Shown here one piece after another: positions 1 through 48,502 of a stretch of 48,502 nt of DNA. The stretch's first letter is position 1, and each line of letters starts with the position of its first letter. Location: the NCBI GenBank assembly GCA_024279945.1, contig JAJRRA010000014.1:1-48502 (forward strand), given 5' to 3'. Position numbers and translations under genes: made by a program. Under the pieces are notes generated by a model, which saw only the letters and a program-made list of their open reading frames with translations, did not search any database and had not been told where the DNA came from. The DNA comes from Gammaproteobacteria bacterium. GTDB lineage: Bacteria; Pseudomonadota; Gammaproteobacteria; Xanthomonadales; SZUA-36.

Positions 1-1
1 A

Positions 2-67
2 ACGCTTGTGAAAGATGTCGGACCTACGCAAATGTTCGAATACGCTGGTCAGAAGAGCCTGGAATAA
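2..67 (+). CDS. Possible 3' end of an upstream gene (partial)
   Basis: The frame starting at base 2 is open from the window edge and encodes 21 residues ending in QMFEYAGQKSLE before TAA at 65-67. The composition looks protein-like, but the piece is too short to assign to a family. It could equally be a chance open frame. A 60-residue open frame that starts inside it (15-197) overlaps in another frame and has no support. Confidence 0.25.
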   Translation, partial: TLVKDVGPTQMFEYAGQKSLE

Positions 68-441
68 CTGCCCTGCAGTAGACTACTGGCATAAAACATC
101 GCAGATATTTATGCCAGTACGCCCTCGTTTGAACGCTTACGCTTTAGTTGCCATTCAGGCAGCCATTCTCCTTTCAGATGTTTTAGTCATTATTTGATCA
201 ATGGTACCGGTGTGTATCGTATAAATACCCTGACGTATCATCAAGGCTGTAGATTCAGAAACGATGTCCAGGTCCCTGAGTATGGTTCATTTAATCCCAG
301 CCTTCTTTGCATGTTTCACTCAAAACTTAATTTATATCTTGTTTTTAAGTGGTGATACGCTAGAATAACAGACTGATACTCTAACGTATCATTTGATTTT
401 TATCAGCCTTTGATTAAATAAACAGGAGCGGAGGACACCTG
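68..441. other. Intergenic region upstream of the receptor operon
   Basis: About 370 bases without a credible gene. It is AT-rich towards its right end and holds several copies of the half-site TGATAC or its complement GTATCA: 234-240, 353-359, and a perfect inverted pair at 374-391. A strong Shine-Dalgarno stretch (GGAGCGGAGG, 425-434) precedes the receptor start. No promoter hexamers can be assigned with confidence. Confidence 0.5.
374..391. promoter_or_regulatory. Candidate operator: TGATAC-N6-GTATCA palindrome
   Basis: A perfect 6-6-6 inverted repeat lies 50 bases before the receptor start codon. Extra half-sites lie at 234-240 and 353-359. The arrangement fits a dimeric repressor or activator site for the receptor-esterase-dehydrogenase operon. 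No regulator gene adjoins it in the window, so the binding protein is unknown. Confidence 0.4.
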
Positions 442-2643
442 ATGAATAAATACGGCACACTCAAGGTATTGGTCATGCTGGAACTGATGGTGGTGGCAGG
501 TTTGTGGGTAAGTGCTCCTGCGGTTGCAGAGGGGGAGTCGCTAACTCCAGTCCTTGAAGAAGTCATTGTTACCGCACGGCGACGCGATGAAAAACTGATG
601 GATATCCCTGCTGCAATCTCTGTTATCTCAGAGGCTGACCATGATTTGCTTGTGCTTGATGACCTGGCGGATTATCTGCGCCAGATTCCAGGTGCAGTCC
701 TGGTTAATTCCGGGCCGGAGTATCTAAGCGATATCTCAATGCGTGGTCAGGGCGGCGGTAGACTGGGGTTTTCCGAAAGTGCTACAGGCATATTTCGTAA
801 TGGCCTGTATGTTGCGGGTGGTGGTTTTGGTGGGCGATCTCTCAGCCGTATGGATTTTTTCGACATGGAAAGCCTGCAAGTCTATCGGGGTCCGCAAGGT
901 GCGCTGTACGGCAGAAATGCAGTCGGTGGTGCGATCAATGTTATCAGTAAGCGTCCCGGTGATACGTTCGAGGGGTGGGCCAAAATAGGCTACAACGATT
1001 TTGACCGATTTCTGCTCGAGTCTGTCATCAATTTACCTGTTGTTGAAGACAAATTTGCGCTCAGACTGGGAGGCTATTACCTTGATCAGAGTGACGGGTT
1101 CATCACTGATATCAATACCGGTAAAACGCTTGATCGCAGTGAGCAGAAAGGGGTGCGTGTGGCTGCGCAACTGCAGCAGGATGAAAATTTTACGGTTAAT
1201 CTGACCATCGAATATCGGGAAAGTGAAGCAGCCGGCTTTTCATCGCTGGGATTTCGGGAATTCAGAACCGATCGTGTTCCACTTGACCCAAGCCGTTTTG
1301 AACGGGATGTCAGTACTGATGGGCGGGTGGTAATTGATGAAACCACCGTTTTTCTGCAGATGTTGTGGGAAACTTCTGTTGGAGAAGTGCATGCAGATTT
1401 CAATTACAAGACACGCGATGGCGCCCGGAGTAATGGAGATTTCGATCATTTCATAGGGTTCCAGAACCGGGCTTTTGGTGGCAGGCCTGTGGAGATGTTT
1501 TCCGATCAAACAGAAGATTTTTCCCGATACAGTGGCATGCTTTATCTGACTTCAACAGATACATCATCACGATGGAACTGGCTGCTTGGAACTGAGTTTC
1601 AGAGCTATGACGACGGTGTGGAAACCCGGATCAGTGGCGATGGTGTCATAGCTCCTCTAAACAACCTGCGCCGTACGGATATTTTTCATGAGGAACTTGA
1701 ATCATTGGCAATATTCGGGAGTCTGGATGTCGATCTGACGGATCGCTGGAGCCTGGCGCTGGAAGCAAGGCTCCAGAATGATAGCAAGGACTTTACCTTT
1801 GATCGTGTGCCAGAGTCGGCTCCAAGAGGTGCTATTAGTCTTGTTGAAGGCAAGGAATGGACCCGGGTGACGCCAGGTGCAACACTGAGCTATAAGCTCT
1901 CAGACGGTCATCTGATCTATGGCCGCCTGGCTACCGGATACCGGCCTGGTGGTTTCAATTCCGGGATTCCTGCTGACATCCCGGATGTTGGAAACCTGGT
2001 TGCCTTTGGGCCCGAATATATCAAGTCTGCGGAACTTGGCTGGAAGGGGCCGCTCTTTGGCCGTCACTTGCGCGCTGACCTGGCCGTGTTTTATGCGGAA
2101 ACTGGTGATGTTCAGGCTGTTACCTATCCTTCACCTACGAGCAACGGGGTGATTTTACAAAATGCGGGCGATAACAATACCTGGGGCTTTGAGTTCCAGG
2201 TCCAGGGTCTCTATGAGGTGGGTCCGGGTGAACTCAGGTTAACACTTGGTTTCTCGGCAGTTGATGGCGAGTGGAAAGAAGGGTCTGCCGTTATCGCCAG
2301 TGGTAAAACAGTTGATATCAGCGGAACCCGGGTAAACAGAACAAGAGACCTCATTGCTAACATTGGCCTGGCCTATTCGGTACCTGTCAGCGGGAATCTG
2401 ATGTTTGTCGCTTCCGGGAGCTATCAATCCGAGTCCGGTGGATACGAAAACGTCATCACCACACGAAAGATGCAAGCCTTTGACCTGTTTGATGCCCGTT
2501 TATCGCTGCTGGGAGAAAGCTGGAAATGTTCAGTTTTTGTCAAAAACCTGACGGACAAAATTTACCGGCTGCAGCAGTTAAGCCAGAATGATTATTTCAA
2601 TCAGCGGCGTAGTTATGGTGTTTCAGTAACGTATCTTTTCTAG
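442..2643 (+). CDS. TonB-dependent outer-membrane receptor
   Basis: A 733-residue TonB-dependent receptor of the iron-complex/organic-substrate type. The first ~29 residues are a signal peptide. A TonB-box-like EEVIVTARRR follows near residue 40, then a plug domain with the conserved segment YRGPQGALYGRNAVGGAINV near residues 150-170. The rest is a 22-strand-type beta-barrel ending in the terminal aromatic TYLF typical of outer-membrane barrels. The ATG is preceded by a strong GGAGG at good spacing. It heads an operon (10-base gap) with a CoA ligase, an exported esterase and two acyl-CoA dehydrogenases. It therefore more likely imports a lipophilic carboxylic acid or ester than a siderophore; this substrate call is inference from neighbours. 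Confidence 0.93.
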   Translation: MNKYGTLKVLVMLELMVVAGLWVSAPAVAEGESLTPVLEEVIVTARRRDEKLMDIPAAISVISEADHDLLVLDDLADYLRQIPGAVLVNSGPEYLSDISMRGQGGGRLGFSESATGIFRNGLYVAGGGFGGRSLSRMDFFDMESLQVYRGPQGALYGRNAVGGAINVISKRPGDTFEGWAKIGYNDFDRFLLESVINLPVVEDKFALRLGGYYLDQSDGFITDINTGKTLDRSEQKGVRVAAQLQQDENFTVNLTIEYRESEAAGFSSLGFREFRTDRVPLDPSRFERDVSTDGRVVIDETTVFLQMLWETSVGEVHADFNYKTRDGARSNGDFDHFIGFQNRAFGGRPVEMFSDQTEDFSRYSGMLYLTSTDTSSRWNWLLGTEFQSYDDGVETRISGDGVIAPLNNLRRTDIFHEELESLAIFGSLDVDLTDRWSLALEARLQNDSKDFTFDRVPESAPRGAISLVEGKEWTRVTPGATLSYKLSDGHLIYGRLATGYRPGGFNSGIPADIPDVGNLVAFGPEYIKSAELGWKGPLFGRHLRADLAVFYAETGDVQAVTYPSPTSNGVILQNAGDNNTWGFEFQVQGLYEVGPGELRLTLGFSAVDGEWKEGSAVIASGKTVDISGTRVNRTRDLIANIGLAYSVPVSGNLMFVASGSYQSESGGYENVITTRKMQAFDLFDARLSLLGESWKCSVFVKNLTDKIYRLQQLSQNDYFNQRRSYGVSVTYLF

Positions 2644-2653
2644 ACACAGCGTC

Positions 2654-4348
2654 ATGAAGCCATATGAAGATTACGCTCGGGAGCTAATGAAGACCGGGGC
2701 AGCTTTCGAACTTTGCTCGTCAGTCGTAAATGGTGAAAAAGTGCGGGATTTTGTTAATCGGCCGAAGGTTCTGGCAGAACTTGGCCACAACTTTTCCCAG
2801 TACGGTAAAAAGATTTGTATGGTTTACGGCAGTCGCCGGATCAGTTACGCCGATCTTGAGAGCTACATCCTCAAAGTAGCAGGAAGTTTGCAAAATGATT
2901 ACGGCGTCACCCATGGGGACCGCGTAGCGATTCTTTCTGCCAATAACCCGGATTGGATAATCACTTTTTGGGCTGTCGTCTCTTGCGGGGCTGTTTGTGC
3001 TCCACTGAATAGCTGGTGGAAAGAAGATGAAATTCTGTACGCGCTGCGCGAAACAGGAGCAAAGATACTGATAGCCGATTTAAAACGATTTCAACGTATT
3101 GCCGACCGCCTTGATGAGCTGCCAGACCTCCAGGCGGTGTTTGTTGTGGAGTACGGTGATTCTGATCCATTGCCGAATGATGATCGTGTTCATTGTTTTT
3201 CCGAATTGACGCAGCAGTCCAGTACCGCAGCGATGAAGGTGAAGGTAGTTGAAGATGATGACGCAGTAATCATCTTCACAAGCGGTACAACCGGGCGCCC
3301 AAAAGGCGCTGTGATCACGCACCAGGCCTGGATCACCGGCCTGATGAATATGGGTTTTGCGACCGAAGTTGCAGTGCGGATGTATCCCCAGGTCTCTAGT
3401 AACTCCCAGCCAGTTGTGGTCCTTTGCACGCTACCTTTTTTTCACGTGGCAGGTGCACACGGATTGGTGTTGGGAGCCGTTGCCAGCGGCGCCAGGCTTG
3501 TCATACCCCAGGGCGGGTTTGACCCGGTAGCTGCCATGTTGCTCATAGAAAGAGAAGGTGTGACGCGCTGGTCCGCGGTACCCACAATGGTTTGGCGATT
3601 GTGTACACACCATAAACGTAAGCACTTTGCTCTTACCAGCGTGAGGGATATTGCTTATGGGGGGTCTCCTTCTTCAATTCGCCACCAGGCATTGGCGCGG
3701 GAGACGTTTCCAGGGCTTATAGCAATCAGCAATGCCTACGGCCTGACGGAAACAGGATCCGTATTTGCCATGAACACCGGTGCAGAATTTGAACAACGGC
3801 CAGGATCCGTCGGGCGACCTTTTCCGACGGCAGAAGTTTCGATTGTCGATAATACAGGCAGGGTGCAACCGGCCGATGTCTGTGGAGAAATATGGGTCAA
3901 AGGACCGTTCCTGATGCGTGAATACTGGCAACAAGCTGCAGCGACTGAACGAACGATAAAAGAGGGATGGTTGCGAACGGGTGATATCGGCTATTTCGAT
4001 GAAGAAGGTTTTCTGTATGTAACTGATCGTCAAAAAGACATCATCATTCGGGGTGGGGAGAATATATCGAGTGCAGAAACAGAAAATCGAATTTTGGAGC
4101 ACCCGGATGTTGATGAAGTTGCAGTTATCGGCGTCGAGCATCCCGAATGGGGCGAAGAGGTTAAGGCGATCATTCATCTGAAGGACGGCGCCAATATCCC
4201 GGCAGAAGAAATTCGGCAATGGGTTGGTGAGAAATTGGCAGATTTCAAGGTGCCGGCCCACATAGAATTTCGAAGCAATCCCCTGCCGCGCAATGCCCTT
4301 GGGAAGCTTTCTAAAAATGAACTTCGCAGCCATTCGGAGCCAGCGTAG
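2654..4348 (+). CDS. AMP-forming acyl-CoA synthetase (class I ANL ligase)
   Basis: A 564-residue ligase that would activate a carboxylic acid to its CoA thioester via an acyl-adenylate in the cytoplasm. ANL-superfamily motifs are visible in order: the P-loop-like IIFTSGTTGRPKGAV (about residues 204-218), YGLTETG, GWLRTGDIGYFDEEG, DRQKDIIIRGGENIS, and the C-terminal LPRNALGKLSK with the catalytic lysine. The length is normal for medium/long-chain or aromatic acyl-CoA ligases. It lies 10 bases after the receptor and 8 bases before the esterase, so all are probably co-transcribed. The substrate cannot be read from the sequence; with two downstream dehydrogenases a fatty, steroid-side-chain or cyclic acid is plausible. 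Confidence 0.9.
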   Translation: MKPYEDYARELMKTGAAFELCSSVVNGEKVRDFVNRPKVLAELGHNFSQYGKKICMVYGSRRISYADLESYILKVAGSLQNDYGVTHGDRVAILSANNPDWIITFWAVVSCGAVCAPLNSWWKEDEILYALRETGAKILIADLKRFQRIADRLDELPDLQAVFVVEYGDSDPLPNDDRVHCFSELTQQSSTAAMKVKVVEDDDAVIIFTSGTTGRPKGAVITHQAWITGLMNMGFATEVAVRMYPQVSSNSQPVVVLCTLPFFHVAGAHGLVLGAVASGARLVIPQGGFDPVAAMLLIEREGVTRWSAVPTMVWRLCTHHKRKHFALTSVRDIAYGGSPSSIRHQALARETFPGLIAISNAYGLTETGSVFAMNTGAEFEQRPGSVGRPFPTAEVSIVDNTGRVQPADVCGEIWVKGPFLMREYWQQAAATERTIKEGWLRTGDIGYFDEEGFLYVTDRQKDIIIRGGENISSAETENRILEHPDVDEVAVIGVEHPEWGEEVKAIIHLKDGANIPAEEIRQWVGEKLADFKVPAHIEFRSNPLPRNALGKLSKNELRSHSEPA

Positions 4349-4356
4349 AAACCGGC

Positions 4357-5994
4357 ATGTACGATAAGGCGCCCCAGCCAACAGGGTATAAAAAAACTGT
4401 TTTTCCATCCGACCGAGCGGCAGTGCTTGGAGGTTTATTACTGGTTTTTATGTGTGCTGCGTACGGGGTGGAACGGCCCGCTGAGGTTTCTGTTAAGACA
4501 GCAAGCGGCTTTGTTTCGGGCGAAACCAGGGAGGGCATTCTGGTTTACCGTGGCATTCCGTATGCGGCGCCGCCTATTGGTCGTTTTCGTTGGCGTCCCC
4601 CACAGCCCGCTTTGCCGTGGGAAGGTGTGCGACGGGCTGTCGAGTTTGGACCTGCATGCATTCAGCCTGAGAGTCCGGTCCGGAAATTGGAGTTGCCAGG
4701 TGAAAGTGAGGATTGTCTGACGCTGAATATCTGGCGGCCAATAGATTCAGAGCGCCTGCTGCCCGTAATGGTCTGGATTCATGGTGGCGCATTCCGTTTT
4801 GGCTCCGGCGCCCTGCCCTGGTACAACGGGGCTGCCCTGGCGCGCCAGGGGGTCATGATTGTGACCTTCAACTACAGGCTGGGCCACCTGGGATTTTTCG
4901 CACACCCGATGTTAACAAAAGAAAGTTCCGGGGCTGCGTTGGGTAATTATGGTCTGATGGACCAAATCGAAGTCTTGAAGTGGGTTCAGCAGAACATCAG
5001 GGCTTTTGGTGGCGATCCGGGAAACGTCACAATTTTCGGCGAGTCGGCAGGGGCGGTAAGCGTTAATTATCTCATGACCATTGCAGCGGCCAATGGACTT
5101 TTCCACAAGGCGATTTCTCAAAGTGGTGGAGGTTATCAGATTCCACGACATATTCGAGAACCCAGGCAGGGAAAACGCTCCATCGAACAGGAGGGCCTGG
5201 AGCTTTCCCGGAAATGGGGCCTGAAAAGTTCTGAAGTTAATGCGCAGGCATTACGTAAAGTTGCGGCGAGTGAAGTTGCCGGCAACCGGGTGTCTTCACA
5301 GATACTGGGATTTGGTCCCTTTATCGATGGTCAACTTGTCGTGCGTGGCTTTCCCGAAGCGTTTTCCCTGGGGCAACAGCATGACGTGCCTTACCTGGCA
5401 GGGTCTAACAGTTTTGATGGCAGTGTTGTCATGGCAGGAGCACGGAAGCATCTTTCCCTGGCCTTGAGGGCCATGTTGAAAGATGACTATTGGGCAGCCC
5501 TGGACCTGTATCGGGGGGATGATGATTTGGATACGGAAACCTTTGCCGCACAATTGACCAGTGATGCATTTTTTATCGGAGGCGCCCGTCACCTGGTGCG
5601 GGGGATGGAACAGCTCTCTTCTGCCGCATGGCTTTATCACTTCTCCTTTGTTTCACCCGCCAGACGTGGGGAAGTTATGGGAGCCACTCATGGCTCAGAG
5701 ATTCCCTATGTCTGGAGGAATCTGGATCAGGTCAAAACCCTGGGCGTGAGGCATTTCAGTGAGCAGGATTATTCAATGAGCCGAATCATGAGCGGCTACT
5801 GGATAAGATTTGCTAAAACAGGGGATCCAAACGGTCACTCTTCAGTTGTATGGCCCGGTTATGAATCCCGGAGTGACAGCTTGCTGGATTTTGGCAATGA
5901 TGGCCCTGTTTTGCGTGAAGGATATCGCAGTGAAAAACTGGATTTTCATGATAAACGTTACAGAAAAAGACTCGATGCAGAGAAAAAGCTGTAA
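4357..5994 (+). CDS. Exported type-B carboxylesterase
   Basis: A 545-residue carboxylesterase of the cholinesterase/type-B family. The N-terminus has a positively charged stretch and a hydrophobic segment (about residues 25-40), consistent with export or a membrane anchor. Family marks are SEDCLTLNIWRP, the oxyanion region HGGAF, the nucleophile elbow GESAG with Ser230, an acidic position in GSNSFDGS (Asp where Glu is usual), and the histidine region GATHGSEIPYVW. It would hydrolyse an ester in the periplasm or at the membrane and so supply the acid for the upstream CoA ligase. Spacing to both neighbours is short. Specificity is unknown. Confidence 0.9.
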   Translation: MYDKAPQPTGYKKTVFPSDRAAVLGGLLLVFMCAAYGVERPAEVSVKTASGFVSGETREGILVYRGIPYAAPPIGRFRWRPPQPALPWEGVRRAVEFGPACIQPESPVRKLELPGESEDCLTLNIWRPIDSERLLPVMVWIHGGAFRFGSGALPWYNGAALARQGVMIVTFNYRLGHLGFFAHPMLTKESSGAALGNYGLMDQIEVLKWVQQNIRAFGGDPGNVTIFGESAGAVSVNYLMTIAAANGLFHKAISQSGGGYQIPRHIREPRQGKRSIEQEGLELSRKWGLKSSEVNAQALRKVAASEVAGNRVSSQILGFGPFIDGQLVVRGFPEAFSLGQQHDVPYLAGSNSFDGSVVMAGARKHLSLALRAMLKDDYWAALDLYRGDDDLDTETFAAQLTSDAFFIGGARHLVRGMEQLSSAAWLYHFSFVSPARRGEVMGATHGSEIPYVWRNLDQVKTLGVRHFSEQDYSMSRIMSGYWIRFAKTGDPNGHSSVVWPGYESRSDSLLDFGNDGPVLREGYRSEKLDFHDKRYRKRLDAEKKL

Positions 5995-6045
5995 AGGAGC
6001 GCGGGTTGATACGCCAATTTATTTTTCCACAGGTGAGAAAAAAGG

Positions 6046-7227
6046 GTGACAAATTTGGATTCATTCAGACAAGAGGTACGGGATTGGCTGGAAGTCAATT
6101 GCCCGGTATCTATGCGGCGGCCTTATGAAAGTGAAGCTGATCTTTTTTGGGGTAGGCATAATGGCGGGTTTCAAAGCGAAGATCAGAAAATCTGGTTTGA
6201 GCACATGGTTGCGAGGGACTGGACAGCGCCGGCCTGGCCGAAAACTTATGGCGGGGGCGGCCTGGACAACGAGCAGGTCAAAATACTCAGAGAAGAACTG
6301 GGGCGAATTCAGGCACGGCCACCACTGGAAAGCTTTGGTATTTCCATGCTTGGGCCCGCACTGCTGAAATTCGGTTCAGAAGATCTTAAAAGGCAACACC
6401 TGCCAGCTATTGTGCGTGGTGAGGTTCGCTGGGTGCAAGGTTATAGCGAACCAAATGCAGGCTCTGACCTGGCCAGCTTGCAGATGCGCGCCGAAGACAG
6501 AGGCGATCACTTCCTGGTCAATGGTTCAAAGGTCTGGACTTCCTATGGTGAGCTGGGCGACTGGATGTTCTGCCTGGTGCGCACCGATTTCGAGGCCAGG
6601 AAGCACGAAGGTATTAGCTTCGTGGTGTTCGATATGTCATTGCCCGGCGTCACAACACGGCCGATCAAGCTGATCAGTGGTGCGTCTCCGTTTACAGAAA
6701 CGTTTATCGAAGATGTACGGGTGGAAAAGGATCAGGTCGTGGGTGAAATTAATAAGGGGTGGAACGTTGCCAAATACTTATTGACTCACGAGCGGGAAAT
6801 GATTGCCCAGGCTGGCCTGTCCAATGCCGGCAATACCTCACTGGGCGAAACGGCGACCGAGGTCTTTGGATTGAGCAATGGTGTGCTACGAAATACCATG
6901 TTGCGATCGGATATTGCACGTTTTGAAATGGATGAGCGCTGTCTCGACCTGACTATTGAACGTGTCCATGATGAAGTAAACGCCGGCGTTAGCCTGGGTG
7001 CAAGCTCATCTATGTTCAAGTTTTATGGAACGGAGTTGAATAAGAGGCGATTCGAACTGCTCATGGCTATCCATGGAAACGATGCTTTATTGTGGCAAGG
7101 TAAGGAAAGCAAGGGTGGTTACCTGCCCCGGACATGGCTGCGCTCCAGGGGAAATTCAATTGAGGGCGGAACCTCCGAAATCCAGTTGAATATTATTGCT
7201 AAACGTATTCTTGATTTACCGGGATAG
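6046..7227 (+). CDS. Acyl-CoA dehydrogenase, first of a pair
   Basis: A 393-residue flavoprotein that introduces a 2,3 double bond into an acyl-CoA and passes electrons to ETF. Visible family marks are QGYSEPNAGSDLASL (flavin/substrate region, about residues 130-144), KVWTSYGE, and the C-terminal IEGGTSEIQLNIIAKRILDLPG. It ends 11 bases before a second, divergent dehydrogenase; such pairs often form alpha2-beta2 enzymes acting on bulky substrates such as steroid side chains (established for actinobacterial FadE pairs). The start is GTG at 6046 with GGTGAG upstream; TTG at 6055 with AAGGGTG upstream is a realistic alternative. Confidence 0.9.
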   Translation: MTNLDSFRQEVRDWLEVNCPVSMRRPYESEADLFWGRHNGGFQSEDQKIWFEHMVARDWTAPAWPKTYGGGGLDNEQVKILREELGRIQARPPLESFGISMLGPALLKFGSEDLKRQHLPAIVRGEVRWVQGYSEPNAGSDLASLQMRAEDRGDHFLVNGSKVWTSYGELGDWMFCLVRTDFEARKHEGISFVVFDMSLPGVTTRPIKLISGASPFTETFIEDVRVEKDQVVGEINKGWNVAKYLLTHEREMIAQAGLSNAGNTSLGETATEVFGLSNGVLRNTMLRSDIARFEMDERCLDLTIERVHDEVNAGVSLGASSSMFKFYGTELNKRRFELLMAIHGNDALLWQGKESKGGYLPRTWLRSRGNSIEGGTSEIQLNIIAKRILDLPG

Positions 7228-7238
7228 AAGGAACGAGC

Positions 7239-8360
7239 ATGTCACTTGTACTGAATGAAGAAGAGCTGATGTTAAGGGATTCAGCTCATAACTTCCTGCA
7301 CAGCCGCGCACCGGTAAGTCATCTCAGAGAACTGCGGGACTGCCATAGCAGCACCGGATATTCTCCTGAACTTTGGGCGGAGATGGGTGAAACGGGGTGG
7401 ACCTCAATCCTGGTCCCTGAGGAGTTTGGCGGGCTGGGTTACGGTTATGTGGAGATGGGTATCATACTGGAGGAAAGCGGCCGTACCTTGACTCCCAGCC
7501 CGATGCTTGGGACCGCCTTGGTTGGTGTTACTGCTCTCAACATGGCGGGTACGGCGAAGCAATGCTCATCTATCCTGCCTGCGGTAGCAAGCGGAAACTA
7601 CCTGCTGGCCCTTGCTTGCGATGAGATAAGCCAGCATGAACCAGATCATATTTCTTGCACGGCGACCAGGACAGATGGCGGCTATCAAATTACCGGCCAC
7701 AAGACCGCTGTACTGGATGGCCATATTGCGGATACTTTTATTGTCAGCGCCCGTGTTGGTTCTGAGACTGCCCTGTTCCTGATTCCTGCCGGTTTCGAGG
7801 GTGTTACTGTGGAGCCATACCGCGTTTTGGATACCCACCTGGCTGCCAATGTGCAATTTCAGCAGGTCGAGGTGGGGGAAGCCCACTTCCTCGGCAGGCC
7901 GGCCGGCGGGCAGAGAATTCTGGAACGAATTCTGGATGTCGGGCGAATTGGCGCTTCAGCGGAGATGCTGGGCGTAGCCCTGGAAGCTTTTGAGAGAACC
8001 GTGCAGTACCTGAAAGAGCGTAAGCAGTTCGGTGTTCCGATTGGCAGCTTCCAGGCCCTGCAGCATCGTGCTGCCCGCCTTTTTGGTGACATCGAAATGT
8101 GTAAATCGCTGGTGCTTAAGGCTTTGCATGAGTTGGATGAGCGCCCGGATGGAAATGCAGAACTGGCGAGCCTGGCCAAGGCCAGACTGGGAGAAACGTC
8201 ACGTCAGGCAACGGCTGAAGCCATTCAATTGCACGGTGGTATTGGCATGACTGATGAATTCGACATCGGTTTTTTTCTTAAGCGTAGTCAGATTTTAGAT
8301 AATTTGTTCGGTGACGTTTGCTATCACCTGGATCGATATGCCCGGCTCAGGGGCTACTAA
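7239..8360 (+). CDS. Acyl-CoA dehydrogenase, second of a pair
   Basis: A 373-residue acyl-CoA dehydrogenase with an N-terminal helical domain (MSLVLNEEELMLRDSAHNFL), a diverged middle beta-domain, and a clear C-terminal domain: RKQFGVPIGSFQALQHRAA, AEAIQLHGGIGMTDE. The middle domain is less conserved than in the upstream partner. This is usual when one subunit of a heteromeric dehydrogenase supplies structure and flavin contacts and the other the active site. ATG follows GAAGGAACGAGC. It is the last gene of the operon before a decayed gene and a strong terminator. Confidence 0.88.
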   Translation: MSLVLNEEELMLRDSAHNFLHSRAPVSHLRELRDCHSSTGYSPELWAEMGETGWTSILVPEEFGGLGYGYVEMGIILEESGRTLTPSPMLGTALVGVTALNMAGTAKQCSSILPAVASGNYLLALACDEISQHEPDHISCTATRTDGGYQITGHKTAVLDGHIADTFIVSARVGSETALFLIPAGFEGVTVEPYRVLDTHLAANVQFQQVEVGEAHFLGRPAGGQRILERILDVGRIGASAEMLGVALEAFERTVQYLKERKQFGVPIGSFQALQHRAARLFGDIEMCKSLVLKALHELDERPDGNAELASLAKARLGETSRQATAEAIQLHGGIGMTDEFDIGFFLKRSQILDNLFGDVCYHLDRYARLRGY

Positions 8361-8379
8361 CGTCGCGATTCCCATTTAA

Positions 8380-8773
8380 TACAGGACAACATGTCTGTTG
8401 CAACTGAAGCTAACTTTTAATCTGGATTGTGAAGTCACCGAAGTACCGGTACCGGATACTTATGACATTAGCTACAACGCCGGCATCACCCGGTTCGAAT
8501 ATCCGCCTGGGTCTGCAAGGAGAAGCAACCGCGTGGGTAGACGTTGATTCTACCAATGGGCCAGCCAATTGTTGGGCGAAGGAGAGAATCTTCTCCAGTG
8601 CGGTGGAAGTCGATAACCCCTGCAGAACGCCGCAAGGCCTGACCATGGGCCAGACGACTTCCTGCACGATCACCAATACGGTATTCTATGAAGGAATTCC
8701 GGTACTGAATCGCTATGGCCTGGCTATTTTGACCTTGCTGATGCTGGGTGTTGGATTCCGTCGAATGATCTGA
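8380..8773 (+). pseudogene. Decayed 3' remnant of an IPTL-CTERM surface protein
   Basis: Two frames together read as the end of a secreted repeat protein. Frame A (from 8380) encodes LDCEVTEVPVPDTYDISYNA and a following segment to YPPGS. Frame B (to the stop at 8771-8773) encodes CRTPQGLTMGQTTSCTITNT, then IPVLNRYGLAILTLLMLGVG and a terminal RRMI. The C-V-T-E and C-T-I-T-N pattern resembles prealbumin-like/DUF11-type domains. The proline-containing motif, hydrophobic helix and terminal arginines match an IPTL-CTERM sorting tail. There is no start, and the frame changes around 8520. The call is a 5'-truncated, frameshifted relic. Confidence 0.6.
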
Positions 8774-8794
8774 TCGGCTGACAGGCTTTAATCA

Positions 8795-8834
8795 AAACCC
8801 CCGCAGCAGGTGACTGTTGCGGGGGTTTCTTTTT
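8795..8834 (+). terminator. Rho-independent terminator
   Basis: A perfect 11-bp stem pairs 8795-8805 (AAACCCCCGCA) with 8818-8828 (TGCGGGGGTTT) around a 12-base loop. CTTTTTC follows. It closes the receptor-dehydrogenase operon and its pseudogene tail and insulates the sHdr cluster. Confidence 0.85.
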
Positions 8835-8889
8835 CAATTAGAGTCAAATTTGGCATCAAATTCGCTTTTTACATTAGGATACCGTAATA

Positions 8890-8918
8890 TTTCCAAAAAA
8901 TTCATGATGTAAGATAAT
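8890..8918 (+). promoter_or_regulatory. Weak candidate promoter for the sHdr cluster
   Basis: GATAAT at 8913-8918 is a good -10 hexamer. TTTCCA at 8890-8895 is a poor -35 at 17-base spacing. It lies in an AT-rich stretch 80 bases before dsrE. A start site elsewhere is equally possible. Confidence 0.3.
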
Positions 8919-8998
8919 TATAGGTTGCCTCTCCGAAAAAGCAGCCGTGGAATGGTGACCCCGCTGGTTCGGCAGCAAGAACCTGGAGAAGTTTAAGA

Positions 8999-9376
8999 AT
9001 GGCAGAAAAACTCATCATCATTATGGCAAACACTGATCCCCGCAACGGAGAGGAACTGGGCGCCCCGATTTTCCAGGCCACCGTAGCCGCGGCAATGGAG
9101 TACGATGTAGACGTAATCTGCACCGCCACCTCCGGCCGTCTGATGAAAAAAGGCGTCGCTGAGAAACTGTTTGTCAAGGAAGGCTCACCCAAGTCGGTGT
9201 TGTCATTCATCCAGGATGCGCACGAGGCGGGCGTTAAGTTTTTTTGCTGTTCTCCCAACCTCGATCTGTTTGACATGACGACTGACGATTTGATACCCGA
9301 GTGTGAGGGAATCGTTGGCGGGGCTTACCTGATCGAAGAGGTAATGGAGGAAGACTGTAAAGTTTTGACCTATTAG
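8999..9376 (+). CDS. dsrE3: DsrE3-type sulfurtransferase
   Basis: A 125-residue DsrE/DsrF-like protein. The C-terminal half, KFFCCSPNLDLFDMTTDDL then IPECEGIVGGAYLIEE, is typical of the DsrE3 group, with adjacent Cys83 and Cys84 as candidate sulfur-carrying residues. Related proteins pass sulfane sulfur (as persulfide) between TusA-like carriers and the cytoplasmic sHdr enzyme. Its place as the first gene of an sHdr cluster supports that role. GGAGAAG precedes the ATG at good spacing. The stop codon abuts a MITE-like repeat. No tusA or rhodanese gene is present in the window, so its sulfur donor must be encoded elsewhere. Confidence 0.85.
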   Translation: MAEKLIIIMANTDPRNGEELGAPIFQATVAAAMEYDVDVICTATSGRLMKKGVAEKLFVKEGSPKSVLSFIQDAHEAGVKFFCCSPNLDLFDMTTDDLIPECEGIVGGAYLIEEVMEEDCKVLTY

Positions 9377-9537
9377 GGAGCCGCTGATCTGCTCATGAAC
9401 TCGTATCTTGCGTCTGAAATACCCAGCTTCTGCGTTGCAAATCTTCGCAATAGCGGTGCTATTACGCGCGATTCGCGCCTTGAATCTGAACATTTTAGTT
9501 CGCAATCTACTTCGTCCCTGAACAGATCAGCGGCTCC
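9377..9537. repeat. MITE-like element, locus 1, complete unit
   Basis: A 161-base unit whose ends are inverted: left end GGAGCCGCTGATCTGCTCA, right end (reverse complement) GGAGCCGCTGATCTGTTCA, one mismatch in 19. The interior has two small hairpins: AATAGC-ggt-GCTATT at 9449-9463 and GCGCG-att-CGCGC at 9466-9478. A near-identical copy, differing at only a few bases, is at 14782-14942. It encodes no transposase. Open frames across it on both strands are not credible genes. It begins directly after the dsrE3 stop codon. Confidence 0.8.
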
Positions 9538-9539
9538 TT

Positions 9540-9697
9540 GGATTGCTGATCTGTTCATGAACTCGTATCCTGCGTCCAAAATGCCCAGCTTCTGCGTTAC
9601 GAATCTTCGCAATAGCCAGCTATTACGTGCGATACATGCCTTGAATCTGAACATTTTGAATCACAACCTACTTCGCCCAGAATAAATCAGAGCTTCC
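9540..9697. repeat. MITE-like element, locus 1, degenerate second unit
   Basis: A tandem, diverged copy of the preceding unit. It opens GGATTGCTGATCTGTTCATG and closes with a decayed right end (AATAAATCAGAGCTTCC). The AATAGC/GCTATT hairpin survives with a shorter loop, while the second hairpin has lost pairing. It fills the gap up to the Shine-Dalgarno site of hdrC1. Confidence 0.65.
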
Positions 9698-9710
9698 TTA
9701 GAGGAAAACC

Positions 9711-10454
9711 ATGTCTCACGCACACTCAAGCAGAATACAGCAACATATCGGCGACCCGGTATCGGACAGTCCCGCGCTCGACCGGGACAAATTGGAAGAG
9801 ATTTTCCAGGACATACAGGCGGATATCCGCTATGACCATGAACTGAACGGATGTCTCAATTGCGGCATTTGTACCGCGACCTGCCCTGCTGCACATTACT
9901 ATGATTTTAGTCCGCGCGAGATCGTGCAGTTATTGTGGACAGAAAATCTTGAAGGCATCTACGATGCCATGCAGGAAAAAATCTGGGCCTGTGCCCAGTG
10001 TTATACCTGTGCCGCACGCTGTCCGTTCGAGAATTCACCGGGCGGACTGATTATGCTGATGCGTGAAGCGGCCATCAAGCACGGCATGGAATCTGCCAAG
10101 AACGTGCTGCGCCCCTTTAGCCGGGTGATGTTGAAACTGATTTCCACCGGTAACCAGCTTTCACCGGACATGATCACCGCAGACGGATTTCCGGACTGGG
10201 GCCCCAATATTTCCAAGATTGATGCACCGTTGAAAGTGCTACGCCAGGCCATCCCGGTGCCCACTCTGAACACCACCAAGACCGCCTGGGAAGTCAACCT
10301 GACCACTTCAGTCGAGTTGTACACGATCTGGGAGGAAACCGGCGTACTCGACCAGCTTGAGACCATTGATGAAAACCTCTACGACGTGATCCTCGACATC
10401 ATGGATGAGAAGCGGGAAGACCTCGAAGACTGGGAGGATGAACAGGAAGATTAG
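9711..10454 (+). CDS. hdrC1: sHdr iron-sulfur subunit HdrC1
   Basis: A 247-residue HdrC-like protein with two [4Fe-4S] ferredoxin motifs: Cys48/51/54/58 (CLNCGICTATCP) and Cys94/97/100/104 (CAQCYTCAARCP). The C-terminus is long and acidic. It would pass electrons within the sulfur-oxidising heterodisulfide-reductase-like complex in the cytoplasm. Gene order hdrC1-hdrB1-hdrA-hyp-hdrC2-hdrB2 matches the known shdr arrangement of sulfur oxidisers such as Hyphomicrobium and Acidithiobacillus. GAGGA precedes the ATG. A REP array follows the stop codon. Confidence 0.9.
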   Translation: MSHAHSSRIQQHIGDPVSDSPALDRDKLEEIFQDIQADIRYDHELNGCLNCGICTATCPAAHYYDFSPREIVQLLWTENLEGIYDAMQEKIWACAQCYTCAARCPFENSPGGLIMLMREAAIKHGMESAKNVLRPFSRVMLKLISTGNQLSPDMITADGFPDWGPNISKIDAPLKVLRQAIPVPTLNTTKTAWEVNLTTSVELYTIWEETGVLDQLETIDENLYDVILDIMDEKREDLEDWEDEQED

Positions 10455-10567
10455 TTGTAAGAGGCCGCTTGCGGCCAAGTTGTAAGAGGTCGCTTGCGGC
10501 CAAGTTGTAAGAGGTCGCTTGCGGCCGAAAAGCATAAAGCTGTCGCGCGCAAGCGCGCTCTTACAAA
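10454..10567. repeat. REP/BIME array between hdrC1 and hdrB1
   Basis: Three tandem 25-base units of GTTGTAAGAGGTCGCTTGCG type start at 10454, 10479 and 10504. An inverted unit follows at 10541-10567 (GCGCGCAAGCGCGCTCTTAC). Each unit contains a small palindrome such as GGCCGCTTGCGGCC. The same family occurs at 16416-16499 and 34182-34230. Units are directly adjacent without spacers, so this is not CRISPR. The first unit overlaps the last base of the hdrC1 stop. Confidence 0.8.
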
Positions 10568-10597
10568 AAGAGACTGGAGACACGCAGAGAGCAAACC

Positions 10598-11974
10598 ATG
10601 AACACAGAAAACCCGAATAACGGCAACGGCAACGGTGAACGATTCACCGGCCACGGCGCCGAATGGCGTGACGCCAACCTGAGCCCCGAAGATGCCCGCA
10701 CCGCAACCGCATGGGTCGAGCAGGTCATCAACAAGCGCTCCATGGAAACCAACAAGGATCGCGTGGAAGACGTGCGCGATATCATGTGGCAACTGGAGAA
10801 GGAAGGCGAGATCGTCGTTCACCGGATCAACGATGAACATGCGCCCCGCGTGGCCAAAACAATTTACGGCTGGGACAAGAAAGTGCCGACCCAGCAGTTG
10901 TGGCATCACAAATCCTGTGGTCAGTGTGGCAACATTCCGGGCTACCCGGCGTCCCTGCTGTGGCTGATGAACGAAATGGACATCAAGTACCTGGACGAGA
11001 CCGACCAGACCTCCTGTACCGCGTGGAATTACCACGGCTCGGGCATCGGCAACATCCAGAGCCTGGCGGCGGTGTTCCTGCGTAACTTCCACCAGGCCTA
11101 TGTTTCCGCACGCGCCCAGGGCCTGCCGGACGGTTACTACTATCCGCTGGTGCACTGCGGCACTTCTTTTGGCAATTACAAGGAAGTGCGCGCTTACCTG
11201 CTGCATTCGGCAAAGTTACGTGAGCAGGTCAAGAGAATCCTCGGCAAGCTGGGTCGCCTGGTTGACGGCAAGCTGCTGATTCCGGAAGAAATTGTGCATT
11301 ATTCTGAATGGGTACACATGATGCGCGGTGATATTGCTGAGCGCCAGACCATCGACGTCAGTGCTATCCGCGCCACCATTCATCCAGCCTGCCACGTATA
11401 CAAGATGGTGCCGCAGGATGCGATCTATGATGACAGTATCCTTGGCGGCAATCGGGTTGCGGTGTCCACCGGCATCATGGAAGCGCTGGGCACACAGGTG
11501 ATCGATTATTCCACCTGGTATGACTGCTGCGGCTTTGGTTTCAGGCACATTATTTCTGAGCGTGAGTTCACGCGCTCCTTCTCCATCGATCGCAAGATCC
11601 GGGTCGCGGTGGAAGAAGCGCATGCCGACGTAATGATCGGCCACGACACCGGTTGCATCACCACGCTGGATAAAAACCAGTGGATCGGCAAGGCTGCCGG
11701 AAAGGGTTACAACCTGCCGGTGCTGGCCGATGTGCAATTCGCCGCGATGGCCTGCGGCGCGCATCCGTACAAGATCGTGCAAACCCACTGGCATGCCACA
11801 GCCACCGAAACCCTGATGGAGAAAATCGGTATTGACTGGCAGGCTAAGAAAGTGGAATTTGAATCCTATCTGAAAGAAGTGGAGGCCGGCAGGTTCGAGA
11901 GTCTTTATGATCCGCGTCTCGCCATTACCTCCGGACCGGGCTTTCAAGCCCTCAAGAAAGTCGAGAACGCTTAA
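10598..11974 (+). CDS. hdrB1: sHdr catalytic-type subunit HdrB1
   Basis: A 458-residue CCG-domain protein of the HdrB family. The N-terminal half carries SCGQCGNIPGYPA, TSCTAWNYHGSG and LVHCGTSFGNY. The C-terminal CCG domain has Cys265 (HPACH), Cys310-Cys311 (DCCGFG) and then HDTGC, where the first cysteine of the usual CxxC is Asp350 and only Cys353 remains. A Cys-to-Asp change of this kind is, as I recall, a trait of sHdrB1 compared with methanogen HdrB. The protein would bind a non-cubane iron-sulfur centre and act with HdrC1 on LbpA-bound sulfur. The ATG follows GAGAG weakly. Confidence 0.87.
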   Translation: MNTENPNNGNGNGERFTGHGAEWRDANLSPEDARTATAWVEQVINKRSMETNKDRVEDVRDIMWQLEKEGEIVVHRINDEHAPRVAKTIYGWDKKVPTQQLWHHKSCGQCGNIPGYPASLLWLMNEMDIKYLDETDQTSCTAWNYHGSGIGNIQSLAAVFLRNFHQAYVSARAQGLPDGYYYPLVHCGTSFGNYKEVRAYLLHSAKLREQVKRILGKLGRLVDGKLLIPEEIVHYSEWVHMMRGDIAERQTIDVSAIRATIHPACHVYKMVPQDAIYDDSILGGNRVAVSTGIMEALGTQVIDYSTWYDCCGFGFRHIISEREFTRSFSIDRKIRVAVEEAHADVMIGHDTGCITTLDKNQWIGKAAGKGYNLPVLADVQFAAMACGAHPYKIVQTHWHATATETLMEKIGIDWQAKKVEFESYLKEVEAGRFESLYDPRLAITSGPGFQALKKVENA

Positions 11975-12016
11975 TTCACAAGGTTTCCTGGAACAGAACT
12001 AAATGAGTACATATTC

Positions 12017-13066
12017 ATGGCAAAACCAATCTTGATTGTAGGCGGGGGTCCAGCAGGGCTGGCCGCAGCACACTCACTGGCGACCTTCGGCCAGGCGTGT
12101 TTACTGGTGGAAAAAGAGGACCGCTTGGGTGGTGCGCCCATTCTGGAAGGCTACGCCAAGCTGGTGCCTTCGGGTGAATGGGCAAAAGATGCCATCGGCG
12201 GCATGGTCAGCCGGGTTGAAGAGGCTGAGCTGGTTAACGTCCTAACAAGTACAACCGTGACCTCATTTACCGGCGAAACGGGTAATTTTACCGTGGAGCT
12301 GTCCAATGGTGACCATGTCGAGGTATCAGCATCCATTCTGTGCACCGGTTTCACCCACTTTGATTCCGCCAATAAGCCAGAATGGGGATTTGGTACGTAT
12401 CAGGACGTTGTCACCACCACCCAGGTTGAGCAAATGATCTCTTCCGGCAACGGCGTTCGCTGCCTGTCCGATGGCCGCAAACCCAAACGTGTCGCCATCC
12501 TGTTGTGCGTGGGCTCCCGCGACCGCCAGATTGGCCGTGAATGGTGCTCCAAAATCTGCTGCACGGTGTCGGCTAACCTGGCCATGGAAATCCGCGAGGA
12601 GTTACCCGATTGCCATGTCTACATTTATTACATGGATATCCTCACTTTCGGGCTATTGGAGACCAAGTACTACTGGAGGAGTCAGGAAGAATTCAAGGTC
12701 AAGTACATCAAGGCCCGTATCGCCGAAGTGACTGCCCGGGACGGCAAGCTGATCGTCAAGGGCGAAGACACCCTGGTGAAACGTCCGATTACCATTCCCT
12801 TTGACCTGGTCGTGCACGCCATCGGCATGGATCCGAATCGGGACAATGGAAAAATTTCATCGCTGTTCGGTGTGGATCTGGAGCCCAACGGTTTCCTCGA
12901 CCAGGCCAGCAGCTACTCCTCATCAGGCATGACCAACCGTAGCGGCGTGTTCATTGCCGGCGCCGCCACCGGGCCGGAAACCATTGACGACTCGATCGCC
13001 CAGGGCAAGGCTGCGGCCATGGCTGCACTTGAGCAGCGCCAGGTAGCGGCGCGGCTGGTGGGTTAG
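12017..13066 (+). CDS. hdrA: sHdr flavoprotein subunit HdrA
   Basis: A 349-residue FAD protein. The N-terminal dinucleotide fold shows GGGPAG at residues 9-14 and the acidic end of the second strand in VEKED. A second glycine-rich FAD segment, GVFIAGAATGPETIDDSIAQ, lies near the C-terminus. Cys164, Cys177, Cys181 and Cys182 (LLCVGSRD ... WCSKICC) can bind an iron-sulfur cluster. It is far shorter than methanogen HdrA and lacks its extra ferredoxin domains, as expected for the sHdr type. It is the central subunit linking the two HdrBC pairs. The Shine-Dalgarno signal is weak. Confidence 0.9.
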   Translation: MAKPILIVGGGPAGLAAAHSLATFGQACLLVEKEDRLGGAPILEGYAKLVPSGEWAKDAIGGMVSRVEEAELVNVLTSTTVTSFTGETGNFTVELSNGDHVEVSASILCTGFTHFDSANKPEWGFGTYQDVVTTTQVEQMISSGNGVRCLSDGRKPKRVAILLCVGSRDRQIGREWCSKICCTVSANLAMEIREELPDCHVYIYYMDILTFGLLETKYYWRSQEEFKVKYIKARIAEVTARDGKLIVKGEDTLVKRPITIPFDLVVHAIGMDPNRDNGKISSLFGVDLEPNGFLDQASSYSSSGMTNRSGVFIAGAATGPETIDDSIAQGKAAAMAALEQRQVAARLVG

Positions 13067-13080
13067 GCTGAACCGATCGC

Positions 13081-14019
13081 ATGGTGTCTGTATCCCAATT
13101 TTTGCGTAGCCGGAGCAAGAATGTGCTTGCACGGGCGCCCTTGCAGTCCCAATTGCAGCGACCACAACTGGAATTGAGCGGCCCCATCCTCAAGCACGCC
13201 TTTGAGACCCTGGTGTCGGGCGCTGAATCACAGGGCGGTGTGGAATACTGGATTGATGCCCTGAAGCTCAAACAGCAGATGTTCCAACAGGCGCTGGGGC
13301 AGGGTCATCCCGCGGATTTACCGCTGGATACCTTCAAAAGCCTGTGCGCATTCATGGTCAGTGTGCGCCGGCGGGTCGGCTTTCACCTGGAAAAACCCGC
13401 CTACGGGGAAATGGTCGAAGCAATCGTGGAACTGCTTTCAGGCTACCAGGACACGGCCACCACGGATGCCCGCATGACATCCTTCTGTGCCCGTTTTCCA
13501 CAAGACAAAAAGCATCGCTGGGTGAGGGATCTGGCCGCTGAAATTCTCCATGGCGTGGACCCGGAGCGTTTCCCGCTGATGGGCCGCTGGATCTGGGCCC
13601 GAAAAGCCAATACCGGCGTGATCCGTGAAATCTGGTTTGCTGATGACATTGACAACATCACGCTCAATGTACCGGACGGATTTGCCACCCACCTGATGTT
13701 GCGGGAAGAATTGAGCCAGTTCCTGAGCGCCAACGGCGTTTTTCGCGACATGATCTGGTATGTCGATCTGCTGTGCGCAAAAATTTATGCGGATTACATC
13801 GGCGCCCAGGGCGGTGTTTACCTGCGGGCCGATTTTTCTGCCCCGGATGACCCGATGGAACATACTCGTCGCCTGCTCGGCCTGGACGGGGTGCGAACCG
13901 GAACCCGCCGCACGAGGCTCAAAGCCATTAATGGCGAAGCTTTTCTCATTGACGATTCCAATCTGCTGGAAAGCGGCACCAGACCAACAAATAACCCTGT
14001 ATCTGAATCACTGGATTAA
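13081..14019 (+). CDS. sHdr-associated conserved protein (Hyp)
   Basis: A 312-residue soluble protein without recognised motifs, rich in charged and aromatic residues (for example FPLMGRWIWARKANTG and REIWFADDIDN). It is known only as the conserved hypothetical gene between hdrA and hdrC2 in sHdr clusters; that position is exactly met here (14 bases after hdrA, 2 bases before hdrC2). A role in assembly or as a structural subunit of the complex is inferred from this constant linkage. No cofactor motif is visible. Confidence 0.75.
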   Translation: MVSVSQFLRSRSKNVLARAPLQSQLQRPQLELSGPILKHAFETLVSGAESQGGVEYWIDALKLKQQMFQQALGQGHPADLPLDTFKSLCAFMVSVRRRVGFHLEKPAYGEMVEAIVELLSGYQDTATTDARMTSFCARFPQDKKHRWVRDLAAEILHGVDPERFPLMGRWIWARKANTGVIREIWFADDIDNITLNVPDGFATHLMLREELSQFLSANGVFRDMIWYVDLLCAKIYADYIGAQGGVYLRADFSAPDDPMEHTRRLLGLDGVRTGTRRTRLKAINGEAFLIDDSNLLESGTRPTNNPVSESLD

Positions 14020-14021
14020 CC

Positions 14022-14792
14022 ATGCCCATTCATGAAAAATCACTGATACGCCCTGAGAACCTGCACGTTCAGGAAAAGATCGAAGTCGATGGCATCGATG
14101 TATCCGGGCACTGGAGTACTTTTATCGAGAGCCGTGTGGTCACCGACTACAATGAGCAGCTCGAAGAGGAAATCGCCTCCCTGCCCGGCGGCGAGTTCAT
14201 CCACCGCTGCTGGCAATGCGGCTCCTGCACCAACTCCTGCACAGTCAATGCAATTAACGCAGATTTCAACCCGCGCTACTGGATCTACCTGATCCGCACC
14301 GGCATGGAAGAGGAACTGCTGCGCGACAAGGAAATCATCTGGCAGTGCGTGTCGTGTAACAAGTGCACCTACGCCTGTCCGCGCGATGTGGTGCCCGAGG
14401 GTGTGATGAAGGCAACCAGCCACTGGCTGGAGCTCAAAGGCCACACACCCAAATCAAACTCAATGATCTTTGACGAGATTTTTAGTGAGCAGGTGATCGC
14501 CAACGGCAAAATCGAGGACGGGCGCACCGTGCGGCGTTTCTTCGCGCGTACCGGCCAGGCCATGATGCAGCCCTGGATGGTTGAAATGATTAAAAGCATG
14601 ATGCGCAATTTGCCCATCGGCATGCTGACCCGCCTGGGCCTGGCCAATTTCATCACGCCGCGCACCAGCGACTGGTCCGGCGCCCGCGATGCCATGAACG
14701 AATACATCGCCGAGCGCGAAGCGCATCACCGCAAAGCACTGCGCCTGGACGATCTGGTCCAGATGGCTGAATCTGAAGTAGGGAGCCGCTGA
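14022..14792 (+). CDS. hdrC2: sHdr iron-sulfur subunit HdrC2
   Basis: A 256-residue HdrC-like protein with two [4Fe-4S] motifs: Cys63/66/69/73 (CWQCGSCTNSC) and Cys109/112/115/119 (CVSCNKCTYACP). Like HdrC1 it moves electrons in the sHdr complex, here paired with HdrB2. The last codons (GGG AGC CGC TGA) lie inside the left end of a MITE-like element. The element therefore supplies the present stop codon and three C-terminal residues. Confidence 0.9.
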   Translation: MPIHEKSLIRPENLHVQEKIEVDGIDVSGHWSTFIESRVVTDYNEQLEEEIASLPGGEFIHRCWQCGSCTNSCTVNAINADFNPRYWIYLIRTGMEEELLRDKEIIWQCVSCNKCTYACPRDVVPEGVMKATSHWLELKGHTPKSNSMIFDEIFSEQVIANGKIEDGRTVRRFFARTGQAMMQPWMVEMIKSMMRNLPIGMLTRLGLANFITPRTSDWSGARDAMNEYIAEREAHHRKALRLDDLVQMAESEVGSR

Positions 14793-14970
14793 TCTGCTCA
14801 TGAACTCGTATCTTGCGTCTGAAATGCCCAGCTTCTGCGTTGCAAATCTTCGCAATAGCGGTGCTATTACGCGCGATTCGCGCCTTGAATCTGAACATTT
14901 CAGCTCGCAATCTACTTCGTCCCTGAACAGGTCAGCGGCTCCTTGGATTGCTGATCTGCTCATGAACTCG
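14782..14970. repeat. MITE-like element, locus 2 (complete unit plus truncated second unit)
   Basis: A complete 161-base copy (14782-14942) of the element at 9377-9537. It has the same inverted ends and internal hairpins and differs at only a few positions. It is followed by about 28 bases (GGATTGCTGATCTGCTCATG...) equal to the start of the second unit seen at locus 1, then a sudden break at about 14970. Both loci thus share the same unit-plus-second-unit layout. It sits between hdrC2 and hdrB2. Confidence 0.8.
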
Positions 14971-14996
14971 CGGTGTTATTAACAGGAAAGAGATTT

Positions 14997-15947
14997 ATGT
15001 CTGACAAGAAAGCTAAATCCAAGCAGGAAAAGTACGGGGAAGTCGCTTACTACCCCGGCTGCGCGCTGGAAGGCAGCGGTTCTGCCTATAACAGTTCAAC
15101 CAAGGCTCTTGGCAAGGCGCTGGGCCTGAAAATCAAGGAAGTGGAGAACTGGAATTGTTGCGGTGCGATGGAGGTGAAAAACATCGATCCGAAGCTCCAG
15201 ACCTATCTGTCTTCCCGCGTCATGTCCATTGCCGCCAACAAGATGAACATGAATACCGTGATGGCGCCCTGCAACGGTTGCTACCACAATCTGAAAAAGG
15301 CCGAGTACGATCTGGCGAATGATGAGGAAACTATGGAAGTCGTAGACCGGCTGTCGAAAAAAGCCGGCCATGAAACCTATGAGGCCGGCCAGGTTGAGAC
15401 CATCCATGCGCTGGACTGGGTCAAGGAAACCATCGGCGAAGAAGGCCTGAAGGAGCGGGTAAAGAACTCACTCGATGGCATCAAGATCGCCAATTATTAT
15501 GGCTGCATGTACACCCGCCCCCGGCATATTTTCCCCGAGAAAGATGCCGGACCCGGCAGCGAGTCCACTTCCCAGCCTCATTTCATGGACGACCTGCTGG
15601 AGGCCGCAGGGGCCGAAAACGTAGAGTTTCCCCTCAAAACGGCCTGTTGCGGCGGAGCCCACACCCTGTCGGACAGCGATACTTCCACCCTGCTGGTGAG
15701 CAATATCCTGCAAGCCGCCGAAGCCGCCGGTGCGGAAGTTATCGCGACGGAGTGCCCAACCTGCCACAGCGGGCTGGAAATGCATCAGATTCGTGCCGAG
15801 AAAACACTGGGTATCAAGACAAATGTAAAGATTATCTATTTCACCCAGTTGCTTGGTATGGCCCTGGGGCTTAAGCCAAAGGCGGTCGGTTTACATGAAA
15901 ATATTTCAAATTCCTTCGACTTTGTAAAGGAAAAGGGCCTGGCTTGA
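14997..15947 (+). CDS. hdrB2: sHdr catalytic-type subunit HdrB2
   Basis: A 316-residue HdrB-like protein with two full CCG motifs: Cys22, Cys54-55, Cys92/95 (PCNGC) and Cys170, Cys217-218, Cys253/256 (ECPTC). These bind non-cubane [4Fe-4S] centres that carry out disulfide or persulfide chemistry in HdrB. Unlike HdrB1, both CxxC pairs are intact. The start at 14997 is chosen because AGGAAAGAG lies just upstream; a GTG at 14973 is in frame but lies next to the repeat. It is the last core subunit gene of the sHdr set. Confidence 0.9.
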   Translation: MSDKKAKSKQEKYGEVAYYPGCALEGSGSAYNSSTKALGKALGLKIKEVENWNCCGAMEVKNIDPKLQTYLSSRVMSIAANKMNMNTVMAPCNGCYHNLKKAEYDLANDEETMEVVDRLSKKAGHETYEAGQVETIHALDWVKETIGEEGLKERVKNSLDGIKIANYYGCMYTRPRHIFPEKDAGPGSESTSQPHFMDDLLEAAGAENVEFPLKTACCGGAHTLSDSDTSTLLVSNILQAAEAAGAEVIATECPTCHSGLEMHQIRAEKTLGIKTNVKIIYFTQLLGMALGLKPKAVGLHENISNSFDFVKEKGLA

Positions 15948-15963
15948 GCCGGAGCCACTCAAC

Positions 15964-16407
15964 ATGACGCATTTACATGCACTGGCCGATATCAGCCAAC
16001 GTCTGAACCAACTGACAGCACAGCCCGCGCAACCGTCCGACGCGGCGGAATTGCTGGCGTTGGGTGAACAATCCCTGGAGCACTGGGTACGCGCAAAAGG
16101 GAAAGAGCCGACGCAGGACCTGAGGGAAGGTTACCGCCTGCTGGCCCTGCACCGCCAGGGCGCGGACAAGGACCCGAGTTTCAACGCCTGCCGCGAAACC
16201 TGCCGTGAACTGGTTTATCACTACAACCTGCTCACGCTGGAACCGGAACACCCGGAATCGGCACAGCGGGCCCGCATGATGCCCCTGGTAGCAAACCACC
16301 TGTTTCTCTTCATCAGCGGCAAACTGGAATCGCAGGAACTGGGGGATTTCTGCTGTGCGTCCCGTCCGTTGCGGGAAAAGGTTGACGAAACGCTTCCAGT
16401 GCAATAA
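15964..16407 (+). CDS. Conserved-looking small protein in the sHdr operon, unknown function
   Basis: A 147-residue, probably soluble helical protein. I do not recognise the family. It contains cysteines in NACRETCREL and DFCCASRP, and repeated Glu/Gln/Leu-rich helices. It lies 16 bases after hdrB2 with CCGGAG before its ATG, and before lbpA, so it is almost surely co-transcribed with the sHdr genes. A chaperone or accessory role is only a guess. No signal peptide or membrane helix is visible. Confidence 0.7.
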   Translation: MTHLHALADISQRLNQLTAQPAQPSDAAELLALGEQSLEHWVRAKGKEPTQDLREGYRLLALHRQGADKDPSFNACRETCRELVYHYNLLTLEPEHPESAQRARMMPLVANHLFLFISGKLESQELGDFCCASRPLREKVDETLPVQ

Positions 16408-16415
16408 CAATAGGT

Positions 16416-16499
16416 CGTAGGAGCGCCTTTGGGCGCGTGTCGGTCTTTCGGCCGCAAGCGACCTCTTACGGTTCTTGTAAGAGTCCGCTTGCGGGCGAA
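16416..16499. repeat. REP cluster between the unknown gene and lbpA
   Basis: Three units of alternating orientation: GTAGGAGCGCCTTTGGGCGC (from about 16417), inverted GGCCGCAAGCGACCTCTTAC (16450-16469), and TTGTAAGAGTCCGCTTGCGG (from about 16474). They share the GTAAGAG...GCTTGCGG core with the arrays at 10454 and 34182. No gene lies in this 127-base gap. Confidence 0.75.
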
Positions 16500-16534
16500 A
16501 CAGCTTCACATGGATTATTCGAGGAGGCCCTGCC

Positions 16535-16972
16535 ATGCCAACAGTTCGCGGATGCAATTTGCCCGATGATTTACTTTATGACGTGGATAACCACACCTGG
16601 TTCACTGAGGTCGGTGACGGCACGGTGCGGATTGGTATGACCACCATCGCCACCGCGATGGCTGGCCAGTTGGTGGCCTTTACCCCCAAGAAAGTCGGGC
16701 GCAAAGTCCGTCCCGGCAGGTCCTGTGCTACGGTGGAGTCCGGTAAGTGGGTCGGCCCCGCCAAGTCTGCTGCCGCCGGTGAAGTAGTTGGTGTCAACGA
16801 AGAACTGAAAGCCAACCCGAGTTGGGCCAATGAAGATCCGTATGCAGCCTGGATGGTGCAATTACAACCGGATGACTGGGAAAGCGTAAGGGGAGGCCTT
16901 ACTCCGGGCAGCGAAGTCGCCGGCCCCTATGAAGCCAAAATGGAGGCCGATGGCTTCGCCGGCTGCGGCTAA
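16535..16972 (+). CDS. lbpA: Lipoate-binding protein LbpA (GcvH-like) of the sHdr pathway
   Basis: A 145-residue GcvH-like lipoyl-carrier protein. The lipoylation site is Lys71 in TVESGKWVGP, within the expected hairpin. The start of the fold (YDVDNHTWFTEVGDG) and the following AGEVVGVNEEL match glycine-cleavage H proteins. Clustering with sHdr genes indicates the specialised LbpA that presents sulfur-loaded lipoate to the complex. GAGGAGG precedes the ATG. No lipoate ligase or LipS1/LipS2 genes appear nearby, so its modification enzymes must be elsewhere. It converges with the desulfurase-like gene 50 bases downstream. Confidence 0.9.
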   Translation: MPTVRGCNLPDDLLYDVDNHTWFTEVGDGTVRIGMTTIATAMAGQLVAFTPKKVGRKVRPGRSCATVESGKWVGPAKSAAAGEVVGVNEELKANPSWANEDPYAAWMVQLQPDDWESVRGGLTPGSEVAGPYEAKMEADGFAGCG

Positions 16973-17022
16973 AGTTTTTAACAACGCTAACCTCCGCATA
17001 TTAGCACTGCTAAATACAGCGA

Positions 17023-18765
17023 TTATTGATCAGGAATGCTGGTTTTCGGCATGGAGAAGAATTTCAGCGATTCGAGTTCGGGTTCCAGGCGATACTCCTC
17101 GGGTAAACCCTTGCCGGCAAGTTCGTCAGCCAGGGATTTGGCTTCTCCCAGGAATGCCGAGTACATGTATTTCCGTTCCTGGTCGCTCAGCGTTCTTTTG
17201 TGATAGCCGCTGCATTCCAGCGCCGCCTCCAGTGAAAATCCCTCCAGGTCCACCCGGTCAGATTTGTGCGTCCAGGTGCCGCTGTACAGGTCAAAGTTGT
17301 ACAGGGACAGGAAGTGGTGACCGTAGTCGGCGACAAATTCAACCGCATCCAGGATAAAGTCAGCTTCGAGATCATCCATTGCATAGTGCATGCTCACCCG
17401 GCACCAGCCCGGCTTGATGCCGCAAAGTCCTTTAACGATCCACTTGCGGTACTGCTCGGATGTTTCATTATCAATGTTCAGCAAGCGATGCCCATAAGGC
17501 CCGGCGCAGGAACAACCGGCACGCGACTGGATGCCAAACAGGTCATTGAGCAGGCTGGTGACAAACTTCGGGTGCAAATATTTGCCGCGGTGATCCCTGA
17601 TATTGAATGAAATGATGCCGATGCGCCGGTCCGGGTCCGGGTTGCCCATGATTTCGATGTTGGGATTGGCCGGCCAGCGCTGGAACGTGCGCCGGACCAG
17701 TTCGCCTTCCCGTTTTTCAATCGCCTCCACACCAATGTGGTCTTTGATTTGAAATGCCAGCGCGGCTTTGAGGATTTGCAATACCCCGGGCGTGCCGGCT
17801 TTTTCACGCTCTTCAACGTCCTTGATAAAATCCTGGCTGACCGGCCCGACGTAATCCACGGTGCCACCGGCGCTGACACTGGGCGGAAGGTCTTTATGGT
17901 AGATATGCTCCTTGAACACCAGTATCCCCATGGAGCCGGGGCCACCGATAAACTTATGGGGTGAAATAAATACGGCATCCAAAGAGGCATCACCCTCGTA
18001 TTTTCCCGGCGGTGGATTCATGTCAATTTCCACGTAAGGTGCGCTGGCGGCAAAGTCAAAACAGGCAATCGCGTCGTATTTGTGCAGCAGGCTGGCGATC
18101 CGGTGTACCGGTGTGCGCATCCCGGTGACATTGGAGGCGGCCGAGAAGGAACCGATGCGTTTGCGGCCCTGGTAGGCGGGATTCTGCAATTGCTCCTCCA
18201 GGTACAGCAGATCGATGGCGCCCTCGTTGTCCATTGGAATCTCCACCACCGTCGCCAGGTTTTCCCGCCAGGAAATTTCGTTGGAGTGGTGCTCATAAGG
18301 CCCGACAAAAACCACTGGCTGGTGCTGTTCCAGGTAGCCGGTGAATTTCTCGTGAGCGTCCGAACCCAGGGAGTCTTCCATCATTCGGGTCAGGCTTTGC
18401 CGGGTGGCCGGGGGAAGTGCAACACCAATGATTTGCTGCAATTTGTCGATTGCGCCGGTAGCCCCGCTGCCGACGGCAATGATGCGTCCGTCAGGTCCCG
18501 CATTGACCGACTGCTTGATACTGCTTTCGGCCTGCACCAGCAGTTGGGTCATGGAACGCCCGCTGATATCATCTTCGGTGTGGGTATTGGCGTAAATACG
18601 CTGCAGGTTCTGCAGGTAGGTTTCAGCCAGCACCAGGCAGCGCCCCGAAGCGGTATAGTCGGCATAGACCATCAGGCGGTCACCAAAGGGTGTTTCAACG
18701 GTCGCGTCGGCACCGATTACCTGGGTTCTCAGGGATTTGATATCCAATTTACAGTTGTTATTCAT
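17023..18765 (-). CDS. Cysteine-desulfurase-like class-V aminotransferase
   Basis: A 580-residue PLP enzyme, longer than normal SufS/IscS (about 400). The aminotransferase-V fold fills the first ~470 residues: YADYTASGR at the start, CFDFAASAPYVEID for the cofactor aspartate region, and SPHKFIGGPGSMG with the PLP lysine Lys271. A mobile loop SRAGCSCAGPYGH has Cys418 and Cys420, which match the catalytic cysteine position of desulfurases. The last ~110 residues are an extra domain without known motifs. It faces lbpA (convergent). A supply of sulfane sulfur from cysteine is a reasonable inference but not shown. Confidence 0.8.
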   Translation of the reverse strand: MNNNCKLDIKSLRTQVIGADATVETPFGDRLMVYADYTASGRCLVLAETYLQNLQRIYANTHTEDDISGRSMTQLLVQAESSIKQSVNAGPDGRIIAVGSGATGAIDKLQQIIGVALPPATRQSLTRMMEDSLGSDAHEKFTGYLEQHQPVVFVGPYEHHSNEISWRENLATVVEIPMDNEGAIDLLYLEEQLQNPAYQGRKRIGSFSAASNVTGMRTPVHRIASLLHKYDAIACFDFAASAPYVEIDMNPPPGKYEGDASLDAVFISPHKFIGGPGSMGILVFKEHIYHKDLPPSVSAGGTVDYVGPVSQDFIKDVEEREKAGTPGVLQILKAALAFQIKDHIGVEAIEKREGELVRRTFQRWPANPNIEIMGNPDPDRRIGIISFNIRDHRGKYLHPKFVTSLLNDLFGIQSRAGCSCAGPYGHRLLNIDNETSEQYRKWIVKGLCGIKPGWCRVSMHYAMDDLEADFILDAVEFVADYGHHFLSLYNFDLYSGTWTHKSDRVDLEGFSLEAALECSGYHKRTLSDQERKYMYSAFLGEAKSLADELAGKGLPEEYRLEPELESLKFFSMPKTSIPDQ

Positions 18766-18882
18766 GATTGATTTAGCAGTAATTTCTGGTAGAAAAGATT
18801 CTTACATTGTACCCATCTTTTGCCCGCCGGGGATGCATATTCAAGCCGAAAGCATTCTGCTGGCCTCAGCATTGCCAATTTA

Positions 18883-18911
18883 TTGACTGATGCAAAAAAC
18901 AGCACGATACT
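18883..18911 (+). promoter_or_regulatory. Sigma-70-type promoter for the aldehyde dehydrogenase gene
   Basis: TTGACT at 18883-18888 and GATACT at 18906-18911 are separated by exactly 17 bases. They lie in the 277-base divergent gap between the desulfurase-like gene and the aldehyde dehydrogenase gene. Transcription would start about 125 bases before the ATG at 19043. Confidence 0.55.
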
Positions 18912-19042
18912 GCACCCATATACTGTTTGTCGGTGGGGCCAATTTGCTGCCGTCAGGCGGCTCTGGTTTTCCGGTAATCCGTTTAGCAGGACCGAGTCCT
19001 CCAACGGTTTGACCGGCAGCAGTTTCCAAAGGAAAAATCATC

Positions 19043-20527
19043 ATGCCCGACAATCCAAAAATGACTCTGACCCTGAGCAATCCTGCTTTGTTTCGCGAAC
19101 AGTCCTTCGTCAACGGCGAATGGGTTTCCGCTGTTAACGGTGCCATGTTTGAAGTGAGCAATCCGGCTGACGGCACATTGCTGGCCCGGGTCGCTGAGGT
19201 GGGTGTTGCTGGAGCCCGCGCCGCCATAGAAGCTGCCAATGCCGCCTGGCCAGCCTGGCGCGCGAAAACGGCCAGGGAACGTTCCGCCGTCTTGCGCCGC
19301 TGGTTTGAGCTGATTCTTGAAAACAAGGATGACCTGGCCAGGTTGATGACCGCAGAGCAAGGCAAGCCCATTGCGGAGGCACTTGGCGAAATCACCTATG
19401 GCGCATCTTTTGTGGAGTGGTTTGCTGAAGAGGCCAAACGGGTTTACGGCGATGTTATTCCCACCCACCTGGCCGACCGGCGCATCATCACTATTAAACA
19501 GCCCGTTGGTGTGGTTGCAGCCATTACGCCATGGAATTTTCCCAACGCAATGATTACGCGCAAAGCAGCGCCCGCTCTCGCTGCGGGCTGTCCCATCGTG
19601 ATCAAGCCCGCCCCGGAGACGCCGTTGTCGGCCCTGGCGCTGGCGGAACTAGCGGCACAGGCAGGTATTCCTGCCGGTGTATTCAATGTGATCACCACGA
19701 CAAATGCCCAGGAAGTGGGTGTTGAGCTCACCAAAAACCCGGTGGTGCGCAAGTTTTCATTCACCGGTTCAACCGCCGTTGGCAAGATCCTGATTCGCCA
19801 GTGCGCCTCGACCGTGAAAAAAGTGTCGATGGAGTTGGGTGGTAACGCCCCGTTCATCGTTTTTGATGATGCGGATCTGGATGCCGCCGTTCAGGGCGCC
19901 ATAACCTCCAAGTATCGCAATGCCGGACAGACCTGTGTTTGCGCCAACCGGATCTATGTACAGGAAGCCGTCTACGATGAATTTGTACAAAAATTCACCT
20001 CGGGGGTCCAACAACTGAAGGTGGGGCGGGGTGATGAGGCTGGTGTGGTCATCGGACCGATGATCACTGCCGATGCAGTCGATAAGGTTGAACAACTGCT
20101 GCGGGATGCGACCGATAAGGGTGCGCAGGTAACTGAGGGGGGGAACCGCCACGAATTGGGTGGCCAGTTCTACCAGCCCACGGTGGTCAGCGGCGTAACA
20201 GCAGACATGGCGTTTGCTCGCAAGGAAATTTTCGGCCCGGTCGCACCGGTATTCAAGTTTTCAACCGAAGAGGAAGTGATCGAACTGGCCAATGCCACCG
20301 AGTTTGGCCTGGCTTCGTATTTTTACGCTCGGGATCTGGGCCGGGTATTCCGCGTAGTCGAAGCGCTGGAGTACGGTATGGTCTGTGTCAACGATGGCAT
20401 CCTGTCGACCGAAATTGCCCCGTTCGGTGGTGTCAAAGAATCCGGCATCGGCCGCGAGGGCTCGAAGTATGGCATCGATGAATTCATCGAAATGAAGTAC
20501 GTTACCCTGGCCGGAATGAACAGCTAG
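19043..20527 (+). CDS. gabD: Succinate-semialdehyde dehydrogenase family enzyme
   Basis: A 494-residue NAD(P)-dependent aldehyde dehydrogenase. Catalytic Cys298 lies in NAGQTCVCANRIYVQ, a form typical of GabD. Glu264 lies in MELGGNAPFIVFDDADLD. The cofactor-binding segment FTGSTAVGK and ITPWNFPNAM are also clear. The length is normal. It would oxidise succinate semialdehyde (or a related semialdehyde) to succinate in the cytoplasm. The next gene begins 1 base after its stop, so a class-V aminotransferase-fold enzyme is co-expressed and may act on a linked amino acid. GABA transaminase is not in the window. Confidence 0.87.
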   Translation: MPDNPKMTLTLSNPALFREQSFVNGEWVSAVNGAMFEVSNPADGTLLARVAEVGVAGARAAIEAANAAWPAWRAKTARERSAVLRRWFELILENKDDLARLMTAEQGKPIAEALGEITYGASFVEWFAEEAKRVYGDVIPTHLADRRIITIKQPVGVVAAITPWNFPNAMITRKAAPALAAGCPIVIKPAPETPLSALALAELAAQAGIPAGVFNVITTTNAQEVGVELTKNPVVRKFSFTGSTAVGKILIRQCASTVKKVSMELGGNAPFIVFDDADLDAAVQGAITSKYRNAGQTCVCANRIYVQEAVYDEFVQKFTSGVQQLKVGRGDEAGVVIGPMITADAVDKVEQLLRDATDKGAQVTEGGNRHELGGQFYQPTVVSGVTADMAFARKEIFGPVAPVFKFSTEEEVIELANATEFGLASYFYARDLGRVFRVVEALEYGMVCVNDGILSTEIAPFGGVKESGIGREGSKYGIDEFIEMKYVTLAGMNS

Positions 20528-20528
20528 A

Positions 20529-21758
20529 ATGAGCAATCTTGATATTGAGTTCATCCGTTCCAACTTTCCCGCCTTCAGCGAAGCATCTCTGGCGGGCTGG
20601 GGTTTTTTTGAGAATGCCGGTGGTTCCTATGCCTGTAGGCAGGTCATCGACCGTCTGAACCGCTATTACAGGCAAACGAAAGTACAGCCTTACCACGATT
20701 TTCCGGCTTCAGCGATCGCCGGCAAGGAGATGGATGCAGCGAAACAGCGCCTGGCGGCCTGGTTGAACGTTGATACCGAAGAAGTTCATTTCGGACCGTC
20801 CACCTCACTCAATACCTATGTGCTTGCCCAGGCCTTTCGTCAGCAACTCAGGCGCGGTGATGAAGTCATCGTCACCAACCAGGACCACGAGGCCAATATT
20901 GGCGCCTGGAGCAGGCTGGAAAACGATGGGATCGTGGTGCGTGAATGGAAAGTCGATCCGGAGACTGCGGAGCTGCAACCGTTGGATCTGGGGGCCCTGT
21001 TGAATGAGCGAACCCGGGCGGTTGCTTTCACCCATTGCTCCAATCTGATCGGCAGCATCAACCCGGTCCGCGAAATTACCGACATGATTCATACAGCAGG
21101 AGCGCTGGCCATCGTTGACGGGGTTTCCTTTTGCCCGCACGGCCTGCCGGACGTCAGGGCGCTGGCTGCGGACATTTACCTGTTTTCACTGTATAAAGTT
21201 TATGGGCCGCACCTGGGCGTAATGGTCATGAGTCAGGAATTGAATACCCGTTTGCCCAACCAGGGCCATTTCTTCAATGTCGATATTCCCGCAGCACGCT
21301 TCACCCCCGCCGGGCCCGACCATGCACAGATTGCGTCAGTCAATGGTGTGGTGGATTATATGGAGGCCGTCTATCGCCACCATCATGGCGATGATGCCTC
21401 CGATGTGCACAAAGCGGCGGCAGTGACGAAGCTGTTCCGGGGGCAGGAAAGCAAACTGATACAAGATCTGCTCGATTTCCTGTCCGGGCACCCGAAAGTG
21501 CGACTGATCGGCAGAGATACGGCACAGGGCCGCGCTCCCACGGTTACCTTCACGGCAAAGGGGCACCATCCCGGCGAATTGGCGTCACAGCTTGCGGCGT
21601 TTAAACTGGGCGTTGGCGCGGGTCATTTTTATGCCTATCGCCTCATTAAAGCGCTGGGGATCGATACCGGGGAGGGCGCGCTGCGTACGTCCCTGGTGCA
21701 TTACACCAATACAGATGAAGTTACCCGGCTGATCACTGCCCTTGATCAGTTACTGTAG
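20529..21758 (+). CDS. Class-V aminotransferase-fold PLP enzyme, desulfurase-like but without the catalytic Cys
   Basis: A 409-residue PLP enzyme of the cysteine-desulfurase-like group (NRYYRQTKVQPYHDF, FGPSTSLNTYVLAQAF, VDGVSFCPHGLPDV). The PLP lysine is Lys223 in LYKVYGPHLGV. The loop where desulfurases carry the nucleophilic cysteine reads GVGAGHFYAYRL here, with no cysteine, so persulfide formation is unlikely. An aminotransferase or lyase role is more likely. It is translationally linked to gabD. Its 3' end overlaps the 3' end of the opposite-strand SLOG gene by 9 bases (21750-21758). Confidence 0.75.
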   Translation: MSNLDIEFIRSNFPAFSEASLAGWGFFENAGGSYACRQVIDRLNRYYRQTKVQPYHDFPASAIAGKEMDAAKQRLAAWLNVDTEEVHFGPSTSLNTYVLAQAFRQQLRRGDEVIVTNQDHEANIGAWSRLENDGIVVREWKVDPETAELQPLDLGALLNERTRAVAFTHCSNLIGSINPVREITDMIHTAGALAIVDGVSFCPHGLPDVRALAADIYLFSLYKVYGPHLGVMVMSQELNTRLPNQGHFFNVDIPAARFTPAGPDHAQIASVNGVVDYMEAVYRHHHGDDASDVHKAAAVTKLFRGQESKLIQDLLDFLSGHPKVRLIGRDTAQGRAPTVTFTAKGHHPGELASQLAAFKLGVGAGHFYAYRLIKALGIDTGEGALRTSLVHYTNTDEVTRLITALDQLL

Positions 21759-23450
21759 CCCGCTGTGCTCCAGGGGCCGTTCGCGGTGCATCAGGATCCA
21801 CTCGGCATCTTCTTCCAGCGCGGCATTGCCTAAAGCCTTCAGAATCCGGCGCCGGAACTCGATGTCATCTGAACCATCCAGCAGGCGCCTGGCATTGGCG
21901 AAAATGCCCTGCATAAAACGGTATTGCTTGATCAGTTCTTTTTCCGCCTTTTTTTGCGAGTAAGCGTCACGAACACCCGCGATCAAGGGCAGAATGCCCA
22001 TAAAAACCAGCAATAATTGCCGCTGGAATACGCTCATGGTCGCTCCCATGAAGACCAGCACGACTGCAATCAGGATACCCGCCCACAGCGAAAGGGCTCC
22101 CAGGCGGGTGGTGCGCCTGAGCCGCTTGGATTTTTCACCTTCTTTTTTGCGGTAGTAGGCTAATTGGCCACCGCCGCTCACGCCGGAGCCCACCCACCGC
22201 TCGATAACCCAATCTACCCACTCTGCCGGCGGATCCTGATTTCCACTGCGCAGCAGGCTCGCATTACGCATCACATGCCGAATCCAGCCAAGATCAACGT
22301 CTTGTTTCTGCAAGAAATTGTCATAGGCAAACTCGGTTGAATGGACATCAACGACCCCTGCCAGGCTCCAGTACAACTGCACCCGCAAGCCCTCCGCCAG
22401 GGCGCGGTAATCCAGGTATTTGCGGTGCCATTGTCGCCGTTCGCCAATTTTGTAGAGCACGAAACCCGCCAGGAATGCGAGCAAAAAGAACCAGACCAGG
22501 ATATCAAGGCCATCAAACTCTGAGTACAGTATAAAAGCCAGACCCATCAGCACCGCAAGGCTGTGGGTAGCGATCAGGCCGCTGGAAACCCGCTTCTGAA
22601 AATGCAGCGCGAGCCAGTCTGCCGCGCGATAAAGATCGCTGATGGCCTTGATGCCTGTTGGTGTCTCAAGTTCCGTCGCATGGTCCAGAACATCACCACC
22701 TTCTTTCTCAATCATTGCCGCATAACGCTTTTTATCGCGGCCGAAATCCTGCAATCGTTGCAAGGTAATTTCATATTCCAGGGGCATCCGGGCGCTTGCT
22801 TCACGGCCAAAGTGAGCAGATACCCAAGCGGTTTGTAATGGTTCAAGACCCTGCACGGGCCGCCCGTGGGGACGGTCCCTGGAGCAGACGATGTGAAAGG
22901 CGAGGTCATTTTCATTGTCCGCCAGCAGGTTGGGCGACTCCTCGCTGACTGAAAAACCCGGCATGACAGCAGTTAAGTGGTAGTTGACAACCCCCGATGT
23001 GCCGCCGGTGGCGCCCTGCTTTTTACCGTCCCACAGGGCCAGCAATATCTGGCTGTGGTTGGATATAAAAACACCCATACGGGCGTAACGATACTCGCGC
23101 TCGGCAGATGAACCGGGAACTCCACTGGAATCCGAACCACCGGACAGACAAATGAGCTTTGCGGTTTTCAGCGTATTTCTGAAAACTTCAACCGCTTCGG
23201 CGGACGAAAAATCCTTCTCATATTCTGCCTGAGCCATGGGCAATGGAACAATCAGCCCGATATCCAGTCCCTGTGCAACATCAGCCACCAGCCGGTCGCT
23301 TCCTTCAGCCAGCGGGCTGATCAACTGTAAGTCAAGATCCGGAAAATCGTTCCTGAGCCGCAGGAAAAAATCCCGCACAATATCCCGCAATGCCGGAACT
23401 TCCTCCGCCAGGAGATCACGATGACCAGTGACGCCAATGGTCAGCTTCAC
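21750..23450 (-). CDS. SLOG-domain protein with four membrane helices (SLATT-like)
   Basis: A 566-residue protein. Residues 1-160 form a Rossmann-like nucleotide-binding domain with VTGHRDL at the start, SPLAEGSDRLVADVA, and SQILLALWDG plus GGTSGVV. These are marks of the SLOG/LOG-Smf-like superfamily. Two pairs of membrane helices follow: about 290-310/314-335 and 450-471/476-494. The conserved-looking DYRALAEGLRVQLYW and the tail ALEEDAEWILMHRERPLE resemble SLATT-type 2TM effector regions. The start is GTG. It is the third gene of an operon with a TIR-TPR protein. It is inferred to sense a nucleotide signal and act at the membrane; not proven. Confidence 0.65.
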   Translation of the reverse strand: MKLTIGVTGHRDLLAEEVPALRDIVRDFFLRLRNDFPDLDLQLISPLAEGSDRLVADVAQGLDIGLIVPLPMAQAEYEKDFSSAEAVEVFRNTLKTAKLICLSGGSDSSGVPGSSAEREYRYARMGVFISNHSQILLALWDGKKQGATGGTSGVVNYHLTAVMPGFSVSEESPNLLADNENDLAFHIVCSRDRPHGRPVQGLEPLQTAWVSAHFGREASARMPLEYEITLQRLQDFGRDKKRYAAMIEKEGGDVLDHATELETPTGIKAISDLYRAADWLALHFQKRVSSGLIATHSLAVLMGLAFILYSEFDGLDILVWFFLLAFLAGFVLYKIGERRQWHRKYLDYRALAEGLRVQLYWSLAGVVDVHSTEFAYDNFLQKQDVDLGWIRHVMRNASLLRSGNQDPPAEWVDWVIERWVGSGVSGGGQLAYYRKKEGEKSKRLRRTTRLGALSLWAGILIAVVLVFMGATMSVFQRQLLLVFMGILPLIAGVRDAYSQKKAEKELIKQYRFMQGIFANARRLLDGSDDIEFRRRILKALGNAALEEDAEWILMHRERPLEHSGLQ

Positions 23451-23496
23451 CAGGTTATCCCCAGCATGGCTGGGTTAAAAAATAGCACCCATCGGG

Positions 23497-24048
23497 TCAA
23501 AAACCGGTTCCCTTGTTATCAATAATGGGGTGCAGGGTTTGCTCATTTCCGGCCGGGTCTTTCAGGACAACCCGGTAGTGAACCTCGAATGCGTGGCAGT
23601 TATTGTTTTTCACTTTCATCTCATTTTTTTTTGGATTCAGCACAACGTAAGGATGCCCTGCTTTGAGCCCCGCATCCGTATCGAACTCAAAGTCGGAAAA
23701 AGCACCGGCGGGCAAATTGCCAGGCCAGCTTGAATCATTCTGGCCCAGCTCGAGCCGAACCAATTCCCAGTCCCTGGCTCTTTGCCCCTCAAGCATAAAC
23801 TTCAATACCGGCTTTTCCCTTTTTGTACTGCAAATATCACCCTTTCTGGAGTTCGGCTTTGACTTGCAGGCATGATCATGAAAAAAGGGTTTGGCATTAG
23901 CGTCAATCCTGATATGCACGGGCTTCGAGGCCCGGCCTGAACTCAGACAGTCGTTTGCTGCAAATACCATCGGGCTACCGATTGTAATGAGCGTAATAAA
24001 TCCAAGCACGATGGTGAAATGATCGGCCTTAATTCGTTTGATAATCAT
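23497..24048 (-). CDS. Small exported protein between TIR and SLOG genes, unknown function
   Basis: A 183-residue protein with an N-terminal signal peptide (basic MIIKRIK, hydrophobic core, cleavage near MVFAAN). The mature part has several cysteines (DCLSS, HACKSKP, DICSTK, NNCHAFE) that could form disulfides in the periplasm. The second half (FDTDAGLKAGHPYVVLNPKK, HYRVVLKDPAGNEQT) looks like a beta-sandwich. I do not recognise the family. Its Shine-Dalgarno AAGGAGAG overlaps the TIR gene stop codon, so translation is coupled. An exported member inside a TIR/SLOG operon is unusual. Confidence 0.7.
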   Translation of the reverse strand: MIIKRIKADHFTIVLGFITLITIGSPMVFAANDCLSSGRASKPVHIRIDANAKPFFHDHACKSKPNSRKGDICSTKREKPVLKFMLEGQRARDWELVRLELGQNDSSWPGNLPAGAFSDFEFDTDAGLKAGHPYVVLNPKKNEMKVKNNNCHAFEVHYRVVLKDPAGNEQTLHPIIDNKGTGF

Positions 24049-24058
24049 CTAACTCTCC

Positions 24059-26119
24059 TTAACTACAAAGTTTATTTTTAACACAAAATAGCTTAAATCC
24101 CGGGTCGGCATAAGCCTGATTCCTTAGATATTCAACCAGACCACTTGCGGCTTCCCGGTCATCCGCCAGTAAATACATGCGTGCTTCATAATCAGACTCG
24201 ACACAACTCTGAAGCCCTCCTGAAGTGTTTTGACCAAAGCGGTCCGGAATGTCGAAAGCAGCAAGACCGTCGCGGCCGTTTCCTTCCCACCACTGGTAGC
24301 GAATCTTCTGCAGCCGGACTTTGTCGAGTCGGTCCGGGTATTGTGAGGCCACCTTGTTCAGCAGCAAGTCCAGCGCTTTTCTCAAGTATGAATTGGCGCT
24401 TGCCAGGCTCCCCGAGTGGAATTCGACAGCGGCAGATACAGTCAGGTAGTCAATGAATCCATTAAGGGAGAGGCTGGCCTGACGAGTGAATATTCCGGTC
24501 GAGTCCATTTGGGGCAGGAGTTCCTGCATGATGGCCCCTGCAGCTTCTGGCTGCCCCCTGTCCAGCAGCAGTTCAGCTAATATGACTTTCCGATAAATTG
24601 TCTCCCTGTGGATGCTGACGTTGCTGGGATCAGCCGCAGACAACTGTTGAAGAATAGATAGGGATTCGCGCAGGTCCTGTTCCGCCAAATCCAGGTGGCC
24701 CAGTTGTGTATGTAGCACGGAAGCGCCGGAAAGGGAATACGCATAGCGGCGGCTCAAGTCATTATTTCCTGGATCAGAGCGGGCGGAGCCCTCTGCCAGA
24801 GCCTTGACCTTTTCCCGAATCGCCATCGCTTTTTCCAGTTTGCAGGCTTGGGCCTGCGCATCGGCAGCCCAGGCCAGAGTGGTTGCGTAGCTGTCGATAA
24901 CCGCCTTATCCTGCGGCCTCAGGCGTACGACCTTTTCCATCAGTTTGACAGCATCGGTGGTCTGTTGAAGTGTCAGTTCATCAATGCCCAGGCCACTATC
25001 GAGCTGCAATGCAGCGAGATTGTTATAGGAATAAGCCAATTCCATAATCCAGTCCGGGTTTTCCGGGTCCCGCTCAAACAACTGACGCGTCAGGTGCTGA
25101 TAATTTGTCAGGGCTTGCAATGCAAGTTCGTACCGGCCCTGTTCCAAATACAGGTTGCCGATATAGAACTCTGCATTTCCCAATTGGAATAACAGATCCT
25201 GCATCTGCGGGTGCTTTTTTGACAAACTCAGAAACAGATCCCGTGATCGCTCTAACGCATCGAGGGCTTCAGTTGGTCTGCCCTGCCCCTTGCTCACATT
25301 CCCCATTTGCCGCAGAGCCAGGGCGACTTTTTTACCGGTCTTGAGCGACAGTTTGTCCAAATCCATACCCTCGAGGTGCCGCAAAGCCTCGGTGCTGATC
25401 AGGGCCAGTGTTTCAAGGTCTGCGTCCGATTGCAGTCTTTCGCCGAGATCAACAATGAAGGTGGCTAATTGTTCCGCTTTTTCGCGTTCATGCTGTTCAG
25501 ATATCTGTGAAATCGCCGTGATTGTAATCAGGCTCACCGCCATCACCACAGCAAAGCCAGCGACAAGTTGCCGTTTCCGGCGCCGCCGTAAATCCCTCCG
25601 GCGAAGTTCATCAAGTCGAATCCCCAGCAGTCCGGCGATCAGCTTTAGCCTGGCGATGTTCCTGCCATCCGCCCATTTTCGGACATCAGCCGCCAGAGGT
25701 TCGCGCATGCCGATCTCCGCCAGCGCAACGGGAAAGCAGGCGGCGACAGACCCGTCATCTGCAGGCTCGCCATCAACAATGATGCAAAAGATCCGGTCGG
25801 CTCGCCCGAGCCCGGCAAAATGACGAATTTCCTCGTTGACCCACTGTGAAGCTGCAGCAGCCGGGGAACAGATGACAATAAGATTTTCAGAGTCCGCCAG
25901 CGCTTGTTTTACCGTCGTTGCCAGGTCGGCGACCGAAGATAAATCATCGCGATCCCGAAATACGGGGCGAATACGGGCCGGCACGCTACCCACATCATTC
26001 CTGCTGCCCACCAGGTTGCGGGGTATGCGATAAGCTTCCAGTGCCCGGTGTAACCAGGACGCCCACGTTTCATCCTTGTGGCTGTAGCTGATATACGCCC
26101 TGTATCGGTATGGGGTCAT
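24059..26119 (-). CDS. TIR-domain protein with membrane helix and TPR-like repeats
   Basis: A 686-residue protein. An N-terminal TIR domain (about 1-140) shows YRAYISYSHKDETWASWL, FRDRDDL, and LIVICSPAAAASQWVNEEI with Glu97 at the usual NADase glutamate position. A basic stretch and one membrane helix (about 186-204) follow. After that comes a long helical region with TPR-like units (LDALERSRDLFLSLSKKHPQ, ALTNYQHLTRQLFERDPENP, YSLSGASVLHTQLGHLDLAE). Bacterial TIR domains can cleave NAD+ or make cADPR-like signals; whether this one does is inferred. It is first in the operon with the exported protein and the SLOG-membrane protein. The amidohydrolase gene is divergent. Confidence 0.8.
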   Translation of the reverse strand: MTPYRYRAYISYSHKDETWASWLHRALEAYRIPRNLVGSRNDVGSVPARIRPVFRDRDDLSSVADLATTVKQALADSENLIVICSPAAAASQWVNEEIRHFAGLGRADRIFCIIVDGEPADDGSVAACFPVALAEIGMREPLAADVRKWADGRNIARLKLIAGLLGIRLDELRRRDLRRRRKRQLVAGFAVVMAVSLITITAISQISEQHEREKAEQLATFIVDLGERLQSDADLETLALISTEALRHLEGMDLDKLSLKTGKKVALALRQMGNVSKGQGRPTEALDALERSRDLFLSLSKKHPQMQDLLFQLGNAEFYIGNLYLEQGRYELALQALTNYQHLTRQLFERDPENPDWIMELAYSYNNLAALQLDSGLGIDELTLQQTTDAVKLMEKVVRLRPQDKAVIDSYATTLAWAADAQAQACKLEKAMAIREKVKALAEGSARSDPGNNDLSRRYAYSLSGASVLHTQLGHLDLAEQDLRESLSILQQLSAADPSNVSIHRETIYRKVILAELLLDRGQPEAAGAIMQELLPQMDSTGIFTRQASLSLNGFIDYLTVSAAVEFHSGSLASANSYLRKALDLLLNKVASQYPDRLDKVRLQKIRYQWWEGNGRDGLAAFDIPDRFGQNTSGGLQSCVESDYEARMYLLADDREAASGLVEYLRNQAYADPGFKLFCVKNKLCS

Positions 26120-26309
26120 TCAGGGGTGTCTGTCGCTTCGATTGGCCAAATGTACTCTCCCTGGTCTGTTGGTTTTTCCAGACGCTAATCGTACTAACTA
26201 TAGTGCTTGGCCAGTTTTTTGCAGGAATGGGCCATGCAGTTTGCTGATGCCAATAGGAATTAAACGGGTTACTCTTGCGTCTAATAAACGAAGACTGGAC
26301 GGATTTTCC

Positions 26310-28064
26310 ATGTACAGATGTTTCAACGCAGTGTTCTGTGTACTTCTTCTTTTGCCGGCGGTGCTGTTCGCCCAGGGCAGATTTATGGAAAATTTCCAGA
26401 ATGGCAATGTGGATGGCACTGACCTTGTGGTCAGTGCCAGGCAGCGGGCGGATCTCATCATCCACAACGGGCCGGTTTTCTCCGGCGAGGATCGCTCTGA
26501 AATATTTGAGGCTGTCATCATCAGGGGTGAACGAATTGTAGCGCTTGGCGGCGAGGATCTTGTGGACCGATATACCGCCGAACGGGTCATCGACCTTGCA
26601 GGACGCCTTGCTTTGCCCGGATTTATCGATGCCCACACCCACATGCGCGGGCGTCCGCGGCGGTGGATCTCACTTTCAAAAACCACATCGATTGTGCAAT
26701 TGCAGGAGCAGATCCGCGAAAAGGCGCAACAGCTCGGGAAAGGTGCCTGGATCACCGGGGCAGGCTGGTCCGAAGACCGCCTGAGTGACCAGCGTAAACC
26801 CACACGTTTGGATCTTGACCTTGCTGCACCGGATAATCCGGTGTTCCTGATGCGCGAGGGTGGGCACAGCGCGGTGGCGAATTCACGCGCCCTGGAAATC
26901 GCCGGCCTGGATGCGACATCACCCGACCCCGACAGCGGTCAACTGGAACACTTTGAAGATGGCTCTCTGAGCGGGATCATCCGTGAGCGCAACGATCTGG
27001 TGTTCGACTTTATTCCCCAGGCACCGCCGGATGAAGTAAAGGCCGATCTGGTCAGTCGTCTTCAGGGTCAGCTCCATCTTGGAATCACCAGCCTCACGGA
27101 TGCCTCGACCTCACCCCGGGATTTCGAATCAATCTGGCAGCAGGTTTATCAGGATCAGAGCAATAGCCCCCTTCCGCGCGCGACCGTCCAGATCAATTCC
27201 GGATTTGGCCGGGAGGTCATGGCAAAGGAGGCGCTTGAGCGGCTGACTGCCTTCGGTATGAAGACCGGTGATGGTGACGAACGGCTGAAAGTGGGTGCGT
27301 TGAAAGTTTTCGTTGACGGTGGCTTTACCGGGCCTGCCGCCTGGACACGCGAGCCCTACCGCAACGATTCCGATTATTTCGGTTCGCTCTCTGTATCGCT
27401 TGATGAGCTGAAGATTTTGTCGCTGGCCGCCCATGATGCGGGCTGGCAGTTGGGCTTTCATGCTATCGGCGATGCCGCCATAGAGGAAACCGTAGCAATT
27501 TTTGATGCCATTCTTCGTCAGTCACCGCGTGAGGACCACCGGCACTATGTCAATCACTTCACCGTATTGCCGTCGCTTGCCACCATGGATCTGATGGCCC
27601 GGCAGGGCATTGGCATCGTACAACAGCCGAACTTCAGTTACAGCCTGGAAGACCGTTACCGTGCTTACCTGCCGGAAGAAAAACTGCGCCACAACAACGC
27701 AATTAATACACCGCTTAAACGGGGCATAAAGATGGCATTTTCTTCAGATGTGATTCCCATTGGTCCACTGGTGGGTATTTATGCAGCGGTCACGCGACGC
27801 GGGGCATCGGGTGAAATCTACGGGGCTGATGAGCGCATCGACGTGGGCAAAGCCTTACAGATGTATACCGCAAACGGTGCATACATGACCTTCGAGGAGA
27901 ACGTCAAAGGTCAGCTTGCGCCAGGATTGCTGGCAGATATCGTGATCCTGAATGAGAATCTGTTGGAAATACCGCCTGAAAAAATCCTCGAGACACAGGT
28001 AGACATGACCATCCTGGATGGTGAAATTGTCTATCGGCGAACCGGCAATCGGTTGGCGGAGTGA
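26310..28064 (+). CDS. Exported amidohydrolase (YtcJ-like, amidohydrolase family 3)
   Basis: A 584-residue metal-dependent hydrolase. The start at 26310 gives a clean signal peptide (MYRCFNAVFCVLLLLPAVLFAQG); the longer frame upstream has no such sense. Family marks are GFIDAHTHMRGRP (metal-binding HxH), MREGGHSAVANSRAL, FVDGGFTG, and FHAIGDAAIEETV with a further metal histidine, then the C-terminal GQLAPGLLADIVIL. It would cleave an amide or similar bond in the periplasm. A permease gene follows after 13 bases, suggesting uptake of the product. The substrate is unknown. Confidence 0.87.
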   Translation: MYRCFNAVFCVLLLLPAVLFAQGRFMENFQNGNVDGTDLVVSARQRADLIIHNGPVFSGEDRSEIFEAVIIRGERIVALGGEDLVDRYTAERVIDLAGRLALPGFIDAHTHMRGRPRRWISLSKTTSIVQLQEQIREKAQQLGKGAWITGAGWSEDRLSDQRKPTRLDLDLAAPDNPVFLMREGGHSAVANSRALEIAGLDATSPDPDSGQLEHFEDGSLSGIIRERNDLVFDFIPQAPPDEVKADLVSRLQGQLHLGITSLTDASTSPRDFESIWQQVYQDQSNSPLPRATVQINSGFGREVMAKEALERLTAFGMKTGDGDERLKVGALKVFVDGGFTGPAAWTREPYRNDSDYFGSLSVSLDELKILSLAAHDAGWQLGFHAIGDAAIEETVAIFDAILRQSPREDHRHYVNHFTVLPSLATMDLMARQGIGIVQQPNFSYSLEDRYRAYLPEEKLRHNNAINTPLKRGIKMAFSSDVIPIGPLVGIYAAVTRRGASGEIYGADERIDVGKALQMYTANGAYMTFEENVKGQLAPGLLADIVILNENLLEIPPEKILETQVDMTILDGEIVYRRTGNRLAE

Positions 28065-28077
28065 GTCAGGAGCGTTT

Positions 28078-29427
28078 ATGACGGACGGAACATTTCATCG
28101 CGTACTGGGACGCATCGATACTTTCGCCCTTGCTTTCGGGGCAATGATTGGCTGGAGTTGGGTAATTCTGGCCGGGACTTGGGTGTCCGATGGCGGACTG
28201 CTCGGTGCTGCGCTGGCCTTCCTCGCAGGCGGTGTGGCTATCTGTATGATTGGATTGACCTATGCCGAGCTAGCATCGGCATTGCCTTTTGTGGGTGGCG
28301 AACACGTCTATACGCAAAGGGCTTTTGGTGAGGCAGCCTCTTATATATGTACCTGGTCAATCATCTTCGGCTATGTCGCAGTTGTTGCGTTCGAGGCCAT
28401 TGCTCTGCCGGTTGCCGTAGCAAGCCTGGTACCCGGGTTTCGACAGATTCCGCTGTGGACCGTTGCTGACTATCAGGTGCATGGCACGGAAGTGGCGCTG
28501 GGGGCACTGGCTGCCACCGGAATTACCTTGCTAAATATACGGGGTGTACGCATTGCGGCCCGGGTACAGGCTGTTGCGGTTATTTTTATTCTGGTTGCCG
28601 GGGCCTTGCTGATTGTGGGGGGCCTCCTGTCAATGGGACAGGAAAACAGCGAGGTCCTGCTTTGGGGCGGCAGCCCCGGGTTTTTGAGTGTGCTTATCAT
28701 GGTGCCGTTCCTGTTTGTCGGCTTCGATGTCATCCCTCAGTCTGCGGAAGAGATCAACACCTCACAACGTGATATCGGTCGTGTGCTGATCCGGTCCATC
28801 CTGTTGGCGATATTTTTTTATGTCCTGGTCGTTGTGGCGGTCGGGCTGTCCCCATCGGTGGGTGAGAATGAAGGACTGGTGACCGCTGTTGCTGCAGGCA
28901 AGGCATTCAACTCACCGGCAGTGACGGCTTTTATTGTTCTGGCGGGCATCGGTGGCATCCTGACCAGTTGGAATGCTTTTCTGATTGGTGGCAGCCGGGC
29001 CGTATTTGCGCTGGCCCACGCCGGCTATCTGCCGGCTTTTCTCGGGCGGATCCACCCGCAGTATGGGACTCCGTGGTATGCCATTGCGGTGATCGGCGGC
29101 ATTTCCGTCCTGGCGCCCCTGCTGGGGCGCAGCGCGCTGGTATGGATTATCGACGCCGGGGGGTTTGGTATTGTCATCGCGTATGTCTTTGTGGCCGCAG
29201 CGTTTATTGCCTTGCGTCGCAAGGAACCGGATCTTGTTCGACCATACACCGCGCCAGGCGGTGAGGCCACCGGGTGGATTGCCCTGACGCTGGGGATTGC
29301 CCTGTCCATGCTTTATCTGCCCTGGTCGCCATCGGCATTGCTGTGGCCACAGGAATGGGGCTTGTTGATTGGCTGGTATATTCTTGGTCTTGTCCTGGTG
29401 CTGAGCGCCAGGCAAATGAAAAAGTAG
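28078..29427 (+). CDS. APC-superfamily amino-acid/amine permease
   Basis: A 449-residue integral membrane transporter with about 12 hydrophobic helices. The first helix (FALAFGAMIGWSWVILAGTW) carries the GxxIG-like unwound segment of APC transporters. A second mark is YAELASALPFVGGEHVYTQR in helix 2. The start at 28078 is chosen because CAGGAG lies upstream; the longer open frame overlaps the amidohydrolase. Pairing with an exported amidohydrolase suggests import of the released amino acid or amine into the cytoplasm. This is inference; energy coupling is probably by H+ or Na+. Confidence 0.88.
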   Translation: MTDGTFHRVLGRIDTFALAFGAMIGWSWVILAGTWVSDGGLLGAALAFLAGGVAICMIGLTYAELASALPFVGGEHVYTQRAFGEAASYICTWSIIFGYVAVVAFEAIALPVAVASLVPGFRQIPLWTVADYQVHGTEVALGALAATGITLLNIRGVRIAARVQAVAVIFILVAGALLIVGGLLSMGQENSEVLLWGGSPGFLSVLIMVPFLFVGFDVIPQSAEEINTSQRDIGRVLIRSILLAIFFYVLVVVAVGLSPSVGENEGLVTAVAAGKAFNSPAVTAFIVLAGIGGILTSWNAFLIGGSRAVFALAHAGYLPAFLGRIHPQYGTPWYAIAVIGGISVLAPLLGRSALVWIIDAGGFGIVIAYVFVAAAFIALRRKEPDLVRPYTAPGGEATGWIALTLGIALSMLYLPWSPSALLWPQEWGLLIGWYILGLVLVLSARQMKK

Positions 29428-29510
29428 GATGCGAATAAGAATCAAAAGGGTTATCCTTGCGCGAACTGCCTGCATCAGGAGCCCACTACAGGGCCTGCTT
29501 CAAACTAACC

Positions 29511-31331
29511 ATGAAACGCACCGATACTTCCAATCCAGAATATTTCCACAAGGTTGTGGACTGCCAGTGGGGCTGCCCCGCACACACCGATGTACCTGAA
29601 TACATTCGATTGATCGCCCAGGGCCGTTTTGACGATGCCTATATGGTGAACCGGGAAAGCAATATTTTCCCCGGCATTCTCGGGCGGGTTTGCGACCGGC
29701 CCTGTGAACCTGCCTGCAGGCGCGGACGAATGGATGAGAAGCCGGTCGCCATTTGTCGCCTGAAACGTGTCGCTGCGGATCATCGTGGGGACATTACGGA
29801 TCGGCTGCCCCTTATCCCGCCGGAAAAGAATGGAAAAAAAGTTGCCTTGATTGGGGCTGGTTGCGCCTCGCTTGCCGTCGCCAACGATCTGATGCCCCTG
29901 GGTTACGAGGTGACCATATTTGAAGCGCAGTCCGTTGCCGGTGGCTTGATGCGCTTCAATATCCCGGCTTTTCGCCTGCCGATCGAGGTGTTAAACGAGG
30001 AAATCGCCTACATCGTCGACATGGGCGTGGAGGTTCACTACAACCACCGCATTGAGAGCATGAGCCAACTGCTGGAGCAGGGCTTTGATGCAATTTTTGT
30101 TGGTTCCGGCGCGCCCCGTGGCAAGGAACTCAAGTTGCCGGGACGGTATGACAGTGAGAATGTACACATCGGCATCGACTGGTTGGAATCCGTAGCATTC
30201 GGGCATATCGATGCCGTTGGGGAAAATGTGCTGATCATCGGTGTCGGCAACACCGCGATGGATTGCTGCCGAACCTCGCTGCGCCTGGGCGCCAAAAACG
30301 TCAAGGTCATGGCGCGTAAACCGCGTGAATTTTTCAAGGCTTCGGTGTGGGAGCTTGAAGACGCCGAGGAAGAGAACGTTGAGATCGTGGTCAACCGTTC
30401 TCCGAAAGAATTCGTGGTAGAAGACGGCAAACTCAAAGGCATGCTTTTTGAACTGATGGAATACACCATCGAGAACGGTCGTATCCAGGATCAGGATGTC
30501 ATTGGCGAGGAATTTGTCCCCTGCGATGATGTCGTGGTGGCGATTGGTCAGGAAAATGCTTTTCCCTGGATCGAGCGGGATCTGGGCATTGAGTTCAACC
30601 CGTGGGAAGAGCCGGTAGTGGATAAAGTGACTTTCGAATCCCGCCGCAAGGGTGTGTTGTTCGGTGGTGCTGCCGCTTTCGGCCCCAAAAATATTATTTG
30701 GGCCGTGGAACACGGCCACCAGGCAGCAATCTCTATCCATCGCCATTGCCAGGGAGAGTCGTTGACCGACCGCCTGCCGGTCACGCTCAATCTGAGCAGT
30801 CGCAAGATGGGACTGCATGAGTGGAGCTACTCCAACAGCTTTGATCCTGTGGCGCGCCGCAAGATGATGCACGTGCCGCTGGCCACGCGGTTCAGTGAAC
30901 TGGGTAAGGAGGTTGAACTTGGTTTTGATGCCGAACTGGCTGCGCAAGAAGTTGAGCGCTGTCTGAACTGTGATATACAGACTGTTTTCACCGATTCCCT
31001 GTGCATTGAGTGCGATGCCTGCCTGGACATCTGTCCGACCCAGTGTCTGACCATCACGTCCAACGGCGACAAAGAAGACCTGGTCAAACGACTCAAAGCA
31101 CCGGTGGTGGAGCATGAACAACCGCTGTTCGTATCAGATGAACTGAAGCAGACTTCCCGGGTGATGGTCAAAGACGAGAACTTCTGTATCCATTGCGGAC
31201 TTTGTGCCGAGCGCTGCCCCACGGCCGCCTGGGATATGCAAAAGTCGCTACTGAATTTTCCCCAGGCCATAGACTATGTCGACGGCAATAAAAGTGGTGA
31301 GCACCCATGTCAGAAACGCAAAGCCGGATAA
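29511..31331 (+). CDS. GltD-like flavo-iron-sulfur subunit of a 2-oxoacid oxidoreductase
   Basis: A 606-residue electron-transfer protein. The N-terminus has a glutamate-synthase-small-subunit type iron-sulfur domain (CQWGCPAHTDVPEYI, RVCDRPCEPACRRG). The middle has FAD- and NAD(P)-binding folds (GAGCASLAVANDL, IIGVGNTAMDCCRTSLRLGA). The C-terminus has two ferredoxin motifs (CIECDACLDICP, CIHCGLCAERCP). It would link NAD(P)H and ferredoxin-level electrons for the two genes downstream. Its last 25 bases overlap the alpha-subunit start at 31307. The ATG at 29511 has a poor Shine-Dalgarno; TTG at 29457 is an alternative. Confidence 0.82.
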   Translation: MKRTDTSNPEYFHKVVDCQWGCPAHTDVPEYIRLIAQGRFDDAYMVNRESNIFPGILGRVCDRPCEPACRRGRMDEKPVAICRLKRVAADHRGDITDRLPLIPPEKNGKKVALIGAGCASLAVANDLMPLGYEVTIFEAQSVAGGLMRFNIPAFRLPIEVLNEEIAYIVDMGVEVHYNHRIESMSQLLEQGFDAIFVGSGAPRGKELKLPGRYDSENVHIGIDWLESVAFGHIDAVGENVLIIGVGNTAMDCCRTSLRLGAKNVKVMARKPREFFKASVWELEDAEEENVEIVVNRSPKEFVVEDGKLKGMLFELMEYTIENGRIQDQDVIGEEFVPCDDVVVAIGQENAFPWIERDLGIEFNPWEEPVVDKVTFESRRKGVLFGGAAAFGPKNIIWAVEHGHQAAISIHRHCQGESLTDRLPVTLNLSSRKMGLHEWSYSNSFDPVARRKMMHVPLATRFSELGKEVELGFDAELAAQEVERCLNCDIQTVFTDSLCIECDACLDICPTQCLTITSNGDKEDLVKRLKAPVVEHEQPLFVSDELKQTSRVMVKDENFCIHCGLCAERCPTAAWDMQKSLLNFPQAIDYVDGNKSGEHPCQKRKAG

Positions 31332-33124
31332 ACGACTTTGTCCTGAAAATTGCCACGGTCAACGGCACCGGTTCGGCCAGTGCCAACGGACTGTTGATGA
31401 AAGCCATGTTTCGCATGGGCATCCCGGTTACGGGCAAGAATCTGTTTCCATCCAACATCCAGGGTCTGCCGACCTGGTACGAGATTCGCGCCAGCCACGA
31501 TGGCTACATGTCGTACCTGAACCGGGTAGACGTGATGGTGGCAATGAATGCCCAGACTTACCAGAAAGACCTGGATGAAGTCAGCCCGGGTGGTTTCCTG
31601 ATTTACGATTCCACCTGGCCTCGGGAGCGTACCCTGGCGCGCGATGATATTACTGTGCTGGGTGTCCCCCTGGCTAAAATCTGCAATGAAAACTTCAGCC
31701 TGGCGCGGATTCGTGTGCTGATGAAAAACGTGGCTTACGTGGGTGTGCTGGTTGCCCTGCTTGATATTGATCTGGACATCATGCGCACTCTGCTGGAAGA
31801 AACCTTTGCCAGCAAGCCCAAACTGGTGGAGAGCAACCTCAAGGCCATCATGCTGGGTTATGAGTATGCCGCCAATAATTTTACCTGTCCCTTGCCGGTT
31901 CGCGCCGAGCGAATGGGTGACAACAGTGGGAATATCCTGATCAACGGTAACGAGGCCGCTGGCCTGGGCTGTGTTTATGCGGGTGCTACCGTGGGCGCCT
32001 GGTATCCGATTACACCCTCCACCGGTGTGATGGACGCCTTTACAAAATACTGTCACATGTTCCGCACCGACCCGGAAACCGGTGACAATCTGTTCTGCAT
32101 TATCCAGGCGGAGGATGAGTTGGCGGCCGCGGGTATGGTACTGGGCGCCAACTGGGTCGGAGCGCGTGGTTTTACACCCACCTCGGGTCCGGGTATTTCG
32201 CTGATGAGCGAGTTCATCGGCTTTGCCTACTACGCTGAGATCCCGTCCGTATTCATTGATGTCCAGCGCGTGGGTCCGTCCACCGGTATGCCGACGCGAA
32301 CCCAGCAGTGTGACGTGATGCTGTGCGCCTACGCATCGCATGGCGATACCCGCCACCCGATTCTGTTTCCGGCTAACCCGCACGAATGTTTTACCATGGC
32401 GGTGACCGCATTTGACTTGGCCGAGCGCCTGCAGACACCGGTATTCATGCTGTCCGATCTGGACATTGGCATGAACGACTGGATGGTGCCGGAACTGACC
32501 TGGGACGATAACTATCGTCCGGATCGTGGCAAGGTTCTGGGCCCGAAAGATCTGGCGAAGATGGATCGCTTCGTGCGCTATCTGGATGTTGACGGCGATG
32601 GCATTACCTACCGTACCTTGCCTGGCGAAGATCCCAAGGGCGCCTATTTCGTTCGTGGCTCCGGCCACAATCGCTACGGCGCCTATACCGAGGATTCAGA
32701 CGCCTACCAGGATGTGATCGACCGTCTGCTGGTGAAGTGGGAAACGGCCAAGACCGTGGTGCCGGACGCCGTGATCAGCAAGGCGAACCAGCCCACCCGC
32801 CTGGGTATCATTGCTTACGGTTCCTCTGACGGCGCTGTGATCGAAGCTCGGGACCGCCTGGAAGAGCAGGGCATTCATGCGAACTACCTGAGGATCAGGG
32901 CTTTTCCGTTTACCCGTGAGGTAATGGACTTCCTGCACGACCACGACACGGTCTTTGTCGTTGAACAGAACCGTGACGCACAGATGAAATCATTGCTTAT
33001 GCTTGAATACAACCACATCGCCGACCGCCTGGTATCCATCCTGCATTACAACGGAATGCCCATTTCCAGTGAGTACGTGGTGCGTGACGTGAGTAAACAG
33101 GTAAATCCGGAGGCAGCGGCATGA
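31307..33124 (+). CDS. 2-oxoacid:acceptor oxidoreductase, alpha subunit (gamma-alpha fusion)
   Basis: A 605-residue subunit. The gamma domain comes first (residues ~15-190: GTGSASANGLLMKAMFRMG, NLFPSNIQGLPTWYEIR). The alpha pyrimidine-binding domain follows (GCVYAGATVGAWYPITPSTG near residue 230) and a C-terminal transketolase-like domain (LGIIAYGSSDGAVIEARDRL). With the beta subunit it would decarboxylate a 2-oxoacid (such as 2-oxoglutarate) to an acyl-CoA with TPP and reduce ferredoxin, or run in reverse. It overlaps the beta-subunit gene by 4 bases (ATGA). The substrate cannot be set from sequence alone; korA-like is a fair label. Confidence 0.87.
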   Translation: MSETQSRINDFVLKIATVNGTGSASANGLLMKAMFRMGIPVTGKNLFPSNIQGLPTWYEIRASHDGYMSYLNRVDVMVAMNAQTYQKDLDEVSPGGFLIYDSTWPRERTLARDDITVLGVPLAKICNENFSLARIRVLMKNVAYVGVLVALLDIDLDIMRTLLEETFASKPKLVESNLKAIMLGYEYAANNFTCPLPVRAERMGDNSGNILINGNEAAGLGCVYAGATVGAWYPITPSTGVMDAFTKYCHMFRTDPETGDNLFCIIQAEDELAAAGMVLGANWVGARGFTPTSGPGISLMSEFIGFAYYAEIPSVFIDVQRVGPSTGMPTRTQQCDVMLCAYASHGDTRHPILFPANPHECFTMAVTAFDLAERLQTPVFMLSDLDIGMNDWMVPELTWDDNYRPDRGKVLGPKDLAKMDRFVRYLDVDGDGITYRTLPGEDPKGAYFVRGSGHNRYGAYTEDSDAYQDVIDRLLVKWETAKTVVPDAVISKANQPTRLGIIAYGSSDGAVIEARDRLEEQGIHANYLRIRAFPFTREVMDFLHDHDTVFVVEQNRDAQMKSLLMLEYNHIADRLVSILHYNGMPISSEYVVRDVSKQVNPEAAA

Positions 33125-34176
33125 GTTTTATCAAGCGGCCAAAATTTGATCTGCCGGGCCAGAAGCTCAATGAAATCGGGCTGGCTTTGCGGGATTACGA
33201 AGGCACCATGTCGACGCTGTGCGCCGGTTGCGGCCACGATTCCATCACGGCCGCTTTGATCCAGGCTCTGTGGGAAATGTCGATTGCCCCGGAACAGTTG
33301 ATCAAGCTGTCCGGTATCGGCTGTTCTTCCAAGACCCCGGCCTACTTTGTGCACGGCGCACATGGCTTCAATTCGGTGCATGGAAGGATGCCGTCGGTAG
33401 CTACCGGCGCGCTGGCGGGCAATCGCGACCTGATCGGCATCGGTGTGTCGGGGGATGGTGATTCTCTGTCGATTGGTTTCGGTCAGTTCGGCCACGTCAT
33501 TCGCCGCAACGTCAACATGCTTTACCTGATCGAGAACAACGGTGTTTACGCTCTCACCAAGGGCCAGTTCTCCGCCTCCGCAGACGCCGGAAGCACATCG
33601 AAGAAGGGTGAAGTCAACCAGATGCACAACATCAATGCGGTGGCCACGGCAATCTCCATGGGTGCCAGTTTTGTAGGCCGCAGCTTTTCCGGGGATCGCG
33701 AGCAACTGGTTCCCATGCTCAAGGCAGCCATTGCACACCCCGGTTGCGCGGTGGTTGATGTGATCTCGCCCTGTGTGACCTTCAACAACCATGAGGGCTC
33801 GACCAAGAGCTACACCTATACGCGTGAGCACAAAATGCGCGTCACCGAGACTGACCTGATCCCGGTACGATCCGAGATCACGGCCAGCTATTACGCAGGA
33901 GACACCTATCCGGTGCGTCTGCACGATGGTTCAACCATCTTGTTGAGAAAGGTTGACCCGGACTACGACCCCACGCGCCGCAACAATGCACTGGGCTTTC
34001 TGGAAAGATACCGGCACCGGGGAGAAATCGTCACCGGCCTGTTGTTCATTGATCAAAACGTCCCGGACATGCACGTCCAGTCACGGACCGTGGACACCCC
34101 TCTTAAAGCCCTGGGCTTTGATCGTCTCAACCCCGGCAGCGAAGTCCTGGCCAAATTGCAACAAGGCATGAAATAA
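33121..34176 (+). CDS. 2-oxoacid:acceptor oxidoreductase, beta subunit
   Basis: A 351-residue TPP-binding subunit. TLCAGCGHDSITAAL carries the CxxCGH motif. IGCSSKTPAYF and GDGDSLSIGFGQFGHVIRRN (TPP-binding GDG) are typical. A further cysteine, in PGCAVVDVISPCVTFNNHEG, completes the iron-sulfur ligands seen in related beta subunits. It works with the alpha subunit encoded immediately upstream (4-base overlap). It ends the operon; REP units and hairpins follow within 10 bases of its stop. Confidence 0.88.
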   Translation: MSFIKRPKFDLPGQKLNEIGLALRDYEGTMSTLCAGCGHDSITAALIQALWEMSIAPEQLIKLSGIGCSSKTPAYFVHGAHGFNSVHGRMPSVATGALAGNRDLIGIGVSGDGDSLSIGFGQFGHVIRRNVNMLYLIENNGVYALTKGQFSASADAGSTSKKGEVNQMHNINAVATAISMGASFVGRSFSGDREQLVPMLKAAIAHPGCAVVDVISPCVTFNNHEGSTKSYTYTREHKMRVTETDLIPVRSEITASYYAGDTYPVRLHDGSTILLRKVDPDYDPTRRNNALGFLERYRHRGEIVTGLLFIDQNVPDMHVQSRTVDTPLKALGFDRLNPGSEVLAKLQQGMK

Positions 34177-34181
34177 TCCGT

Positions 34182-34230
34182 GCCGGTCGACCGCAAGCGG
34201 CCTCTTACTGTAAGAGCGCCCTTGGGCGCG
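34182..34230. repeat. REP pair after the oxidoreductase operon
   Basis: Two units head to head: GACCGCAAGCGGCCTCTTAC (34189-34208) and TGTAAGAGCGCCCTTGGGCG (34209-34228). Together they can form a long cruciform that may stabilise the upstream mRNA 3' end. Same family as the arrays inside the sHdr cluster. Confidence 0.75.
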
Positions 34231-34275
34231 ACTGACCATCGACCTGGCGGGGCGCGTGACGGTACCGTACAAGCC

Positions 34276-34306
34276 GGGGTCAGAGTAAGGGACTTACTCC
34301 GACCCC
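34276..34306. repeat. GGGGTCAGAGTAA hairpin
   Basis: 13-base arms GGGGTCAGAGTAA and TTACTCCGACCCC pair with one mismatch around GGGAC. It has no T-run on either side, so it is not a classic terminator. Similar GGGGTCAGAGTA palindromes are, as I recall, common near REP-associated transposases; no transposase is present here. Confidence 0.6.
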
Positions 34307-34391
34307 TTCGAACCGGCGGAGCGCGTGACTGAACCGAGGCGCTGAGCAGAACAGGCGTCAAACTGGGCCGACCAGTCTTAAGATGAAATCC

Positions 34392-34427
34392 AGTGGTTCG
34401 AATGGCACATGGGTAAGGCCATCGTCG
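34392..34427. repeat. Hairpin repeat, copy 1 (TGGTTCGAATGGC type)
   Basis: About 36 bases that align with 45712-45747 throughout. Arms ATGGC and GCCAT pair around a loop containing GGGTA. The other copy has ATAGC/GCTAT, a compensatory change. Function unknown. Confidence 0.5.
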
Positions 34428-34529
34428 TAAGGTGTTTTGAGTGCCGGATTCTGGCAGAACTTTAACAACTTTTCACTGGTGGGTTTGCAGATAATGGCTA
34501 ATTTGCCGCCACTCTCGCCCCATGATTTG

Positions 34530-34784
34530 CTATTGCGTAAAATGATAAATCAGTGCCATCAACATCAATGCGGCAAACGTAAGGCTCCAAAAGTATAATC
34601 CTGCCAATAGAATCTTTGCGACCCTACCCTGTGCATTTTCATTCCGTATACTTAAAATGATGGCGACAAACAGCGACAAACCCATGCTTGCAAGCAGGTA
34701 CCATCCCCATGGAACCGCTTCTGCAGCATAAGCCCATGGGCTGAATGTCATCAAAACAAGTACCGCTGTCAGTCTGTTAGTCAT
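34530..34784 (-). CDS. Small membrane protein, unknown function
   Basis: 84 residues from the ATG at 34784: a cleavable-looking signal or first helix (MTNRLTAVLVLMTFSPWAYA), then two hydrophobic helices (WYLLASMGLSLFVAIILSI and LLAGLYFWSLTFAALMLMAL). A GTG at 34859 would add 25 residues. I do not recognise it. It follows a Bax-inhibitor-1 family gene on the same strand, so a related membrane-stress role is possible but unproven. Confidence 0.5.
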   Translation of the reverse strand: MTNRLTAVLVLMTFSPWAYAAEAVPWGWYLLASMGLSLFVAIILSIRNENAQGRVAKILLAGLYFWSLTFAALMLMALIYHFTQ

Positions 34785-34861
34785 TAGGTCAGTAGGCCGT
34801 AGCTGTAGCAGAAGCAACCCTATTTCCAATGATAAAAAGACTTTAAACCCGGATTTCACCC

Positions 34862-35533
34862 CTAATCATCAAAGCTCATAAAACCCAACAGGTGCAATAA
34901 GCTGGTGAACAGGTTGAAAATCGCTACGTACAACGTAACGGTTGCCATGATGTAGTTGGTTTCACCACCGTGGATGATATTGCTGGTCTGGTACAGGATC
35001 AAACCGGCCATGAGCAGAACAAACATGGATGACACAGCCAGTGACAGGCCGGGCATCTCAAAGAATACCGCGCCCAGTGCGGCGAGGAACGCCACCAGTA
35101 TACCCACCATCAGAAACCCGCCCATGAAACTAAAGTTCTTACGGGTGAGTAGTACAAAAGCGGATAGGCCCAGGAAGGTAACGCTGGTAGCACCCATGGC
35201 CATCATCACGATCCCACCACCGTTTGGCATGGCCAGGTAGGCGGTGATAATCGGCCCCAGCGTGTAGCCCATAAAACCGGTCAGGGCGAATACAAAAACC
35301 AGCCCCAATTGATGGTTCCGGAACTTCGAGGTCAGGAACAGCAGGCCGAAATAGCCGCCAAGTGTGAGCATGATTCCCGGATGAGGAAGCTTCAAAACCA
35401 TCGATACCCCTGCCATCACTGCACTGAAAAGCAAAGTCATGGACAGCAACATATAAGTGTTGCGGATCACCTTGTTGGTGGCCAGGATTGCGGATTGCGC
35501 GCGGGGTGTTGCGTGTACCATCGGTGTATTCAT
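34862..35533 (-). CDS. Bax inhibitor-1/YccA-family membrane protein
   Basis: A 223-residue protein with seven hydrophobic helices. The N-terminus reads RAQSAILATNKVIRNTYMLL, the tail ends in FTSLLHLLGFMSFDD, and the C-terminal helix runs through TLYVAIFNLF, all typical of YccA-type proteins. Members are inner-membrane proteins; E. coli YccA interacts with the FtsH protease. The conserved acidic tail linked with ion leak in BI-1 proteins is present (DD). A good Shine-Dalgarno (AGGAG) precedes the ATG. A separate transcript from the upstream hpf gene is possible. Confidence 0.88.
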   Translation of the reverse strand: MNTPMVHATPRAQSAILATNKVIRNTYMLLSMTLLFSAVMAGVSMVLKLPHPGIMLTLGGYFGLLFLTSKFRNHQLGLVFVFALTGFMGYTLGPIITAYLAMPNGGGIVMMAMGATSVTFLGLSAFVLLTRKNFSFMGGFLMVGILVAFLAALGAVFFEMPGLSLAVSSMFVLLMAGLILYQTSNIIHGGETNYIMATVTLYVAIFNLFTSLLHLLGFMSFDD

Positions 35534-35574
35534 GGCAGGTAGTCTCCTGTCAGTTTAGTTGATTGTTTTGTGGA

Positions 35575-35925
35575 TCATTCAGTGCTTGATGTCGTGCTGG
35601 CCCGTCCGATTGAGCAAGCACGATCGCGGCGACGTGCCAACTGACGCCGAACGGTTCGTCCGGCGCGATTGGACGCACGATCAATCGCGACATACAGGTC
35701 AGTCTCAATATCGTTAACCACCACATCATTCAAACCAGCCAAAACCACCCGCAAGTTGCAGCATTTGTCCACTCCGCCGCGCGGGCCGTTAATGTCGGAT
35801 AACTGCATGACAATCCGTTGAATGTGCGTGCAAAAAAAGGTCAGGGCAAATCGTACCCGCCGTTCGGCATGGTCACGCAGGGCATCGGTCAAGGTGAAAT
35901 TGCTGGCCTTAATTACAATCTGCAT
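35575..35925 (-). CDS. HPF/RaiA-type ribosome hibernation factor
   Basis: A 116-residue HPF-fold protein beginning MQIVIKASNFTLTDALRDHA, with the expected beta-alpha-beta-beta-beta-alpha layout (LRVVLAGLNDVVVNDIETDL, YVAIDRASNRAGRTVRRQLA). It would bind the 30S A/P-site region in stationary phase and prevent translation. The tail is basic then serine/threonine-rich. It lacks the long C-terminal dimerisation domain of long HPF. CGGAGA precedes the ATG. A Cys-Cys pair (DKCCNL) is unusual for the family. Confidence 0.82.
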   Translation of the reverse strand: MQIVIKASNFTLTDALRDHAERRVRFALTFFCTHIQRIVMQLSDINGPRGGVDKCCNLRVVLAGLNDVVVNDIETDLYVAIDRASNRAGRTVRRQLARRRDRACSIGRASTTSSTE

Positions 35926-35975
35926 AGATTCTCCGTGGCAAGCGCTAGTTGCTTTAGCAAGCGCATGCTAGGTAG

Positions 35976-36016
35976 TTTACTTTAACAAGTAAAGCCGAAT
36001 ATACTTGGTGTATAAT
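35976..36016 (+). promoter_or_regulatory. Inverted repeat and -10 box upstream of nhaR
   Basis: A perfect inverted repeat TTTACTT-TAAC-AAGTAAA (35976-35993) lies 17 bases before TATAAT (36011-36016), which is 29 bases before the nhaR start. The repeat has T-N11-A geometry like LysR-family sites and occupies the -35 position. Autoregulation by NhaR is possible. Direct repeats of GCAAGCGC lie further upstream. Confidence 0.45.
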
Positions 36017-36044
36017 TCGAAAAATACGAACTAACGGCAAGTTA

Positions 36045-36944
36045 ATGATTAACTATAAACATCTTCACTACTTCTGGGCAGTTGCCAGGGAGGGGGGCAT
36101 CGCGCGTGCCAGCGAGCGGTTGCACCTGACACCACAAACCATCAGCGGGCAACTTAGCTTGTTGGAAGAGTATTTCGGCATGGATCTGTTCACCCGCATC
36201 GGCCGCAACCTGGAACTCACGGAGAACGGGCGTCTGGTATTGAGCTACGCTGACGAAATCTTCTCACTCGGTGGTGAACTGGAAGAGGTCATCCATCAGT
36301 TGCCGGGTGGACGCCCCCAGCTATTCCGGGTTGGCGTGGTTGATATGGTACCCAAGTCCATCGCCCAACGTGTTCTTGAGCCGGCACTGCAGATGCCGGA
36401 GCCCGTGCGCATGGTATGCCGCGAGGCGAGCCTGGATACATTGTTGGTAGAGCTAACCATGCACCGTCTTGAATTAGTGCTGGCCGACCGCCCCATACCG
36501 CCCACGGTCAGTACCCGTGGCTTCAGTCATAAACTCGGCGAATGTGCAGTCAGCTTCTTTGCCACAAAGGATTTGGCAGGAAAACTGGAAGGCGATTTTC
36601 CTCAATGCCTGGATGGAGCGCCACTACTATTACCCTGCAGCGGTAACCAGTTGCGCTCGGGTATCGATCAGTGGCTGGACAAACATCGTATTCGTCCACG
36701 TATGATGGCCGAGTTTGATGACAGCGCATTGATGAAGGCTTTTGGACACAGAGGAGCGGGGATATTCATTGCACCCGCCGCCATCAAGTCAGAAGTAGAG
36801 CGGCAGTATGAGGTCACCGAGATTGGCCAGACCGATGAGGTGAAGGAGCGCTTTTACGCCATATCTGTCGAACGCCGGGTCATACACCCGGTCGTATCTG
36901 TTGTCGTGGAGGCCGCTCGCAAGTTACTACTGGCCGCTGACTAA
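36045..36944 (+). CDS. nhaR: LysR-family regulator NhaR
   Basis: A 299-residue LysR-type regulator. The N-terminal helix-turn-helix (INYKHLHYFWAVAREGGIAR, RLHLTPQTISGQLSLLEEY) is nearly diagnostic of NhaR, the Na+-responsive activator of sodium/proton antiporter genes. The effector domain follows from about residue 90 (FRVGVVDMVPKSIAQRVLEP). It converges with the large Mrp antiporter operon, whose likely regulator it is. The Shine-Dalgarno is weak (GGCAAG). The promoter lies just upstream (TATAAT at 36011). Confidence 0.92.
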   Translation: MINYKHLHYFWAVAREGGIARASERLHLTPQTISGQLSLLEEYFGMDLFTRIGRNLELTENGRLVLSYADEIFSLGGELEEVIHQLPGGRPQLFRVGVVDMVPKSIAQRVLEPALQMPEPVRMVCREASLDTLLVELTMHRLELVLADRPIPPTVSTRGFSHKLGECAVSFFATKDLAGKLEGDFPQCLDGAPLLLPCSGNQLRSGIDQWLDKHRIRPRMMAEFDDSALMKAFGHRGAGIFIAPAAIKSEVERQYEVTEIGQTDEVKERFYAISVERRVIHPVVSVVVEAARKLLLAAD

Positions 36945-36995
36945 CCAGAACATGATTACCTGTGACGCGCTGGAATGCCCCAATTTACCTCTGTG

Positions 36996-38702
36996 TCAGA
37001 TGTAGTAGATGAACACATAAGCGGTCAGAAGTACCGCGATCCAGAGTGCGGTCACACCTATTGGCCAGTCGCGCGCGAAAACACCTCGTCGACCGGACTC
37101 TTCCGACGCAAGCTGCCCGAAGTATCGCTCAGACAGCGAACGAAGTGATCCCAGCAACCCGCTTGCCAGGGTCGCAAACTTTGTGCCGAGCGCCAGCAGC
37201 ACGGTGCTAACGGCATTGGCGATACGAAGCAACACTACCCGCCAGAGCCAGTCCGTATCCAGGCTAATCGTCCGAGTGCGTCGCATCAGAGGCAGCAACA
37301 GGAAGAAGGCGAGGCCCGAAAACAGGAGTAACTGCAGATAGAAGATGACCTTGCCGGCTACGTAGGCCTGATAAGTCACTGGATAGGGGAGAAACCGGTA
37401 GAGGGCCTCCGGAAACACGCCGATCAGTATACAAAGCGTGGCAAAGAACACCATGGCAGCAGCCATATTCCATGGCGCATCCCTGGGCCGGAGACCCGAG
37501 TCGCGCTGGAAGAACACAAACCAGGGGAACTTGATACCCGCGTGCAGGAACACACCTGCGGAGGCCGCTGCCAGCAGGAAATAGACTGCGACGAGACCCT
37601 CGGTGGCTGCCGCCTGTGAGATCATGGTTTTAGTGGTAAACCCTGAGGTCAACGGGAAGCCGGAGATTGCGAGTGCACCGACAATGCCACAGACCGCTGT
37701 CAGCGGCATGGTGCGAAACAGGCCGCCAAGATTCGTACACTTGTTCTCCCCCGTGCGAATGATCACCACACCCGCACTCATTATCAGCAGGGCTTTGTAA
37801 ATAATGTGCGCAAAAGCATGGGCTGCGGCACCGTTCAGAGCCAATTCGGTACCAATGCCAACGGCACATACCATGAAGCCCACCTGGTTGACGATTGAAT
37901 AGGCGAGAATCCGGCGTACGTCATTTTCAAGCAGGGCGTATATAATGCCGTACATCACCATATAAAGACCGACACCGATGAGTACAGGCTCTCCCGGAAA
38001 AATAAGGATCAGTGCAAACACCGCGGCCTTGGTGGTGAATGCGGAAATGAACACGGAGCCTGTTGGGCTTGATTCGGGGTAGGCGTCTGCGAGCCAGGAC
38101 GAGATTGGCGGTGCCGCAGCATTGAACAGGATGCCGATAAGGACCATCCAGGTACTAAAGTCAGTTGCCAGCATCGGCTGGATGTCGACGGAGCCGGTTT
38201 GGAGTGCGACACCCACGATCCCGACCATCAGTATCACACCACCGAGGAGATGCATGATCGCATAGCGAATACCGGCCGACCGCGCTGCCGGTGTACCACC
38301 ACACCAGACAACCACGGTCGAAAACAGCGCCATCAACTCCCAGTAGACAAAGAGAGTAATGAAATCACCCGCAAAACTGACGCCGATGGCACCGGCCGCA
38401 TAGGCATAGGCCGTGGCAAGCTCGTACCAGCGAGCGTGACGGAAAGCATAGAAGCCACCACCAAATGCCATGAGCGCAAAGATTGTGGCAAAAAGCCGCC
38501 TCAAAGGGCTGCCCTCTAAAGGTTCGATTTGATACTCAAGAAAAGACAGGGTGCCAATAACCCCGTCAGGCACCTGCCACACCGCCCACAGGGTCACCAG
38601 CGGCGCTATGAGCAAAATGGCTGTGCGCCAATGGCCGCGTGCCGGTCCGATCAGCAGCGCAGCCGCGAATAGAATGAGTGCGGGGGACAGAATCTCAGAC
38701 AT
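36996..38702 (-). CDS. Mrp antiporter MrpD-like subunit (third, long)
   Basis: A 568-residue proton-translocating antiporter subunit of the NuoL/M/N-MrpD family. Multiple membrane helices include YWELMALFSTVVVWCGGTPA with the conserved helix-5-type glutamate, and AAAHAFAHIIYKALLIMSAG with the key histidine/lysine helix. A C-terminal extension ends in one more helix (WIAVLLTAYVFIYYI). The ATG at 38702 overlaps the stop of the upstream small gene (GATGTCTGA), which decides the start; 11 extra upstream residues of the open frame are rejected. It is last in the operon. Confidence 0.85.
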   Translation of the reverse strand: MSEILSPALILFAAALLIGPARGHWRTAILLIAPLVTLWAVWQVPDGVIGTLSFLEYQIEPLEGSPLRRLFATIFALMAFGGGFYAFRHARWYELATAYAYAAGAIGVSFAGDFITLFVYWELMALFSTVVVWCGGTPAARSAGIRYAIMHLLGGVILMVGIVGVALQTGSVDIQPMLATDFSTWMVLIGILFNAAAPPISSWLADAYPESSPTGSVFISAFTTKAAVFALILIFPGEPVLIGVGLYMVMYGIIYALLENDVRRILAYSIVNQVGFMVCAVGIGTELALNGAAAHAFAHIIYKALLIMSAGVVIIRTGENKCTNLGGLFRTMPLTAVCGIVGALAISGFPLTSGFTTKTMISQAAATEGLVAVYFLLAAASAGVFLHAGIKFPWFVFFQRDSGLRPRDAPWNMAAAMVFFATLCILIGVFPEALYRFLPYPVTYQAYVAGKVIFYLQLLLFSGLAFFLLLPLMRRTRTISLDTDWLWRVVLLRIANAVSTVLLALGTKFATLASGLLGSLRSLSERYFGQLASEESGRRGVFARDWPIGVTALWIAVLLTAYVFIYYI

Positions 38703-38964
38703 CGCTGTCCCCGTCGTCGTAGTAGCGTTCGCCACGCTTAAGTATCAGGCCGAGCCCCTTTGCGACAAGTACCATGACAAGACAGGCAAAAAAACCAAAG
38801 ACTGCCCCGAAGCCAATCCAGCCATCTACGCCAAAATAGCCCTTCACACTGAATCCAAACTGTGCAATAACCGTCAGCGCAAGCACGATACAGAACACCC
38901 ACCAAAGCAGCCGGATAGTGGTTGGCCGTACCAGCCAATGATCGTTTTCTGGCCTGTCCGTCAT
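38695..38964 (-). CDS. Small two-helix membrane protein in the Mrp operon
   Basis: An 89-residue protein with two membrane helices (LLWWVFCIVLALTVIAQF and IGFGAVFGFFACLVMVLVAK) and a charged C-terminus (LKRGERYYDDGDSDV). It overlaps both neighbours: 4 bases with the upstream mrpD gene (ATGA) and 8 bases with the downstream one. Such tight coupling argues it is a real subunit or assembly factor of this antiporter. It is not one of the standard MrpA-G subunits. Confidence 0.75.
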   Translation of the reverse strand: MTDRPENDHWLVRPTTIRLLWWVFCIVLALTVIAQFGFSVKGYFGVDGWIGFGAVFGFFACLVMVLVAKGLGLILKRGERYYDDGDSDV

Positions 38965-40430
38965 GGTGAACTCCGCACCAACTGTGCCGCAAGTTCCAGT
39001 ACCGGCCCGTTGAAGAAAAACAACGCGAGCGTGAGACCCGCCGTGATGGTTAGCGCGAGTACCGCTGCAAACGGTGCCTCGCCGTGCTCCTTCGCCGTTG
39101 GAGACTCATCGTGTGCGAACCAAACCAGGAAAAGGATCGGCAGAAAGTAGGCAGCATTAAGCACAGTGCTCAGGATAATCGTAGCAATCGCCACATAGTT
39201 GTCTGCCTCAATGGCACCTGCAAAAATATACCATTTGGAAACGAAGCCGCCGGTTGGTGGCACGCCGATCATGCTGAATGCGCCAATGGTGAAGGCGGCC
39301 ATCGTCCACGGCATACGGCGACCGATGCCGCGAAGCTCATGGATTTCAGTTTTTTTCGAAGCCGTGTAGATAGCACCCACGGCAAAGAACAAGGTAATCT
39401 TGCCAAACGCATGTGAGACCATGTGGGTGGCTGCACCCATCACTGCGAGGGGTTTCAGAATAGCGGTGGCCATCACCACGTAGGAAAGCTGGGCGATGGT
39501 GGAATAAGCCAGCAAACGCTTTAAATTCTGCTGTCGCAGAGCCACAACGCTGGCTGCGATGATCGTGAACGCAGCAATGTACAACAACCAGGCGCCGCTC
39601 GGTTCAGCAGCCAGAAAGTCAATACCGAATATATAGATTATGATCTTGGTGATCGTGAACACCCCGGCCTTAACCACTGCAACGGCATGTAGTAACGCGC
39701 TGACCGGCGTGGGAGCCACCATCACCGCTGGCAGCCAGCGATGCACGGGCATAATGGCCGCCTTGCCAATACCAAATATAAACAGCCCAAGCAGCAACCC
39801 GATCGCGGGACCCTCAAGTTTGCCCTGGAGTACTCCACCCGGCGTGAAATCACCACTCCCTGCTACCCTGTAAGTCCAAATAATTGCGGGAAGCAACAGG
39901 CCGATCGAGGTCGTGAGTAGAATTCCAAGATAGACACGCGCCGAGCGCATGGTCTTGGCATTTCTTTTATGCGCGACCAGGGGGTAGGTTGATAGTGTTA
40001 ACAGTTCGTAAAACAGGAACAAGGTGAACAGGTTGGCTGAGAACGCAACGCCTATGGTGGAGGCAATCGCGATAGCGAAAAAGAAATAGAACCGGGTTTG
40101 GTCCGGTTCACGGTTGCCACGCATGTAGCCGATAGAATAGATGGAGTTAATCAGCCATAACCCGGAAGCGAGCATCGCAAACAGCATTCCGAGCGGCTCG
40201 ACGCGAAATGCAATCTCTATACCCGGCACGACCTCAGCAAGCAAACTTGAGGGGCGTCCGCCGGCCAGGAGTTCCGGCAGCATTCCCCAGACGATCCAGA
40301 TGAGTGCGATCGCTGTCACCAGCGTTACCGCCTCGCGCAGGTTCGCGCTGATGCGTCCCACCAGTGCAATACAGGGTGCACCAATGCAGGGTAGCGCGAT
40401 CGCTATCAGTATGGCATTGGAAGCGTTCAC
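38961..40430 (-). CDS. Mrp antiporter MrpD-like subunit (second)
   Basis: A 489-residue NuoM/N-MrpD-like membrane subunit. Marks include LFLFYELLTLSTYPLVAHKR with the conserved Glu, HRWLPAVMVAPTPVSALLHA with the broken-helix lysine/histidine region, and LKRLLAYSTIAQLSYVVM. The start is taken as GTG at 40430, whose GTGA overlaps the stop of the upstream mrpD gene. The longer open frame reaching 40715 runs antisense-like residues without family sense. It would pump H+ or Na+ with the other D subunits. Confidence 0.85.
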   Translation of the reverse strand: MNASNAILIAIALPCIGAPCIALVGRISANLREAVTLVTAIALIWIVWGMLPELLAGGRPSSLLAEVVPGIEIAFRVEPLGMLFAMLASGLWLINSIYSIGYMRGNREPDQTRFYFFFAIAIASTIGVAFSANLFTLFLFYELLTLSTYPLVAHKRNAKTMRSARVYLGILLTTSIGLLLPAIIWTYRVAGSGDFTPGGVLQGKLEGPAIGLLLGLFIFGIGKAAIMPVHRWLPAVMVAPTPVSALLHAVAVVKAGVFTITKIIIYIFGIDFLAAEPSGAWLLYIAAFTIIAASVVALRQQNLKRLLAYSTIAQLSYVVMATAILKPLAVMGAATHMVSHAFGKITLFFAVGAIYTASKKTEIHELRGIGRRMPWTMAAFTIGAFSMIGVPPTGGFVSKWYIFAGAIEADNYVAIATIILSTVLNAAYFLPILFLVWFAHDESPTAKEHGEAPFAAVLALTITAGLTLALFFFNGPVLELAAQLVRSSP

Positions 40431-41920
40431 GGTACGTGCCTCATCAGCGTTTCTGCTGCGGAGGAAGACAGTGAGACCGGTAAAGAGGGCACCAACCCGA
40501 AATAGATATTGGCGAGTGCCGCCGTCCAGGTTGCGGCAAGCAGAACCGGCGGTGCTTCGCGTAATGTGACAGCGCTGTTCTTCGGTGTCCGGAAGTAGGC
40601 AATTTCGATCACCCGCCAAATATAGGCCAGAGCCATCAACGAGCTCACCACGATTACTGCGACGAGTGCGATACCAATAATGCCTTCGCCAAGCGCAGCG
40701 GAGATCAGATACCACTTACTTATGAAACCTGCTGTGCCCGGTATCCCGATGAGACTCAAGCCTCCAACCACGAACGCCCCCATGGTCCAGGGCATGTCCC
40801 GGGCAGCACCGGAGACATCAGACAGACGAAACTCCGGGATGCGTGTGGCAAGACAGGCGACTGCCAGAAAAAGTGTTCCTTTGGCAAGCGCGTGGTTGAA
40901 CATATGCACAATGCCGGCCGTTAACCCTGTCAGGCTTACAAGACTGGCACCGAGCATGATGTAACCGATCTGGGCGACGGATGAATAAGCGAGCATTCGC
41001 TTGAGATTCTGCTCAAAAAGAGCGACCGCCGATGCTATCAGTATCGCGAGAACTGCCAGTGGCATCAGGTAATATGAAAATTGGATGTCGTGGTTTACGA
41101 GGTTCGGCTGAAACACAAAGAAATCGAAGCGCAGCAACAGATAGAGCGATACCTTGGTCGAACAGGCGGCCAGAAATACTGTCACAATGGTGGGTGCATA
41201 AGTATAGGTATTCGGCAACCACATGTGCAGCGGAAACACGGCCGCTTTCAAGGCGAGACCGATGGTGATGAACCCGGCTGCCACCAATATCGGCTTCTGA
41301 TCGGCAACCTCGTGGATTCTGAGCTCCATATCGGCGAGGTTCAGAGTGCCCGTCATCAAGTAAATAAGGCCTATGCCGATCAGGTAGAAGGTCGCACCAA
41401 TGGTGCCCATGATCAGGTATTTGAACACCGCTGGCAGCGCGCGCCGGTCCCCTCCGCTGGCAACGAGCACATAGCTTGCGAGTGCAGATATCTCCATGAA
41501 TACGAAGATGTTAAACGCATCTGCCGAGACCAGGATACCCGACATACCGGCGAGTGCAAGCAGCCATGCAGCGTAAAAAAATGGCTGGCGATCCGTCTCA
41601 ATATCTGTATCCAGACTACTGCGGCCGGCGAGCAGTGCGAGTGCCGAGGCACCGGTGACGATGAGCAGAAGAATTGCACTGAATGCGTCGACACCAAGCT
41701 CAATGCCATAAGGTGCGGGCCAGGAGCCCATGTTGTAACTGTAATCCTGTCCCGCGAACACCCCAGTGGTGATCATTATCGCGATCACAAAGGCGAAAAG
41801 GCTCGTTGCAGTAGCCGCGAACCAGGCAAAGCTGCGTGGCTGAAGCAGCGCCACCAGCGGCGCGCACAGCATCGGTATAATCACCTGTAGCACCGGAAGG
41901 TGCTGGCTCCAGTTCACCAC
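40427..41920 (-). CDS. mrpD: Mrp antiporter subunit MrpD
   Basis: A 497-residue MnhD/MrpD subunit: 14 helices, with IFVFMEISALASYVLVASGG (conserved Glu), FPLHMWLPNTYTYAPTIVTV (Lys/His helix) and LKRMLAYSSVAQIGYIMLGA. The C-terminal helices end MRHVP. It overlaps the mrpC stop region by 7 bases and the next mrpD-like gene by 4. This is the copy most like canonical MrpD by position (after mrpC). Confidence 0.9.
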   Translation of the reverse strand: MVNWSQHLPVLQVIIPMLCAPLVALLQPRSFAWFAATATSLFAFVIAIMITTGVFAGQDYSYNMGSWPAPYGIELGVDAFSAILLLIVTGASALALLAGRSSLDTDIETDRQPFFYAAWLLALAGMSGILVSADAFNIFVFMEISALASYVLVASGGDRRALPAVFKYLIMGTIGATFYLIGIGLIYLMTGTLNLADMELRIHEVADQKPILVAAGFITIGLALKAAVFPLHMWLPNTYTYAPTIVTVFLAACSTKVSLYLLLRFDFFVFQPNLVNHDIQFSYYLMPLAVLAILIASAVALFEQNLKRMLAYSSVAQIGYIMLGASLVSLTGLTAGIVHMFNHALAKGTLFLAVACLATRIPEFRLSDVSGAARDMPWTMGAFVVGGLSLIGIPGTAGFISKWYLISAALGEGIIGIALVAVIVVSSLMALAYIWRVIEIAYFRTPKNSAVTLREAPPVLLAATWTAALANIYFGLVPSLPVSLSSSAAETLMRHVP

Positions 41921-42279
41921 CGTCGGTTGATTTCCTGAATGACGTCTTCTTCTGTCGAGCCGTACTCTTCTTTTATACGCACGACGATGCCAAGGCCCAG
42001 TGCCATAGTTGAGATCCCAACGACGATCGCCGTTAGTATGAGCACCTGCGGCAGTGGGTTGGAGAACACCTGGTTCACAAGACCAGGCTGGAATATCGGC
42101 GCTGTACCACCATCAACCTTACCCATGGTAATGTAGAGCAGGAATACCGCTGCCTGAAACAGGGAGAGCCCAATCAATTTCTTGATCAGGTTGGGTTTTG
42201 CAACAACGGCGTAAAACCCGATCATGAGCAACATCGCAAAAACCCAGTAATGATACAGACGAAGCAGTTCCATTAACAT
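41914..42279 (-). CDS. mrpC: Mrp antiporter subunit MrpC (NuoK-like)
   Basis: A 121-residue three-helix protein like NuoK/MnhC. It shows VAKPNLIKKLIGLSLFQAAV (conserved lysines and helix 2) and PLPQVLILTAIVVGISTMAL (helix 3). The C-terminus is acidic (EEYGSTEEDVIQEINRRW). It overlaps mrpB by 7 bases. It is a core membrane subunit of the Na+/H+ antiporter complex. Confidence 0.9.
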   Translation of the reverse strand: MLMELLRLYHYWVFAMLLMIGFYAVVAKPNLIKKLIGLSLFQAAVFLLYITMGKVDGGTAPIFQPGLVNQVFSNPLPQVLILTAIVVGISTMALGLGIVVRIKEEYGSTEEDVIQEINRRW

Positions 42280-43271
42280 TTCTCGTGACCTCCACGAGCG
42301 GCGAATGCGTGGAAGACGCTAAGCAGCACACCCATGACAGTAGCTCCGACCCCCACCTCAATCAGCAATAAGCCGATATGCTGGCCCGTGATGGGGTTGG
42401 AAGTCAGTACCGAGTAGTCGAGGAAATTGCCGCCAAGCAGCATACTTGCAACCCCTACACCGCCATAAAGCAGGGCTCCGCCGACCATGAGCGCGGTGAG
42501 TACCTGGCGGGGCAGGACAGCCAGTGCCTGCTCTTTGCCTTCAAGCAGCGCGTAGAGGATGAATGCGGCCGCGATGAGGGCGCCCGCCTGAAATCCACCG
42601 CCCGGACCGTAATCACCGTGGAATTGCACGTATAGCCCAAAGAGTAAAATGACCGGGATCAGGAACCGGCCCACCACACGTGGTATGAGGTAGTGACGCA
42701 GTCCCTCACTGGATCTGACAGGCCTGGTTCTGTCTTTTCCTGATCTCATTGCCGGCGCTGAACCAAGGAGGATCAATACGCCGATACCCGCCGTGAACAC
42801 CACGAACACCTCACCGAGTGTGTCATAGCCACGAAAGCTGCCGAGTACGGCAGTCACCGAATTGGGGATATCAATAGACTCAGGCGTATGCTCAAGGTAC
42901 CAGGGAGCGACATGTTGCTGTACCGGGGCCTGCGGGTCGCCGAATCGTGGTTTATCGAAGGTGGCGTAAATTACGATAAGTGCAGTGGCAATCACAACAA
43001 CGAGCGCCAACGGCCGGTTGGTCGAACCGGTGCGTTCGTGCTCACCGGTGAGCGCAAGAGCTCCAAGAAAAAGTACGGTTGAGATACCGGCGCCGATGGT
43101 TGCCTCAGTTAATGCAACATCGGGGGCATCGAGGAGAAAGAATATCACCGCCATCAGCAGGCTGAATATACCAGTGAGCATGATGGCGACGAACAAGTTT
43201 CCGGTACGAACGATAGCAAGTGCCGTAACCACCAACAGTGTAAGGACAAAAGCGCTGAACAAAAAGGTCAC
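42273..43271 (-). CDS. mrpB: Mrp subunit: MrpA C-terminal (DUF4040) domain fused to MrpB
   Basis: A 332-residue membrane protein. The first ~90 residues are the DUF4040/MbhD-like region, normally the end of MrpA, with the clear LLDAPDVALTEATIGAGIST. From about residue 190 it is MnhB: VVGRFLIPVILLFGLYVQFH, GDYGPGGGFQAGALIAAAFI, GVGATVMGVLLSVFHAFAAR. A soluble linker joins the two. The fusion explains why no long mrpA is present in the operon. It overlaps mrpG by 4 bases. Confidence 0.88.
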   Translation of the reverse strand: MTFLFSAFVLTLLVVTALAIVRTGNLFVAIMLTGIFSLLMAVIFFLLDAPDVALTEATIGAGISTVLFLGALALTGEHERTGSTNRPLALVVVIATALIVIYATFDKPRFGDPQAPVQQHVAPWYLEHTPESIDIPNSVTAVLGSFRGYDTLGEVFVVFTAGIGVLILLGSAPAMRSGKDRTRPVRSSEGLRHYLIPRVVGRFLIPVILLFGLYVQFHGDYGPGGGFQAGALIAAAFILYALLEGKEQALAVLPRQVLTALMVGGALLYGGVGVASMLLGGNFLDYSVLTSNPITGQHIGLLLIEVGVGATVMGVLLSVFHAFAARGGHEKC

Positions 43272-43597
43272 TTGCCAGGTTCCTCATCCTCGGTTCTGGC
43301 TTCACCGGGTCGCATACCCGCAAGCAGAGCGGCGCTGGCGAGCGCATTTGACGCGGTCGGACTGGTCAGTAACAGGAAGAGCAGAATCGCGAAGAGCTTG
43401 ATGGCCGCAAGCGATGCCCCGGCTTGTAGCATGATACCCACAATGATCAACACTGCGCCCATGGTGTCGGTCAAACTCGCAGCATGCATACGGGTATAGA
43501 GGTTGGGCATGCGCAATGCGCCCAGACCACCAATGAACACAAATACTCCGCCGAGCGAAAGCAGCAGCCAGCTAATGGCATCCAGCAGCACTCCCAC
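43268..43597 (-). CDS. mrpG: Mrp antiporter subunit MrpG
   Basis: A 109-residue MnhG/PhaG-type subunit with three helices. GGLGALRMPNLYTRMHAASL is the diagnostic motif, followed by TDTMGAVLIIVGIMLQAGAS. It is part of the antiporter membrane complex. It overlaps mrpB and lies 2 bases after mrpF. Confidence 0.92.
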   Translation of the reverse strand: MGVLLDAISWLLLSLGGVFVFIGGLGALRMPNLYTRMHAASLTDTMGAVLIIVGIMLQAGASLAAIKLFAILLFLLLTSPTASNALASAALLAGMRPGEARTEDEEPGK

Positions 43598-43599
43598 GG

Positions 43600-43887
43600 T
43601 CAGTCCCCAGCCTTGTTATTGGACGCTTTGCGTATGGCGCCCCTGCGGAAAAACTCAAGTACGGCCAGCACACCGATGAAGTTGATCAGTGCGTAGGCCA
43701 GGGCGAGGTCGAGGAAATCCGGACGTCCCGAGAGGAATGCAATGATAGAAAGCAGCAGTACAGTCTTGGTGCCAAACATGTTGACCGCGAGCACGCGATC
43801 ATAAACGCTGGGCCCAAGCAGCGCGCGAATGAGAGCCAGCGCCATGGTGGTAAGCGTTGCAATGATGGCGACATAGTACATGCTCAA
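43600..43887 (-). CDS. mrpF: Mrp antiporter subunit MrpF
   Basis: A 95-residue MnhF-type subunit with three helices. LIRALLGPSVYDRVLAVNMF is the family motif, and RPDFLDLALAYALINFIGVL is the third helix. The C-terminus is basic. It overlaps mrpE by 4 bases. Confidence 0.92.
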   Translation of the reverse strand: MSMYYVAIIATLTTMALALIRALLGPSVYDRVLAVNMFGTKTVLLLSIIAFLSGRPDFLDLALAYALINFIGVLAVLEFFRRGAIRKASNNKAGD

Positions 43888-44393
43888 TCCCCTCGCAAAG
43901 CCGCAACACGGCGATTCATTTCACCTGACATCAGGGCTTGTGCACCCTCCTCCGTGAGGCAGTGTACTTTGAGAATTCCATTATGGACATCAAGTGTAAG
44001 CGTGCCTGGCGTCAGCGTGATTGAGTTACCGAGGATGACCTGGTCAACGGGGTGTTGTGCCGTTGCCTCGAGTTCAACAACACGCGGGCTAATCGGTAAG
44101 CGTGGGTCGAGTACGATGCGGGCCACGTCAAGACTGGAAAGCACGACTTCCCTGGTGAGCCAGGCGAGGTAGCCAATTAACTGCGGACGGAAGCGTAGCG
44201 TAAAAAACTGGTTGTCAAAATAGCCCATGCGTCTTGCGAGATAAACGGTGAGCACACAGGAGAACACTCCGAGGCCAAGAGGTATCGGCTTGAATACGCC
44301 CGACCAGAAAATCCATGCGATGGCAAGCATCAAGAACAGCAGCAGCTGCGAAAACCGCGCGCGCCAACGACTCTCCGTCACAGTTTGTGCCAC
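43884..44393 (-). CDS. mrpE: Mrp antiporter subunit MrpE
   Basis: A 169-residue MnhE-type subunit: two or three N-terminal helices (FLMLAIAWIFWSGVFKPIPL), then a cytoplasmic region with DPRLPISPRVVELEATAQHP and SITLTPGTLTLDVHNGILKV, which is characteristic. The start is GTG at 44393 with only a weak Shine-Dalgarno; the next Met lies inside the first helix. It is the first gene of the operon mrpE-F-G-B-C-D-D2-small-D3. A 6-bp stem (TCGTCT-CTC-AGACGA, 44405-44419) lies 12 bases upstream of its start. Confidence 0.9.
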   Translation of the reverse strand: MAQTVTESRWRARFSQLLLFLMLAIAWIFWSGVFKPIPLGLGVFSCVLTVYLARRMGYFDNQFFTLRFRPQLIGYLAWLTREVVLSSLDVARIVLDPRLPISPRVVELEATAQHPVDQVILGNSITLTPGTLTLDVHNGILKVHCLTEEGAQALMSGEMNRRVAALRGD

Positions 44394-44750
44394 GGAAAAA
44401 AACTTCGTCTCTCAGACGAGATTTGAAACATGCTATCACCGTCCTGTATATCTGCGCTGTCCATCAGACAGGAGCGCAAACCAAGAAATCATATCCAACT
44501 TTCAATAGCTCGGAAAATACGACTATTAAGCCTATTATATTCGACTTTATCGAAACATACTATTTTGATATTTTTACGGTTTACGCAATCAATATGCGAT
44601 TTCATTGCAGGTGTCGGCACGTAAGCCAAACATCGCTTCCTGCCTGTCCTGGTGGTGAACTATCTCCATCATCGATTGCTACATAATGGCCCTGATGTCC
44701 ACATACTGAGACAACTATTCTGAACACTGTGCCGTAGAGGAGATCAAAGC
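44394..44750. other. Divergent intergenic region between the Mrp operon and the Usp gene
   Basis: About 357 AT-rich bases. A perfect hairpin (TCGTCT-CTC-AGACGA, 44405-44419) lies at the mrpE 5' end. TATAAT is read on the minus strand at 44539-44534, without a good -35, and could serve the Mrp operon. On the plus strand GAGGAGA precedes the Usp ATG. Short open frames here have no support. Confidence 0.5.
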
Positions 44751-45701
44751 ATGAAGCGTTTCAAGAACATCCTTTTTATTGCAGATGGAAGTCATGGCGA
44801 AAAAGTTGCGCTCAGTCGTGCTATCGCGCTGACAAAGTTAAACGAGGCGAAATTGACCCTCATGGATGTCCTTGATTTGGATGGGGGATATTCAGTTGAC
44901 CCTAAAACCGAACAAACCATTAGCGACCTTCAGCAGGAACTCTGCCGGAACAAACTCGATGAACTCAGACAGATGGGCGAGGAAATTGATGACTTGCCTT
45001 CCGACGGGGTTGTCTCAATCAGTGTCACAACCGGTGATGTCGCAGTTGAGATCATTCGTGCTGTCATACTTAATGATCACGACCTTGTTATCAAGGCGCC
45101 GGAACAACCCGCGGGGGCATTCTTAAGGTTGTTTGGCAGCGTAGACATGAAACTGATGAGAAAAAGTCCATGTGCGGTCTGGATTTGCAAAGATTCCAAG
45201 CAGCAAAACTACCAAAATATACTCGCTGCGGTCGATCTCAATCCGGCACACGCTGAAACGGAAGCACTGTCACGAAAAATAATGACGATTGCATCGTCTC
45301 TGTCAGCAATGGAAAATTGCGATCTGCATGTGGCTCACATTTGGCGCCTGGTCGGGGAACAAAAAATGAGAGCGCAACAGGTCACAACCCAGGCAGTTGA
45401 CCGTCTGCTGGTCAACATTCAAGACAAACTTGAAAGCCAGTTCGAATCTTTGCTGGAGGAGTTTCCGTCCGAACGCCGGTACCCTCACTTGTTGAAGGGA
45501 CAGCCTGGCAGCGTAATTCCCACCATTGTCAAAGCACTTTCGGTCGACCTGATCGTCATCGGCACCGTTGGAAGAACCGGGATACCCGGGTTTATTTTTG
45601 GAAATACGGCTGAAAAGGTACTGGGCGCGGTGGACTGCTCGGTGTTGACGCTCAAGCCGGATGGGTTTGAGAGCCCCATAAGGCTTGATTCTGAACAGTA
45701 A
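44751..45701 (+). CDS. Tandem universal stress protein (UspE-like)
   Basis: A 316-residue protein made of two Usp domains (about 1-145 and 155-305). The second carries the ATP-binding pattern G-2x-G-9x-G-[N] in GTVGRTGIPGFIFGNTAEKV, followed by CSVLTLKP. The first domain starts KNILFIADGSHGEKVALSRA and has lost the full glycine pattern. UspE-type proteins act in stress survival and motility in the cytoplasm. GAGGAGA precedes the ATG. A bidirectional terminator lies downstream. Confidence 0.9.
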   Translation: MKRFKNILFIADGSHGEKVALSRAIALTKLNEAKLTLMDVLDLDGGYSVDPKTEQTISDLQQELCRNKLDELRQMGEEIDDLPSDGVVSISVTTGDVAVEIIRAVILNDHDLVIKAPEQPAGAFLRLFGSVDMKLMRKSPCAVWICKDSKQQNYQNILAAVDLNPAHAETEALSRKIMTIASSLSAMENCDLHVAHIWRLVGEQKMRAQQVTTQAVDRLLVNIQDKLESQFESLLEEFPSERRYPHLLKGQPGSVIPTIVKALSVDLIVIGTVGRTGIPGFIFGNTAEKVLGAVDCSVLTLKPDGFESPIRLDSEQ

Positions 45702-45711
45702 CGGGAAGCCA

Positions 45712-45747
45712 GCGGTTCGAATAGCACACGGGTAGTGCTATCGTCGG
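45712..45747. repeat. Hairpin repeat, copy 2 (CGGTTCGAATAGC type)
   Basis: Aligns with 34392-34427. A perfect 7-bp stem ATAGCAC (45721-45727) pairs with GTGCTAT (45735-45741) around a loop ACGGGTA. Compared with copy 1 the stem base pairs change together. It lies between the Usp gene and the terminator. Confidence 0.5.
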
Positions 45748-45778
45748 CCGACACCGGAAGTGGTGACGTAAGCGTCCC

Positions 45779-45820
45779 CAAAAAAACGGCGGAGTTTTTA
45801 AACCCCGCCGTTCTTATTTT
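45779..45820. terminator. Bidirectional terminator between Usp and katG
   Basis: AACGGCGG (45785-45792) pairs with CCGCCGTT (45805-45812), extended by GTTT/AAAC inside the loop. An A-run lies on the left and TTCTTATTTT on the right. It therefore can stop transcription from both the plus-strand Usp gene and the minus-strand katG gene, which converge here. Confidence 0.85.
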
Positions 45821-45843
45821 CAAAGCTTGCGAAAAGCTTGCGT

Positions 45844-48374
<2,531 letters not shown>

Positions 48375-48502
48375 TTAGCCAGCCCGTGTCAATAGCCAAA
48401 ACAGATCCCTGCCAAATAAATAGCACGGAGTAATCTCATTACCATCGCCGTTAACGTACATCGCACCCGTTATGTCATAGTCTGTGGCATCGGAGCTCAA
48501 AC
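48375..48502 (-). CDS. 3' end of a possible short-chain dehydrogenase (partial)
   Basis: The minus-strand frame entering at the right edge is open for 41 codons to TAA at 48377-48375. It contains SSDATDYDITGAMYVNGDGN, which resembles the C-terminal region of SDR enzymes (SDxxxYxTGxxxYVDGG). The last ~20 residues do not fit the family well, so a frameshift or decay is possible. Confidence 0.35.
   Translation of the reverse strand, partial: LSSDATDYDITGAMYVNGDGNEITPCYLFGRDLFWLLTRAG

Follow-up and report, generated by a model that had tools for sequence, protein, structure and literature searches.

The window, the whole 48,502-nucleotide stretch that was analyzed, carries a cluster whose Pfam domains follow the order DsrE, Fer4, CCG, Pyr_redox_2, none, Fer4, CCG, and GCV_H. 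This order fits an sHdr cluster, and we take the operon to be the sHdr (sulfur oxidation) operon. A repeat search (14-nt seeds, families of at least 40 nt) found a direct-repeat family pairing positions 9374–9565 with 14779–14970 (192 nt, 97% identity); the two further families of at least 40 nt were parts of the same element and of a third unit. Unit A and its counterpart A′ share 98% identity over 161 nt (Table 1), as the initial annotation had noticed in describing two near-identical copies. At locus 1, unit A is followed by the diverged third unit, B, which is 84% identical to A (9545–9690) and shares up to 89% identity across 153 nt with a copy from a relative. Both A and A′ sit in same-strand gaps of the operon.

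Table 1. Genes, repeat units, and flanking target sites at the two loci
Feature	Position	Strand	Basis or remark
dsrE-like gene	8999–9376	+	PF13686; upstream of locus 1
Left target-site copy TTAG	9373–9376		Sequence reading; same 4-mer at 9698–9701
MITE unit A (161 bp), an extended imperfect palindrome	9377–9537	+	Repeat match, fold, family alignment
2-bp spacer TT between A and B	9538–9539		Sequence reading
MITE unit B, diverged, orientation as A	9540–9697	+	84% identity to A
Right target-site copy TTAG	9698–9701		Followed by AGGAAAACC and the ATG of hdrC1
hdrC1-like gene	9711–10454	+	Fer4 domains; downstream of locus 1
hdrC2-like gene	14022–14792	+	Pfam Fer4, alignments of relatives; final codons inside MITE
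Left flank GTAG, probable target site	14778–14781		Inference from sequence; right-hand copy gone
MITE unit A′	14782–14942	+	98% identity to A
hdrC2 stop TGA inside MITE	14790–14792	+	ORF 14022–14792
TT spacer and first 26 nt of unit B	14943–14970	+	Remainder of B and native hdrC2 tail absent
hdrB2-like gene, AGGAAAGAG upstream	14997–15947	+	CCG domain; downstream of locus 2

The 19-nt inverted ends reported in the initial annotation pair at 18 of 19 positions at locus 1 (sequence reading and blastn) and at 17 of 19 at locus 2 (sequence reading). The reverse complement of A′ is 68% identical to unit A over 165 columns, and blastn of unit A against its own reverse complement aligns the 19-nt ends alone. 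The predicted fold pairs nearly the full length of unit A, with a z score of −6.1 as DNA, and the RNA fold of A′ reaches −69.2 kcal/mol with a z score of −7.4 (0/200 shuffles equally stable in each case), in keeping with the conserved internal hairpins that had been proposed. The proposed lack of coding capacity agrees with a Pfam search of the two ORFs (96 and 93 aa) spanning the A–B pair, which gave no family match. An Rfam scan of 8700–15500 returned no match within the MITE and two weak leader matches elsewhere, below gathering scores; scanning for promoters gave 6 sites (4.4 in shuffles) and for terminators 8 (8.1 in shuffles), none of them within the MITE units. At 161 bp, with terminal inverted repeats and two ORFs lacking a Pfam match, the unit has the form of a MITE.

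At locus 1, the TAG at 9374–9376 is the in-frame stop of the dsrE-like gene and lies directly before unit A, and TTAG stands on either side of the whole A–B pair. At locus 2, the hdrC2 reading frame continues into the MITE as GAA GTA GGG AGC CGC TGA; in a same-genus relative, hdrC2 ends in ETELEAGAAK followed by the stop. With its stop inside the MITE, hdrC2 takes its end from the second copy, as had been proposed, and the following unit is indeed cut after 28 bases. The suggestion that both copies begin at a stop codon held at locus 1; the TAG before A′ is not in the hdrC2 frame. No right-hand target duplication was found in the sequence at locus 2.

Related Operons and Genomes

The MITE gave no match in 79 named sHdr loci and none in 14 sHdr loci of the window's own family, the same-genus genome G002 included. 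In G002, the two gaps measure ∼56 bp and ∼48 bp (at L067 and L356), compared with 334 and 216 in the window. Both junctions are visible in some, not all, of the loci surveyed (79 plus 14): among the 79, where gap lengths were estimated from tblastn ends, 19 were without a usable dsrE–hdrC1 gap (15 missing a gene, 4 with only a distant dsrE-like match) and 3 without an hdrC2–hdrB2 gap. The surveyed sHdr loci thus gave no instance of syntenic relatives holding the same sequence as ordinary spacer, a result that the initial annotation had named as refuting a mobile element.

Copies elsewhere, whose absence from the genome and its relatives had been named in the same way, are present. Counting the window's own genome, related copies occur in 10 of 41 genomes and, across the order, in 23 of 398, a survey that scored at most two candidates per genome; the assemblies used are drafts. 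Model R1 gave matches in all 10 chosen genomes: at least 150 each in G158 and G177 (150/150 scored, from 958 and 749 first-look candidates), 40 in G050, 39 in G054, 29 in G008, 25 in G023, 20 in G053, 14 in G139, and 3 each in G052 and G004, where these are counts of matches and a single palindromic copy may match both strands. From 60 stretches, hand-picked and nonrandom among the best listed R1 matches, we obtained 90 full-length copies (156–181 bp) at unrelated sites, each place counted once; 68 of them come from 40 stretches of G158 and G177. Direct tandems occur in the relatives, with a spacer of mostly 4 bp vs. 2 bp for the A–B pair of the window. Within one bacterial order, copies of the MITE family were seen in three or more taxonomic families (f1, f8, f9), with one genus holding them in abundance; among plasmid records, 1 of 72,556 has a match, of 54 nt.

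The genome-wide count that had been called for gave a sparser picture at home. Apart from the window units, blastn found only one 38-nt fragment in the own genome, where a single operon contains the three units plus a stub, so that copies are dispersed there only in part. The MITE end pattern, allowing at most two mismatches, has 52 matches in this genome vs. 5 for the reversed pattern. Because blastn adds only the 38-nt fragment, the case for wider mobility in the own genome rests on these short, degenerate end matches.

Target-Site Duplications and Stop Codons

The target-site duplications that had been sought were found: exact 4-bp flanking duplications accompany 51 of the 90 copies from relatives (39 have none), and 41 of the 51 are YTAR. 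The target duplication of IS5 is YTAR (PMC10359306). Identical flanking 4-mers occur in 42 of the 68 G158 and G177 copies (shuffle mean 9.9, maximum 24) and in 9 of the remaining 22 (shuffle mean 3.6, maximum 8); the YTAR share is 34/42 and 7/9, respectively, and the commonest duplications among copies outside the window are TTAG, CTAA, CTAG, and TTAA. Duplication lengths of 2, 3, 5, 6, and 8 were seen in at most three copies in any set. For copies ending in CCC, the script shifted the left boundary by one base.

In a comparison that used simple longest-ORF guesses and nonindependent sites, a stop codon lay in the target of 15 of the 90 insertions, compared with 62 of the 1129 YTAR sites that these stretches contain (odds ratio 3.4, p 0.0003). 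Outside the guessed ORFs, the figures were 15 of 60 insertions vs. 62 of 423 sites (p 0.057), and the enrichment is therefore largely gene avoidance. The position of the locus 1 insertion at the dsrE stop codon follows from YTAR including TAA or TAG, which gives a simple reason why MITEs of this kind can start at stop codons while the gene stays whole.

IS5 Elements with Similar Ends

The MITE end consensus in relatives is close to GGAACCTCTGATTTATTC and is of IS5 type. In G026, CTAG|GGAACCTCTGATTTATCC...GTTGTTCAGAGCTTCC|CTAG surrounds a 320-aa NF033581 protein (340 bits), and G142 and G146 hold 1163-bp elements with ends GGAGATCCTGATTTATTA, duplications TTAA and TTTA, and a 319-aa transposase. 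These three share CTGATTTAT with the MITE consensus at their ends and differ from the MITE in carrying a transposase. G038 contributed ends only (GGAGGGTCTGAACAAGTC, duplication CTAG). Like the MITE, these IS5 elements of the same order have ends starting with GG and a 4-bp duplication. The G026 left end agrees with the family consensus at 17 of 18 positions and with the window ends at 12 and 13 of 18 for A and 16 of 18 for the right end of B, the left end of B being degenerate; among 24 transposase loci scanned, an end with at most one mismatch occurs at G026 alone.

The search for a transposase with the same ends, suggested in the initial annotation, gave complete IS5 elements with similar ends elsewhere in the order and none in the window's family: no NF033581 protein scored above the cut-off in 39 genomes of that family. 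The same was true of G158 and G177, home to most copies, so that the partner is unseen where the MITE is common. The own genome has a C-terminal transposase relic (31 bits) near an IS5-like end and a 409-aa protein below the NF033581 cut-off for which no matching end was found. Its four PF01609 loci showed no pair of ends, and no complete IS5 partner was found there. Two candidates were rejected. One, in the own genome, is an end-like sequence (L206) beside a PF01609 gene, for which there is no partner. In G158, a transposase fragment lies ∼0.46 kb from an end-like sequence (17/18 to the G158/G177 end) that seems to continue MITE-like, and tblastn with the G142 transposase found no gene there.

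Discussion

We interpret the repeat as a nonautonomous MITE of the IS5 group that inserted twice in the sHdr operon, served by an IS5-family transposase in trans (probability about 0.92). The suggestion of a MITE-like element inserted twice gains support from the copies in relatives, the 4-bp duplications, the sHdr gaps without the MITE, and the IS5 elements. Because relatives hold copies elsewhere and not in these two gaps, we regard it as a real, and ordinary, mobile element. An A–B pair would have entered a YTAR site, TTAG, overlapping the dsrE stop between the dsrE-like gene and hdrC1; a second pair would have entered the 3′ end of hdrC2, where a later loss would have removed most of B along with the native end of hdrC2. 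We infer this order of events. Mobilization would be in trans, by a DDE transposase of the IS5 family (NF033581 type) that would work on the MITE ends and make a 4-bp staggered cut. Movement as a tandem, as initially proposed, is compatible with TTAG around the pair at locus 1 and with the tandems in relatives, and the pair may have moved jointly; sequential insertion or recombination is another possible origin of the pair. The insertions probably persist because a usable stop and ribosome-binding site remain.

A second copy could also have arisen by segmental duplication or gene conversion between the two operon spacers, without transposition. The 192-nt match does begin with a common TAG and reach beyond the end of the unit into B, but such an event explains neither the TTAG that flanks the locus 1 pair nor the copies elsewhere with duplications, and we consider it improbable as a full account; confined to the derivation of locus 2 from locus 1, it is possible. 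Far less credible is a GTAG-tagged REP mobilized by RAYT, a transposase of the single-strand Y1 type. GTAG precedes the palindrome at locus 2, and GTAG REPs often give flanking ORFs a TAG stop (PMC3733652). The flanking 4-mer varies, however, and is two-sided in 51 of 90 copies, as in a duplication and not a one-sided tag; the MITE copies also exceed the 20–40 bp given for REPs (PMC3733652), and their ends resemble IS5 elements.

The units might instead be kept as RNA modules, long hairpins in the polycistronic sHdr mRNA that serve as RNase III cleavage sites or protect RNA ends and so set the subunit ratio. The strong RNA fold of A′ and the same-strand gaps speak for this, as does arm pairing over the outer 18 nt, which was 15.97 within vs. 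15.70 between copies in 67 of the 68 G158/G177 copies (sd 0.06; 0/2000 shuffles as high) and 13.14 vs. 12.23 in 28 others (0/2000 shuffles as high); over 12 nt, the values were 10.93 vs. 10.67 (G158/G177, 0/2000) and 8.93 vs. 8.50 (others, 11/2000). Native folds likewise beat chimeras (−54.6 vs. −49.7 for G158/G177; −51.8 vs. −41.6 for the others), and there is a precedent, in that RNase III cuts Correia elements and transcripts are affected by ERIC copies lying at the 3′ ends of genes (PMC10969869). Nevertheless, the MITE was not found in these gaps of other sHdr loci and its family occupies many unrelated places, the G158/G177 pairing effect is small and could stem from shared ancestry, the 28-copy set mixes subfamilies, and ribosome-binding-site accessibility shows no consistent change, being somewhat lower at locus 1 and higher for most bases at locus 2. 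We therefore think RNA modules unlikely. A little less likely still is that selection acts on the palindromic body as a hairpin, in RNA or in single-stranded DNA, and maintains the complementarity of its arms, and that the insertions were co-opted as processing or attenuation modules setting sHdr subunit ratios.

Insertion of an IS5-type MITE explains the two oversized gaps of a sulfur-oxidation operon and the altered HdrC2 C terminus without regulation. By analogy with other elements, an effect on the operon mRNA is plausible as a candidate by-product. The MITE defines an IS5-type family of an already known kind of element; a literature search of partial coverage returned no description of the family, and a 13-base piece of the MITE end led to no paper.

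ERIC and Correia elements have end sequences that differ from those of the present MITE, and they duplicate TA. They resemble it in being small, in their palindromic or inverted-repeat structure, and in that they can occupy the ends of genes and change the mRNA (PMC10969869). GTAG-tagged REPs are similarly palindromic and a frequent source of TAG stops; size, one-sided tag, and RAYT transposase set them apart (PMC3733652). A closer counterpart is MITEPsy1 of Pseudomonas syringae, an IS5-type MITE that duplicates CTAG or YTAA, has ends like those of ISPsy2 (IS5 family), and was caught transposing (PMC3189936). MITEPsy1 is set apart by its 100-nt length and 18-nt ends, and the present MITE by folding over nearly its full length and occurring in direct tandems. 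Both are small and noncoding, with inverted ends, a 4-nt duplication, and a probable IS5 transposase acting in trans.

Anatomy of the Repeat

The two near-identical copies and the third, diverged unit described in the initial annotation are present in the sHdr operon, where the two loci share a 192-nt match with 97% identity (see table). With 14-nt seeds, a search of the 48.5-kb window turned up no further direct repeats of at least 40 nt. An assembly artefact is an unlikely source of the copies, because they differ at several bases and the flanking gene order is the same as in relatives. The fold spans nearly the entire unit, and its stability exceeded that of all 200 shuffles. At locus 1 (dsrE-like/hdrC1 gap), TTAG is followed by A, TT, B, a second TTAG, AGGAAAACC, and ATG. 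At locus 2 (hdrC2/hdrB2 gap), HdrC2 ends in ESEVGSR, its final codons lying inside the element, compared with ETELEAGAAK and then a stop in the same-genus genome G002; the TAG reported as the stop codon before this copy is out of frame, an error of detail. Across the family alignment (A1), the longest invariant stretch is the palindrome center AATAGC(2-3 nt)GCTATTA, which is better conserved than the ends, and inserts of about 45-50 bp, different in each of two copies, sit at the central loop or close to it. Between hdrA and hdrC2 lies a 312-aa gene with no Pfam family match, but in 13 of 14 family loci a relative of this gene is again found upstream of hdrC2.

Coordinates of the repeat units and associated features
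Feature	Sequence	Positions	Remark
Unit A	window	9377-9537	locus 1
Unit B	window	9540-9697	locus 1; 84% identical to A
Unit A'	window	14782-14942	locus 2
TT spacer and B stub	window	14943-14970	locus 2
192-nt match	window	9374-9565 and 14779-14970	
hdrC2 stop TGA	window	14790-14792	inside element
312-aa gene	window	13081-14019	
Weak C-terminal transposase match	own genome, contig C29	86433-86549	31 bits, E 3e-7
End-like sequence	own genome, contig C29	86717-86734	follows transposase match; two mismatches to search pattern
Copy with insert	stretch L021	1368-1574	
Copy with insert	stretch L009	1373-1578	

Distribution and Target Sites

Both gaps are long compared with most of those measured among 79 named sHdr loci. 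The dsrE-hdrC1 gap, 334 bp in the window, was at most 79 bp in all 60 loci where it could be measured; the hdrC2-hdrB2 gap, 216 bp in the window, was at most 48 bp in 74 of 76, with one of 84 and one of 261 bp. Blastn detected the element in none of the 79 loci, and it is missing from the 13 of 14 family loci in which the hdrC2-hdrB2 junction is visible. In G002, which contains the Lysobacterales MAG locus L067, the gaps are about 56 and 48 bp, on two contigs; the other same-genus genome gave no hdrC2 match.

Searches of related genomes found copies at other places. The element occurs in 10 of 41 genomes (own genome plus 40 relatives) and in at least 23 of 398 drawn from the order, a minimum set by scoring no more than two candidates per genome. 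With a covariance model based on 16 copies, matches appeared in all ten genomes chosen for their hits in earlier searches: G158 and G177 gave at least 150 matches each (150 scored, of 958 and 749 candidates), six gave 14 to 40, and two gave 3, although matches are not copies, as a palindromic copy may match on both strands. Counted once per place, full-length copies numbered 68 in 40 stretches of G158 and G177 and 22 in 20 stretches of other genomes. The load in G158 and G177, draft genomes of 2.1-2.4 Mb, is heavy.

Target-site duplications, a proposed check on mobility, were found: of the 68 copies, 42 have the same 4-mer on both sides, as do 9 of the 22 (shuffle means, 9.9 and 3.6), and duplications of 2, 3, 5, 6, or 8 bases reached at most 3 copies per set. 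The duplicated 4-mer was YTAR in 41 of 51 copies.

Candidate Transposase Partners

Candidate partners occur within the order. A 320-aa transposase in G026 (NF033581, 340 bits) lies between CTAG followed by GGAACCTCTGATTTATCC and GTTGTTCAGAGCTTCC followed by CTAG; G142 and G146 carry 1163-bp elements with transposases at 319 bits; these have perfect ends (GGAGATCCTGATTTATTA) and are flanked by the duplications TTAA and TTTA. The ends from all three are closer to the MITE-family consensus than to the window's own; the G026 end agrees with the right end of B at 16 of 18 bases and with the two ends of A at 12 and 13 of 18. No transposase exceeded the cut-off among 39 genomes of the window's family, or in G158 or G177. 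The own genome retains a weak C-terminal match followed by an end-like sequence with TTAG one base away. From the family search and this remnant, the partner in the window's lineage appears to be dead, lost, or absent from the draft assemblies.

Insertion History

TTAG on either side of the A-B pair is compatible with the units inserting one after the other or with the two moving together. Such tandems are not rare in other genomes: 60 stretches held seven adjacent pairs, all in the same direction, with a spacer of 4 in five of them and spacers of 3 and 8 in the other two; in the pair with 8, the ends are degenerate and separate placement puts the spacer at 4. As the match between loci extends into B, A and B were probably copied as one, with later deletion of most of B and of the hdrC2 tail; the alternative is recombination between the two spacers.

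Insertion also bears on stop codons. At locus 1, the dsrE stop TAG belongs to the target. A stop codon lay in the target of 15 of 90 insertions vs. 62 of the 1129 YTAR sites that these stretches contain; guessed ORFs held 30 of the insertions vs. 706 of the sites. Restricted to sites outside ORFs, the stop-codon excess lost significance (p 0.057). The pattern is most simply read as YTAR including TAA or TAG, with in-gene insertions being lost.

Possible RNA Function

The hairpins would lie within the operon mRNA, and PMC10969869 offers two precedents: Correia elements cut by RNase III and ERIC at gene 3' ends. Arms pair more strongly within copies than between them, a weak sign of a conserved hairpin for which shared ancestry may account. 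A scan found no promoters or terminators standing out, and there was no consistent effect on the two ribosome-binding sites. Any function of the hairpins is probably incidental, and nothing we found supports a particular role of the element in sulfur oxidation.

Relation to Known Elements

In G004, 7 of 11 end sites inspected (L137, L139-L144) hold miniature GGAAACTCTGATTTATTCAGAGCTTCC-like palindromes of 27-28 bp, four of them with exact 4-bp duplications (L137, L140, L142, L143); a similar one in the own genome (L123) has no 4-bp duplication. They look like deletion footprints, since the longer forms L135 and L136 of G004 contain TTATTCAGAG as a direct repeat, and its loss would yield exactly such a remnant. 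Palindrome-like elements of 264-514 bp in G033 (L150, L151, L153) and 272-315 bp in G004 (L145, L147-L149) have ends of the same kind and, judged by eye, different bodies. Several MITE families may thus share one end type.

The reading of the repeat as a MITE-like mobile element is well supported: with 90 separately placed copies, it is a new family within a known kind, the IS5-group MITEs. The IS5 target given in PMC10359306 is likewise YTAR, and MITEPsy1, an IS5-type MITE observed transposing, duplicates CTAG or YTAA according to PMC3189936.
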